A stretch of 64,000 bases of DNA from Siphonodentalium dalli (taxonomy: Eukaryota; Mollusca; Scaphopoda; Gadilida; Siphonodentaliidae): contig CP136066.1 in assembly GCA_032622095.1 (NCBI GenBank), positions 41,057,835-41,121,834 on the forward strand. The letters are read 5' to 3'. Made by a program: the position numbers and the translations under genes. The notes under the pieces were generated by a model. It saw only the letters and a program-made list of their open reading frames with translations. It did no database searches and was not told the origin of the DNA. Below, in pieces: positions 1-64,000 of the stretch; the first letter of the stretch is position 1; every line of letters begins with the position of its first letter.

Positions 1-1195
1 AATTTTGAAATCCAAAATGGCCACCAGCGGCCATGTTTTTTGGCTGAATGACCCCAAAATGACTCGTTCCCATCTACATGTCAATGTCAACATTCATGAC
101 AAAATTCATAAAGATCAGACCATAGGTACGACCTGTAGCCCGCGCCAAAGGATTTAGTCATGCAAAGAGTAAAATCCATGATGGCTGCTGGCGGCCATGT
201 TTTTTGGCAGAACAACCCCAAAATCACTCGTTCCCATCTACATGTCATTGTTAACATCCATGACAAATTTCATGAAGTTCTGATCAAAACTACGACCTGC
301 AGCCTGCGCCAAAGGATTTAGTCATGCAAAGAGTAAAATCCAAGATGACTGCCAGCGGCCATGTTTTTTGTCCGAACAACCCCAAAATGACTCGTTCCCA
401 TCTACATGTCAATATTAACATCCATGACAAATTTCATAATGATCAGACGAACAGTACGACCTGTAGCCCGCGCCAATGGATTGAATTTTGAAATCCAAAA
501 TGGCCACCAGCGGCCATGTTTTTTGGCCGAATGACCCCAAAATGACTCGTTCCCATCTACATGTCAATGTCAACATTCATGACAAATTTCATAAAGATCA
601 GACCAAAGGTACGACCTGTAGCCCGCTCCAAAGAATTTAGTCATGCAAAGAGTAAAATCCAAGATGCCTGCTGGCGGCCATGTTTTTTGGCCAAACAACC
701 CCAAAATCACTCGTTCCCATCTACATGTCATTGTTAACATCCATGACAAATTTCTTGAAGTTCCGATCAAAACTACGACCTGTAGCCTGCGCCAAATGAT
801 TTAGTCATGCAAAGAGTAAAATCCAAGATGGCTGCTGACGGCCATGTTTTTTGGCCGAACGATCCCAAAATGACTCGTTCCCATCTACATGTCAATATTA
901 ACATCCATGACAAATTTCATGATGATCAAACGAACAGTACGACCTGTAGCCCGCGCCAATGGATTCAATTTTGAAATCAAAAATGGCCACCAGCGGCCAT
1001 GTTTTTTGGCCGAATGACCCCAAAATGACTCGTTCACATCTACATGTCAATGTCAACATTCATGCAAAATTTCATAAAGATCAGACCAAAGGTACGACCT
1101 GTAGCCCGCGCCAAAGGAAATTGTTGACGGACACACGCACACACGGACGACAAGCCATGGCAATAGCTCAAACTTACAAAAGTAAGTTGAGCTAA
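1..1195 (+). repeat. Satellite array (about 160-bp monomer) ending in a terminal hairpin; right part of a TIR element
   Basis: Seven monomers of about 160 bp are arranged head to tail. Each carries 'GCGGCCATGTTTTTTGG', then 'ACTCGTTCCCATCTACATG', then 'TACGACCTGTAGCC'. Monomers 1, 4 and 7 share the variant 'GCCACCAGCGG' preceded by 'ATTTTGAAATCC', so the array is a three-monomer higher-order repeat of about 480 bp. It ends near 1120-1195 in a GACGGAC-rich segment and a hairpin whose right arm reads 'AGTAAGTTGAGCTA'. The same end closes the element at 45552-49420, so this is probably the right part of one of those elements with its left end outside the window. It lies in a PGGHG intron. The open frame at 959-1195 is a by-product of the repeat. 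Confidence 0.85.
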
Positions 1196-2053
1196 TAATG
1201 CTAAAGTATGCTTCTAACCAATTATTTTATTATTTTAATATTAACTAACAGTACAAGTAGGTTGACTGTTTTTCTCGCATTTCCTCCATGTGGGCCGCGA
1301 TGCGTTTTGATTTGATTTTGATTTTTTCATGGTTCTTAAATAGTATATGTTATAAATATCAAAGTTGTGCAACTAAAAATATATACGGTACTTTCCTTCA
1401 CTCCCCTCTTTCATTTTTGCTGATGTACGGTATACAATACCAATTAATTTGACAAACGGAGATCTACAATTTTGGCCCGATTATTAATCTGCATGCTAAT
1501 TCATGCATTATTCAGACCTCTATTTCAATAGAAATTAGAAATAACAAAGAAAAGATACATGACCACCGAAATCAATTCAAATGTCGAATAAGAGAACTGA
1601 GAAACTAACAGTTTAGTGTAATTGGACGGAGCTGGCAGTGCATCAACATAATAACGAGTCAATCGTCAATGCATTCGTCACTTTTTTGGCAATGGGGTGT
1701 GTGGTTATTGTTGTATTAATGCAATGGCTGTTGCATGTTTGATGATGAACCTTTCACCAATTGGAACATATGCGCCCTTTATGGTGTGTAAATATTTCAT
1801 ATTTATCATAACTATAGTTTGGCACGTCTAATTTTAAAAATGTTTTCACATGCTTTCTCGCCAATCGCACACTTTTCACACATACACAAAATATTACATA
1901 TAATCAAATACATAACCATTACCTATGTACACATTCTTCACAATCACTACATTAAAGCTCCATTTTATTGTGTATATGACTAATAATATGATCTTGATGG
2001 TGTTACCATTTCTGACTATGGTTTATTGCATACATTTTGTATCTGTTTGACAG
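1196..2053. other. PGGHG: PGGHG intron sequence without recognised features
   Basis: AT-rich, apparently single-copy sequence between the satellite element and the splice acceptor 'TCTGTTTGACAG' ending at 2053. I see no coding signal or repeat family in it. It is read as intron because the next exon is clearly internal to PGGHG. Confidence 0.6.
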
Positions 2054-2179
2054 GTTACACCGGGAGGGCCAGCGATGACATGGGGTATGTTCGCAGTTGG
2101 TTGGTTAGAACTTAACGAAACGGACAAAGCAGAGGCTGCTTTCCGGAAAAGCATCAAAAATGTACACGGATCCTTTAAT
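2054..2179 (+). CDS. PGGHG: PGGHG, penultimate exon (protein-glucosylgalactosylhydroxylysine glucosidase, partial)
   Basis: This exon encodes 42 residues beginning VTPGGPAMTWGMFAVGWLEL and ending near HGSFN. The enzyme removes glucose from the Glc-Gal disaccharide on hydroxylysine of collagen and belongs to the GH65-like (acid trehalase-like, ATHL1) group. The segment matches my memory of the vertebrate protein, where 'GPAMTWSMFAVGWMEL' precedes the C-terminal beta domain. The exon is bounded by the acceptor TTTGACAG at 2046-2053 and the donor GTAAGT at 2180, both in phase 0. The N-terminal and catalytic exons are off the left edge. A longer open frame from 2075 to 2299 reads through the donor and should not be taken as the protein. 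Identity rests on recalled homology, not on a search. Confidence 0.85.
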
Positions 2180-3031
2180 GTAAGTAGTCCATTTAAGGTG
2201 GATTTTAGCACATTGCACATGATCCAGTATACACTCACTCAAGAAGTGATTAGCCAAGTTAAGCCACACTCACTTGTAACTTATAACACGTGTTACTAAG
2301 GTATTTCTATGGAGATGCACATGGCGGGAACAGTCAGATTACGGCACCAAAGTTGGCCAAACCTACACTTTCATATCTGCCAATGTCTAGCGAATAGATA
2401 TGAACAGAGGTCTGATCCTAGATATTACCTTAGTGTACTTCTAAATATGAACAGAGGTCTGATCCGAGCTATTACCTTATTGTATTTCTAGAGATGAACA
2501 GAGGTCTAATTCTAGATATTAGCTTATTGCATTTCTGGATATGAATGGAGGTCTGAACCTAGCTATTACCGTATAATGGCGTATTGCACTTCTACATATG
2601 AACAGAGGTCTGATCCTAGCTGTAACCTTATGGTCTGAACCTAGATATTATCTTATGTGTACTTATATATATGAACAGATGTCTGATCCAAGTTATTACC
2701 TTATTGTATTTCTAGATATTAAGGGAGGTCGGAACCTAGCTGTTACCTTATTGTACTTCTAGATATGGACGTAGGTCTGAAACTGGCTATTACCTCATGT
2801 GTATCTCTAGATACTGGTAGAGGTCTGATCCTAGTTAGTACCTTATTGTATTTCTAGATATGGACGTAGGTCTGAATTTATTAATTTATGTGTACTTCTA
2901 TATATGAACAGAGATTTGAACCTGGCTATTACCGCATGTGTACGTCTAGATGTGGACGGAGCTATTAACTCATAGTATTTCTGGAAGTGAATGGAGGTCT
3001 TATCCTAGCTATTGCCTTAATGTATTTATAG
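2180..3031 (+). repeat. PGGHG: Intronic minisatellite (about 47-bp unit) running into the PGGHG splice acceptor
   Basis: From about 2360 to the exon boundary at 3031 the intron consists of roughly 14 imperfect copies of a 46-49 bp unit. Its core is 'ATGAACAGAGGTCTGATCC' followed by 'TAGCTATTACCTTATTG' and 'TATTTCTAG'. Each unit ends in TTCTAG-ATATG, which resembles the true acceptor plus exon start (TTTATAG / ATATGGACGGAGG). The repeat therefore includes a copy of the 3' splice site and the first exon bases. The first 180 bp of the intron are unique. Confidence 0.85.
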
Positions 3032-3517
3032 ATATGGACGGAGGTTAGAGATGGCACGGGAGCGGTTAATTTCGAGACAGGGATGGGTGGCTACATTCAG
3101 ACCCTGCTATATGGATACATTGGTATTCGTGCACATCACAGAGGGCAGCTAATATTGAACCCAAGACTACCTCATTCTGTCACGAGCCTCGAAGTGAAAA
3201 CCCTGACATATTTAGGCAACTCATTTCGTGTATTGATAGCAGATGACAAAGTATCGGTGACGCTTGAAACTACTGGTTTAATCAATGAACTACAGTGTTT
3301 GTCCACAGACTCATCCTGGCATAGGCTGGTAAAGAACAGGACAGTTTCAGTTAGGCCAGGTGTTATAACATTAATGACTACTCATTGCCCATACCCAACA
3401 ACAACCGAATCTGTCAGTTCCGGGTCTCGATTCGGCTCCAACTGGCCCACTATCCTCTCACTGTTTCTAGCACTACTGTGGTTATTGTTTCCAGTTCAAC
3501 ATTCCAGTTTCCATTAG
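3032..3517 (+). CDS. PGGHG: PGGHG, terminal exon with stop codon
   Basis: This exon encodes 161 residues and a TAG stop at 3515-3517. It opens IWTEVRDGTGAVNFETGMGG, which aligns with the vertebrate '[20 protein letters not shown]' as I recall it. That match fixes the acceptor at 3031 (TTTATAG) and shows the coding region starts upstream of the first ATG at 3083. The rest, with YIQTLLYGYIGIR and later LTYLGNSFRVLIADD, fits the C-terminal beta-sandwich domain of the GH65-like fold. The last ~25 residues are unusual: a hydrophobic run TILSLFLALLWLLFPV after the small/polar stretch SVSSGSRFGSN. This could be a tail anchor or a GPI-attachment signal, which I do not recall in the vertebrate enzyme. 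Its neighbour downstream is a MITE 120 bp after the stop. Confidence 0.88.
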   Translation: MWTEVRDGTGAVNFETGMGGYIQTLLYGYIGIRAHHRGQLILNPRLPHSVTSLEVKTLTYLGNSFRVLIADDKVSVTLETTGLINELQCLSTDSSWHRLVKNRTVSVRPGVITLMTTHCPYPTTTESVSSGSRFGSNWPTILSLFLALLWLLFPVQHSSFH

Positions 3518-3636
3518 GTTAGATTAATGAGGGTGTCACCCCCCCCCCCCCACCTCTGAATCCTGAATATCAGTTAACAGAGCCTGTGGTAAATACTGAA
3601 AAACAGTTAACAGAGAGCTAGGGGTGAATCCTGCGG

Positions 3637-4063
3637 TTAACCCTTTACCCAACAAAACGGCCAAAAACGCCCAAATAAAGCTTCAACAGCCTAAAATATC
3701 TTGGGTCTGTCTCAATAACACCATACAAATATGGGTATCATTGGAACCGGTTCATTGACCACATTGTGATGGCTACAGTTATGCCCTGTGCCAATGCATT
3801 CTCTTATATATGCGAGTCGACCATAGGTCGCCTCGCATATATAAGAGAATGCATTTTTACTGCCAGTATCGCGGCATGTCGTTTTTTAACACTTTTCTTA
3901 CATTCTTTAACAATTTTATAATTTTTTCTTACATTTTTTAACAATTTTTATAATATTTTTCTACATTCTTTGACACTTTTATCATTTTTAATATGTGTTA
4001 AGCCAATGCATTCTCTTATATATGCGAGGCGACCTATGGCCGTTCTGTTGGGTAAAGGGTTAA
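3637..4063 (+). mobile_element. piggyBac-like MITE (TTAA-flanked, hairpin family), copy 1
   Basis: The ends are TTAA-CCCTTTACCCAACA and TGTTGGGTAAAGGG-TTAA, giving TTAA duplications and inverted ends starting CCC as in piggyBac transposons. Inside, after 'GTGCCAATGCATTCTC', is a hairpin of about 33 bp per arm around a loop ATA (about 3788-3860). A half hairpin follows near 4010-4040. No transposase frame is present. The family's source transposase is unknown. Confidence 0.85.
3674..3679 (+). promoter_or_regulatory. PGGHG: Candidate polyadenylation signal AATAAA for PGGHG, inside a MITE
   Basis: This AATAAA lies 157 bp after the PGGHG stop, within the MITE at 3637-4063, in a segment shared by other family copies (CCAAATAAAGCTTC). 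I noticed no AATAAA between the stop and this site. Use as the real signal is inference. Confidence 0.35.
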
Positions 4064-4209
4064 GAAAATATAGAATCTGAGTCATGGTTATTTCATGCTA
4101 TTAAATATGATATTTTCACACATTTGCTGAAGTTGTTGTCAATCATTATTAAAACATCAAAATATGTCATTTTGGCCAAGAAATAATACCAATTTGATGC
4201 CATAAAAGC

Positions 4210-4636
4210 TGTGTTTAGTGTGCCTGTCATTGCAGAATGAGATCCCCAGTGGGCTAGCAGCACTAAATTCGTCCTCTGGGGACCTCATTCTGCTTAGGCC
4301 TCATCTTCTCTGGAAAGTTTCTTTATTATCAAATTTCTATAGAAACTTCTTCACATTGATTCTATTTCTTTTTCAGTTTAGTTTCTCTATATCCACAAAT
4401 TGGCAGACGACACATTGCATAATCGAGGGTCCCAATAGGTGACATCACAATATTCACCATTTGGGAACTTCAATCTGAGTCTGTCTCCCATAGCAGATGA
4501 GGCCATGCAGAACGAGGTACCCAGTGGTACCCAGGGGGTGAATTTAGTGATGCTAGCCCACTATGTGGGATAGAGTCACTAAATTCACCCTCTGGGGACC
4601 TCATTCTGCAAATGACTGGCACACTAAACTCAGGCT
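4210..4636. mobile_element. Large palindromic element (GCAGAATGAGGT family), long-form copy
   Basis: The outer segments are 'GTGTGCCTGTCATTGCAG' and 'CTGCAAATGACTGGCACAC', an inverted pair. Inside are two hairpin-type segments built on 'CAGAATGAGGTCCCCAGAG' and its complement. Between them is an AT-rich middle ('TTCTCTATATCCACAAATTG', 'CATAATCGAGG') that also occurs in the copies at 15040, 15972, 16490, 20286 and 21727. It is non-coding and the family is not recognised. Confidence 0.7.
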
Positions 4637-4907
4637 TGATATCAATCTGTTTTCGTTATGAAATATCCAACTTCTGTTGATTCATGCAGCGTGAATGTTT
4701 TTCATGATTTTCCTAAATAGATTTTTTTTAATGTTCCAAATCTAACGATATCCTAAAGCTAGACTCATACACATATCCAAGAATGAATTTTTATGACTTT
4801 TCCTGGATTTTATGAAATTATCCAAGACCTTGGTCAAAGAAATTCCATATTTTTTTCGAAATTTAGAAAGGCAGGATGTAAATAGATGTAAGATATAACT
4901 TAGATAG

Positions 4908-5308
4908 TTAACCCTTTACCCAACAAACCGGCCAAAACCGGCCAAATAAAGCTTCAACAGCCTAAAATATCTTCGGTCTGTCTCAATAGAACCATACACA
5001 TATGGATATCATTGGAACCGGCTCCTTGACCACATTGTGATAGTTACAGTTATGCCCTGTGCCAATGCATTCTCTTATATATGCGAGTCGACCATAGGTC
5101 ACCTCACATATATAAGAGAATGCATTGGCCTAAAAAAAAATCTTTTTTTAACACTTTTTACCATTTTTTCTTACATTCTTTAACAATTTTATAATTTTTA
5201 ATGTGTTAAGCCAATGCATTCTCTTATATATGCGAGGCGACCTATGGTCGACTCGCATATATAAGAGAATGCATTGGCACAGGGCCCTTCTGTTGGGTAA
5301 AGGGTTAA
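4908..5308 (+). mobile_element. piggyBac-like MITE, copy 2 (two complete hairpins)
   Basis: A full-length copy with TTAA at both ends (4908-4911 and 5305-5308) and ends CCCTTTACCCAACA / TGTTGGGTAAAGGG. It holds two hairpin cassettes, near 5050-5125 and 5208-5285, in opposite loop orientation (TCGACCATAGGTC versus GACCTATGGTCGA). A T-rich spacer containing 'TTCTTACATTCTTTAACA' separates them. Confidence 0.88.
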
Positions 5309-5412
5309 TCTATCTCACAACTTGGCCTCAGGATCAGTTAAATTATTGTTATATGTGTTATTTTATGAAAGAATCATGTGATAAATTTGTTGACATTCAT
5401 TATACCCATGTG

Positions 5413-5665
5413 CAAGCCTTGAAATAGTGTGTCTGTCATTTGCAGAATGAGGTTCCCAGAGGGTGAATTTAGTGATGCTATCCCGCATAGCGGGCTAGCA
5501 TCACCAAATTCACCCTCTGGGAACATCATTCTGCTGAGGTGTAAGCAGAATGAGGTCCCCAGAGGGTGAATTTGGCAATGCTAGCCTGCTAAGTGGGGTA
5601 GCATCACTAAATTCACCCTCTGGGGACCTCATTCTGCAAATGACAGACACCCTATTTCAAGGCTT
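5413..5665. mobile_element. Large palindromic element (GCAGAATGAGGT family), compact copy
   Basis: It starts CAAGCCTTGAAATAGTGTG and ends with the inverted form ACCCTATTTCAAGGCTT. Between them are two back-to-back hairpins with stems of 40 bp or more, containing 'GAGGTTCCCAGAGGGTGAAT' and its complement, with loops at 'CGCATAGCGGG' and 'GCTAAGTGGG'. The whole element is a palindrome made of two palindromes. No clear target duplication is seen at this copy. Confidence 0.8.
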
Positions 5666-5784
5666 AAATTCAATGACTGGTGCAATGTCCAGAACTTGGT
5701 CATAGGGAGGTTAAATAAGATGCCTTTTTTCCATTACTTTTTCAAGTCTGGAGATGGTACTTCATCCCGTTCTAAACTAAAGCA

Positions 5785-5870
5785 TCATTGATGAGTAGTT
5801 ATCTCATAGAAAATGTTCAGATAACAAGTCGTTCAACACTTATTATCTAAACATTTCCTTCACCAGAATT
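5785..5870. repeat. Small inverted-repeat (hairpin) family, copy 1
   Basis: Inverted arms 'AAATGTTCAGATAACAAGT' and 'ACTTATTATCTAAACATTT'. The same hairpin recurs at about 11620-11705 and 15540-15660, so it is a dispersed family rather than a chance palindrome. Confidence 0.6.
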
Positions 5871-5944
5871 AACAATGGGAAACAATAATCACCTGATTTT
5901 ATTTGAGAATCGATTCAATATCGATATCAGGAAGGAATTCGATA

Positions 5945-6161
5945 TACAGTAATGCCCAAAATAATTGACCACTTAACCACAGCAGAATTATGGGTAATTT
6001 TTCTGGATTTAGTCGGAAATATGGCTTGTTGTAATTCATCGGAAAGCTCTCGCTGAGAGCTTTCTGATGAATGGCAACAGGCCATATTTCCGACTAAATC
6101 CTGAAAAATTACCCATAATTCTGCTGTGGTTAAGTGGTCAATTACTTTGGGCATTACTGTA
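5945..6161. mobile_element. Palindromic TA-flanked MITE (CAGTAATGCCC family), ACCACTT subtype
   Basis: Flanked by TA, with ends CAGTAATGCCC and GGGCATTACTG. The whole 213-bp body is one near-perfect palindrome centred on 'AAAGCTCTCGCTGAGAGC'. The internal stem includes 'GGATTTAGTCGGAAATATGG'. TA duplication and the CAGT start fit Tc1/mariner-type MITEs. This subtype has GACCACTTAACC where others have GACTCCTTAACC. Confidence 0.88.
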
Positions 6162-6690
6162 GAGATTCGATGCAAAATCCCAGATTCGCAGATTTGTTGG
6201 GAGTAAAAATAAGATAAATTATAAGAATAACAGTCATTATGCTAATCTGATATCATTAGAATACATAATAAATTAGCATATGCTAATCATATACCAAAAG
6301 AATACATTATTATAAATTAGCGTAGCATATCAAACAACAGTTCTTTTTTCAATAACAAAATAATTATTATTAAGAGAGAAACCAGATCATGCCATGAACC
6401 TACTCTGGCTACGTCCTTAGACATCAGTGATATTCCACACGTTGAAAACATGGGAACTTTTTGAAGTTCTCACTGGGAGCCTTAGCCCAAAGTAAAAAAT
6501 GTTTGTGGTTCGGGTTTCCCTACCCTCAAGTTTCTTAGTTTTCAAAAAATGTTTTATAAAAAAAAAAAAATAATGTTCACATTATACAGTTTACATGAAG
6601 AAAAGCATAATCAATTTTATCGAAATCTTGCAGAAGACACAAAAAGTCATAAAAATATTTCAAAATAAAACAAGAGCATCGCCATGGCAA
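6162..6690. other. No recognised feature
   Basis: AT-rich sequence between two MITEs. I see no coding signal, RNA gene or repeat family. Confidence 0.5.
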
Positions 6691-6696
6691 AACACA

Positions 6697-6905
6697 TGCT
6701 CTAAATAATCAACTCCTTAACCACAGCGGAATTATCGGTAACTTTTCAGGATTTAGTCGGAAATATAGCTTGTTGCCATTCATCGGAAAGTTCTCAGTGA
6801 GAGTTTTCTGATGAATTGCAACAAGCCATATTTCCGACTAAATCCTGAAAAATTACCCATAATTCTGCTGTGGTTTAGGAGTCGATTATTTAGAGCATTA
6901 CTGTA
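6697..6905. mobile_element. Palindromic TA-flanked MITE (CAGTAATGCCC family), left end eroded
   Basis: The right end is intact (GAGCATTACTG-TA, TA at 6904-6905). The left end begins at TGCTCTAAATAATC, so the first few bases are changed or lost. The centre 'AAAGTTCTCAGTGAGAGTTT' and both arms match the family. Confidence 0.8.
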
Positions 6906-7114
6906 AGCCTGTGGTAAATCCAACAAAGGTAGAAATTGGTGGGCGGAATCCAAAATCATACTTGACCTGTATATTGGGCTAGTAAACCCACATACCAAAT
7001 TTCATTTTATTCAGTTGAGACTATCTAAAGTTATCATCTGTAAACCAAAAGCAAACAGATGGACTGACCAATAACATAATACATCACTTTTCTTTTTTTA
7101 AAAGGGCGTATACA

Positions 7115-7253
7115 AAATTGTTGCCATTCATCGGAAAGCTCTCGGACAGCTTTCCGATGAATGGCAACAAGCCATATTTCCGACTAAATCCTGAAAAGTT
7201 ACCCATAATTCTGCTGTGTTTAAGGAGTCGATTACTTAGGGCATTGCTGTATT
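7115..7253. mobile_element. Palindromic TA-flanked MITE, left arm mostly deleted
   Basis: It begins within the left arm at 'TTGTTGCCATTCATCGGAAA', passes the centre and keeps the full right arm to GGGCATTGCTG-TA. Confidence 0.75.
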
Positions 7254-7477
7254 TAATTGAGAATTATATACATGTATTGCCTGCCTTCAAAAGGTTCCCA
7301 TGTTTTTAAGTGGTAAAATATAATCTCTACATGTATAGCTTGAGTAGAGATTCATGGAATGATCTAGAGAGAAAGTAGTGAGCAATCAAATGATAGTGCG
7401 AGTTCCACTCAGCCAACAAACATTCAAACATAGTCTGAATTTCCCGCCACACAACTGATTTGCGATCTCAGTGCAAG

Positions 7478-7725
7478 TACAGTAATGCCCTAAATAATCA
7501 ACTCCTTAACCACAGAATTATGGGTAACTTTTCAGGATTTAGTCGGATTTATGGCTTGTTCTTTCCGATGAATGGCAACAAGCCATATTTCCGATTAATC
7601 CTGAAAAGTTACCCAAGTGAGAGCTTTCCAATGAATGGCAACAAGTCAGATTTTCAACTAAATCCTGAAAAGTTACCCATAATTCTGCTGTGGTTAAGGA
7701 GTTGATTATTTAGGGCTTTACTGTA
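7478..7725. mobile_element. Palindromic TA-flanked MITE with a duplicated right arm
   Basis: TA at 7478-7479 and 7724-7725, with ends CAGTAATGCCC and GGGCTTTACTG. The interior is rearranged: the left-arm tip is missing and the segment 'CGATGAATGGCAACAAGCC' ... 'AAAAGTTACCCA' occurs twice in tandem (about 7566-7616 and 7628-7680). This is consistent with template switching on a hairpin during repair. Confidence 0.75.
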
Positions 7726-7930
7726 TGACGTTCTCAGTGCAACTTTGCTTTTCATTCTCAACGACTCGGCCATTGCCACTTTGGTCAGAAATAATCTCTT
7801 CCGTAAACCATATTAGCCAGAATATTTCAATCATGTGATCAATAATTTGTGCACACAGCTGGGAATTTCAATTGTTTATAGCGAAAATCGTTTGTTGAAC
7901 TTGAAATATTTATTGCTATTTATTTACTAA

Positions 7931-8125
7931 TTAACCCTTTCAGTGCCAGGTTGAATTTTTTTGGGTATGCTTAAGCATGCTATAGCGAAATTAAAAACCT
8001 ACAAAATAAGTCTGTTAAAGAATATAAGAAAAAATTATTAAAATTGTAAAAAATAATAGCATAGGTCGCCTCGCATATATAAGAGAATGCATTGGCACAG
8101 GGTATATGGGTTGATACCAAAATCG
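7931..8125. mobile_element. piggyBac-like MITE, CAGTGCC end type, truncated
   Basis: It starts TTAA-CCCTTTCAGTGCC, the second end type of the TTAA family (see 22862 and 24172), and contains the half hairpin 'CGCATATATAAGAGAATGC' and 'GGCACAGGGTATATGGG'. The distal end is missing. Confidence 0.7.
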
Positions 8126-8268
8126 AACCACACTGTCTACAATTCCCCCCCCCCCCATTCCTGTTCAAGTTGTGATCAGTATTGACTGCATTTCAAGGTA
8201 ATTTCCTAATCACGAGGTCTGTGTATTGTAGCATTGCATGAATATGCTTTCTATTTATGGAAGAGGTT

Positions 8269-9749
8269 ATTCTGAGTAGGGTTGCCACAACTCTTGAGTT
8301 TTCAGAATCCACTAACCGACAATTATAGTCGATGGTTAGTCGTTTAATCGTTCATATATGCGGCCTACATTACACCCAGGTAAAGTGATAAATGTGAAAT
8401 TATAATGACTACTTTACATCCAGTCTGAACACAGTTATAAACTTTGAGTGTTCTGTGTTTTATTTCATATTCATGCTCATTCGTCCCGATGTAATTATAA
8501 ACATGCCCTTACTATTAAATACTGCCCAGATGCAGATGAGCCCGATGTTACTGCAAACTGCGCACCGACGTGACAATAACTTCTAATTTGCATGAAGTAA
8601 AACTAATCTCGGCCGCGAGTCAACGATATATATTTCGGCAGAACACGTGGTTAGTCGGCTAAAAACACGAAACTGCGGCAAAAGGTATGATGTTGCACTT
8701 AGGTTAATGAGGACATTTATAGGTAAACAGAGGCAGATATTTGAGCTTTTGTGGGGTGACGGGGATGCAGTCACAATTACTGCCGAGTATAACCTGTACA
8801 TTTTCAATAAAAAGTTACAAGAAATAACGAAGCAAATTAATAGTTTATATACGTTACCACTTTGGAGAAGGTACATGTAATGTATGTAGCACTCATAAGT
8901 GATTACACAAACTTGTTACTGAGTAACTGTCTAGTAACTTTGAACATTCCATGTCCCGCAAACTTTGTGACTTTGTCAATAAAGGTGAATGTTTTAAAGT
9001 ATGAAATTTGAAATGAAACATAGATGCAGTCCGATGCACGTCATCCATTTTGGCTATAATGATCGCTAATTACCGATCCATAGGAACATAAATTAAAATT
9101 CACAGTTAAACATAATTTATAGACAATGTCAAGGCCGAAACATGACATCAATCGCAAAGGAAGCCGCTGGCCCACCATGGACTGTGAGAACATGTCGCAC
9201 ACCAAATTTTTTGAAGATGACCACCAAATGATGGCTGTGACATCAAAGGGAAAGGAAGCTGCATAGAAGTGGCGAGTCTGGTGCAAGCCTTGAAATAGTG
9301 TCTGTCATTTGCAGAATGAGGTCCCCAGATGGTGAATTTAGTGATGCTACCCTGCATAGCGGGCTAGCATCACCAAATTCACCCTCTGGGGACCTCATTC
9401 TGCTTACACATCAGCAGAGTGAGGTTCCCAGAGGGTGAATTTGGTGATGCTAGTCCGCTATGCAGGGTAGCATGACTAAATTCACCCTCTGGGGACCTCA
9501 TTCTGCAAATGACAGACACACTATTTCAAGGCTTGGTGAGAGAACAGGCTGTCGGGTGGTCATTTGTGCTTCATACACTGTTAACTGTTACCTCCAGGCA
9601 TGGCATTGATGCATAGTACTTCTTACACACACAACCATACCCCCCCCCCCTTGTGCTTTTAGTCGACGAAAGTTAATAACCGTCGACTACCGCACCTGTC
9701 GAAGGTTAGTTGATTAATCAAATAATCTCGCGGCAAGCCTAATTCTGAG
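8269..9749. mobile_element. hAT-like non-autonomous element with perfect 8-bp target duplication
   Basis: The element runs from 8277 to 9741 with ends TAGGGTTGCC and GGCAAGCCTA, flanked on both sides by ATTCTGAG (8269-8276 and 9742-9749). Short inverted ends plus an 8-bp duplication are typical of hAT transposons. Subterminal regions are rich in GTCGA/TTAGTCG motifs. The small open frames inside (about 77-97 residues) do not resemble hAT transposase. A palindromic element is nested at 9284-9535. Confidence 0.85.
9284..9535. mobile_element. Large palindromic element (GCAGAATGAGGT family), nested in the hAT-like element
   Basis: Compact form with ends CAAGCCTTGAAATAGTG and ACTATTTCAAGGCTTG and two back-to-back hairpins. 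It lies wholly inside the hAT-like element at 8277-9741, so it inserted later. Confidence 0.8.
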
Positions 9750-10486
9750 CTAAGCAGAAATGGCCGAGTCGTTGATACTACTTGGATTTTATGACCAAAT
9801 ATAAACCGCAATATATCCAATAATATAAACATGGGAAGAAACAACAAGAGTTCTGCATCTATATGTATCTGTCAGAGAGTCAATTCAGACCTAGCCATTT
9901 AAACCTTTTTTCACAGAATGGATTCTCCCCCACAGTTGAACAATTATGCATTGGAATGGTCTTCGCGGTTAAAAATCATAACATTCTGTAAATCCATCAT
10001 CACCGAGAATAACACGGGATATATATCATAATTGTTATTTTCTTTGTAAATAATTCTTCACAAAATTTGAAACCACTGTTAACCCTTTCATGAGGGAGCT
10101 GTGCTTGTGCTTTCCCTTATACTCAAAGAATAAGACTAAGTTTCCCCGGTCAACAACAGAATACACAGAATGACATGCGTGTTAATTAACCATTACATAA
10201 CGGGAGATGTGCTGGTGCATTAATATCATGAAGCTCCAGTCATGGAATGGTTATGGATAGACCAAGTCTTTTCAGTCCACAACAGCCCTTTCTATACAGA
10301 TTGGACTCATCCACAGAGTTATAAAATTAAGCATTGAATGGTCTATTATTAATTTGAAGGGTTTTTTAGGAAAAATAAGCAGACTACAGATAATACAAAC
10401 ATAGAAGGAGTCCTGTTTATTGAAGAGAAATGTTCATAAAATAATTTATTTGTTTTTTTTTTCACTTGAAAAAGGTCACTAGAATG
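9750..10486. other. No recognised gene; possible remnant of a TTAACCCTTTCATG repeat
   Basis: AT-rich sequence. A start-like TTAACCCTTTCATGAGG at about 10079 resembles a TTAA-element end, but no partner end was found. No coding signal. Confidence 0.4.
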
Positions 10487-10756
10487 GCTGTAAGCAAGCC
10501 TTGAAATAGGGTGTCTGTCATTTGCAGAATGAGGTCCCCAGAGGGTGAATTTAGTGATGCTACCCCGCATAGCAGGCTAGCATCACCAAATTCACCCTCT
10601 GGGGACCTCATTCTGCTTACACCTCAGCAGAATGAGGTTCCCAGAGGGTGAATTTGGTGATGCTAGCCCGCTATGCGGGGTAGCATCACTAAATTCACCC
10701 TCTGGGGACCTCATTCTGCAAATGACAGACATCCTATTTAAAGGCTTGGCTGTAAG
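10487..10756. mobile_element. Large palindromic element with 8-bp target duplication
   Basis: The element at 10495-10748 (CAAGCCTTGAAATAG ... TTTAAAGGCTTG) is flanked by GCTGTAAG at 10487-10494 and 10749-10756. It has two long hairpins around 'CCCCGCATAGCAGG' and 'CCCGCTATGCGGGG'. The duplication supports transposition, but another copy (17625) has a 19-bp duplication. Confidence 0.82.
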
Positions 10757-10999
10757 CTGGTGATATTAAAGGGGCACTGTACATTAAATCCAGCCATTTA
10801 TGGGACCATCTCCTGTTATACTCAACAGAATATATGCAACACATGAACCATTTTCTTACATTCTTTAACAATATTTTATCATTTAAAAAAAAAATTCTTA
10901 CATTCTTTTGACAATTATAAATAATAATATAAAATTTGTTATTTAGGGTGACTGCATATGTAAGAGAATGCAGTGACACACTGTTTTCGCAAAATTTCA

Positions 11000-11126
11000 G
11001 GAAGCTCCAGTGATGGAGCTTTCTGAATCCTGATGAATGGCAACAAGCCATATTTCCAACTAAATCCTGAAAATTACCCATAATTCTGCTGTGGTTAAGG
11101 AGTCGATTATTTAGGGCATTACTGTA
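11000..11126. mobile_element. Palindromic TA-flanked MITE, right half only
   Basis: The right arm from 'GATGAATGGCAACAAGCC' to GGGCATTACTG-TA (TA at 11125-11126) is preserved. The left arm is replaced by unrelated sequence near 11000. Confidence 0.7.
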
Positions 11127-11311
11127 TGCTGATGCTGAGAGGCCGCAGATCGTTTGGGCTGTGTGAAAATTTTCCAAACAGAAAGCTATTAAATAAAATA
11201 ACCATATATACAATCATGTCATTGGGTATCCTGGCCAGATCATTCATATTAAATCGAAAGGCCACTTTTTTGATAACTGGTTTGACTATATTTAATGCAA
11301 CTAAAAGCGTG

Positions 11312-11474
11312 TACAGTGATGCCCTAAGTAAATATGGCTTGTTGCCATTCATCGGAAAGCTCTCAGGGAGAGCTTTCCTATGAATGGCAACAAGCCATAT
11401 ATCCGACTAAATCCTAAAAAGTTACCCATAATTCTGCTGTGTTTAAGGAGTCGATTACTTAGGGCATTACTGTA
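11312..11474. mobile_element. Palindromic TA-flanked MITE with deletion in left arm
   Basis: TA at 11312-11313 and 11473-11474. The left end CAGTGATGCCCTAAGTA jumps directly to 'AATATGGCTTGTTGCC', so about 50 bp of the left arm is missing. The right arm is complete. Confidence 0.8.
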
Positions 11475-11619
11475 CCTCTTTTTTTTATTGGGAATAATGA
11501 TATACTCATTGATTTACAATATCTTCCAAGTGATGAAAGAAATGATGAATATTTTTACAACATATTTGCAGTTGGATCTGAATTAATCGAATGTCGTTTT
11601 AAACCGTTTCTATACTAAA

Positions 11620-11705
11620 TACTCATTGACAAGTAGTTCCCTTAGGAAATATTCAGATAGTAAGTTCAACAACGAACTTATTATCTGAACATTTCCCATC
11701 AAAGA
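11620..11705. repeat. Small inverted-repeat family, copy 2
   Basis: Inverted arms 'GGAAATATTCAGATAGTAAG' and 'CTTATTATCTGAACATTTCC' around a short loop. Related to 5785 and 15540. Confidence 0.65.
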
Positions 11706-11784
11706 ATATGATTTCTTCTGCAATTCTATTATCATTTTGTCTGGTTGTCGTCAGCTCAAATATCCTTAACATCCCTCCAAATGA

Positions 11785-12161
11785 TTAACCCTTTACCCAA
11801 CAAACCGGCCAAAACCGGCCAAATAAAGCTTCAACAGCCTAAAATATCTTCGGTCTGTCTCAATAGAACCATACAAATATGGATATCATTGGAACCGGTT
11901 CCTTGACCACATTGTGATAGTTACAGTTATGCCCTGTGCCAATGCATTCTCTTATATATGCGAGTCGACCATAGGTCGCCTCGCATACATAAGAGAATGC
12001 ATTGGCCTAAAAAAAATCTTTTTTTAACACTTTTTACCATTTTTTCTTACATTCTTTAACAATTTTATAATTTTTAATGTGTTAAGCCAATGCATTCTCT
12101 TATATATGCATATATAAGAGAATGCATTGGCACAGGGCCCTTCTGTTGGGTAAAGGGTTAA
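11785..12161 (+). mobile_element. piggyBac-like MITE, copy 3
   Basis: TTAA at 11785-11788 and 12158-12161, with ends CCCTTTACCCAACA and TGTTGGGTAAAGGG. The first hairpin is complete (about 11937-12006). The second has lost its centre and joins the two arms directly at 'TTATATATGCATATATAAG'. Confidence 0.88.
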
Positions 12162-12224
12162 TAGGCTATTCCAATGTATACTTTTATAACAGAGAGTGGG
12201 AGAATACATTTAGTATATAAGGAT

Positions 12225-13435
12225 ATCAGTATAAATCTCTGTATAGCGGTGATATTACCAAGGATATCGGAATAAAACCCATATAGTGGTGATAATATTA
12301 AGGATATCGGAATAATGCCATGTATAGCGGTGATAATATAAAGGATGTCAGAATAAAGCCCAATATAGCGGTGATAATACGAAGGATATCGGAATAAAGC
12401 CCCAGTACAGCGGTGATAATATGAAGGATATCAGAATAAATGTCCATATAGTGGTGATAATATGAAGAATATCCATAATAAAGCCCCATATAGTGGTAAT
12501 AATATGAAGGATATCGGAATAAAGCCCCATATACATGTAGTGGTGACAATATTAAGGATATCGGAATAATGCCCTGTATAGCGGTGATAATATAAAGGAT
12601 ATCATAATAAAGCCCAATATAGCGAGATAATACGAAGGATATCGGAATAAAGTCCCCGTACAGCGGTGATAATATGAAGGATATCAGAATAAATCTCCAT
12701 ATAGTGGTGATAATATGAAGAATATCGGAATAAAGCCCCATATAGTGGTGACAATATTAAGGATATCGGAATAATTCCATGTATAGCGGTGATAATATAA
12801 AGGATATCAGAATAAATCTCCATATAGTGGTGATAATATGAAGAATATCAGAATAAAGCCCCATATAGATGTAGTGGTGATAATATGAAGGATATCGGAA
12901 TAAAGCCCCATATAGATGTAGTGGTGATAATATGAAGAATATCAGAATAAAGCCCCATATAGCAGTGATAATATGAAGAATATCGGAATAAAGCCCCATA
13001 TAGCAGTGATAATATGAAGGATATCAGAATAAAGCCCCATATACAATGTAGCAGTGATAATATGAAGGGTATCAGAATAATGTCATGTATAGCGGTGATT
13101 ATACGAAGGATATCGGAATAAATCCCTGTACATGTATAGCGATGATAATTCGAAGGATATCGGAATAAAACCCCATCTAGTGGTGATAATAAGGATATGA
13201 CAATAATGCCCCATATAGCGGTGATAACATGAAGGATAACGGAATAAAGCCCTGTATAGCAGTGGTAATACAAAGGATATCGGAATAAAGCCCCATATAG
13301 TGGTGATAATATGAAGGATATCGGAAAAAAGCCCCATATAGTGATGATAATACGAAGGATATCGGAATAAAGCCCCATATAGTGGTGATAATACGAAGGA
13401 TATCGGAATAAAGCCCTGTATAGTAGTGATATCGG
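12225..13435. repeat. Minisatellite, 41-bp unit, about 29 copies
   Basis: The period is 41 bp (for example CCCCATATAG at 13291, 13332 and 13373). The unit contains 'GGTGATAATATGAAGGATA' and 'TCGGAATAAAGCCCCATA'. Some units carry small insertions such as 'TACATGTAG'. The unit lacks stop codons in all three minus-strand frames, so overlapping open frames up to 176 codons occur, repeating a Tyr/Ile-rich peptide every 41 residues. I read this as a by-product of the repeat, not as a gene. Confidence 0.9.
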
Positions 13436-13554
13436 ACAGAGTGCAGGTTATTGACTGCCATACATTGGTGTATTGTAGCAAATATATCACTTGTTCACAT
13501 AAACAGAACAGTGACCACATATTACTGATCCAGTGCCTCCAGCATTCTGATATA

Positions 13555-15025
13555 CAATGTATAGAGGTTTTGTACTGGTGGATTATGATCACTATGTGTG
13601 TAGCTAATGCAGAGATTCATGGCATGATGTACAATATATAGTAGTGATGCGGACAGGACGGACCACCTTGGTTGGTCCGGTCCACTGCCAAGGCGGTCCA
13701 GTCTGGTCCGGTCCAGGCCATTCCATACACTTACCTGGACTGGTCCAAAACGGTCCGGTCCACCTATAATAGGCTATATGTTAATGAATTCTGTTTTCTC
13801 AAAGTTTTTACTCTGTACATATGTATAGTACAAACTATAAGGTTACTGAGTTCAATGCATTGCAATGAGTCCATATATGTTAAAACTTACATTGTTTGCC
13901 GATTGTCTGTCTGGTGGGATATACTGGGAACGATGCACGATAATAGTATTTCTAGTAATGCGAACATGCACTAATTAAATGTATTGGACAGATACATGTA
14001 TATAGCTAGGGCCAGAATGTGTTATAACCAATCTAACATGGCACTCAACTGATCGTATGCATGATTCGTATCATACTTATTTTCATTAAATTGAAATTTA
14101 AACGAAATAACTATACTGATGACAATAATTATACAAATGTGTACTAATATGACTACTACATTAATATTGGAGTCTTGGAGATTGTGATGGCTGATTGTAT
14201 AGTCCTGAAAATTACAGTTATATACCTAAGTACAACTACTATTGGATTAATGTGACTGTCTTGTGTATGTACTATGTAATGTGGTTTGCATGTTTCTTCG
14301 ATAATTATAACTGTGAGAAACAATAGAATACTCGATTCGATATCCATCCAAATTGATTAGTTGATGCCATGTTACACTGTTTATGACAAATAGTTCCATA
14401 CCCATTCAGTTGCATGTTTGTCACATTGATAGGGTGCTACAAAGTGTTGGCCAGTGTTACATTAATACATTATAAGGAAAGTGACATGTACAAAGTACAT
14501 CTATACATTGTTTTCGTGGCATCAAACGTTTAATAGATATTAACCACTTGAATGTGTCAATACATCGTTGCTAATTGATATGACGGCAAATACGCAATAA
14601 TATTCGCGATAGTTTATTATAACTGAAGTAAAATAGTGGACCGGAGAGTACCGGATCGGCGCCAAAAGCGGTCCGGTCCGGTCCAGTGACACCCGGTCCA
14701 GACCGGACCGCGGTCCATGGCAAAGCGGTCGGGTCCGCATCACTAGATAGAGGTTTTGTACTGGTGGAATATGATCTCTACGTGTGTACATGTAGTTAAA
14801 GTAGAGATTCATGGCATGATATAAATGTATAGAGCTTTTGTGCTGGTGGAATATGATCTCTATAATTATGTGTAGCTAAAGTAGAGATTCATGGCATGAT
14901 ATAAATGTATAGAGGTTTTGTACTGGTAGAATATGATCTCTATATGTGTAGCTAAAGTAGAGATTCATGGCATGATATACAATGTATAGAGCTTTTGTGC
15001 TGGTGGAATATGATATCTATGTGTG
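13555..15025 (+). repeat. Tandem repeat, about 85-bp unit, split by a hAT-like insertion
   Basis: The unit contains 'TATAGAGGTTTTGTACTGG' and 'GAATATGATCTCTA' and 'TAGAGATTCATGGCATGAT'. One unit lies at about 13557-13641 and three to four more at 14746-15025. The array is interrupted by the element at 13642-14745. Confidence 0.8.
13642..14745. mobile_element. hAT-like element with GGTCCGGTCC-rich subterminal repeats
   Basis: The ends are TAGTGATGCGGAC and GTCCGCATCACTA. Both subterminal regions (about 13650-13770 and 14640-14735) are packed with GGTCC/GGACC motifs, the kind of clustered sites hAT transposases bind. The target duplication is not clean: TATAG-like bases flank both sides within the 85-bp repeat. 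No transposase frame was recognised. Confidence 0.7.
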
Positions 15026-15039
15026 TGGCATGATGTAGA

Positions 15040-15335
15040 AGAGCTAAAATCACCAAATTCACCTGCTGGGGACCTCATTCTGTTTAGGCATCATATTCCG
15101 GTAAGTATCTATAGTATCAAATTAACATTGTTTTTAGTTACATTTTCCGTTCAGGGAAGTTTCTATATCACCTAATTTGCAGAAGATAAAATGCATAATC
15201 GAGGTGCCCAATAGGTGAACATCACCATCTTCAACTGGGGAACTTCAATCTGATCCTAGGTCTGCCATAGCAGTTGAGGGCCTAAGAAAATTAGGTTCCC
15301 AGAGGGTGATTTGGTGATGCTAGCCCACTGTGCTA
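15040..15335. mobile_element. Partial large palindromic element (long-form middle)
   Basis: Contains 'CACCAAATTCACCTGCTGGG', the long-form middle ('GCATAATCGAGGTGCCC', 'ATAGCAGTTGAGGGCCTAAG') and one arm of the second hairpin. The terminal CAAGCC ends are missing. Confidence 0.6.
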
Positions 15336-15539
15336 CTGTACCAACACAGTCAATTAACTTTCAGTCAAATTTAAACATTTTGGCGCATGTTCACGCAAAT
15401 CGCATCTCTTAATGCTTGCATAGCGTTATTCCTCTTGGCTACAAATTTTGTATGCAACATGTAGGACACATCTGAACCAAATGACCATCTACATGTAGTC
15501 AAAATGGTCATATGAATAAGCTGTCCTTCATTATCACAG

Positions 15540-15660
15540 TCTTGATTGATTGTAGTTATCCCAGAGGAAATTTTCAGATAATAAGTTCAATAACTATACC
15601 TGTACATGTATCAGGTCATTTGTTGAAATTATTATCTAAACATTTCCCTCCATAAATAGG
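15540..15660. repeat. Small inverted-repeat family, copy 3
   Basis: Arms 'GGAAATTTTCAGATAATAAG' and 'AATTATTATCTAAACATTTC' with a longer loop holding 'CCTGTACATGTATCAGG'. Confidence 0.6.
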
Positions 15661-15971
15661 GCTCCTTCTGCACTTATAATTCTACGTCGTCTGCTTTTAT
15701 CACCTTAACATCCCTCCAAATCAATTTTAGACCATTCCGATGGTACACTTTTTAACTGACTGGGATAATCCACTTAGTATAGAAAGGGTTATAGTGTCAA
15801 AAAACTTAATTCATTAACACACAATAGCATCCTAAAATTATCATGTACATATTACGAATAGCACATATACACAGAAGAACACGTGTGTGAATTGGTTGGT
15901 CAATACGGCACGAGTGCCAGTGTAGAAGGAAAGCATGAGAGGCACAGTATCGAATGCTATCCTTGCATGAT

Positions 15972-16378
15972 CAAGCCTGCAAATAGTGTGTCTGTCATTT
16001 GCAGAATGATGTCCCCAGAATTTAGTGATGCTATCACGAACAGCGAGCTAGCATCACCAAATTCACCCTCTGGGGACCTCATTCTGCTTAGGCCTCATAT
16101 TCTGGGAATTATCTATAGTCCCAAATTAATTGTTTTAGTTACTTTTTCACTTCTGGGAAGTTTCTATAACCCCGAATTTAAATAAATAACACATAATCGA
16201 GGTGACTAATGGGTGAACATAAACTTCAACCGGGAAATAATAATCTGATTCTAGGTCCCCCATAGCAGTTGAGACCTAAGCAGAATGAGGTTCCCATAGG
16301 GTGAATTTGGTGATGCTAGCCCACCTTGCGGCCCTATGGGGACCTTTTTCTGCAAATGTCAGACACTATTTGCAGGCA
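15972..16378. mobile_element. Large palindromic element, long form
   Basis: It begins CAAGCCTGCAAATAGTG and ends GTCAGACACTATTTGCAGGC (inverted). Two degenerated hairpins flank the AT-rich middle that defines the long form (TATAGTCCCAAATTAATTG). Confidence 0.75.
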
Positions 16379-16489
16379 TCGACAAACCCATTGACACATG
16401 TCCCTTGTGTTTATTATATGCCATCTGTAATATAATCCTTAAATTGAAATAAAAAGACTTTATTTATTGTTTATTGTTTATTCGAAGTG

Positions 16490-16736
16490 TCTCTATATTC
16501 CCAAAATGCAGACGAGACATTGCATGATCGAGGTTCCCATGGGTGTACATCACAATATTCACCATCTGGAAACTACGATCTGAGTCTATGTCTCCCATAG
16601 CAGATGAGGTCATGCAGAATGAGGTCCCCAGAGGGTGAATTTGGTGATGCTAGCCCGCTATGCGGGATAGCATCACTAAATTCACCCTCTGGGGACCTCA
16701 TTCTGCAAATGACAGACACACTATTTGCAGGCTTGT
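16490..16736. mobile_element. Large palindromic element, right part of long form
   Basis: The long-form middle ('GCATGATCGAGGTTCCC') is followed by an intact hairpin around 'AGCCCGCTATGCGGGATAGC' and the end ACACTATTTGCAGGCTTG. The left hairpin is absent. Confidence 0.7.
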
Positions 16737-17118
16737 GTATGATGGCACAAGTTCTGTATCAACAAACCCATTGACACACATGACCTTTTGTTTAGTATAT
16801 GCCATCTGTAATAGAATCCATAACTTGAAATAATAAGACTTGCAAAGTTTATTCAGAAAGACATGACTTGTCTTGTCATGTGTGACGCTGCTATTATTTT
16901 ATATTTCCGGATTCATGGTCGATGCGACCGTCATTTTTGTTGTGTAACATCAACATCATCCGATTTCGCACTGCAGAATCAGAACAAAAACAATGTGATT
17001 CTAGGAAAAGGTGTGTAATAAAAAAAATACTAACCTATATTGACATTACAGGTGAAGGAACATTGAGACCTCGTAATAGAGCATGCTGTTTTATAAATCC
17101 ACTGTCCAGATCTGAGAA

Positions 17119-17335
17119 TACAGTAATGCTCTAATTAATCGACTCCTTAAACACAGCAGAATTATGGGTAACTTTTCAGGATTTAGTCAGAAATATGGCT
17201 TGTTGCCATTCATCGGAAAGCTCTCGGGGAGATCTTTCCAATGAATGGCAACAAGCCATATTTCCGACTAAATCCTGAAAAGTTACCCATAATTCTGCTG
17301 GGTTTAAAGAGTCGATTAATTAGAGCATTACTGTA
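17119..17335. mobile_element. Palindromic TA-flanked MITE, full length
   Basis: TA at 17119-17120 and 17334-17335, with ends CAGTAATGCTC and GAGCATTACTG. The palindrome is full length, with centre 'AAAGCTCTCGGGGAGATCTT'. Confidence 0.88.
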
Positions 17336-17436
17336 TTTGCAGAATGAGGTCCAGAGGGTGAATTTAGTGACGCTATCCTGCACAACAGGCCTACATCACC
17401 AATTTCACCCTCTGGCGACCTCATTCTGCAAATTTA
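17336..17436. mobile_element. Solo hairpin of the large palindromic family
   Basis: A single degenerate hairpin from TTTGCAGAATGAGGTCC to GACCTCATTCTGCAAA, directly abutting the preceding MITE. Confidence 0.65.
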
Positions 17437-17577
17437 TGGTCGACTCGCATATATAAGAGAATGCATTGGCACAGGGTTATAACTGTAACCATCACAATGT
17501 GGTCATTGAACCGGTTCCAATGATATCCATATTTGTATGGTGTTATTGAGACAGACCGAAGATAATTTAGGCTGTTG
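17437..17577 (-). mobile_element. Fragment of piggyBac-like MITE, reverse orientation
   Basis: It starts in a half hairpin ('ATGGTCGACTCGCATATATA') and continues with the reverse complement of the family's left part ('ACAGACCGAAGATAATTTAG'). Neither TTAA end is present. Confidence 0.7.
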
Positions 17578-17624
17578 CACAATATTCACCATCTGGGAAC
17601 TTTAAATTTCGGTCCAGGTCTCCC

Positions 17625-17898
17625 ATGATGAAGCCATGAAGAGCAAGCCTTGAAATAGTGTGTCTGTCATTTGCAGAATGAGGTCCCCAGAGGGTGAACA
17701 TAGCGGGCTAGCATCACCAAATTCACCCTCTGGGGACCTCATTCTGCTTACACCTCAGCAGAATGAGGTTCCCAGAGGGTGAATTTGGTGATGCTAGCCC
17801 GCTATGCGGGGTAGCATCACTAAATTCACCCTCTGGGGACCTCATTCTGCAAATGACAGACACCCTATTTCAAGGCTTGATGATGAAGCCATGAAGAG
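17625..17898. mobile_element. Large palindromic element with 19-bp direct repeat at its edges
   Basis: The element at 17644-17879 (CAAGCCTTGAAATAG ... TATTTCAAGGCTTG) is flanked by exact copies of ATGATGAAGCCATGAAGAG at 17625-17643 and 17880-17898. The flank itself is long-form middle sequence of an older family copy, so this is an insertion of the family into itself. A deletion of about 20 bp affects the first hairpin arm. Confidence 0.85.
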
Positions 17899-18477
17899 TG
17901 AGGCTCATAGTAGCGCTGGCTTTTTTAAAAATCTTGGAGGGCTAAAAATCACTCTCGCCAAAGGGCTTTTTTTTTAATAATCCAGTTGTACAGACAAGAC
18001 AATTAAAGCTCCAACTTCCATGTTCCAAGTTATCCTTTAATTTTCATGAACTATATTATTGACTACATCATAGTACATGAATTCATGTTACAAACTAATT
18101 TATCTAGAAGTTGACGGCATCTGTGTTTACCTTGAAAAACGGATCTGCAGGTGAGGAAGCATGTCACTGCATGTGCAGCAACATCTAACACGAATTACGT
18201 CAGCATTATTCGGGAATTGGCACGTACGACACGCAGAATTTGTAGTATTCAATATTTTTTGCTACATCTTAACGTTTGGGTGAAGATGATTACTTATTGC
18301 CATTTTATCTGCGAGATTCCCATTCGTGATGCTGTGGCTTTGTCTATTCAAATGCCAAGTGTAATAAACTTTAACAGACTTAGGTTCATAAAATTTAAAT
18401 AGATTATGCCAGTTAAAAGTTGCATGAGGGTACGCGAGCGATGAAAATGCTCGCGCAATATTTCCATGGCTATCGGT
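17899..18477. other. No recognised feature
   Basis: Mostly AT-rich sequence. Open frames on both strands here are short and look incidental. The minus-strand frame from 18262 to 18657 is composed partly of MITE sequence. Confidence 0.5.
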
Positions 18478-18580
18478 GAGTGAATTTAGTGATGCTAGCC
18501 TGCTGTACAGGGTACCATCACTAAATTCATCATCTAAGGACCTCATTCTGTAAATGTCCAGCACCATATTCTCAGGCCTG
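18478..18580. mobile_element. Solo hairpin of the large palindromic family, degenerate
   Basis: Contains 'GTGAATTTAGTGATGCTAGC' and the inverted 'ACCATCACTAAATTCATC', ending TGTCCAGCACCATATTCTC as in the copy at 20286. Confidence 0.6.
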
Positions 18581-18581
18581 T

Positions 18582-18779
18582 TTTGACCACTTAACCACAG
18601 CAGAATTATGGGTAATTTTTCAGGATTTAGTCGGAAATATGGCTTGTTGCCATTCATTGGAAAGCTCTCGGCGAGAGCTTTCCGATGAATGGCAACAAGC
18701 CATATTTCCGACTAAATCCTGAAAAATTACCCATAATTCTGCTGTGGTTAAGTGGTCAATTACTTTGGGCATTACTGTA
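18582..18779. mobile_element. Palindromic TA-flanked MITE, ACCACTT subtype
   Basis: The left end is truncated to TTGACCACTTAACC. The right end is intact (TTTGGGCATTACTG-TA at 18778-18779). The body is near identical to the copy at 5945. Confidence 0.82.
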
Positions 18780-18848
18780 TGTTACTTCCAAAGCCGATGG
18801 AATAGAAATGTAGGGGTGTCAAATCAGCCAGTGGATTCATCAGAGAAG

Positions 18849-19030
18849 TACAGAAATGCCCTAAATAATCAACTCCTTAACCACAGCAGAATTATGGGTA
18901 ATTTTTCAAGATTTAGTCAGATATATGGCTTGTTGCCATTCATCGGAAAGCTCTCAGTGGCAACAAGCCATATTTCCGACTAAATACGAATTACGTGGTT
19001 AAGGAGTCGATTATTTAGGGCATTACTGTA
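18849..19030. mobile_element. Palindromic TA-flanked MITE, internally deleted right arm
   Basis: TA at 18849-18850 and 19029-19030, with ends CAGAAATGCCC and GGGCATTACTG. The palindrome centre is lost and part of the right arm is replaced by ATACGAATTACG. Confidence 0.8.
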
Positions 19031-19298
19031 TGCATAAATGATGAAAGCAAGCTCTTTGTAGTTTAAAGGTGATTTATTTTTACAATTTCAAGATGGTGGG
19101 TCTCTTCCTAAATACGTTTTATATAGTTTCCTGGGTATTTGGTATAAATTAATAAATATGAATCAAAGACCCATGTCCGGAAATGCTTCTATCAATTAAT
19201 ATTGATTTTAACTGATTATCGCATTATACAAGAAATATCAATAAAATCAATATTATATATTGATAGGTTTTCGGACAGGTCACTTCGACTCATCTTCT

Positions 19299-19594
19299 TC
19301 TATTATATATTTTGGAACTTCTGTCTGTGTGTATGTATCTATGTATGTGTGTTATAGACTCGAAAACTGCTTGACCGATCGGACTCAAATTTGGTATGTA
19401 GGCCTACTTTGATCCCGATAATATGGGTGGGTCCAATTGCAACTGCAACCCTGTCTTTGACCTCGCTCATATACGCCCATATAGGCATGTTTCAGGATCG
19501 ATCGAACAATAGTTTTTTTCTTTCTCCTAATACGTATCAGGCGATCACAAAGAAATCCATAAAGAGCCCAGACAAAATCAGGAACATCAGCTAG
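19299..19594 (+). mobile_element. Helitron-like (Helentron/HINE-type) short element
   Basis: It begins TCTATTATATATTTTGG and ends AGCTAG followed by host T, the TC...CTAG-T signature of Helitrons. Near the 5' end it has the motif 'CTCAAATTTGGTATGTAGG', common in short Helentron-like elements. The first 16 bases match the 5' end of the tandem units at 52716-56768 read on the minus strand. Confidence 0.65.
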
Positions 19595-19653
19595 TATTTA
19601 TTATTTTATACCCCAGAAACTTTATAAAACATTTTGAAAGAGATAATTCATCT

Positions 19654-20055
19654 TTAACCCTTTACACAACAAAGCGGCCAAAAACGGCCAAATAAAGCTG
19701 CAACAGCCTAAATTATCTTGGGTCTGTCTCAATAAAACCATACAAATATGGATATCATTGGAACCGGCTCATTGACCACATTGTGATGGTTACAGTTATG
19801 CCCTGTGCCAATGCATTCTCTTATATATACGAGTCGACCATAGGTCGCCTCGCATATATAAGAGAATGCATTGGCCTAAAAAAAATCTTTTTTTAACACT
19901 TTTTACCATTTTTTCTTACATTCTTTAACAATTTTATAATTTTTAATGTGTTAAGCCAATGCATTCTCTTATATATATGCGAGGCGACCTATGGTCGACT
20001 CGCATATATAAGAGAATGCATTGGCACAGGGCCATTCTGTTGGGTAAAGGGTTAA
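19654..20055 (+). mobile_element. piggyBac-like MITE, copy 4
   Basis: TTAA at 19654-19657 and 20052-20055, with ends CCCTTTACACAACA and TGTTGGGTAAAGGG. Two complete hairpin cassettes are present. Confidence 0.88.
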
Positions 20056-20285
20056 GCCTTTGACAACTAATACTCACTGATGTGAAGTTGGCTGGTAAAA
20101 ATGGCTCTTATTTTTTCTTTTTGAATCATTAATTTCTTCATCAATGCAGCTTTCCAAGTCATACAAAATACGTATAAAACTAATTCCCATATCTATTTTC
20201 ATACATTTTGAGCCACGAAACATAACGAAAGTGATAACTGCTCGTATAAATTGAGACTTTTAGAATTCTATGTTGTTAAATCAGA

Positions 20286-20733
20286 CCTCAAAATATGGTG
20301 CTGGACATTTGCAGAATGAGGTCCCCAGAGGGTGAATTTAGCAGAGGCTAGCATCAATAAAATCACCCTCAGGGGACCTCATTCTACTTGGGTTTCATCT
20401 CCTCTGGAAAGTATCTTTATTATAAAATAAACAAGTTTTTTTAGTTTCTTGAGAAACTTTATTTAACTTTTTTAGTTCAGTTTCTCTATATTCCCAAATT
20501 GGCAAAAAACACAATGTATTATCGAGGTACCTAATGGGTGCACATCACCATCTTCACCATCTGGGAACTTAAATCTGTGTATAAGTATCCAATAGCAGAT
20601 GAGGCCATGTAGAAAGAGGTCCCCAGAGGATGAATTTGGTCACGCTAGCCCACTGCAGGATAGAGTCACTAAATTCATCCTTTGGGGACCTCATTCTGCA
20701 AATGTCCGGCACCATATAATATTTTGAGGGCTG
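20286..20733. mobile_element. Large palindromic element, long form, diverged
   Basis: The inverted outer parts are CTCAAAATATGGTGCTGGAC and GTCCGGCACCATATAATA, with two hairpins and the long-form middle. The outer sequence differs from the CAAGCC type, marking a subfamily shared with the fragment at 18478. Confidence 0.7.
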
Positions 20734-21137
20734 GGTTGTTATATAACCCAAGTTTGGAGGCAATTGTATGAGATCTATTTTGGCATATTCAGTCACATAT
20801 CACATATTACATGTATCTATACAACATGTCATTTTAGTCTGCGAACTCTACACCAGGCCAAAATATTTTTTGTTTGTTTGCCCACTACCTACCCAATAAA
20901 AAGTCCCCTACTGGAAACATTTTATCCGAAAATTTATTTCTACAATATTGTTCAATAATATTGTTCAATAATGTTCAAAGATAATCATTTTTATGATATC
21001 AGTTTCTATGAAAGAAATGTATAATTACTATTAAAAATCGGGCTGTAAAATAATTATATTTATCAAACAACATTAAAAGGGAAAAAGATATTTTAAGATG
21101 AAATACTTGTCAGGAATGAAGTAAAATAAGATAATTA

Positions 21138-21332
21138 TACAGTAATGCCCTAATTAATCGACTCCACAACCACAGCAGAATTATGGGTAATTTTTCAGGA
21201 TTTAGTCGGAAACATGGCTTGTTGCCATTCATTGGAAAGCTTCATGACTGGAGCCATATTTCCAACTAAAACCTGAAAAATACCCATAATTCTGCTGTGG
21301 TTATGGAGTCGATTAATTAGGGCATTACTGTA
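21138..21332. mobile_element. Palindromic TA-flanked MITE
   Basis: TA at 21138-21139 and 21331-21332, with ends CAGTAATGCCC and GGGCATTACTG. The centre is shortened (GAAAGCTTCATGACTGGAGC). Confidence 0.85.
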
Positions 21333-21348
21333 TTAGACGACCTACATA

Positions 21349-21695
21349 TACCGCTATACTTAAAGTAATTGACCACCAATAACGTGGTGTCACTCCGTTA
21401 ATATGGTGGTACTATACCGCAGTATCCTCCAATACCGCGTTACTGATACCGCTTGTTAACGTGAACAAGTATGTGTGAGTAAATACCTCCCCTAAAAGAG
21501 TTCCATGAAAATCACCGCAGTATTCAACAAAATTAATGCGGTGCCCGCTAAAAGACCACGGTATCATTATCACCCAATACCATAACTCCACGCCATGACC
21601 GTCTCGATACCGCTACCGTTTATTACCGGTATCACCGCGGTCATGACCGGGGTATCACCCCGTTTTTCTGGTCAATTACTTTGAGAATAGCGGTA
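21349..21695. mobile_element. TA-flanked MITE rich in ACCGCGGTA motifs, copy 1
   Basis: TA at 21349-21350 and 21694-21695. The inverted ends are CCGCTATACTTAAAGTAATT and AATTACTTTGAGAATAGCGG (about 25 bp, imperfect). The interior repeats ACCGCGGTAT-like words. A closely related copy lies at 41762-42109. No coding capacity; Tc1/mariner-like by target and size. Confidence 0.85.
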
Positions 21696-21874
21696 CCTCC
21701 CCAATATTTCACATTAGGAGAGAATCAAGCCTGAATAGTGTGTCTGACATTTTCAGAATGAGGTCCCCAGAGGGTGAGTTTAGTGAAGCTATCCAGCACA
21801 GTGGGCTAGCATCACTAAATTCATCCCCCAGTTGAAGTCGGTGATGTTCACCCATTAGTCACCTCGATAATATC

Positions 21875-22045
21875 AAGTTATTATACAATGTTGTGTACAG
21901 TATGTGTTTTTCTTGTACGAGTCCAGGTTGTGGTGAAAAGTCATATTGGACGAGACACGCCAGTGTCGAGTCCAATATGACTTTTCACCACAACCTGGAC
22001 GAGTATAAGAAAAACTCATACTGTACACAACATTGTATAATGACA
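21875..22045. repeat. Near-perfect palindrome of about 165 bp
   Basis: Arms run from 'TTATACAATGTTGTGTACAG' and 'AAAGTCATATTGGACGAG' through a short loop (ACACGCCAGTGTC) to their complements. The motif 'AGTCCAATATGACTTT' recurs twice at about 22330-22372, so the palindrome and the following element may be one unit. Confidence 0.8.
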
Positions 22046-22437
22046 TTTTTATTATCCATCTGTATGTTTATCCAAATTTTGGGAATAAAACTTTTGTGGT
22101 TATTTTTGGTATTTGTCGCACTTAATTCTCGATAAAAGCCTGCATTTTGATCATAAGAAAGCATGATTTGGAAAAGTAAACACGGAAGTGAGAAAAAAAT
22201 TCAACGCGGAAGTGAAACGTCTGCTAAAATCCACCAGTGTTGCGAGCGCATCACAATTTCACCGATTCATTTCGCAATAGAGTTAATTCGTGATGTCACG
22301 GAGTAACAATAAAAAGTGATATTGTACAGTCGGGAGTCCAATATGACTTTCGGGAGTCCAATATGACTTTTTCCAGGACTATCACGTGGCGGCTTTTGCC
22401 CAATCGGAAATGGTGTTAGTTAAGGGATGGATAATAA
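22046..22437. mobile_element. Candidate TIR element nested in the palindromic family copy
   Basis: The ends TTTTTATTATCCATC and GATGGATAATAATG form an inverted pair. It contains 'AAGTAAACACGGAAGTGA' and two direct copies of CGGGAGTCCAATATGACTTT. Target duplication is unclear. Confidence 0.45.
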
Positions 22438-22861
22438 TGCATTTTATCTTCTGCAATTATGGATATAGAAACTGAACAGAAGGGAAAAAGTAACTAAAAC
22501 AATGTTAATTTGAGATTATAGATACATCCCAGAAAATGAGGCCTAAGCAGAATGAGGTCTCCAGAGGGTGAATTTGTTGATGCTAGCCCGCTCTGTGGGT
22601 AGCATCACTAAATTCACCCTCTGGGACCTCATCCTGCAAATGTCAGATGCACTAAATTCAGGCTTGGAGGGAATGGGCAAACAAAAAAGTTAAAAATAGT
22701 GGCCTCAGACAAATACGGAAGTCACATCAGATAAAATCAGTTGTCCATGCGTAGGTTCTGTTTAAGCATTCATGATTATAATTAGTTATGACATTGTGAA
22801 AGATTGTCCAAGTTTCCTTCGATGTAAAGCCTCTAGTGAAATCAGTAGGAATAATAATGGT

Positions 22862-23331
22862 TTAACCCTTTCAGTGCCAAGTCCAATTTTTGTATCAACC
22901 CATATACCCTGTGCCAATGCATTCTCTTATATATGCGAGTCGACCATAGGTCGCCTCGCATATATAAGAGAATGCATTTGCCTAACAATTTTTTATCATT
23001 TGTTATTATTTTTTACAATTTTAATAATTTTTTCTTATATTCTTTAACAGACTTATTTTGTAGGTTTAGTGCCAGGGAATCTTACATTTTTCATGGGCAT
23101 CAAAATTATTACTATGAATACTTGGTGATAGTTTTGAGTTATAACATGCCCCTAAGGTTTTATCCAGTTTGTTTTTAAATTCGCTATGGCATGCTTAAGC
23201 ATACCCAAAAAATTCAACCCCAAAAAAAAAATGAAAAAAAAAAAAAATGTATTTTTTATTTTTTTTTACGGCCGATTTTACAGACCGTAAATTAGGGCCG
23301 AACAGATCGCTCCTGGCATTGAAAGGGTTAA
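22862..23331 (+). mobile_element. piggyBac-like MITE, CAGTGCC end type, full length
   Basis: TTAA at 22862-22865 and 23328-23331, with ends CCCTTTCAGTGCCAAGT and CCTGGCATTGAAAGGG. It carries one hairpin cassette identical in core to the ACCCAACA type, then an AT-rich body and 'TTACGGCCGATTTTACAG'. Two different end types thus enclose the same hairpin. Confidence 0.85.
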
Positions 23332-23626
23332 GCCAAAGTATGATTGCCTTTAATAATCTTTTATAGTGGACTTAACAGCCAGATCCAGTGGCGGGATTTT
23401 TCGTTAATGTTAATCAACTAAATCATATGATTCAATAAAATTGCTATATTTTACGGTAATAATGATGTATTATAATCTAAAATTTATGTTAAATTAAGCA
23501 CAGTATATGATGTGTAATTAGGTGTACCGTAACTCACGTTTAATCTGTGTTTGTTTACGCGCAGAGAAGATCCAAACTAATATGAAGTCGCAAGGTCAAA
23601 TGAGTTCGTTTTCTTTTGAAATTACA

Positions 23627-24019
23627 TACCCCGCTGGACAAAACAAGTGTCCATTGGCACCGCGGTGTATTTGCCGTTCGGCCGCGGTGTAAGAGTTTGT
23701 AACTGCAGTTGAGCACCGCGGCCGAACGGCATGTACACTGCGGCCGAACGGCAAGTACACTGCGGCAAAAACGGCAAGTACACCATGGCCGAAAGGCAAC
23801 TACAACGCGGCGGAATGGCATGTACACCGTGGTTAGATTTCTGGTATCGTCTTTTTTCTGTTTAATGAACATACAGCAACTATGCCATGGCCGAATGGCA
23901 AGTACACTGCTGCCCAACTGTAGTTAGCCGGTGGAGCCGCAGTGTAATTGCATTTCGGCCGCGGTGGCAACGCTAACCGCACCGCGGTTAAGTGGATACT
24001 TGTTTTGTCCAGCAGGGTA
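23627..24019. mobile_element. TA-flanked MITE with internal GCGGCCGAACGGCA repeats
   Basis: TA at 23627-23628 and 24018-24019. The inverted ends (about 25 bp) are CCCCGCTGGACAAAACAAGT and ACTTGTTTTGTCCAGCAGGG. The interior has about eight copies, in both orientations, of a 20-22 bp word such as GCGGCCGAACGGCAAGTACA. It is GC-rich against an AT-rich background. Several open frames cross it but are products of the repeat. Confidence 0.82.
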
Positions 24020-24171
24020 AACGTGATATATTTTATATTCATATTTTTCATACTTTCAGTCGGCAGTCGGAGTTCAGAACAAATAAAATCTTTTCTATGG
24101 AATAAACCAGGCTACTTTCACAATTGTGACATTTTATTACCAACATTTGGTGATTTTAGATGAGCGGTACT

Positions 24172-24560
24172 TTAACCCTTTCAGTGCCAAGTCCGATATT
24201 TGTATCAACCCATATACCCTGTGCCAATGCATTCTCTTATATATGCGAGTCGACCATAGGTCACCTCGCATATATATATATAAGAGATTGCATTGGCCTA
24301 ACAATTTTTCATCATTTGTTATTATTTTTTACAATTTTAATAATTTTTTCTTATATTCTTTAACAGACTTATTTTGTAGGTTTAGTGCCAGGGAATCATA
24401 AGTTTTTCATGGGCATCAAAATTATTACTATGAATACTTGGTGATAGTTTTGAGTTATAACATGCCCCTAAGGTTTTATCCAGTTTGTTTTTAAATTCAC
24501 TATAGCATGCTTAAGCATACCCAAAATTTGGTTTTGAAATTTACTCCTCAAGACCGTAAA
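24172..24560 (+). mobile_element. piggyBac-like MITE, CAGTGCC end type, right end missing
   Basis: It starts TTAA-CCCTTTCAGTGCC, has a complete hairpin with an extended loop-side TATATATATA run, then the family body (CATGCTTAAGCATACCC). It stops near 24560 without the right TTAA end. Confidence 0.75.
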
Positions 24561-24782
24561 TTAGTAAGTTGATATGTGAATTCATAAAAGCATGCATGGA
24601 ATAAGATAACCTACTCCTCAATACCATCAATTCAAGGAAAAACACTTTTTTTTTTGTTCTTCAAAAAACATACATAATATACATGTAACAATTGTTTTTG
24701 TAATAAATGTTTGTTTATGTTATAGCAGAAACCAAAATTCATTGGTATTGCTGAATAAAAACTTGAAACTTGACAACTGTAC

Positions 24783-25203
24783 TTCAACGTTAGTGATGTG
24801 CGGTTTTGAGATATTCATTTCTGTTTTGATTTCAGTATGGTTTTTGTATAAAACCGGGTTTTGGCCTCGGTTATGGTTTTGCTCAATACACCAATGACTA
24901 TACGCATAGAGCAGATGGTATAATATATGGCATAATAATTCCAGCCATTTTCTTGTGATTGCTTTATAGTTTATGTGTCAGTAAGTGCCATTATCGCCCA
25001 TATGACACCAAAATGTTCCAAATTGAAACTGCTATAGTGGTGGCAAATAGCAGCTGACAAAAGCATGTGACACATCACACATAGTTGTCCGTTAATTGAA
25101 ATCGGAAGAATAGGTTTTATAGAATATATCGGTTGCAATTTGGTTTTGAAATAAAACCAAATGAAAACTGAGAAATTTAAAACTGCACATTACTATTCGA
25201 CGT
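24783..25203. mobile_element. hAT-like MITE with 8-bp target duplication
   Basis: The element at 24791-25195 has ends TAGTGATGTGCGGTTTT and AAAACTGCACATTACTA. It is flanked by TTCAACGT (24783-24790) and TTCGACGT (25196-25203), seven of eight bases identical. Subterminal AAACC/GGTTT motifs are frequent. Confidence 0.8.
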
Positions 25204-25210
25204 AAACCAG

Positions 25211-25784
25211 TACAGTAAAACCTCTCCAAACCCGACCCTCTATAACCTAATTCTTCTCCATACCGAACAAATTGTCCGGTCCCGAATTCACCAACAATGT
25301 GTCAGTGCTCTATTGTCAGTGAAGTCACCATTGTTCACTTAATGTGTGAAACAAGCATACAGTTATCATCTAATCAGATATCTGATGTTGTAATCTAGCT
25401 CAAAGTGTTCGCCGATAAAAATACCGCAAAATTAAATTTGTACGATTATACAAGAGTATGAAAATATACCTGAGCTATTGTCAGCAGCATTTTCAAAAAC
25501 AGCGATTCACCATAAAATTTGTTGTTCCCATGTTTCCTGTCTTATCTATACATATATTGTGTCTCAATATACCATGTTATTAATTCTTATGATACCATGT
25601 TTTAACTTTGTTATATATATTTTATTTGGGACTTCATTGAATAAAGTTTAATTTAATGTTAGTTTGTTTAATGAGTTGGTTGTGCTTGGGCGATGTCAAT
25701 ACATACCAATCACAGTGCGATTTTCTATAAGCCGAACAGAAGGGCCGGTCCGAATGGTGTTTAGTTTGGAGACTTTTTTCTGTA
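25211..25784. mobile_element. pogo/Tigger-like TA element, non-autonomous
   Basis: TA at 25211-25212 and 25783-25784. The left end is CAGTAAAACCTCTCCAAACC and the right end is the complement type (TTTGGAGACTTTTTTCTG). CAGTxxAACCTCTC ends are characteristic of pogo/Tigger-type Tc1/mariner elements. No transposase frame in 570 bp. Confidence 0.75.
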
Positions 25785-25804
25785 TTATCATATCTATACA
25801 TTTT

Positions 25805-26160
25805 TTTACCCTGTGCTAATGCATTCTCTTATATATGCGAGTCGACCATGGGTCGCCTCGCATATATAAGAGAATGCTTTGGCCTAACAATTTTTTATCA
25901 TTTTTTAAAAATAAATGTTTCTTACAATTTTTAGGACATAAAATAAAAAACATCCATTACCCTGCAGGGAGCCCCACACATATATATAGAAGCTCATGTT
26001 TGTCTGGGGCTCTGTATGGGTGAAATTATAAAATTATTAAAGAATACAAGAAAAAATTATTAAAATTGTAAAAAATTGTTAGGCCAATGCATTCTCTTAT
26101 ATATGCGAGGCGACCTATGGTCGACTCGCATATATAAGAGAATGCATTGGCACAGGGTAA
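25805..26160. mobile_element. Hairpin-cassette pair without TTAA ends
   Basis: It begins TTACCCTGTGCTAATGC and ends GCATTGGCACAGGGTAA, with a hairpin at each end (25810-25885 and 26083-26157) and an AT-rich middle. The outer TTAA termini are absent, so the hairpin pair itself forms the ends. Confidence 0.7.
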
Positions 26161-26293
26161 AAAAAATCCCGACTTACGACTGGATTTGATATGGCGGGTC
26201 ACATATATCTGATCATTTATAAAGGGACTTCAAACTTGGTGCTTTACGTTGAAGGAAACTTGGACTAAGTGAAAGAGAGTTTAATTTCACTGG

Positions 26294-26740
26294 TTATTTG
26301 TTATACGTTAACCCTGCAACACACGCACCATACTGCATGGTCCGACACTGTTTCCATCTCATCTTTGCAGCATACACACCAAATACATGGTTCACCACTG
26401 GTTCAATATTATCTATGAACCACACTACAGGATCAGTCACGGGACCACATCTTGCATCATACACACCACACAGTTTGGTATGCCACCGGTCCCATCTTAT
26501 CACCACCGAAACCCACATGCCATGATCCAGTAGTTCCATCAAACTGCAGCCCACACAGCTTGGTAGCCCAATTATCTGGACACACATCAGTGAACACTGT
26601 GATGAGAGAGATGGCTTGGTACACCGGTCTCCTGGACACACGGCACTGTGAGAGAGGGGTTAATTGTCCCTGATTACTTGATTAGTTCTGTTATATTCAA
26701 AGCACACACATTCATGTCACACAGCGTGGTTCTCATCGTC
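26294..26740 (-). repeat. Degenerate tandem repeat with a 115-codon open frame; coding status doubtful
   Basis: The minus strand repeats an 'ACCAAxCTGTGTGG..GTGTATG.TGC' pattern several times at intervals of roughly 40-100 bp. Open frames of 115 and 60 codons overlap here. The longer has motifs such as TKLCGVYDARCG and DPVVWFIDNIEPV but matches no family I know, and the overlapping frames suggest repeat translation. It could be an exon of an unknown gene. Confidence 0.35.
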
Positions 26741-27243
26741 AATACCCAACTCGTCATCTGCAAGAAAAACAAGAGGCCGATCACTAACAGCAGATGTCTA
26801 ACCCATACCTTCAACCAAACCGGCTGGAAACGAGCGATCTAGAACTGAATATATGCCTGTATACAAATTGTGGAGATGACTTGTTAAAGATGTTATAAGG
26901 CATAAGAACAGAATCCATCCACTTGTGCAAAAAAGATATTTGTGCAACATGCGACATGGGATGGGTTGAAGCGATTAATACTTTCCAAACTGATCATTAC
27001 CGAAATACAGGTACATACAGAAAATAATAATAATGACAGTTTTATATAGCGATTAACCAATTACATGTACATTTGTACTTGCTAATTGGTTTATAATAGT
27101 TACTTGCTGTAACACGCTTTTAAACTTTATAATATTACCACAGTCACTGTGTACAAGCCAATCAATGAACTTGCAGGCACTGCTCTAGTTTGATCAGAAA
27201 ATGCTCTGACACTCAACAGTTTGACAAGTTGTCTGGAACTCGT

Positions 27244-27621
27244 TTAACCCTTTACCCAACAAACCGGCCAAATAAAGCTTCAACAGCCTAAAATATCTTC
27301 GGTCTGTCTCAATAGAACCATACAAATATGGATATCATTGGAACCGGCTCCTTGACCACATTGTGATGGTTACAGTTATGCCCTGTGCCAATGCATTCTC
27401 TTATATATGCGAGTCGACCATAGGTCGCCTCGCATATATAAGAGAATGCATTGGCTTTTTTTAACACTTTTTACCATTTTTTCTTACATTCTTAAACAAT
27501 TTTATAATTTTGAATGTGTTAAGCCAATGCATTCTCTTATATATGCGAGGCGACCTATGGTCGACTCGCATATATAAGAGAATGCATTGGCACAGGGCCC
27601 TTCTGTTGGGTAAAGGGTTAA
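27244..27621 (+). mobile_element. piggyBac-like MITE, copy 5
   Basis: TTAA at 27244-27247 and 27618-27621, with ends CCCTTTACCCAACA and TGTTGGGTAAAGGG, and two complete hairpins in opposite orientation. Confidence 0.88.
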
Positions 27622-27999
27622 CGCATGAGTGGTGTGAAGCCGACACAGACCTTGCTCAAGGGGCCCATAATAATAATATTCAGTAATCAAGTACAGGTAT
27701 TATTACACAGTGAAAAGCCCTCATAATTGGCTACAGCAATCATCAATGGGTTGCCAAAGCAGATTGCCAAAGCCAAACAATGTGAATAAAAGGTCAGCCG
27801 ACCACAGTGTCCCCCGAAAACGTGGCAAGTTGACGCCGCTTTGTTAAAGAAATAAAAAAAAATGTTGAAATGTTCAAAGTCGAAAGGGTTAATAATTCCG
27901 TAAAGAAATAATTTTTCCGGCATCTATATACATGTTGCGCATCTCCAATATGTGAGTAACAATACTCTGAAGTTTCAAATATCTACGATCAAAACTGTA

Positions 28000-28775
28000 G
28001 GAGGAGTTGATTACACCATGAATGTACCCTCATACAGAAAATTATAAAAAATGTTTTTCAAAGTCGAAAGGCCCATAACTTGACCTGTATGGGTCAACAA
28101 TTTTCTGAACTTGACCTGTATTTTGATATGAACGACCCACAAAAAAACAGAATTTCCAATTAAACAATCCAAACTTTAGCTATCATCCGGAAATCAAAGA
28201 AAAAAGAAGAAAATTGAATTTCGTAAGTCGAAAAGCACATAACTGAGAAAAATCATCGGATCAAACTCAAATTCGAACTTGACCTGTATTTTGATAACAA
28301 TGACTCAAAAAAAACGGAATTATCAGTTGAACAGTCCAAACTTGAGTTATCATCCGGAAATCAAAGAAAAAAGAAGCAAAATGGAATTTTCTAAGTCGAA
28401 AAAAGTCCATAACTCATAGTGAGGAAAAATCATCGGATCAAGCTCAAATTCGAACTCAACCTGTATCTTGATATGACTGATCCACATAAAAACGGTATTT
28501 GCAATTAAAGGATCCAAACTAGAGATATCATCCGGAAACCGAAAAAGTGAGAAATTTTCTAAGTTAAAAAAAAAGGTGGAAAAAAGGGAAATAACTCCAC
28601 AAAAGAACATCGGATCAAACCCAGAATTGCAGAGCACCTGTGTTCTTGGTTGAGACACCTACATACCAAGTTTAAATCAAATGGATGATCATTACTGGAG
28701 TTATAACTCCAGACGGACGGACAAAGGACGCGGCTGATAACAATAGTCCTCCGAAAATTTCGGGGGACAATTAAT
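28000..28775. repeat. Degenerate tandem repeat (GACCTGTATTTTGATA / CCATAACT type)
   Basis: Four to five units of about 130-150 bp contain 'TCGAACTTGACCTGTATTTT', 'TATCATCCGGAAATCAAAG' and 'AAGTCGAAAAG'. They end in GACGGACGGACAAAGGACG and TTTCGGGGGACAATTAATAG. Related arrays lie at 33960 and 39240. Confidence 0.7.
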
Positions 28776-29294
28776 AGGGCTGGTGAAACAAAAAAATATC
28801 AGACGATACATCAAAATGCAATGATTAGAACTTAAAGCCCTGCAAGACGTTCGCAATGTCAGTATCAAGTTAGGGGAATCTTGACGTTCAATTAACAAAT
28901 AACAAATTCTATAATTGATATCGTATCCGTATATCACCTAAAATTATATCTATTTCTTGAGGTATCCAAATTTTACAGAATATTGTTTGGACACTGTTCC
29001 AAGTAACCCCATGGAACATATCCAGAGATTTGATCAACGGAAAAATATATCTCACTTCGTTGCAATCAATGCTGATTCTTACCGTATTGCGACCAAGTGT
29101 ATCATTACAGTCCTAATGACCCATGCAGACAGCGATATGAATACTGCATCAATTACGACGAACGTAATATGATTGAGTCATTCACATGGTGGCGCGACAA
29201 AAGCGTAAATCGCAAGACTAGAATTTGTTCTAACTGAGCGACGTGATCAGAGTGTTTATACTCAGGTGTTTTTACAACGAAGACAGATGATCTC
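28776..29294. other. No recognised feature
   Basis: A plus-strand open frame (28957-29172) follows an acceptor-like 'CCAAATTTTACAG', but no donor, homology or conserved motif supports an exon. Confidence 0.45.
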
Positions 29295-30483
29295 ACCGTA
29301 TGCAGTGTTCGCGCTGTCGGTAGCCAAATTAGCCAATGGCTAATCTTTTTCGAATTTGGCTAATAAAACTTTCATTTGGCTAAACTTTTAGCTAAACTTT
29401 TTTTAACCCAAATGGAGACTGAAAGCATGGAGCCAGAAAGCTAATTAATAAAAGCGCTCAATAGATCGGCATTCAAGACGAAGTTAGGTGACGAAAGTAT
29501 TTCATTATTTTCGTACTTATGAAATATCGTACAAAGGGGAACCCGATCGACAACTCTATCAACCAAGCGATCACAAAGTGATATGCAATCATCTTTAGTT
29601 TTCACAAGACGGACATTCAAAGACGCATGGACATTAAAGCGACCGTGGTTGAATTATGACAATGTGAAGAAAGCAATGTTTTGTAAAGTGCATTGACGCC
29701 GGTATATAAGCAATTTGTTCGTAACAGGCTGTTTTAATCTGGAAAAAGATTACGTCACTCTGCACGAAGCAGCAAAAGGTCATTATTAATTTTTACATTT
29801 AATCCCCTAATCCCCCATTCAGCCCATTGTCTGTCTGGTCACTCACGGCGCGCCTGCACAATGCATGTTTATGATGACATTGTATTTAAGACGGTCGAGG
29901 TTTATGAGCACCAAGTGTAAGACAAAAGCTTAATCAGCCAAATGTGAATCACGACAGATATTTTGTGGCTATTTGTCGTCATTACCGATACAGTCAAAAT
30001 AATATGCATGCTTTTATGACAGATTGTAATTTGATAATGGCGTAACAATATTAAGTTATTAGTTTCCAGATGTCACTTAGATATTTTCGCAAGGATAAAT
30101 ATTTAATGATTTAAAAAAAGATATTGATAAAAAACAAAAAAATAATGACATTAAGAAGGACAATCCCGGGTTACACCCCCCCCCCCCAATCACTCTTTCA
30201 CATAAAGATTAATAAATTTTTAATAAATGATATATATAAAAATACTTCTAGTTCATCAAAATGATTTAAATTATTGTATATTTTACCTGTGTCTGTTAGA
30301 TTTTACGTTTTAGTCATTAATTGTGAACCGACCAGAAAACGATGATTTAATTTGGCCAAAGTTTTTTTTAATTTGGCCAAAAAACATTTGGCTAAAGTTG
30401 TTTTCATTTGGCTAATAAAATTTTCATTTGGCTAAACTTTTGGCTAAAGTTTTTTTCGGTCCAGCGCGAACACTGACCGTACG
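29295..30483. mobile_element. hAT-like element with 8-bp target duplication
   Basis: The element at 29303-30475 has ends CAGTGTTCGCGCTG and CAGCGCGAACACTG (14-bp inverted repeat). It is flanked by ACCGTATG (29295-29302) and ACCGTACG (30476-30483). Both subterminal regions hold arrays of the words TTTGGCTAAA and TTTGGCTAAT, likely transposase-binding repeats. No long open frame. Confidence 0.88.
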
Positions 30484-30539
30484 TGGAATCCATCAGCAAT
30501 GCCAAGGGCATTCATAAATAGAATGGCTATCAGGCCTGA

Positions 30540-30690
30540 GTATATTAAAGGTGCCTGTCATTTGCATGCTATGCTGGATAGCGTCACTAAATTCACCCTC
30601 TGTGGACCCCGTTCTGCTTAGGCCTCATCTTCTCTGGAAAACTTTATTATTTGATTTCTATAGAAACTTCTTCACATAGATTCTATTTCT
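30540..30690. mobile_element. Fragment of large palindromic element
   Basis: Contains GTGCCTGTCATTTGCA, 'CACTAAATTCACCCTCTG', and the start of the long-form middle (CTCATCTTCTCTGGAAA). Confidence 0.6.
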
Positions 30691-31193
30691 TTTTTAGTTT
30701 CTCCGATCAACTATTTTTAGATGTGCAAATTACGGAATGGGACAGGGCTCACTGTCGTTTTATTGTGTAAATGTGCGGACATTTCAGCCTTCCATGCTGA
30801 GCACATTGTTGCGTTATTATGTCTGTCCGACTGAATCCACGAAATAATGCAATTATTCCAGTTCAGTGATGTAACATTTACGTCACCGGGATGCGGGTTG
30901 ACACCTGGATTTTAACGAATATATTACTGTTCACTTCAGACAGACAGGTAGTTTATAATTAAGATATTAGGTGGTATTCAAGCAAATTAGTTCACAATTC
31001 ACATAGTGTACAATCGGTTTCCGTTTACTATCGATATCAACGTCAATTTTGGGCGAATGTTAGTTGAGATATTAGAGAAGAACCATAAAATGCCTATACA
31101 TTTTATGTTGAGCATTTCAACCTTTTCGAACCAATATTTTCGAGCCGAATACAATTGAATATCGAGACCGAATTGAGTAACAACACTGTCGGA

Positions 31194-31617
31194 TACCCGT
31201 TTAGGTTCGTACGTGTCAAGATGGCGGTGCCCAGTGGACAGGATAAACGGTAAGTGTATATATTGTCTTCAAGCATCAATTAACGACATCTTTCGGTGAT
31301 ACACATTTAAACAGTTATGTAGGAATTTGTATGCCCAACACCTACTTACATGCCCTTCGCAATGTTAGCTTTTTCATAATTTTTTGGCCATGGGCTCATG
31401 GATCTGCACATTTATGTATTGTCCTGGGTAGATTAGATCTTCGGAATGTAAAACCACCGATATTTTTATTGTCTTACTCCGAAAAACGACCTTTGAAAAT
31501 TTCAAAATGTTCAGGTTCAGATTCGCAATATTTCCGATGATTTTGTTCAGGTTCAGAAACAATTTTCGTTTAGGTTCGGACAATTGCGATCAGGTTCGGA
31601 CGCATCAAAACCTCACC
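31194..31617 (+). repeat. Left arm of a 5-kb inverted-repeat structure; contains a first-exon-like segment
   Basis: This arm starts TACCCGTTTAGGTTCGTACG and ends AAAACCTCACC. Its reverse complement occurs at 35720-36224. At 31217-31254 it reads CAAGATGGCGG (a YY1-type motif), then an open start MAVPSGQDK followed by the donor CG-GTAAGTG. The distal part repeats the word CAGGTTCAG/AGGTTCGGA. It resembles a captured promoter plus first exon, but no gene is recognised. Confidence 0.75.
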
Positions 31618-31865
31618 AAGAAGCGAAATGCCTAGCTGCAGTAGCGCTGTTATTGTGCTTGTTGTTTACGAGCACGCATTGTTATATCTAATGATGTCAG
31701 CTGAAATTTACAAATATAGGTGGTAATTCTCCGAATGAGTGGGACAAAAGCCACAGTTAAATAATGTTGCCAATAATCTCGAGAATTGTCGGCTATACAC
31801 CAGCTAGTGGGGAATGAAATTACATTGCCATATTACATATGAGCAACAGTATATATAGTAATGTT

Positions 31866-32012
31866 AGTTATCTTCGGCAATATCGGGGGTAGGGCCTACA
31901 TGGAGATTTAATACCTGGATGTCGATTTTGAACCCAGAGGCGGAGCCAAGGGTTCAAAAAGCGGCATCCAGGTATTAAATCTCCATGTACCCCACGATGT
32001 TGGCAGAGATAA
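31866..32012. repeat. Long imperfect palindrome (hairpin element)
   Basis: Inverted arms 'CATGGAGATTTAATACCTGG' and 'CCAGGTATTAAATCTCCATG' are nested inside weaker outer arms (TTATCTTCGGCAATATCG and CGATGTTGGCAGAGATAA). Probably a foldback MITE; no TTAA or TA signature was verified. Confidence 0.75.
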
Positions 32013-33959
32013 CGATTTTGCCCCCACAACAATAGCTACCATGCGGTGTGATTTTCATAGGTTATTAGATAAATTCACACCAATCGGCACCAATAAGAAT
32101 AATTCAGTAGCCGACCAATCGGTCCTGTGTCAGGTGACGTCATATAGTGCACGCTCAGTGTGTTACTGAGAACAATGTCACGATTGGTGGAAACTGCTAG
32201 TTCAAGGGTCATTCATAACCCCGATGTTTCACGTGTTATTATACCCCACTGTCAAGAGTTACGGGGACATGGTGCATGATTTAAACGTGACGTTGTTGTC
32301 AATCAGTTTGCTAGTTACAACCGGATGTGATGGACAAATGTTTTTGTTATATGCTTCCCAATGAAATAGCCGTAATTTTGAGTGGCATACGATGCGCTCT
32401 CTTTCGCCAGGACCTAGGCATGGATAACACTTTTCAAAAGTTGCTTAGATATTGTTATTTCACTGTAGATACTTCCGTTAAACGAGAGGCCGATCACGAT
32501 CGACAGATGTTTAACCCATACCTTGGCGATAACGATTAGCTATTTTCATAAATCCTTACACCAACCTTTTCAACAATTCACATCTTACTATTAAAGCTAC
32601 TCGATCCGATTAAGCACCCCTCAGTTATGTTTTATTTGGCTTTGGGGGTAAAAAATATTTTATTCAAATCGAGGAACCCATTCCTCAAAGCTCAGAATAA
32701 GCAGATATCAATTTTTAAAATCTATTATCTTTAACCACCTGGAATATTTAGTGGCCGTATGAAAGTTGATGAAGATGGATAACTCTAAAATCAAGTGTTT
32801 TTTTTGTGTGAGATATATGACAAAGTAGCAAAATTTCATTGTACAAAATGTTGATAAATAACAGATTTTGGGCAATTTTATACTAGTGGACTGTGGTTAG
32901 CATTATTTTTGGGCAATTAATTGACTCTGATAACAGAAGCGGAATTTCAAAAAAACTGTTGTTGTTGGAATCTGATGATATGGGGACCATCAAATCGGAT
33001 TGAGTACCTTTAAGTTCACAAGTGGCATAAGACTTATTGGGCACCGTCCATATGAACATGGATATGGCATTTGATTCCAACCTATTAAGTCAGTATAAAA
33101 TAGATATATAGTCTTATAGAGCTCAGTCCATAGTCAGGCAGAAGAACCATACATAACAGTTAAAGATAAACTATTTTAAAAATTTCGTAAAATATGATTG
33201 ATAATGATTGGATATAACATACTTTAATGCATAATTATGAGATAACTAGAGGTCACCAGGGATATGAGATTGAAGATATTAGATTTATTACATTGGATAG
33301 CATACTGTATGTCTATGGAATGGGTGGGTTAATTTTGATAATATTTTAAAGCAATTAAACCAAATGACCCTCTCTGTACAGGTTAGGGGTGTGTTATCAT
33401 AAACTATGACTTGAAATATAATATAATCAATGACAAATATTTGAGTTATTAAATGAGATAGCAAGGGGTTGATCTTAATCACATTAATGAACTGATCAAA
33501 ATAGTCTATAAATGCATGTATATGGATTTAGAAGCCCACACAATAAGTCCGTCTCAAGAATACAAGCAACATAATTATTATCCTGCACCCCAAATGCAAT
33601 AGAGGGAATTTCAAAATAAGACATTTCCTCTAATGTTTTTAGAAATCCTTACTGAACCTGGCTCAAAGTGAAAGATATAATTTAATATCTGCCTATCAGA
33701 TATCATGTGACTATGGAATGGGTTAATATTAATCCCAAAATCCATGCAAGACCAGAGAGCTATGTTGGAGTTGATAAATCCTGAGAAGTCACTGTCCACA
33801 CACTATGGAAATTCAATAAACAACAGATAGCTATTTCTCCTCACACTAATGTCTAAAAATAACTCTAATTATCAATAACTCAGATACTGCTTGTCTCTTA
33901 CAGAGCTAATGTTTTACTGCTGGTGCTGGTAATCAATTATTTGTTGACTGCTATGGTTA
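32013..33959. other. Apparently unique AT-rich sequence, no gene supported
   Basis: A 70-codon plus-strand frame at 32327-32539 has no recognisable domain. A similar stretch (AGAGGCCGATCAC ... AACCCATACCTT) occurs at about 26774-26812, so this part may be an old repeat. Confidence 0.45.
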
Positions 33960-34510
33960 TCTGTTCAATTCTTAGTTGAACAAGGGCCATAACTCTGGTA
34001 TAAAATGTTGGATCTAACCCATATTCAATCTCGATTTGTATTTTGAAATGAGAAACTCGCATACCAAATTTGGTTCTTATCAGTTGAAAAATGGTTGATT
34101 TATCAAAATATGCAGAAATTCTATGTCAAAGGGCCATAACTCCATTGAAAAATATCGGATCAAACCCATATTCGAACTCGATCTGTATTTTGGTCCGAGA
34201 AACTTGCATACCAAATTTGATTCTGATCAGATAATTTTTGTTTGAGTTATGGTAGCATGCATGAATTCTAAGTCGAAAAAGGGCCATAACTCCGTGAAAA
34301 AAACTCGGATCGAACCCATATTCGAACTCGATCTGTATTTGGTGCTGACAAATTCATATAAAAAATTTGGTTCCGATCAGATATAAAATGTTTGAGTTAT
34401 CGCACCATGCGTAAAGTGTCTACAGACAGACAGACAGACAGACAGACAGACGGACTAACGACGAGTGGTCAATCCGGACAACGACACTATGTTTACCATA
34501 CTATGGTATG
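33960..34510. repeat. Degenerate tandem repeat ending in a (GACA)n tract
   Basis: Three units of about 150 bp contain 'GGGCCATAACTC', 'CCCATATTCGAACTCGATC' and 'GCATACCAAATTTGATTCTG'. They are followed by a CAGA tract of about 28 bp (34425-34452) and GGACAACGACACTATGTT. Related to the arrays at 28000 and 39240. Confidence 0.7.
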
Positions 34511-34884
34511 GGTAAACATAAAAAAGGTAAACAATTATTGGCGCGTGTATTAACAATGGAACTACGCGAAATTCCGCGGAAGACTGAAAATAGTTCATTA
34601 CTGCGATAAATTCTAAAGAAAAACAAATGATCCTGTTTTATTACGTATTCAGTTGTTATTTGTCTTGATAATTGAGTTTCTGTGTGTAATATTTAACCAT
34701 TGGGTATAGGAACTATTCTTTTAGACGCAAGTAGGAAATTTTCCAACCAAATTTAGTGATGCGTAATTTGCCAACGGAAACAGCTGATATTGTTTGCATT
34801 AGTTTCGCTACTTCGGCGTCTAAATTCTTGTTTCGATAGACATATACTTGTAGTTTTGCAGAATTACTTACCATAAGCATAACA

Positions 34885-34990
34885 TAAAGAGAACATCTAT
34901 GGTTTCTCGAATAATATATTCCTGAAATATCACAGCTCTTGAAGATTCGCTTATTGCAGGTATCATTCGAGAAACCATAGGTATTATCTA
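34885..34990. repeat. Imperfect inverted repeat
   Basis: Arms 'CATCTATGGTTTCTCGAAT' and 'ATTCGAGAAACCATAGGT' around an AT-rich loop. Confidence 0.65.
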
Positions 34991-35520
34991 TGTTCGCATA
35001 TCTGATTAATAGTCCTGCACAATAGTCGTGTCTATAAATATTATCGATATTAGATTGTTGGTATTACGGGGAATTCGTTGAAGATGGCGTACATTACCCC
35101 TTTAACTCAGTTCTGAAATTGTCACGAATGATACCGTATAGCAAGCTCCGTACAGAGTTCAGTGCAGAATTTAGCGAAGCGAAGGGACTGAACCCTGTTT
35201 TGCAGCTTGGAATGTTACATCATCACCAGTGAATATTAGTCTAATCTCAATGGCCATGCATACTTAACATGTAACAGGAAGATGTATCGACAGTTGTGAA
35301 CAGATATCTGATCATCTACCTGCAGCGACCTTAGTGGCCTCGTATGTGGGTTGGGAGGGGAACCACAAGTACGCAAATATGTATCTTCCATGCATACATA
35401 AAGAAAGTCCGCCCTAATTATTCCGGAGTGGGCTAAAACCATGCCAAGTGTTCCCCGTTTATTGTGTTTTTTTTGTTACGAATAGAATATAAGCAACACG
35501 TACAATAACAACGCGACTGC

Positions 35521-35702
35521 AGCTTATGGCAAGCCAAACCACTACTTAATATTAATTTTATTTAGTAAAATAAAATGACACTTTATTTTACTGAAGTAAA
35601 ATAAAATATGATTTTATTTCACATAAGTAAAATAAAGTGTCATTTTATTTTACTTAAGTAAAATTAATATTAAATAGCGGTTTGGCTTGCCATAGCAGCT
35701 GC
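35521..35702. repeat. Palindrome built from TAAAATAAA words
   Basis: The outer arms are GGCAAGCCAAACC and GGTTTGGCTTGCC. Inside, inverted and direct copies of 'AGTAAAATAAAATGACAC' and 'TTATTTTACT' make several alternative hairpins. It lies just inside the right arm of the 5-kb inverted repeat. Confidence 0.75.
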
Positions 35703-35719
35703 TGGGTATTTCGTTTCTC

Positions 35720-36224
35720 GGTGAGGTTTTGATGCGTCCGAACCTGAACGAAAATTGTCCGAACCTGAACAAAAATTGTTTCTGAACCTGAACAGAATCA
35801 TCGGAAATATTGAGAATCTGAACCTGAACATTTAGAAATTTTCAAAGGTTGTTTTCAAAAACAATAAAAATATCGGTGGTTTTGCATTCCGAAGATGTGT
35901 GGTAGCCTAATCTACCCAGGACAATACATAAATTTGCGGACCCATGAGCCCATGGCCAAAAGATTACGAAAAAGCGAACATTTCGCCGCATCGATAAAAT
36001 TTCGAAAATTTATGACGACTTGACACTCCAAATACAATATTTTGCATGCCTGTCATGCGAAAGGCATGTCACGTAGGTGTTGGGCATACAAATTCCTACA
36101 TAACTGTTTAAATGTGTATCACCGAAAGATGTCGTTAATTGATGCTTGAAGACAATATATACACTTACCGTTTATCCTATTCACTGGGCGCCGCCATCTT
36201 GAAACGTACGAACCTAAACGGGTA
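35720..36224 (-). repeat. Right arm of the 5-kb inverted-repeat structure
   Basis: Reverse complement of 31194-31617, plus about 80 bp of extra internal sequence near 35985-36065. On the minus strand it also has CAAGATGGCGG (ATG at 36197-36195) and the same GTAAGTG donor. Here the short frame is broken by an in-frame TAG after MAAPSE. The arm ends CGTACGAACCTAAACGGGTA. Confidence 0.75.
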
Positions 36225-37031
36225 GGGGGGGGGTAATAAGTTTAAGCATCTTACCATGGGGAGGAGTCTGTGGGCTTGTCGCAGAGTGTTGAGTTAAATT
36301 CTGTAAAAGATGGAACGAGACATTAATACCGGTACCAATGACTTTTATAATTAGTCACTGCTCTAAATAGATCATTCTAAATAATTATGCACATTGAATA
36401 CAAAATTTATTTGTTAATGGTACAGTTACATGTAAGTGTTATTTACTGATGTTCACTACCCACATGGTACATGGAATGTAACATACATTACAGGGTTTCC
36501 GCTTGGGCGGCAGGGGATCCCTTTTGGGCTCCCATTCCTACCCTGGCTCAACATTTTCTATAAACCAAACACCTCTCTGAACCGAACTGAAGGGCAGGGT
36601 GTTTGGTTTGGAGAGGTTTTACTGTATATCTCTAATCTCTATACACCGGAAGCAATGCTGTCATAACTTGAAATGCTGAAATTTGGCGACATTATTCATC
36701 TAGTGTTTAAACAATTAATTGACTACTAGTCGACATCGACTAGAATTTCAGCCAAAATCCACAATAAAATTGCCAGCCAACTAGGTGCCCTTTTTGCTTA
36801 GATAATAGCAATATCGTTATAACGAAGTGCAGTCAATGACTGCATGTATTATATGGACACAGGCATGTGAAAGCATGGACAATAAGTGTTTTCGTACCGG
36901 TAGGTGTAAATAATATAGTCAGTAACAAACCTAGCCTAGTCATGGTTACATTCGCAGTCAAACAAGCAGGTGCTGGGATAGTCATGGTTTGCTTTTCCAT
37001 ACTTCATGTATATGTGATATGGTGCGGACTA
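36225..37031. other. Mostly unassigned; pogo-like fragment at 36529-36626
   Basis: The fragment ends GGTTTGGAGAGGTTTTACTG-TA, the right end type of pogo/Tigger-like elements (compare 25211-25784). Its left end is not intact. The rest shows no gene. Confidence 0.5.
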
Positions 37032-37399
37032 TTAACCCTTTACCCAACAGAACGGCCCTGTGCCAATGCATTCTCTTATATATGCCAGTCGACCATAGGT
37101 CGCCTCGCATATATAAGAGAATGCATTGGCTTAACACATTAAAAATTATAAAATTGTTAAAGAATGTAAGAATAAATGGTAAAAAGTGTTTTAGGCCAAT
37201 GCATTCTCTTATAGGTCGCCTCGCATATATAAGAGAATGCATTGGCACATGGCATAACTGTAACCATAACAATGTGGTCAATGAGCCGGTTCCAATGATA
37301 TCCATATTTGTATGGTTTTATTGAGACAGACCCAAGATAATTTAGGCTGTTGCAGCTTTATTTGGCCGTTTTTGGCCGGTTTGTTGGGTAAAGGGTTAA
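37032..37399 (-). mobile_element. piggyBac-like MITE, copy 6, reverse orientation
   Basis: TTAA at 37032-37035 and 37396-37399. Relative to other copies it is inverted: the CGGCCAAA side lies at the right. The second hairpin has a shortened centre (CTCTTATAGGTCGCCTCG). Confidence 0.86.
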
Positions 37400-37513
37400 A
37401 TAACTAATTGATTAGAGACCTTTGACTGGTGGACTAGTTAATTCCCTAATTGTTTCAACACTAGTTTCTTCAAAATTCTGTTTTTACGAAAACTGAAAAG
37501 GTTGTCTTTGATA

Positions 37514-37758
37514 TTAACCCTTTGAGTGCCAGGTCCGATTTTTGTATCAACCCACATACCCTGTGCCAATGCATTCTCTTATATATGCGAGTCGACCATA
37601 GGTCGCCTCGCATATATAAGAGAATGCATTGGCTTAACAATTTTTTTCCTTTTTTTTTTCTTTCTTTCAATTTTAATATATTTTATTATATTCTTTAAAC
37701 AGATTTATTGTGTAGGTTTAGGGCCGATAATATCGGCCCCTGGCACTCAAAGGGTTAA
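37514..37758. mobile_element. piggyBac-like MITE beside the WDR20 exon 3 donor
   Basis: TTAA at 37514-37517 and 37755-37758, with ends CCCTTTGAGTGCCAGG and CCTGGCACTCAAAGGG and one full hairpin (about 37562-37635). Its right edge is only 13 bp from the end of the WDR20 coding exon. A minus-strand read-through of the exon would stop inside it. Confidence 0.87.
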
Positions 37759-37771
37759 TTAGTATACTTAC

Positions 37772-39079
37772 AAATTTTCCGGGTCGCGCCCATGTATTAA
37801 CAATGCCATCACAGCATGCAGTGACCAAACATTCTTCTACAAACGCCAGCATCGTCAGTGGTTCATGTGCAATCTTCTTACATATAAGTGGCTCTAACAT
37901 CGCCACCTGCTCTATGTGAGGACAAGACAGTGTTCCTAACAACTTCACACCATCATCAGGCGGTCGCGCATGATTCGACTTCATGAAGTTCACTTTGTCG
38001 CTTTTTGAAGCTAGACTGAAGTTCCTTTTATGTTCTTTTTTTTCCTGGAAATCCTTGCGATCCGCAACAGATAGCGTCGCAAACTTTGACGATAAATTAG
38101 CAGAGGAATTCGGAACAGTGTGTTTTGAAGATGCACCACCTGTAGCATTTGGAATATTCCCATCAATAACACTGTGGTCATGTGACACGGCATTCCCGAA
38201 AGAATTTGGTGATTTCAGTGGCAGATTACTACATCGGGGCAACGTGTGTGAGGAAAAGCTCGCAAAGGAGTTTGTAGAACTTAAGTGCATACTGGCTCGA
38301 GATCGCCCGCCAAGGGGTTTCAGAATATCCTCCGTTAAGTCCCATAAACACATTAACGTGTCCTGTCCCACAGAACCGAATCTGTACGATGTGAAATTTA
38401 GAGGTTTATCTCCCTTTGGATTCACTGGAAGGCCATTGGCCCTGACTTGTTCATTAGGTGAAGCACCCACGTCAGAATATGCATTACTACTATTTGAGTT
38501 TTTCGTCTCGTAGCCCGACGTGTCATCAGCATTATCACAGTTATCGGGATTAGACAAGCACGATGTGTACGAATCAAACGACACCATATTCACCCATGAT
38601 TTATGGCCCTGACCTCGACACAGAACTTTCTTTTCGTGAAATGACCAAACAGTCACAAGGTCATCCTCACCTCCAGTCACAAGGTACTTTCCATCTGGGG
38701 ACCAACAAACACAGATTAGACCACCAAAATAACTCCTCATATAACCCACGAAATCCATCGTGTTATAGTTAAAAACTCTCAAGTAACCATCTTGTCCAAC
38801 GACCGCTAAATATTTAGAACAAGGCGAGAAAACAAACTCACTGATAGCACCCTGCCCTACCGACCAGCGGTATAGCGGGTTTTTCGTAGTCTTAGTTTTA
38901 CATGTGTGAATAGCATAGCCTTCTCCTTGTTTGAATGTTTGATAGTGAGGCGGCGTTGGTCCGCATGCTAGGTCCTCGTTGTAGCAGTAGAGGTAACCAC
39001 TCGAGTGTGACACAAGGAACTGATTAGCTGAGCCAGGAACCCATTTAATGCACGTCACTTTCGTCTTGTCGATAAGTTT
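37772..39079 (-). CDS. WDR20: WDR20, exon 3 (most of the WD-repeat protein)
   Basis: WDR20 is a WD40 protein that binds and activates the deubiquitinases USP12 and USP46. This 436-codon exon (residues about 148-583) opens KLIDKTKVTCIKWVPGS, matching the vertebrate 'RLIDKSRVTCVKWVPGS' from memory. Recognisable blades include FVFSPCSKYLAVVGQDGYLR (about 230-249), FGGLICVCWSPDGKYLVTGG (about 265-284) with EDDLVTVWSF, and SYRFGSVGQDTLMCLWDLTE. The last part, EPLICKKIAHEPLTMLAFVE, precedes WARPGKF. A Ser/Asn-rich linker separates the last blades. The acceptor is TTGTTTTACAG, ending at 39080. After GKF there is a consensus donor GTAAGT at 37771-37766, so a short terminal exon probably lies further left. 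If unspliced, 17 codons would follow, ending in the adjacent MITE. The apparent start at 39058 is a GTG inside the exon, not the real start. Confidence 0.93.
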
Positions 39080-39239
39080 CTGTAAAACAAATATATTTCA
39101 TGTACATTAAGGTAGTTGACTATTCTGAAACGAAAAGAAACGTAAGCAGCAAGAAATATACCGTACACTGTACATGTAACCCTTTCTGAACCTGAGCCTC
39201 CTTGGGCTGAGTTACTTGTTAAGTCGAAATGTAACCTCA

Positions 39240-40170
39240 AATTGGCACAAAATCAACAAAATTCTAAGTTGAAAAATTCTAAGTTGACAATGACCATAAC
39301 TGCGGTAAAAATGGGCAGACCGAACCTAAATTTGATCTGTATTTTCATATGAGTAATCCATATTCCAAATTTGAAAACAAACATAACTAAAACTAAAGCT
39401 ATCACCCAGAAACAAAAATAATTGTCAAATTATAAGTCAACAAGGACCATAGATCCGGTAAAAATAAGAGAACGGAACCCAAATTTGAGTATTTAAATCC
39501 ACAAGTCTTGAAATAGCGTGTCTGTCATTTGCAGAATGAGGTCCCCAGAGGGTGAATTTAGTGATGCTACCCCGCATAGCGGGCTAGCATCACCAAATTC
39601 ACCCTCTGGGGACCTCATTCTGCTTACACCTCATTCTGCAAATGACAGACATACTATTTCAAGGCTTGGTAATCCATAGGCCAAATTTGATAATACATGT
39701 ACTGTTTGTTAATCGTTTGCATTAGTTTATTGCTGATAGTTGTGTCCTGAACCAAGACGTAAATATTTACAAATGAGCGAGTTCAGATGTTTTATATGAA
39801 GTGGTACAGTTGATTTGTTTGACATTTTCAGTTGACATAGCGCCTGGGTACTAACTTATCAGTTACATAACATGTCTTTAAGCTATTACCCGAAAACCAA
39901 AATAATCGAACTTGACCTGTATTTTCATATGAGTAAACCATTTACCAAATTTCAAAACAATCAGATAATCACCCGGAAACCAAAATAATCTGCAAATTTT
40001 AAGTCAACAAGGACCATAACTCTGACAAAAAAGGCGCAACGAACCCAAATTTTATCTTGACCTGTATTTCCATGAAGGTAATGCATATACATGTACGTTA
40101 AAAAATGGATGGAGGACACACAGCTAAATGCACGGACAGACACCGCTGATTTCTATTGTCTCCCCGAAAT
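39240..40170. repeat. Degenerate tandem repeat in WDR20 intron 2
   Basis: Units with 'GACCATAACT', 'TTGACCTGTATTTTCATATG' and 'ACCAAATTTCAAAACAATC', ending near 40170 in GTCTCCCCGAAATATTTTATC. Related to the arrays at 28000 and 33960. A palindromic element is inserted at 39510-39667. Confidence 0.7.
39510..39667. mobile_element. Large palindromic element, internally deleted
   Basis: It begins AAGTCTTGAAATAGCGTGTC and ends TACTATTTCAAGGCTTG. The first hairpin is complete, but the second is reduced to its outer arm (TACACCTCATTCTGCAAATG). It sits in WDR20 intron 2, within a repeat array. Confidence 0.78.
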
Positions 40171-41397
40171 ATTTTATCAGGGGAAACTGCACATTGGGGA
40201 ATCACATGGTTTCGAGTTGATGAGTATCACGCATTCAAAATGGCCAAAGCGATCGAAAACATGACAAGAAATGAGAAAAAGGTTATAAACTACCGGTAGG
40301 ATAATGATACATAACATACATGTAGTATTCTGGCTATGCTATACTATTTTTCAAACAAGCTGATACCTCAGTTGTGTCCAAACTCACAGTTGTTTGCTCT
40401 AACATTCTGAACAAAGTTGTCAGTCGAAGGATTCTCCTAGATGTATGGACTTGTGTATTCCATAAACCTCCATAAACCTCTGGAAACTTTGGTGAGAATA
40501 TTATAGAAAACTACTAAGTACAATTGTATATGTATTTCCGAACAAATAAGGTATCAACTTGTTTTAAAAATAAACTAGCATGTGCTCGTAACAGTAAAAA
40601 TTTTATGTTTTGTGTAAGTTTCCCATATATTATGTTTTTGTGTGTTTACGCATTTTGAATGCATGGTACTCACTCACGCTAAAGGGGTCGTTGTCGTAAT
40701 GTTTTATACATAGATGCACACTGTGTGCATTTCTGTATACATATATGCACAACAGTCTTGCGTAGTGTCACGTGATATGGGTCATTGTAGTAAGGTTTTC
40801 TACATAAATGCACATGTGTTGATATTTTTTGTAAGTTCATTTTCTTCCGTTCAACGATCAAACAACCATGCAGTTCTTTCAGTCCCAGTTTAATAATATG
40901 ATCAATATGCGATCGATGATCAATTTTATTGCAGTTTCGTCAAAGTGATAAAAGAATGCCTTTATCAGAACTTCTGAAGAAAAATAGTTATGAATTGAAG
41001 CAGATGGCAATTATTTACAGAAACATTTCAATCTCGCTCTGACTGAGACTGGTGTGCATTTATGTATAAAACGTTACGACAACGACCCCATCAGCCTCAC
41101 TCACCAACATCGAAACCATGTGATTCCCCACCGTGAACTATAGAAATGAATACAAATATATATTTAACATCCACTGATGGATTTTATGACACCTTCGAAC
41201 TTGACACCAAAACAATAATGGCGCCAGGCCCGGGAATGGGAACCTCAAAATACTAGTAGCATGCAACTCGGGTAAGTTAGGATGTAATTGTCAATCATTG
41301 GCTAGTTCACTTGAATGTGTTTTAATACCAGTAAATATATTCATGTATATATCAATCAGGGCATTACATAATTCCATGCTGCTATATTGAAAAACAT
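40171..41397. other. WDR20 intron 2 sequence without recognised features
   Basis: AT-rich intron with several short words in both orientations (for example TTTTATACATAGATGCACA near 40700 and TGCATTTATGTATAAAACG near 41054, an imperfect inverted pair about 350 bp apart). No coding exon seen. Confidence 0.5.
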
Positions 41398-41690
41398 TTA
41401 GCTCAACTTGGAGAGGGGATAATTTCATATAAAAATTTGATGGCTCCCATCTATTAATGGTCACCAAGAATATCAATATGAAGTTTGGTGATGATTGGAT
41501 AAGGGATGTGGTTTGTAGGGTGTGCCAAAGGATTTAGCCATGCTAAGAGTAAAATCAAAGATGGGAGCCATGTTTTTCATCGAAAATCATTAAAATTTGA
41601 TAGCTCCAATTTAGTGGTGACCTTAAACATGCCTATTAATTTTCAAAACAATCATAATGATATGTTTGTTAAATACAATTTATAACCCCC
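41398..41690 (+). mobile_element. Left end of the AGCTCAACTT satellite element, truncated
   Basis: It starts TAGCTCAACTTGGAGAGGGG like the element at 45552, contains one satellite-like monomer (GTGCCAAAGGATTTAGCCAT, 'GCCATGTTTTTCATCG'), and breaks off at a poly-C tract near 41688. Confidence 0.65.
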
Positions 41691-41761
41691 CCCCCCCCAC
41701 CCCTGGAACTGGCACCTCAAACATTCCAACTGTTGGAAATTTCCAACCTGACACCACCCCT

Positions 41762-42109
41762 TACCGCTATACTTAAAGTAATTGACCACCAATAACGTGG
41801 TGTCACCCCGTTAATATGGCGGTACTATACCGCTGTATCCTCCAATACCGCGGTACTGATACCGCTTGTTAACGCGAACAAGTATGTGTGAGTAAATACC
41901 TCCCCTCAAACAGTTCCATGAAAATCACCGCGGTATTCAACAAAATTAATGCGGTGCCCGCTAAAAGACCGCGGTATCATTATCGCCCAATACCATAACT
42001 CCACCGCCATGACCGTCTTGATACCACTACCGTTTATTACCGGTATCACCGCGGTCATGACCGGGGTATCACCCCGTTTTTCTGGTCAATTACTTTGAGA
42101 ATAGCGGTA
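41762..42109. mobile_element. TA-flanked MITE rich in ACCGCGGTA motifs, copy 2
   Basis: TA at 41762-41763 and 42108-42109. Near identical in length and sequence to 21349-21695, with inverted ends CCGCTATACTTAAAGTAATT and AATTACTTTGAGAATAGCGG. It lies 219 bp from WDR20 exon 2, in intron 2. Confidence 0.86.
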
Positions 42110-42327
42110 TGGTTGGAAAATTTCCAAATGATATCCATTTCAAACAAAATGCTCACAAAAAGTAGAAAAATATATGGGTGCTGTTAGTCTAAAAACAACA
42201 TATTCCCTTTTAATTATTGGTTGGAAAATCAAAGAATGAGGACAATTTCAAACTATATTTGGTGTAAAATTTCCCAGTCGCCACATCCCTGCTACCAAGC
42301 TCGTATAAACACTCTAAATAAACTCAC

Positions 42328-42510
42328 ATCCTCATTGTAAAATTTGCAGATGTCTTTTCTGATTGGATCAATCAGCTGGATCTGTCCGCCTGTAAAACCG
42401 ATCAAAAGCAGCACGCTTTCCACACTCACGACAAATTTATTGAAGTCATGGCATGTTGGGAATGTTCCTTTATACATTCTTTTATCAATGGGCTTTGTCA
42501 AGTCCGCCGC
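42328..42510 (-). CDS. WDR20: WDR20, exon 2
   Basis: This exon encodes 61 residues (about 87-147) starting AADLTKPIDKRMYKGTFPTC and ending IDPIRKDICKFYNED. It aligns with vertebrate WDR20 'AADLSKPIDKRIYKGTQPTC' as remembered and contains the first beta-propeller strands (LLLIGFTGGQIQLIDPI). The acceptor ATTATTTTTCAG ends at 42511 and the donor GTGAGT occupies 42327-42322, both phase 0. Its downstream partner is exon 3 at 39079. The first ATG-like start in the open frame is not used: coding enters from exon 1. Confidence 0.93.
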
Positions 42511-44604
42511 CTGAAAAATAATTTCAAAGATATAGAATTTTGTTTTTATTACCGCTATTCATTTATTGAGAATGCCTTGCCCAAAGCTCTCCAATTCCAC
42601 GTGACTGACATTACATTCAAAGAACTTTTTCCAGATTCATTGTGATGAATAGAGCAACATTTATAAATATATAATCTTATTTCTATGTGTGATGTTGGCA
42701 TGTGCCAGCCTGCCAGGGTGCACCCAAAAATGTGCCTAATTCTGACTAATGTAAGCGTGACTGACATTACACAATTTTATCCAAGATACATGGTAACTGG
42801 ATTTAAAATTTAAGTTGTTTGACATTCAAATACTTTAATATGAACACCCTTTTTCAATTATTTTAGTTGGTATTTCAAATTTTGTTTATGGACAGACTAA
42901 TCTGTCTGTGTATGATATTATGTTACTGAATTTGTGCCTAACATTAACCTATGAAAAAAAAGAACAAAGCATTAGTTCTACATTCTCAATTACCTTTTGT
43001 ACAAGGTTTTCAGACAATAATAGCGTTTGGAGACCGGGGGAAATGGGAGGTGGTTTGCATAGGCTGTCTTACTTTGGCAAACATTTTCAACAAATATTTC
43101 ATGCCTATGACATTTCAGTTGGAAATTTTACACCAAATCTAGGTTGAAATTTCCCTGTATAGTTTGTTTAGTAATGTTTACCAGTATTTAGTGAGATATA
43201 TTTATACAAGTTGAATAAATAAATAAGCGGATAAGAATCGTCATTGTATGGCAGCCTCCCGAGAAAAATGATAGCATAATAATGTGGACTTTCTCGTAGA
43301 AGTTGAACAAATCATTGGCCACAACAAAAGTCTGAGCATGCTGTTCATTATACCTGGGGACATGAATTTCCGAATATATAACCAAGCTGATAATTTTCAG
43401 CCCACTTGTAGTTAGGGCTGTAAGAATGCAGAAGTTCACATTGCAATGCACATCGCAATGTTTATGCTAAGGCCTAAAAAAAAAAACACATTTGTTTCTG
43501 CTAACGAGCTGAAAAAAATTAGGGTAGGTACTAGTAGGTAGGCTTAATTTTTTTTTTTTTTATTAATTTTTTTTTTCAGTATCTTTAAAAATAACTGTAT
43601 AATACTTGTCAATAACCCAAACTATGCACTTCTTAGCCCCAATCAGGTTAACCCAAATGACAGAGGAACTAAAAACTCCAATTCAATCTTACATATGCTT
43701 CAATATTTACATATATACTAGTCTATATACTAATATAGTCTTTGATAATCCTAATATTTCCCATATGGTCTGGCGACAACTGGAGTCAGTCCAGCACCAC
43801 TGCACTGTCACATATTTGAGTGACCGTCTTGTACCGATCTCTTAATGATGGCTTCACAACCCCACCTTCTCCTCCGCATTCAGTGAAGGATCAAGGTATT
43901 TTTTGGGGACACCTGTTTTTGGGCAATGATATGCCAAAGACATAACCTGAAGGCCTGAGTGGAGGAAGGTTTGGGAGGGGTGACCCCCTGCTGATGGTGG
44001 GGGTTCTCCCACTGGAAAAAATTTGAAAATCCATTGCATTTAGAGCTAATCTCGGGCACTTTGAGTCAGTATTTTTAATTTTACTGAGAGGTCAATTTGA
44101 TCAAGTTTCTCGAGCATAACTTTGGAAATGTTTATACCCGGTATATGTATGGATTGGAAATGCTTATAACTTATTGTCAGATATCTTTTGGTTCAATGGA
44201 ATATGCTTATCCTGCTTGAAATGAGACTTACCATTATCACTCTAATTCATATAATAGGCTATTTTATAAAATTCAAGTGAGACATATACATAATATACTA
44301 CATGTAGTACAGAAACAATGTCTATTTAGTTAGTATTTACTATTTATAGTACTAATCTCTGTTAATTTTTCATTTGATATTATGATATCCCACCTGATAA
44401 CCAGGTTGATTCGATCAAATTGTTAATGTTCCTGTACTGTATTTGATTGAAATACTGAAGTCTGAAGGCTGAATCATAACAAACCTGAACTGAAACTATT
44501 TGAAGTTTTCACAGATGAAAGCTAGATAAAGCCAAACATACTTTATAGTATGATTCCAACTGTTAAACTTAAATCTTTTTGTAAACTAAAATTTCTTATG
44601 TCAA
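42511..44604. other. WDR20 intron 1, proximal part, without recognised genes
   Basis: AT-rich intron. It contains two direct copies of GTGACTGACATTACA (about 42601 and 42758). At about 43460-43570 there is an A/T-tract region with 'ACACATTTGTTTCTGCTAAC', a diverged inverted match to 57930-57970. No exon is supported. Confidence 0.5.
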
Positions 44605-44930
44605 TATATATAATATTTATAAATAATATTACTTTTTCCTTAAGGGAAGCCCGAAACTGAACTATATGGATTACGTCTCCGGCCTTGTGTCAATCAGGAG
44701 GGTTAAAATTTTATTGCTGTGCCGACCCCACTCACACCCGTGTCCAGATTAGTCTCGCATGAATACACCCGCATTCTATCTATTGTCTAGTCAGTTTTTT
44801 ATTTCCGACTTAATCATGAGATTTGCGAGTCGCGGGGTTGGGAATGGCACCACCATGGGAGGGATCTATGATAGTTCAGTTTCGGGCTTCCCTTAAGGAA
44901 AAAGTAATATTATTTATAAATATTATATTT
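44605..44930. mobile_element. Foldback element with perfect inverted arms of more than 50 bp
   Basis: The left arm (about 44606-44662) and right arm (about 44873-44930) are inverted copies running through AATAATATTACTTTTTCC, 'TTAAGGGAAGCCCGAAACTG' and AACTATA. The interior includes TCTATTGTCTAGTCAG and GTGTCAATCAGGAGGG. A second partial copy in reverse orientation lies at 57620-57795. Confidence 0.8.
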
Positions 44931-45551
44931 TTCCGCCAAGGAGAAGCCCTCAACTGAACTATATGGATTAGAATGCAAGCCCAGGAGGAGGCACGAGCAA
45001 TAAAGTTAATTAATATCCAAATTCGATGGGAATGTACTCTTCCGAAACAGGATTCATGTAAATGTGATTTAGTCATGAATCAGATATGATTATGTTACGT
45101 GAAAGAGCTCCCAATTCAGATTACGACATTGCTCAAATGTGTACCGCCCGCCCCCCTTGTTTTTGGAATAAACATCCCAGGTAGTGCCATATAATTCATG
45201 CTAGCGAGACAACCGAGCAAGTATAACTTTGCTGCATCCTATTCTCTTTGTTATCTTCTTCGCTCTCTCGACAGTTCACATTATGAACTGATGTCACATG
45301 CAGCCATTGTGTATGCCATAAGATATCAGAATGCTTATGATACACCAGGGAGCAAATTAACTGGAATCGCATCGCGATTTGCCACTGAAATGTGGATACC
45401 GGTAATAGCGAGGAATTATTTATACATGTATGATGTTATAAAAATGCTATCTAATCATGTCAATGTGAGATTATTTGCTAATCAGATATCGAAAGTAAAT
45501 TGCTCCCTGTGATACACAAACCAGATATAATGAAAGTGTCAATGACACTGT
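44931..45551. other. No gene supported
   Basis: A plus-strand open frame of 104 codons (45198-45512) has an ATG and normal-looking composition. I recognise no domain, and it lies in intron 1 antisense to WDR20. Confidence 0.4.
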
Positions 45552-46370
45552 AGCTCAACTTGGAAAGGGAATAATTTAATGTATTACAGTCAATGGAGCG
45601 ATTAGGAATGTGGAAAGTTGAATGTCTAATACTAGTTTATAGACATGAAGAGAAAAGTAAAATCCAAGATGGCTGCTGGCGGCCATGTTTTCGGCCGAAT
45701 GACCCCAAAATGATTGTATCCCATCTACATGTCATCGTTAACATCCATGACAAATTTTATGACGATCAGACTAAAGGTACGACCTGTAGCCTATGCTAAA
45801 GAATTTAGTCATACAAAGAGTAAAATCCAAGATGGCTGCTGGCGGCCATGTTTTTTGGCCGAATGACACCAAAATGACTCGTTCCCATCTACATGTCATT
45901 ATTAACATCTATGACAAATTTTATGACGATCAGACTAAAGGTACGACCTGTAGCCCATGCTAAAGAATTTAGTCATACAAAGAGTAAAATCCAATATTAA
46001 CAACCATGACAAATTTCATGATGATCAGACGAACAGTACGACCTGTGGCCCATGCTAATGGATTAAATTTTGAAATCCAAGATGGCCACTGGCGGCCATG
46101 TTTTTTGTCCGAATGACCCCAAAATGACTCGTTCCCATTTACATTCCAATTTCAACAGCCATGACAAATTTTATGATGATCAGACTAAATGTACGACCTG
46201 TAGCCCGTGCTAAAGGATTTAGTCATACAAAGAGTAAAATCAAAGATGGCTGCTGGCGGCCATGTTTTTCTGCCGAATGACCCCAAAATTACTCGCTCCC
46301 ATTTACATGTCATTATTAACATTCACGACAAATTTTATGATGATCAGACTAAAGGTACAACCTGTAGCCC

Positions 46371-46790
46371 GTGCTAAAGGATTTAGTCATACAAAGAGTA
46401 AAATCCAAGATGGCTGCTGACGACCATGTTTTTTGGCCGAATGACCCCAAAATTACTCGTTCCCATCTACATGTCATTGTTAACATCCATGACAAATTTT
46501 ATGATGATCAGACGAACAGTACGACCTGTGGCCCGTGGTACTCTCTCCTGCCAAATAAACGTGACGTCACGTTTATTTATTTAAAGAAAAATACGACAGC
46601 ATCACGATTATTAGGCGCCATCACGATTATTTAAAGTTCTTGCAAAGTCGCGGAATTTTCAGTCAAAAAGTTAGAAAAAACGTGCAGCTCACTAAAAAAA
46701 ATAGAAGTGCACTTGACAAGTTGACAGGAATGTGGGAGAATCTCATTCCTAACAGGATTTAGGCCTCTAGATCATGATGTCCGTGTATAA
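46371..46790 (+). repeat. First copy of a 420-bp duplicated block (partner 48696-49115)
   Basis: The block spans one satellite monomer plus the first about 250 bp of the nested TA element and recurs almost unchanged at 48696-49115. The duplication is younger than the TA-element insertion because it includes the insertion junction. Confidence 0.85.
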
Positions 46791-47734
46791 ACAGACGGAT
46801 TATCGCAGTTAATTACAACTCATCAAAGCTTATAATCACACAGTGACAACTAATTATCGTTGGGACGGAACCGACTTCTACTATCAAAACGGGACTTAAT
46901 GCTAAAATCACATCACCAGGCTTATATTATAAAATAATCAGTGAAACTAATCTGAGTGACAACTGATGAACTAATTTAACTTGACGTGGCCGACTTCTCC
47001 AAACAATACTGTTATCGTGACCCAATTATGCGCTATCATGAAGACACAGAAGCTGTGTCGTGTGCACACATGCGTGACTGGTTTTGGCTATAAATGGAAA
47101 GTTACGACACCGCAGTAGCTTCTGTGTGTACACAGGAACATGTATTTAAATCTATGCAATAAAGCAATACAATAACATGTCCGTGTATTCAAAGCACAGT
47201 TTAATTATGAATGCGATGACTTGGCAACAGTTCCACATTATTAACCACAACTTACGTTTTATGTCGGATTTAAGTTTTATGTCGGATTTTAAATAGCCGA
47301 TGTGCGACATAAGAAAGATAACACTAATTTACATCTCGAGCGAAATATTGATGGATGATGCAACCGATATGCCAACTAATTTCCCGCAAGTTCCACCTTT
47401 TACTCATTGTCACTGATCAAAATGCCGAACTTTATTTATCATAAATAATAATAGAAGTTTCCCCACTATATTTGTTTTTCGCATTATAGAACTGGTTGAA
47501 TTAATGTGGTCCGTTTTATAAGCTCCATTACAGCATTTCAAACCGCGCGTTCCGTTATTGTTCCGTTTTTGTTTCCAATCTGGAATTTAAAATAATTCTA
47601 CAGCAGAAATATGGTAAAATGCCATCATTGTGCGCCATCACTATTATTTGGCACCATCACTATTATTAATAACACCCGAAAATGTGCACCATCACTATTA
47701 TTTGGCCATCACTATTATTAGGCAGGGGAGAGTA
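46539..47734. mobile_element. TA-flanked TIR element nested in the satellite array
   Basis: TA at 46539-46540 and 47733-47734, with inverted ends CTCTCTCCTGCCAAATAA and TTATTAGGCAGGGGAGAG. The empty site is visible in neighbouring monomers (CGTGCTAATGG). Just inside the left end is a perfect 26-bp palindrome (46553-46578) whose core is ACGTGACGTCACGT, containing the CRE/ATF site TGACGTCA. ATCACTATTATT words cluster near the right end. No transposase frame in 1.19 kb. Confidence 0.85.
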
Positions 47735-48865
47735 ATGGATTAAATTTTGAAATCCAAGATGGCCACTGGCGGCCATGTTTATTGGCCGAATGACCCCAAA
47801 ATTACTCGTTCCCATCTACATTCCAATTTCAACAGCCATGACAAATTTTATGATGATCAGACTAAAGGTACGGCCTGTAGCCCGTGCTAAAGGATTTAGT
47901 CATACAAAGAGTAAAATCCAAGATGGCTGCTGGCGGCCATGTTTTTTGGCCGATTGACCCCAAAATGACTCGTTCCCATCTACATGTCATTATTAACATT
48001 CTTGACAAATTTTATGATGATCAGACTAAAAGTAGGACCTGTAGCCCGTGCTAAAGGATTTAGTCATACAAAGAGTAAAATCCAAGATGGCTGCTGGCGG
48101 CCATGTTTTTTGGCCGAATGACCCCAAAATTACTCGTTCCCATCTACATGTGAATATTAACATCCATGACAAATTTTATGATGATCAGACTAAAGGTACG
48201 ACCTGTAGCCCGTGCTAAAGAATTTAGTCATACAAAGAGTAAAATCCAAGAAGGCTGCTGGCCGCCATGTTTTTTGGCCGAATGACCCCAAAATTACTCG
48301 TTCCCATCTACATGTCAATATTAACATCCATGACAAATTTCATGATGATCAGACGAACAGTACGACCTGTGGCCCGTGCTAATGGATTGAATTTTGAAAT
48401 CCAAGATGGCCGCTGGCGGCCATGTTTTTTGTCCGAATGACCCCAAAATGACTCGTTCCCATCTACATTCCAATTTCAACAGCCATGACAAATTTTATGA
48501 TGATCGGACTAAAGGTACGACCTGTAGCCCGTGCTAAAGGATTTAGTCATACAAAGAGTGAAATCAAAGATGCCTGCTGGCGGCCATGTTTTTTTGGCCG
48601 AATGACCCCAAAATGACTCGTTCCCATCTACATGTCATTATTAACATTCTTGACAAATTTTATGATGATCAGACTAAAAGTACGACCTGTAGCCCGTGCT
48701 AAAGAATTTAGTCATACAAAGAGTAAAATCCAAGATGGCTGCTGGCGGCCATGTTTTTGGGCCGAATGACCCCAAAATTACTCGTTCCCATCTACATGTC
48801 ATTGTTAACATCCATGACAAATTTTATGATGATCAGACGAACAGTACGACCTGTGGCCCGTGGTA

Positions 48866-49115
48866 CTCTCTCCTGCCAAATAAACGTGACGTCACGTTTA
48901 TTTATTTAAAGAAAAATACGACAGCATCACGATTATTAGGCGCCATCACGATTATTTAAAGTTCTTGCAAAGTCGCGGAATTTTCAGTCAAAAAGTTAGA
49001 AAAAACGTGCAGCTCACTAAAAAAAATAGAAGTGCACTTGACAAGTTGACAGGAATGTGGGAGAATCTCATTCCTAACAGGATTTAGGCCTCTAGATCAT
49101 GATGTCCGTGTATTT
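48866..49115. mobile_element. Truncated second copy of the TA element (left end only)
   Basis: Identical or nearly so to 46541-46790, then breaks at CATGATGTCCGTGTAT into three copies of TTTCATGTA and satellite sequence. It arose by the block duplication rather than independent insertion. Confidence 0.8.
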
Positions 49116-49420
49116 CATGTATTTCATGTATTTCATGACGATCAGACAAACAGTACGCCCTGTAGCCCGTGCTAATGGATTGAATTTTGAAATGCAAGAT
49201 GGCCACTGGCGGCCATGTTTTTTTTACCGAATGACCCCAAAATTAATCATTCTGGTCTAAATGTTGATGTCAACAGCTATGACAAATTTCATAATGATCC
49301 GACCAAAGGTACGACCTGTAGACTGCATTGTTGACGCCTTACGTACACACGTACACACGGACGACGGACGACAAAGCCATGGCAATAGCTCAAACTTTAC
49401 AAAGTAAAGTTGAGCTAAAA

Positions 49421-49690
49421 ATGATATGCTGCAGATATCATAGCGAGGTAGGAGGTTTCATTATATCATGCCACACATCTGTACTCCAGCCTCGTATAAT
49501 GTAGAGAGCAGGGAACGCCATCATGATCCAAGGTATCATTGCATACCAGTATATATGGGATTAGAGAACACCACTGAGGACTTGATGAACAAGCATAGAA
49601 GCATCAGTGATCTATGATGGCGCACATAACGAGTGTCGGGTACATTTCGAAATGATCAAATGTAGCAGAATGATCAAAATTGCAAAATGA
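49421..49690. other. No recognised feature
   Basis: Unassigned intron 1 sequence between the satellite element and the next tandem array. Confidence 0.4.
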
Positions 49691-50570
49691 CCGGTGAAGG
49701 AGTGGCCTGGAGGTATCCCGAAGGTATTACGATTCCAGGAGATTGGACCCCATCGTGTGGAGATGTGGGCCACTGTACCGTGGGGAAGAGATAGAAGGCT
49801 GGTTGGTGCAGCTCTTGGAGGCACGCAACAAGTCTTCCCCACCCAGATCATTCAGCCTTTCTTTCCTACCGGTGAAGGAGTGGCCTGGAGGTATCCCTAA
49901 GGTATTACGATTCCAGGGGATTGGACCCCATCTTGTGGAGATGTGGGCCACTGCACCATGGGGAAGAGTTAGAAGGTTGGTTGGTGCAGCACTTGGAGGC
50001 ACGCAATAACAAGTCTTCCCCACCCAGAACATTCAGCCTACCGGTGAAGGAGTGGCCTGGAGGTATCCCAAAGGTATTACGATTCCAGGAGATTGGACCC
50101 CATCGTGTGGAGATGTGGGCCACTGTACCGTGGGGAAGAGATAGAAGGCTGGTTGGTGCAGCTCTTGGAGGCACGCAACAAGTCTTCCCCACCCAGATCA
50201 TTCAGCCTTTCTTTCCTACCGGTGAAGGAGTGGCCTGGAGGTATCCCTAAGGTATTACGATTCCAGGGGATTGGACCCCATCTTGTGGAGATGTGGGCCA
50301 CTGCACCATGGGGAAGAGTTAGAAGGTTGGTTGGTGCAGCACTTGGAGGCACGCAATAACAAGTCTTCCCCACCCAGAACATTCAGCCTACCGGTGGAGG
50401 AGTGGCCTAGAGGTATCCCGAAGGTGTACGATTCCAGGGGAGTGGCTGGACCCCATCTGTGGAGATGTGGGCCACTGCACCGTGGGGAAGAGGCAGAAGG
50501 CTGGAGCAGCTCTTGGAGGCACGCAACAACTCTTCACTTCCCCACCCAGAACATCCTCCAAAGGCTACAG
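49691..50570 (+). repeat. Tandem repeat with 350-bp higher-order unit (178 + 172 bp)
   Basis: Monomers start with CCGGTGAAGGAGTGGCCTGG at 49691, 49869, 50041 and 50219, and with a variant at 50391. Spacings of 178, 172, 178 and 172 bp and shared variants show a two-monomer unit duplicated once, with a fifth diverged monomer. A single related monomer at about 51098-51305 (GGCGGAGGAGCAGGCCCGG) looks like the ancestral sequence. Overlapping open frames on both strands are a consequence of GC-rich repeats. Confidence 0.88.
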
Positions 50571-50574
50571 TGCT

Positions 50575-51310
50575 GGATCTTTCCTGACTGAGATAAATAC
50601 TTGTACTTATCGCAGATTGTTGAATTAAATGAAGCAATATAAGATATCAACCTGTATCCTCATCCTGTACAAAATCACTTACCAGCGGAACATCAGAATC
50701 CTCGTCCGACAGTGTGCCTGGCGACCCACTGTCGACCCGCGAATCTTGCTCATCGTCGTCAAACCTGCCGACGCCACGCGATGCAGAGAAGCATGTCAAG
50801 ATCGACGCCAGCCAACAGAATTGGCTGCATCAGGTTGGGATACCAGACTGTGGAAGAGGCCTACTCTGAAATGGTTCGACGCAAGACAAATGCTCTTGCA
50901 TTTGGGATAAGTAGCTATGTCCTGTCCAAGGTCACCCCCTCAAATTCTGGGGCATCAAGCTGCGCCCCCAAGGCCAGAGGGAATAAGTTCTGATGAGCCA
51001 TTTGATCAGAGGAAGCCCCTTCCATGGAATCCCCCAAATGCAGGTGGTCCTGACCAAACTGGAATAAATGTCGATGACATACCACTATGATCACATGACG
51101 GCGGAGGAGCAGGCCCGGATGTATCCCGAAGGTATTACGATTCCAGGGGATCGACTGGACCCCATCTTGTAATGATGTGGGCCACTGCACCATGGGGAAG
51201 AGTCAGAAGGCCATTTGGCTGGTGCGCTATGTCTATGAGAGCAAGAGCGTCACGTGACAACGAGTCTTCCCCACCCAGAACAGCCGCCAAAGGCTACTCC
51301 CAGGTGCCCA
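50575..51310. pseudogene. Degenerate coding-like segment, unidentified
   Basis: A GC-rich island in an AT-rich intron. Plus-strand pieces that look coding are split between frames: GYQTVEEAYSEMVRRKTNAL (about 50837-50896), YHYDHMTAEEQARMYPEGIT (about 51079-51138) and MGKSQKAIWLVRYVYESKSV (about 51191-51250). On the minus strand an acidic stretch FDDDEQDSRVDSGSPGTLSD followed by a GTAAGT donor (about 50766-50687) is also plausible as an exon. Its monomer at 51098-51305 seems to have seeded the adjacent tandem array. I cannot name a family; it could be a transposon fragment or a captured gene piece. Confidence 0.35.
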
Positions 51311-52715
51311 ATAATTGTGGTGGCCTATAAACATATCTTCGTGGCAGGAATCCAGGCCGAAATCAAAATACTGATGGAAATTTCACTCTATGTGGAATAA
51401 TAGTATATCGATGTGAATTTTTTCGAAATTTAATAATCGTATTGCCTCTACCATTAGGCACCTGAGAGAAAGGTGCCGGAGCAATCGCCCATGAAGATTG
51501 GTTTCCCGAATCAACCACTTGCAGCACCCGCCTACCATTGGTTCACACTGCCATAGGAGGACCTGGGGGGCCAGAACTGGTCCTGCCCGAGGTAAAGACT
51601 GGTACGGTTGCTCAAAGTAGGTAATCATTGACTAATATGCCCTGACCCAACTATAACAAGTAATACACCCGTGAATGAGCAACCTGCACGGTGTGTGGCC
51701 ATCAAATTCGAATCATGTTCGACTGCAAGACATGCTGTTAGTTATAACAAAGCAAGGTTAATATACATAACACAATACAACCTAGGTTATTGAGTATAAA
51801 GTAAGGTTAATATAAAATCACGTTATACCCCTGGCCACGTGATCTTACCTGCTATGACAGGTAAGATACTGTCTTTTCTCGTATATGAGGACGATGAGTT
51901 CCGAATGCACATAGGCAAGAACTAGGCGGTTTCCGTTAGGAAAGTGCGCTTACAGCGGACGTGAAGATACGAATGCCTTCATTTTCGGCATGATTGTATC
52001 GAATCGTTTTGTCACATAATCAGTGGATATGTGACAATAGACGAAGAGCCATGTCTTGGCCGGTTTCGGAAATATATTGGCAGTAGATGTGCGCAATATA
52101 AACGCTGCGCATGTAAGCTCGCTTTAGACATGTAACAATACAAATGCAGTCCTTTCTGATATTCTGCGCAATATAAATGTGTTGCATGTAACTGCGCATC
52201 ATACACGAGTGAAAGCTATTTGGCAGAATATCGTTTTGATATATGTGGAAATAGAAGTTAGTGAGCCAAGTGATGGTCTCTACTGGAAAGACTATTGGCA
52301 GTGAATCTGGAGCACGTGACAATATGTATTCTTTTTATTTCGCTGTTTGCCGTTATCATTCACTGATGAAACTGCAAAGTATGTCAGTATTGGGATGAAA
52401 ACTGTTCACCATATGTAAGCATACTAGTAGTCAGTTCTGACAGCATACATGAGGCCCTGATACCATATGAATGTCATGTACAATGTATGGAACTATTACA
52501 GCGTGCAATACATTATTGCAAGCTCGCCCATGCCGAGGCATATTAGAGCCTACGGTAAGATGGCTTAGTGTCAGGCTACAAAGTTTTCACTTCATTGCAG
52601 TTGGTGAACAATAGTTCGTAGGAACCCAAACTGTACATACATGGATGTAAAGAATGCAACACAATATTTAGAACGTCAGACAACACATCAATTTGAAGTG
52701 TGGTTATATATGTGA
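51311..52715. other. No gene supported
   Basis: A plus-strand stretch near 51429-51485 reads NRIASTIRHLRERCRSNRP then stop, vaguely like a Tc1-type transposase helix, but it is too short to assign. About 52080-52200 contains two diverged copies of TGCGCAATATAAA. Otherwise unassigned. Confidence 0.4.
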
Positions 52716-55280
52716 CTAGAAGGTGACCCGACTTCGTCCGGGCTATTAAAAAACCAAATTTCAAGTCGATTGCTCCACCCGTTTCCTAGATCTGGTCTGC
52801 GCATGCGCGAAGCTGGTGTCGCACGTGCTCGGCGACCCGATAAAATTCGTATCCGGGGCAAGATACATTCACATACCAAATTTAAAGTCAATATCTCAAC
52901 CCGTTTACGAGATCTCGTCTGCGCATGCGCGAAGCTAGCGTCGCACGTGCTCGGCGACCCGATAAAATTCGTATCCGGGGCAAGATACATTCACATACCA
53001 AATTTCAAGTCGATAGCTACACCCGTTTCCGAGATATATAGCCCAATGTCATTTGCGGATACCTCGGCCGGTGATGAGTTAACGCGACACAGTCAAATGC
53101 ATCGGCAGGGTGAGAGTTAACGTAATCTAACTTTATGACCTCTGACGACGTCATAGAAATTACGCATTGATTTTATCCTGATAAAAGCATCGTACCACTT
53201 GTACCTAATAATTGAGGCAGATAACTAAAACGGATACATACATATTATATATCGTTGGAAAGATGAAGCCACACAGATTCTAACCGTGCAAATTATATGA
53301 CTGGCAATTTATTATTCGCGCTATATCGTATCGATTTGTGAGCACCGAACTGAAATATATTAGCGCAAAACGGCGTAAAAACAGATTTGACCTCCGCACG
53401 TGAAAAGTTGACCTCGCACGGACAAATAAATATGCCTATGTTCGTCTCCGGCCGAAAATACCCTAAAATACCAAATTTCATCGAAATTGGCTTAGTCGTT
53501 TTCGAGTCCATCGATTTCAAACAAACAAACACATACACACACACACAGATCTTTCAAAATATATAATAGACTAGAAGGTGACCCGACTTCGTCCGGGCTA
53601 TTAAAAAACCAAATTTCAAGTCGATTGCTCCACCCGTTTCCTAGATCTGGTCTGCGCATGCGCGAAGCTGGTGTCGCACGTGCTCGGCGACCCGATAAAA
53701 TTCGTATCCGGGGCAAGATACATTCACATACCAAATTTAAAGTCAATATCTCAACCCGTTTCCGAGATCTCGTCTGCGCATGCGCGAAGCTGGCGTCGCA
53801 CGTGCTCGGCGACCCGATAAACTTCGTATCCGGGGCAAGATACATTCACATACCAAATTTCAAGTCGATAGCTACACCCGTTTCCGAGATATATAGCCCA
53901 ATGTCATTTGCGGATACCTCGGCCGGTGATGAGTTAACGCGACACAATCAAATGCATCGGCAGGGTGAGAGTTAACGTAATCTAACTTTATGACCTCTGA
54001 CGACGTCATAGAAATTACGCATTGATTTTATCCTGATAAAAGCATCGTACCACTTGTACCTAATAATTGAGGCAGATAACTAAAACGGATACATACATAT
54101 TATATATCGTTGGAAAGATGAAGCCACACAGATTCTAACCGTGCAAATTATATGACTGGCAATTTATTATTCGCGCTATATCGTATCGATTTGTGAGCAC
54201 CGAACTGAAATATATTAGCGCAAAACGGCGTAAAAACAGATTTGACCTCCGCACGTGAAAAGTTGACCTCGCACGGACAAATAAATATGCCTATGTTCGT
54301 CTCCGGCCGAAAATACCCTAAAATACCAAATTTCATCGAAATTGGCTTAGTCGTTTTCGAGTCCATCGATTTCAAACAAACAAACACATACACACACACA
54401 CAGATCTTTCAAAATATATAATAGACTAGAAGGTGACCCGACTTCGTCCGGGCTATTAAAAAACCAAATTTCAAGTCGATTGCTCCACCCGTTTCCTAGA
54501 TCTGGTCTGCGCATGCGCGAAGCTGGTGTCGCACGTGCTCGGCGACCCGATAAAATTCGTATCCGGGGCAAGATACATTCACATACCAAATTTAAAGTCA
54601 ATATCTCAACCCGTTTCCGAGATCTCGTCTGCGCATGCTCGAAGCTGGCGTCGCACGTGCTCGGCGACCCGATAAACTTCGTATCCGGGGCAAGATACAT
54701 TCACATACCAAATTTCAAGTCGATAGCTACACCCGTTTCCGAGATATATAGCCCAATGTCATTTGCGGATACCTCGGCCGGTGATGAGTTAACGCGACAC
54801 AATCAAATGCATCGGCAGGGTGAGAGTTAACGTAATCTAACTTTATGACCTCTGACGACGTCATAGAAATTACGCATTGATTTTATCCTGATAAAAGCAT
54901 CGTACCACTTGTACCTAATAATTGAGGCAGATAACTAAAACGGATACATACATATTATATATCGTTGGAAAGATGAAGCCACACAGATTCTAACCGTGCA
55001 AATTATATGACTGGCAATTTATTATTCGCGCTATATCGTATCGATTTGTGAGCACCGAACTGAAATATATTAGCGCAAAACGGCGTAAAAACAGATTTGA
55101 CCTCCGCACGTGAAAAGTTGACCTCGCACGGACAAATAAATATGCCTATGTTCGTCTCCGGCCGAAAATACCCTAAAATACCAAATTTCATCGAAATTGG
55201 CTTAGTCGTTTTCGAGTCCATCGATTTCAAACAAACAAACACATACACACACACACAGATCTTTCAAAATATATAATAGA
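52716..55280 (-). mobile_element. Helitron-like tandem array, units 1-3 (855 bp each)
   Basis: Read on the minus strand, each unit begins TCTATTATATATTTTGAAAG and ends in a hairpin CCCGGACGAAGTCGGG followed by CACCTTCTAG, the TC...hairpin...CTAG layout of Helitrons (Helentron/HINE type). Units lie at 52716-53570, 53571-54425 and 54426-55280 with no spacer: the CTAG of one joins the TC of the next. Each contains a 117-bp internal duplication (the GCGCATGCGCGAAGCTGG segment twice) and a CA microsatellite near the 5' end. Differences between units are very few. The open frames of 80-117 codons are shared repeats without Rep or helicase motifs. Confidence 0.82.
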
Positions 55281-56702
55281 CTAGAAGGTGACCCGACTTC
55301 GTCCGGGCTATTCAAAAACCAAATTTCAAGTCGATAGCTCCACCCGTTTCCTAGATCTGGTCTGCGCATGCGCGAAGCTGGTGTCGCACGTGCTCGGCGA
55401 CCCGATAAAATTCGTATCCGGGGCAAGATACATTCACATACCAAATTTCAAGTCGATAGCTACACCCGTTTCCGAGATATATAGCCCAATGTCATTTGCG
55501 GATACCTCGGCCGGTGATGAGTTAACGCGACACAGTCAAATGCATCGGCAGGGTGAGAGTTAACGTAATCTAACTTTATGACCTCTGACGACGTCATAGA
55601 AATTACGCATTGATTTTATCCCGATAAAAGCATCGGACCACTTGTACCTAATAATTGAGGCAGATAACTAAAACGGATACATACATATTATATATCGTTG
55701 GAAAGAGGACACGCCACAGATTCTAACCGTGCAAATTATATGACTGGCAATTTATTATTCGCGCTATATCGAATCGATTTGTGAGCACCGAACTGAAATA
55801 TATTAGCGCAAAAACGGCGTAAAAACAGATTTGACCTCCGCACGTGAAAAGTTGACCTCGCACGGACAAATAAATATGCCTATGTTCGTCTCCGGCCGAA
55901 AACACATCCAAATACCAAATTTCATCGAAATTGGCTTAGTCGTTTTTGAGTCCATCGATTTCAAACACACACACACACACACAAACAAACACACAGATCT
56001 TTCAAAATATATAATAGACTAGAAGGTGACCCGACTTCGTCCGGGCTATTCAAAAACCAAATTTCAAGTCGATAGCTCCACCCGTTTCCTAGATCTGGTC
56101 TGCGCATGCGCGAAGCTGGTGTCGCACGTGCTCGGCGACCCGATAAAATTCGTATCCGGGGCAAGATACATTCACATACCAAATTTCAAGTCGATAGCTA
56201 CACCCGTTTCCGAGATATATAGCCCAATGTCATTTGCGGATACCTCGGCCGGTGATGAGTTAACGCGACACAGTCAAATGCATCGGCAGGGTGAGAGTTA
56301 ACGTAATCTAACTTTATGACCTCTGACGACGTCATAGAAATTACGCATTGATTTTATCCCGATAAAAGCATCGGACCACTTGTACCTAATAATTGAGGCA
56401 GATAACTAAAACGGATACATACATATTATATATCGTTGGAAAGAGGACACGCCACAGATTCTAACCGTGCAAATTATATGACTGGCAATTTATTATTCGC
56501 GCTATATCGAATCGATTTGTGAGCACCGAACTGAAATATATTAGCGCAAAAACGGCGTAAAAACAGATTTGACCTCCGCACGTGAAAAGTTGACCTCGCA
56601 CGGACAAATAAATATGCCTATGTTCGTCTCCGGCCGAAAACACATCCAAATACCAAATTTCATCGAAATTGGCTTAGTCGTTTTTGAGTCCATCGATTTC
56701 AA

Positions 56703-56733
<31 letters not shown>

Positions 56734-56768
56734 AACACACACACAGATCTTTCAAAATATATAATAGA
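55281..56768 (-). mobile_element. Helitron-like tandem array, units 4-5 (738 and 750 bp)
   Basis: Units at 55281-56018 and 56019-56768 lack the 117-bp internal duplication of units 1-3 and share variants such as GGAAAGAGGACACGCC. They differ from each other mainly in the length of the CA tract. On the minus strand the array as a whole is preceded by host A (56769 complement) and followed by host T (52715 complement), as expected for insertion between A and T. Confidence 0.82.
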
Positions 56769-57619
56769 TAACGAATACCATCCCCCTGTTACGGAGTGTT
56801 AGTAACTATTGTACTGATGATACAATGAGTTATATGATATTTAATCGTGATAGACAAGGCAGAATTTTCTAAATACCTTGAAGTCGATGTAATGTGTTAT
56901 TACATTTGCCATGTGTCTAACAAGACCACGCGCTCATACATACTGGCGGGCGTAGATTCGCAGGTATTGATCGTTAAAACAATGTTACAGATCGCTCAGT
57001 CGAAAGAAATGTGAATTGTCATCTGATAGTGATAACAAGTACTATCTTTCGTATTTATTCATGTAAATTATTACAAAGGAGGATATGGCTGTCCTGTGCA
57101 ACTTTCTGCGAATTAACAGAGCAGTGCCATGTATGATTTGGCAGTATACATTAGGATACAAAGCAACGGAACTTACGAAATAACCGAAGCGAGTCGACGG
57201 AAACTTATGTAAAGTGAAACACGTGTAGCACGAAATTAGGAGATATCGCATACCGTACTACATTGCGTCCTCAATTGTAAGTCATGATAGTCATCACGCC
57301 GTATGTGTGGCACAATATGCACTATGTGGTTTTGCCACAAGTAAGCTATGTGCTTCTTTAGTCATTGTCAAGATGGCCATCTTAATTCCAATTGTTGGAA
57401 GATAAAGCCGTCTAGAGGAAAACAGAAAACACAGAAACAAATTACGGATACAGTGAAACGAAAAAAGTTCCCGTTTCGGATGTGAGAAATATTAATTAAC
57501 TATCGGGTACAATAAATTGCAAGTTTGTAATATCAACAATAAATATTGAGTCGATAAACTCGCAACACAGAAAGATACAACCTTGAGAAAATAGAAACGA
57601 TCCTGTCCTGGCGAGGAGG
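56769..57619. other. No recognised feature
   Basis: Apparently unique intron sequence. It contains the short palindrome AAGATGGCCATCTT near 57371. No exon seen. Confidence 0.45.
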
Positions 57620-57975
57620 AATAAAAACTGACTAGACAATAGATAGAATGCGGGTGTATTCATGCGAGACTAATCTGGACACGGGTGTGAGTGGGGTCGG
57701 CACAGCAATAAAATTTTAACCCTCCTGATTGACACAAGGCCGGAGACGTAATCCATATAGTTCAGTTGAGGGCTTCTCCTTGGCGGAAAAATATAAATGT
57801 TTTGCATCTTGTTATGATATGAATTAGGATCTAAATTGAAAAAGAAAAAAAAAAAATTGTTGTTGTTGCAATGGCAATAAAAAGTTTAGGGTCGGGGGGG
57901 GGGGGGGGGGGGGGGGGTTTAAAATAGGGTCGGTCGGGTTAGCGGAAACAAACGTCTTTTTTGTTTAGGCCTAAG
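57620..57975. repeat. Partial foldback-element copy followed by a poly-G tract
   Basis: 57620-57795 is an inverted partial match to the element at 44605 (GAGACTAATCTGGACACGGG, 'AACTGAACTATATGG' in reverse). It is followed by A-rich sequence, an uninterrupted poly-G run of about 27 bp (about 57894-57917), and 'GCGGAAACAAACGTCTTTTT', the counterpart of 43480-43505. Confidence 0.7.
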
Positions 57976-59918
57976 ATGCGCTGTACACCACGATGCACAA
58001 TTGCTAGTTGTCACTATGAATTAATTCAGCCTCGTTGTAGGGATCAAGTTGCTCATTGCCCAAATGGTAACCAACCTGATTCATGCAATTAGGAAGGGTA
58101 AATAACCTACTTTCTCTTACTCATTGATGAAATTGATGTCATTCTTGGAAATTAATGTTGAGAAACTGAATTCTTGAGTGTTGTTATAAAGCATTTGATG
58201 AGTTTTGGATGCAAAAGTATGTTTTTCATACATTCAATGCTCACATACATCATGAGAACAGTTTTTAAATTTACTAGCAGTAGATGCACCTACATGTACA
58301 TGTATATATGCAACTGCATCTGTTTACAAATCAAATTACTAGTATGTTTTCTTAAAAGATTTTTATGTCATCTACCAGAATAGAAACAAATTGCAAAATG
58401 TGACTGACATTACATGCCCTGATTGTCATACATTACGCGTGACCAGGGAAATTTCCAGGGCTGTTTTGATACCTGTTACAGGTATGGGCGCCCAAACTCG
58501 AGAAGCCCAAATGACCCCAAATTCCTAGTGGACAGTATTGAGTCAACGCAAATTTTCAAGGCAATTCAACAATATGCGATGTAAATAAAAATCTGCAGTT
58601 GCAATACAGCCTTCATTTGCATGTTTAATTTTTAAATAAGAAATATTATGCCATATTTATAATATATGCGTCTGTATCTGTGTTGGTTCGGTGTAGAAGC
58701 CGTATTTTGGGATACTGGTACAAATCCTCTGCTGGAAACAGGTGTCCCCAAATTATATCTGGATTCTTCCCTGCGCGTGACTGACATTACACATTTCAAC
58801 TCTTGCTAGCAGTCAACTTAGACATCGAATGGTGCCTATTTTGAACAGACATTCAGGCTCAGGTATATTGAGTGTATCTAAGATATGGTTATTATATTGT
58901 CATGCATTATAGTTTTATAACAACAATGGTAATATTTTTGTGACTGACATATAGTACAATGTTTGTAGATTTCTAAAAAATAATTTTTCCCAAATGGACA
59001 TCAGGCACAGGAATATAAACCCAAAATGTGTTATAGCGTGCATCAATCTATTTAAATACTGAAATACTACAGGCCAATCTAAAATAATTGTTACAATTTG
59101 CTCAATTACTTACAAGCCACTTTGGGCATATATTTGAGTAGCACATGTGGGTTAACAATGGCATATGCTTTCATCACTAAAATGATGAATATGACAGAGA
59201 GAAAAACTGTTTTCAATAACTTGAATACCATAACTATCAGATTTTTAAACTTTTTAGTCAATATTCAACATTTAATTTTTTGTGAAACAAGAATATTCAC
59301 CATAGTGGTGAATAACTTGTTCACATTAATTAGCTCATTATTTTAAAAGATTGACAATCAAAGCGAGAAAATCAACGACGGCCACCATTTTAGTAATATA
59401 GAATTTTCTCTGATAGGAACCGGAAATGCAACGAAAGGTTGAACTCAATCGAGACGATGACATTTGGTGCTCACTATCTCCAAATATATGTTGCTTTAAT
59501 CAAGTGAAATATATTGTAAGCTCAATCTTCTCAAGAGAAATAATTTAGTTTGTCGGAGGACAAAGTAACTTTGTCCTTATAATTAGAATTGACAAAAAAA
59601 ACCTATTTTAGGGTACATTAATTTCTTTCGGGAATTTAATGATTCCGCCATTTGACATTACCATCTGTCGCAGACCTCACGCATGCGCACACTGTACAAA
59701 TTAATAATTTACAATTTTGAGGAAGTATTTTTCTCATAAAACATGATGAAATAACTAAATACACACAATTTTGAAACCTGCTGGCCTGAGATTCTCAACT
59801 TTAATAAGTGAATAACATTATAAACAAGAATATTCTAACCTAATGTTCGTTCGCCTGGTTTGTGCTTACCATAGGTTAGTAGGAAAGTTACCCAAACTGT
59901 CATATTCACTAAAACTGA
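57976..59918. other. WDR20 intron 1, distal part, no exon supported
   Basis: AT-rich. It contains GTGACTGACATTACA at about 58400 and again at about 58778, the same 15-mer as in 42600-42770, with a partial version near 58940. Open frames (58174-58383, 59098-59346) are short and featureless. Confidence 0.5.
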
Positions 59919-61343
59919 TAAGGCCATTCAACAGAGATTCCTTGACTTTTTTCTGAGAATGGGGCGGGCGTTTTGTTTTTTATATTGTAAAGTTCTTCTA
60001 AGTCAACTCATAGTAAATTTAGACGATCACCTTTTTGTCATTTAGATGTGTTTATGTGGTTAAAATTGGAACATTGGTCAGAAGTTAATGTGAGATGATT
60101 TGCACGGGATTTAAATTATTCACTGGCCCTCCCAGAGTATGACATGAATATTAATGATAGTGCACATTGAACTGCAGAAATCATGGCCAATATTAAAAAC
60201 GCTGCTAAATTATCAAATAATAGTGCAGGGGGGAACTTTCATTGAAAATTAATAAACGTGCAGACCCAAATAATATTGCAGGGGGGAATTTCCAGCAAAT
60301 GTTTATAAAATTAACAGTGAGGACGTGAAATTTTTATATTTTATACATAACTCGGTAAGCCATGTTTAAATTCTCGCGGGGGAAACAACAATTTTTACAG
60401 AAATTCCCTAAAGACAGTGCGTAATGAGGCCCCGATGTTTTATTCTACGTCCATTTTTAATTATAGACTAAGCTTCCCAACTATAAAGTAACATTTTATT
60501 ACACTTTCAATGATCCAAATATTTTATAAATTAACCTCTAATAAAATTGTTGGATTATGGCAGTATTGAGTGTTTTATTGAGATAATTAAAACAAAAATA
60601 TCTGGTTCTAAATGGAGCCCCACACTGACACAGTAAAAAATGTGTATTCCGGTAAGCACGTGGTGCGTCCCCCCTAATAATGAGATAATCCTGATGAAAA
60701 CGTGCGCAAACGTCATGGATACACGGCTTAATCGGAAACCGATGGGTCCACTTTTAAAGGCATGCGGGGAGGGGAAATGTGTATTCTGGAAGAACATGGA
60801 TGATGGTGCGTCCCCCTGATAATGAGATAATCCTAACAATCACGTGCGCGAAAGTAATGGATACTCGGCTTACTAGTCGGATGCAGCCACTTTCAAATGA
60901 ATGCGGGGAGGTAAACACTGCTATTTTCATTTTTGGGAATTCCTCTCAAGCGAGTAACGTATTTACTATAATAACTGTCAAACTGTTTCCCTAAATTTGA
61001 AGTGAAAAGATGTTTTACAGTGGTAAAACTTTCACTTGGTTGATGAATTTGACGGTTCACTTTTGGTACAAATTATTTTACTGAAAAATAACTAAACGTG
61101 CAGACCCAAATAAGCAGCGTACAGGGGGGAATTTTCCGCCTGAAATAATAAACGTGCATGCACGTTTATTTGGAGCCCGAGAGTAGCATTTTAGTTACCG
61201 CCTGACCAATGTTTTGTCTTCGCACGTTTACATCTATGTGCGATATTGATAATTTATAAAATACAAAACAATTAGAGACGGGTGATAAAATCGGGACGGG
61301 GCGCTGATGAGAAACAAGGAATCTTGGTTGAATGGCCTAATAT
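59919..61343. mobile_element. Candidate TIR element of about 1.4 kb
   Basis: The inverted ends are AAGGCCATTCAACAGAGATT and AATCTTGGTTGAATGGCCT. Inside are two copies of 'AAACGTGCAGACCCAAATAA' (about 60252 and 61095), GCAGGGGGGAATTT words, a palindrome AAACGTGCATGCACGTTT near 61150, and the tandem duplication at 60642-60912. The 94-codon minus frame and the plus frames have no transposase motifs. Confidence 0.55.
60642..60912 (+). repeat. Tandem duplication, two units of about 135 bp
   Basis: Units at about 60642-60776 and 60777-60912 share TGTGTATTC, GGTGCGTCCCCC, 'TAATGAGATAATCCT' and ATGCGGGGAGG. Divergence is about 20 percent by eye. Confidence 0.75.
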
Positions 61344-62086
61344 TAACTACATGGGCAACTCATTGAACTACCGGTACCATAATAAATTTGAAGGTCTCCT
61401 TTTTGGGACTTTATTGAGCAAAAATTAAGGTGAGAATATCGCGAGACCTGCATTTATAAAACTTTGGCACGACCTGATTTTCATTTTTATATAACATCCA
61501 GGCAAACTAGCTGAAGATCGTTCTCAGGACTCAAATTTGCAGGCCTGAAACTATTCCCAATGGCAATGTCCCCAATTCCAAACACCCAGTAAATCTATAC
61601 AGAGCGACTTGACGACCACTGGAAGCAGCAATCTGTGAAAGCTGTCATATTCACCTATACTAGTACTACCACTGCCAGTGACTACTACAAGTCAAGATTT
61701 ATACTATCTCTAGACTGATCGGCAGTTCACTCCAGACCTTATGAAGTTTGTATCCAGGGATGGACATTATCACGACGCTCGCATCATTTTAGGAATTTGA
61801 ATGTGCAACTTCAAAAGCTGAGCACGCATTTAAACCAAACTTGAATTCTGAAGATGAAGACATTGATTGAAGGATTTGTAGTTGTTGAAGGACTCGAACT
61901 TAGTCGAAGCCTTCGACGAAAGTCTGCCACTGCCAGTGACAAATTCACTGTCATTGGCAGACATTGTCAACAAGTGAAATGTATTACTAGTATTTTACTA
62001 CATGTATGTACAATTCAACAAATGGCTTATGTATATGGATCATTTATAGTATGTGGAATGCGTATACTCAGTTCCGGGTTTCTCAC
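61344..62086. other. WDR20 intron 1, next to exon 1
   Basis: No exon seen. A small inverted repeat (TCTGCCACTGCCAGTGACAA and CACTGTCATTGGCAGA) lies at 61921-61962. The plus-strand frame at 61854-62117 overlaps exon 1 antisense and is not supported. Confidence 0.5.
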
Positions 62087-62344
62087 CTTTTTGATCCCCT
62101 TGTACACGTACACATAGATCTCCCTACCAACGTTGAAACACAACCTGTCCGGATTTCCGGAATTGGAATCTTCACCAATGACATTGATAAATGACACCTT
62201 GACCGGGGTGTTCGACTGGCCATTCAATGAAACTCGTGTTGGGCGGGAGTATTCAGATAATTGCATTAATTTGTAAGTCCCTTCTCTTGTGATGAAGTGG
62301 GTTTTGATTTCATCCTTTCCCCCACCCTCAATGTGAGTCGCCAT
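62087..62344 (-). CDS. WDR20: WDR20, exon 1 with start codon
   Basis: This exon encodes 86 residues from MATHIEGGGKDEIKTHFITR to KGIKK. It aligns with vertebrate WDR20 'MATEGGGKEMNEIKTQFTTR' as recalled, including EYSRPTRVSLNGQ and the strongly conserved DRLCFNVGREIYVYVYKG. The start is the ATG at 62344-62342: it lies in a good context and matches the family N-terminus. The donor after KKxx is AAG-GTGAGA (62086-62081), phase 0. The next coding exon is 19.6 kb away. The three exons give 583 residues before any terminal exon, close to the vertebrate length of about 569. Confidence 0.93.
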
Positions 62345-62348
62345 GTTG
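62338..62348 (-). promoter_or_regulatory. WDR20: YY1-type motif at the WDR20 start codon
   Basis: The minus strand reads CAACATGGCGACTCAC, matching the AANATGGCGNC form of YY1 initiator elements, which often overlap the start codon of short-5'UTR housekeeping genes. Function is inferred. Confidence 0.5.
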
Positions 62349-62391
62349 ATTATCCTTCATCGCCGAAATCAGGACCCGGATGCAACACCAA

Positions 62392-62404
62392 TACGCATGC
62401 GCAA
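62392..62404 (-). promoter_or_regulatory. WDR20: NRF1-like motif upstream of WDR20
   Basis: TACGCATGCGCAAA on the plus strand matches the NRF1 palindrome (GCGCATGCGC) except for one outer base. It is about 50 bp upstream of the start codon, a usual position in broad promoters. A CACGTG-like word (GCACGTGAG) follows at about 62436. Confidence 0.45.
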
Positions 62405-62519
62405 ACTGTATATCCGTTTATTTGTAAACAATTTGCACGTGAGTCACAAGCAGGTGCGCTTGCACTAGCTAGTCTAGGTACCGTTAGTTTTGTCATGAGG
62501 CCTACTAATTGATTTATGC

Positions 62520-62556
62520 AGCATGCTGGTGCGTAATTTAATTAGACCAGCATGCT
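62520..62556. repeat. Short inverted repeat upstream of WDR20
   Basis: AGCATGCTGGT and ACCAGCATGCT separated by about 17 bp. Confidence 0.6.
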
Positions 62557-62699
62557 CACTTATAGAATCTAATCGTTACCAATCTGACATTTTATAGCGA
62601 AAATAGGTTTATATTTATATCAAGTAAAATTGGTGGTTTGCAGAATTTTAACTTAAAGTTAAAGAGCGTTTCGTGATTCTGTCCACAAATAGTAGTATC

Positions 62700-64000
62700 A
62701 TAAATGCCCTCTCCGATTTGACACTATAAAACCAAGATAATTATGTTCGTTTTCTCTACCAGAAAATACTAAGATCGGACCCATAATTATGAGCACATGT
62801 AAAATACCCCCACATACCAAGTTTCATCGAAATCCCGTGATATTCGTGCGTTTGACCTTGAAATGACCCGATTTCAAGGTCACGTCGCACGGGCAAATTA
62901 ATAGGCCCATGTCACTCCCCGGCCGAAAATACCCCCACATACCAAGTTTCATCGAAATCGGCTCCATTGGAAACAGACAGACAGACAGGCAGATCTTCCA
63001 AAATATATAATAGACTAGAAGGTGACCCGACTTCGTCCGGGCTTTGACCTTGAATTGTCCATTTTGAAGGTCAAGGTCAAGTAGGGTCACGATTTGACCA
63101 GTCCAAAACACTACCCGAACAAAAGTACCCGACAAACGTGCCCGTCGAAATCCATCCGGTTTTACCCGATTTGACATCGAATTGATCATTTTGAAGGTCA
63201 AGGTCAGGTCGGGGTCACGACTCGACCCGTCCAATACACTCAGTGGACAAAAGTAACCCTACGTATCAAATGTCGCGAATTGACCTTGAATTGACCAGAT
63301 TTCAAGGTCAAGGTCACGTCGCACGAGCAAATGAATAGACGTATGAGACTCCCCATACGAAAGTACCCCCACATACCAAGTTTCATCAAAATCCCGTGAT
63401 ATTCGAGCGTTTGACCTTGAAATGACCCGATTTCAAGGTCAAGTTCGCGTCGCACGGGCAAATTAATAGGCCTATGTCACTCCCCGGCCGAAAATACCCC
63501 CACATACCAAGTTTCATCGAAATCGGCTCTGCTGTTTTCGAGTCCATTGGAAACAGACAGACAGACACACAGACAGACAGATCTTCCAAAATATATAATA
63601 GACTAGACGGTGACCCGACTTCGTCCGGGCTTTGACCTTGAATTGACCATTTTTAAGGTCAAGGTCAGGTGGGGTAACGATTTGACCCGTCCAAAACACT
63701 GCCCGGACAAAGTACCCGACAAAAGTACCCGTCGAAATCCATCCGGTTTTACCCGATTTGACCTCGAATTGATCATTTTGAAGGTCAAGGTCAGGTCGGG
63801 GTCACGACTCGACCCGTCCAATACGCTCAGGCTCATGAGACTCCCCATACGAAGGTACCCCCACATACCAAGTTTCATCAAAATCCCGCGATATTCGGGC
63901 GTTTGACCTTGAAATGACCCGATTTCAAGGTCACGTCGCACGGGCAAATTAATAGGCCTATGGCACTGCCCGGCCGAAAATACCCCCACATACCAAGTTT
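62700..64000 (-). mobile_element. Second Helitron-like tandem array, running off the right edge
   Basis: Junctions with the same CTAG/TC layout occur at 63014-63015 and 63602-63603 (ATATATAATAGA-CTAG). On the minus strand the complete unit at 63015-63602 starts TCTATTATATATTTTGGAAG, carries GTCTGTCTGTCT repeats, and ends in the CGGACGAAGTCGGG hairpin and CTAG. The unit to its left is partial, and the one to its right continues beyond 64000. The interior, rich in GACCTTGAA/TTCAAGGTC words, differs from the array at 52716, so the two arrays are sister families with shared ends. Confidence 0.75.

Follow-up and report, generated by a model that had tools for sequence, protein, structure and literature searches.

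How five transposon copies came to stand end to end, with not one base between them, is the question raised by positions 52716 to 56768 of the window analyzed here, the 64,000-bp stretch C6:41057835-41121834 of the Siphonodentalium dalli genome (2.23 Gb, 9 contigs). Five nonautonomous Helitron units lie there head to tail on the minus strand, each CTAG 3′ end abutting the TC 5′ start of the next without a spacer; coordinates and end matches agree in this with an earlier note on the same DNA. That note had offered two origins for the array: a single concatemer from rolling-circle replication that failed to terminate, or repeated insertion targeted to the CTAG-T junction. Along the element strand, the order of the two unit types, A and B, is B750-B738-A855-A855-A855 (750, 738, 855, 855, and 855 bp). 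Unit 1, the 3′-most, delimited by sequence and end matching (type A, 855 bp), occupies 52716 to 53570 and is followed by unit 2 (type A, 855 bp; 53571 to 54425), unit 3 (type A, 855 bp; 54426 to 55280), unit 4 (type B, 738 bp; 55281 to 56018), and the 5′-most unit 5 (type B, 750 bp, with a longer CA repeat; 56019 to 56768), all on the minus strand. The 3′ end (RTS) of unit 1 (52716 to 52742, minus strand) consists of a putative stem-loop, CCCGGACGAAGTCGGG, and then TCACCTTCTAG; these 27 bases recur identically at 53571, 54426, 55281, and 56019. The 23-base 5′ end (LTS) of the array, TCTATTATATATTTTGAAAGATC (56746 to 56768, minus strand), recurs identically, ending at 53570, 54425, 55280, and 56018. 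In element orientation, the locus thus reads host ...CGTTA, TCTATTATATATTTTGAAAGATC...CCCGGACGAAGTCGGG-TCACCTTCTAG, and host TCACAT.... The unit lengths given in the earlier note (855 bp for units 1 to 3 and about 740 bp for units 4 and 5) hold, while its 117-bp inner duplication gives way to one with a period of 122 bp, found in the A units at 52753 to 53035 (unit 1), 53608 to 53890 (unit 2), and 54463 to 54745 (unit 3); 117 is the difference between 855 and 738.

The array sits once between a host A (52715) and T (56769), as the note had held. Its flanks are pieces of one high-copy repeat, interrupted after 52566 to 52715 (last base A on the plus strand, T on the element strand) and continued at 56769 to 56899 (first base T on the plus strand, A on the element strand). 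Joined together (150 + 131 bp), the flanks gave an uninterrupted 281-bp match at 99 to 100% identity in all 40 scored places (of 670 candidates), so that the array occupies one clean site, without target duplication. The empty host repeat in those 40 places sets the outer termini and gives the canonical Helitron insertion between A and T; all five units have the canonical ends, TC (TCTATT...) at the 5′ side and CTAG (of the CTRR type) at the 3′ side, without terminal inverted repeats. Canonical Helitrons carry a hairpin ~10 to 12 nt before the 3′ end; the candidate 3′-end stem here (4 bp, CCCG/CGGG, 11 nt from the end) has a folding energy of −3.3 kcal/mol (z, −0.61), and 51 of 200 shuffled sequences fold equally well. 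With 99 to 100% identity in the 40 scored places (of 670 candidates), the repeat that received the array is recent as well as high in copy number.

A search for autonomous copies with the same ends, which the earlier note had proposed, yielded elements at locus L041 (127 to 8935; 8,809 bp) and locus L096 (1 to 9150; 3′ end with one change), 99.3% alike in two long alignment blocks. The L041 element carries Rep (9.5e-58) and PIF1 (1.1e-65) domains spread over two open reading frames (ORFs) of 982 and 587 amino acids, and L096 has a 1693-amino-acid ORF with Rep and PIF1 domains, an HUH motif (HAH) at 776, and a Y-x3-Y motif (YVCKY) at 916; the Pfam matches are PF14214 and PF05970. Together, these elements match the HUH-Y2 Rep and PIF1-type helicase partner that is characteristic of canonical Helitrons. 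Type A and the L041 element have their first 157 bases and their last 29 in common at 100% identity, and an L041-type element probably mobilizes the nonautonomous units. Helentrons (Helitron2) have noncanonical termini, insert at T^T, and carry an endonuclease domain; we rejected placement in that class because the termini and the A^T site are canonical here and Pfam revealed no endonuclease domain in the three autonomous ORFs. Each autonomous element directly follows a nonautonomous unit (unit, autonomous, unit, autonomous). The exact array at C1:114623301-114642700 that holds L041 and L096 alternates between the two kinds of element and seems to hold the block of one unit and one autonomous element in duplicate.

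Stacking in the window is no freak. Genome-wide counts of exact matches are 11,820 for the 27-base 3′ end, 12,427 for the 23-base 5′ end, and 3,693 for the 37-base junction, compared with 0 for the reversed junction control, which excludes chance; 31% of exact 3′ ends (3,693/11,820) directly abut an exact 5′ start. CTAG stands immediately before 6,299 (51%) of the 12,427 exact 5′ ends and A before 5,701 (46%), the other 427 (3%) having a different sequence there, so about half of the family's intact 5′ ends carry an exactly joined Helitron. The joined partner is often of another kind: in 44 CTAG contexts, from loci partly picked for having junctions, the 3′-end type was the family's own CCTTCTAG in 24, a probable own variant in 2, and another type in 18, comprising 14 of the GCTCATCGGCTAG kind (12 TCGGCTAG and 2 near variants) and 4 CCTGCTAG. 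A second 3′-end type (GCCCGACGTCGGGC plus 11 nt) has the same geometry as the family's own, with a fold of −5.4 and 11 of 200 shuffles as good.

If arrays arose as concatemers of single circles, neighboring units should be alike. From C1, we sampled 80 loci, half of them clusters of 3′ ends and half clusters of junctions (40 each), and could read 34 complete neighboring pairs, 31 of them joined through the family's own 3′ end; pairs with at least 97% identity and at least 95% coverage were counted as alike, and 1000 random pairs served as the control. Twenty-seven of the 34 pairs fell below this threshold, a few of them near it, such as L005 (identity, 0.993; coverage, 0.87) and L050 (0.963; 0.98). 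Median identity was 0.946 for neighbors versus 0.931 for random pairs, and median coverage was 0.75 versus 0.64. Typical members of a junction are thus about as unlike as random units, which a single circle cannot produce, and one-step concatemers fail for most pairs. Like pairs were nevertheless about 12 times as frequent among neighbors (7/34, at 5 loci) as among random pairs (17/1000), so that local amplification acts too; the Fisher P value of 5e-6 treats pairs as independent, which those within one array are not. With coverage alone set at 0.9 or more, the counts were 10 of 34 neighbors and 119 of 1000 random pairs. Insertion of the same kind acting in cis would fit this excess, as would short concatemers or unequal exchange. 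Like pairs were unevenly spread over the batches (1/20 in L001 to L061 and 6/14 in L076 to L095), and like runs may be undercounted in this sample of one chromosome, since seven places of the junction list were omitted and two clusters shortened, several of them being long arrays. At L005, a 2405-bp period is made up of two units and a 462-bp piece.

The window array shows both patterns at close range. Almost no divergence, as the earlier note had described it, is true within types: among the 855-bp A units, we found 4 substitutions between units 1 and 2, 1 between units 2 and 3, and 5 between units 1 and 3, and units 4 and 5 differ by 1 substitution in 738 bp plus a length change in the CA repeat. 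It is not true between types, which differ by 19 to 21 substitutions in 733 bp (2.6 to 2.9%). Among the A units in hand, the nearest relatives of units 1 to 3 are each other (1 to 5 substitutions), the next A-type unit being at least 8 away. At alignment column 620, units 2 and 3 have a base in common that neither unit 1 nor any of the 14 further A-type units in the comparison has; two differences are private to unit 1 and one is private to unit 3. The common base implies that the trio was either not identical at birth or changed afterwards, and to judge from these few substitutions, it looks like the product of a stepwise local history rather than of units identical from birth. Because four of the five variable sites of the trio are crowded into 61 bp (chance, 0.006), the pattern may owe something to gene conversion, which could mimic a shared derived base. 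For unit 4, at least 13 other copies had an equal top score at 100% identity (best 40 of 2,479 candidates scored), and type B is, by this measure, evidently part of a recent burst. These identical copies, the canonical ends, the autonomous partners, and the clean insertion bear out the earlier reading of a recent, Helitron-like event. We read the array as unlike members, A and B, joined to each other, with AAA and BB as local runs, both processes having probably acted; the near-identical runs could be short concatemers or products of unequal exchange. In the type-B arrays at L062, L063, L064, L070, and L071 and in the window, the 5′-most B unit is the longest (742 to 760 bp, the rest mostly 738 bp); L073 is an exception.

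What draws one copy to the edge of another may be the target site. All 41 distinct nonjunction 3′ flanks begin with T, and nearly all have A/T at +5 to +11, a rule that the element's own start, TCTATTATATATTTTG, also fits. Against a host background of 58 kb and 52 flanks only, the insertion rate was ~0.30 per own 5′ boundary versus ~0.00035 per comparable host site, an ~850-fold difference; across the 12,427 own 5′ boundaries, ~4 insertions were expected (matrix bin, 52 flanks) and 3,693 were seen (~900 times as many). Both excesses are inflated because junctions are also copied and locally amplified, and the boundary figures set a ceiling on new joining. At the A^T step 4 bp farther in from the own 5′ boundary, a single hit was counted in the whole genome (~0.5 expected), close to background. 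The exact boundary therefore seems special beyond its AT-richness, which we rejected as the sole cause given the single hit at the inner site and the ~900-fold boundary excess. Resident 5′ ends of a related Helitron family, F2, have also been hit by later arrivals: in L017, L020, and L025, members of 857, 736, and 880 bp are nested 4 bp inside an F2 5′ end, the TCTA that they displaced lying beyond them. At L078, a family member lies at the same F2 point on one side, and at L028, L032, and L079, members lie exactly at the F2 start. A count of 1,766 CTAG occurrences 4 bp inside the F2 5′ end was discarded as a number of insertions, many hits being listed ~1.1 to 1.2 kb apart, as in amplified repeats.

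In the explanation that we lean toward, each new copy lands at the A^TC start of one already resident, and a local process then lengthens near-identical runs. An element with Rep and PIF1 helicase and the same ends would mobilize the nonautonomous units. Transposition presumably starts with a nick made by its Rep nuclease at the A^TC boundary, and the nicked origin of a resident might then serve as a target, the incoming 5′ end joining the host A and the incoming CTAG joining the resident TC. As each insertion would recreate the same A^TC site, arrays of unlike members would accumulate. Runs of like units would be extended by a further process acting locally, whether re-insertion in cis, a short rolling-circle multimer, or unequal exchange. 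The chemistry invoked is that of Helraiser, with its insertion at A^T, cleavage of the ends by Rep, and free CTAG end (PMC4778049, PMC5876387), and nicking of the resident origin with joining of an incoming copy is the simplest account that uses known Helitron chemistry only. Targeted insertion, the second origin in the earlier note, is the better fit, with a change of side: since A or CTAG precedes 12,000 of the 12,427 exact 5′ ends, the A^TC 5′ boundary is a likelier target than CTAG-T. Arrays growing on the 5′ side should have the younger unit as the 5′ neighbor; judged by distance to the nearest outside relative, this was so in 17 of 33 pairs (P = 1; Wilcoxon P = 0.25), and we dropped an age gradient along arrays for want of any signal, leaving the proposed side without support from age order. 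Whether this applies across the clade, with a nicked A^TC start favored far above comparable AT-rich DNA and mixed arrays of autonomous and nonautonomous elements assembling themselves, is a more tentative matter, plausible and still somewhat doubtful.

Rolling-circle read-through, in which replication of a circle passes the 3′ hairpin several times and the resulting multimer is inserted in one step, would leave the exact CTAG/TC junctions that are those of Helitron circles (PMC4778049). The excess of like neighbors (7/34 pairs at 5 loci) is in its favor, as are three 738-bp units at L073 that carry the same single base off consensus with no substitutions among themselves and two adjoining 719-bp units at L110 that are 100% identical. 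Most sampled pairs (27/34) are nevertheless below the likeness threshold, differing 3′-end types are joined, and the derived base of units 2 and 3 is not found in unit 1 (a pattern that gene conversion could mimic), and we consider read-through an unlikely main source of arrays. For the whole window array, the single failed-termination concatemer of the earlier note was rejected because alignment of the units shows two types instead of copies of one template, and a derived base common to units 2 and 3. Unequal crossing-over between units, starting from a pair, could have produced the stepwise relation of the window trio and the higher-order repeats found elsewhere, including 852-bp units with 292- to 294-bp spacers at L065, the 2405-bp period at L005, and the twofold block of unit plus autonomous element with autonomous parts 99.3% alike. 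Yet it cannot create the first exact CTAG/TC dimer from single copies or join unlike members, such as most of those in the sample (27/34), and as the builder of arrays it is improbable.

Most junctions could instead be old and copied en bloc, if the transposase bypassed an internal 3′ end and pairs moved as composite elements. Bypass of the 3′ end is experimentally known for Helraiser (PMC4778049), and some ordered pairs do recur: unit types Z and Y follow each other at six fetched loci (L098, L099, L101, L103, L104, and L106), with different outer flanks and roughly parallel distances in both units at L098, L099, L104, and L106; the X-Y pair of L009 is found again at L097 (~95%); and B adjoins A at L062 and L072 as well as in the window. 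Against this, the 80-locus sample, small relative to the diversity, did not contain the same ordered pair twice when units of different 98% clusters were paired, and near-identical Y units (98.5 to 99.2%) have four different upstream partners (L009, L098, L110, and L111). Matches to the L009 dimer were themselves rejected as en bloc copies, since most fetched loci with a complete upstream unit had one of another type, alike only at its end (best 40 of 5,656 candidates), L097 with the same ordered pair at ~95% being the exception. En bloc copying as the origin of most junctions strikes us as rather improbable. The Z-Y loci L099, L101, and L103 have a downstream flank in common that is also found at L100; at these four loci (C2, C3, and C8), the same TTAATGATATATATC follows the 3′ end, as if a bypassed 3′ end carried flanking DNA along.

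If capture of an incoming copy at a resident origin is the correct reading, head-to-tail Helitron arrays elsewhere may be reread in the same way rather than as concatemers. It would also explain how a rolling-circle transposon seeds satellite-like arrays and links different members. Thousands of exact junctions make the choice between concatemer and insertion countable, through the likeness of neighbors, the base before the 5′ end, and hits at the boundary versus inside.

Tandem or head-to-tail Helitrons have been reported from bats, maize, rice, Drosophila, and plant centromeres (PMC2267711, PMC5148889, PMC5876387, PMC12628747), and both the concatemer and the serial-insertion readings have been published, argued from few cases (PMC2267711, PMC5148889). 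The HeliBat tandem elements (Pritham and Feschotte, in PMC2267711) resemble ours in their perfect CTAG/TC junctions without a host A between them; they were read as rolling-circle tandem repeats, whereas most sampled neighbors here are unlike and junctions number in the thousands. Two adjacent Helitrons at maize r1 join unlike members CTAG/TC, as here; the authors concluded that insertion was consecutive and listed the A/T at the 5′ end among the possible targets (PMC2267711). That is one case with its order left open, compared with about half of the exact 5′ ends and a measured boundary excess in the present genome. Plant centromeric Helitrons (Xiong et al. 2016, in PMC12628747) likewise form tandem arrays of copies, many with multiple 5′ ends, a single 3′ end, and truncated copies, while both ends are retained in all five units of the window. 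Helraiser of bats shares the TC/CTAG ends and A^T target; it favors AT-rich DNA, chiefly toward the 3′ side, forms circular head-to-tail intermediates, and can bypass its 3′ end, and the available portions of these reports contain no preference for resident 5′ ends (PMC4778049, PMC5876387). Site preference causes dimers of Drosophila transposable elements and possibly seeds satellites (McGurk and Barbash, in PMC12628747), likewise a consequence proposed here; those dimers are general across elements, whereas here it is at its own 5′ boundary that the element inserts. In a literature search covering few subscription papers, and in the accessible parts of the sources, we found no description of a Helitron family in which half of the 5′ ends are occupied, nor any measurement of a boundary excess relative to matched sites. 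Head-to-tail Helitrons are thus known, and the scale and the boundary bias look new.

The search for further arrays, also proposed in the earlier note, led beyond the 3,693 exact junctions to a second array within the window, on the minus strand. A 588-bp unit with an exact 3′ end (63015 to 63602) is joined at 63015 to the 5′ end, with one change, of another family element (62992 to 63014), and the next unit (63603 to 64000), whose 3′ end has one change, continues beyond the window. The window holds other repeats as well. Three arrays of ~164-bp units (AAATCCAAGATGGCTGC...) lie at 8 to 1118, 45656 to 46537, and 47750 to 48862, and a 41-bp tandem array of ~29 copies lies at 12215 to 13431. An ~196-bp repeat (GCAGAATGAGGTCCCCAGAGGG...) is present in three copies (5442 to 5637, 9311 to 9506, and 10524 to 10719), and its palindrome-like unit is perhaps a small inverted-repeat element.
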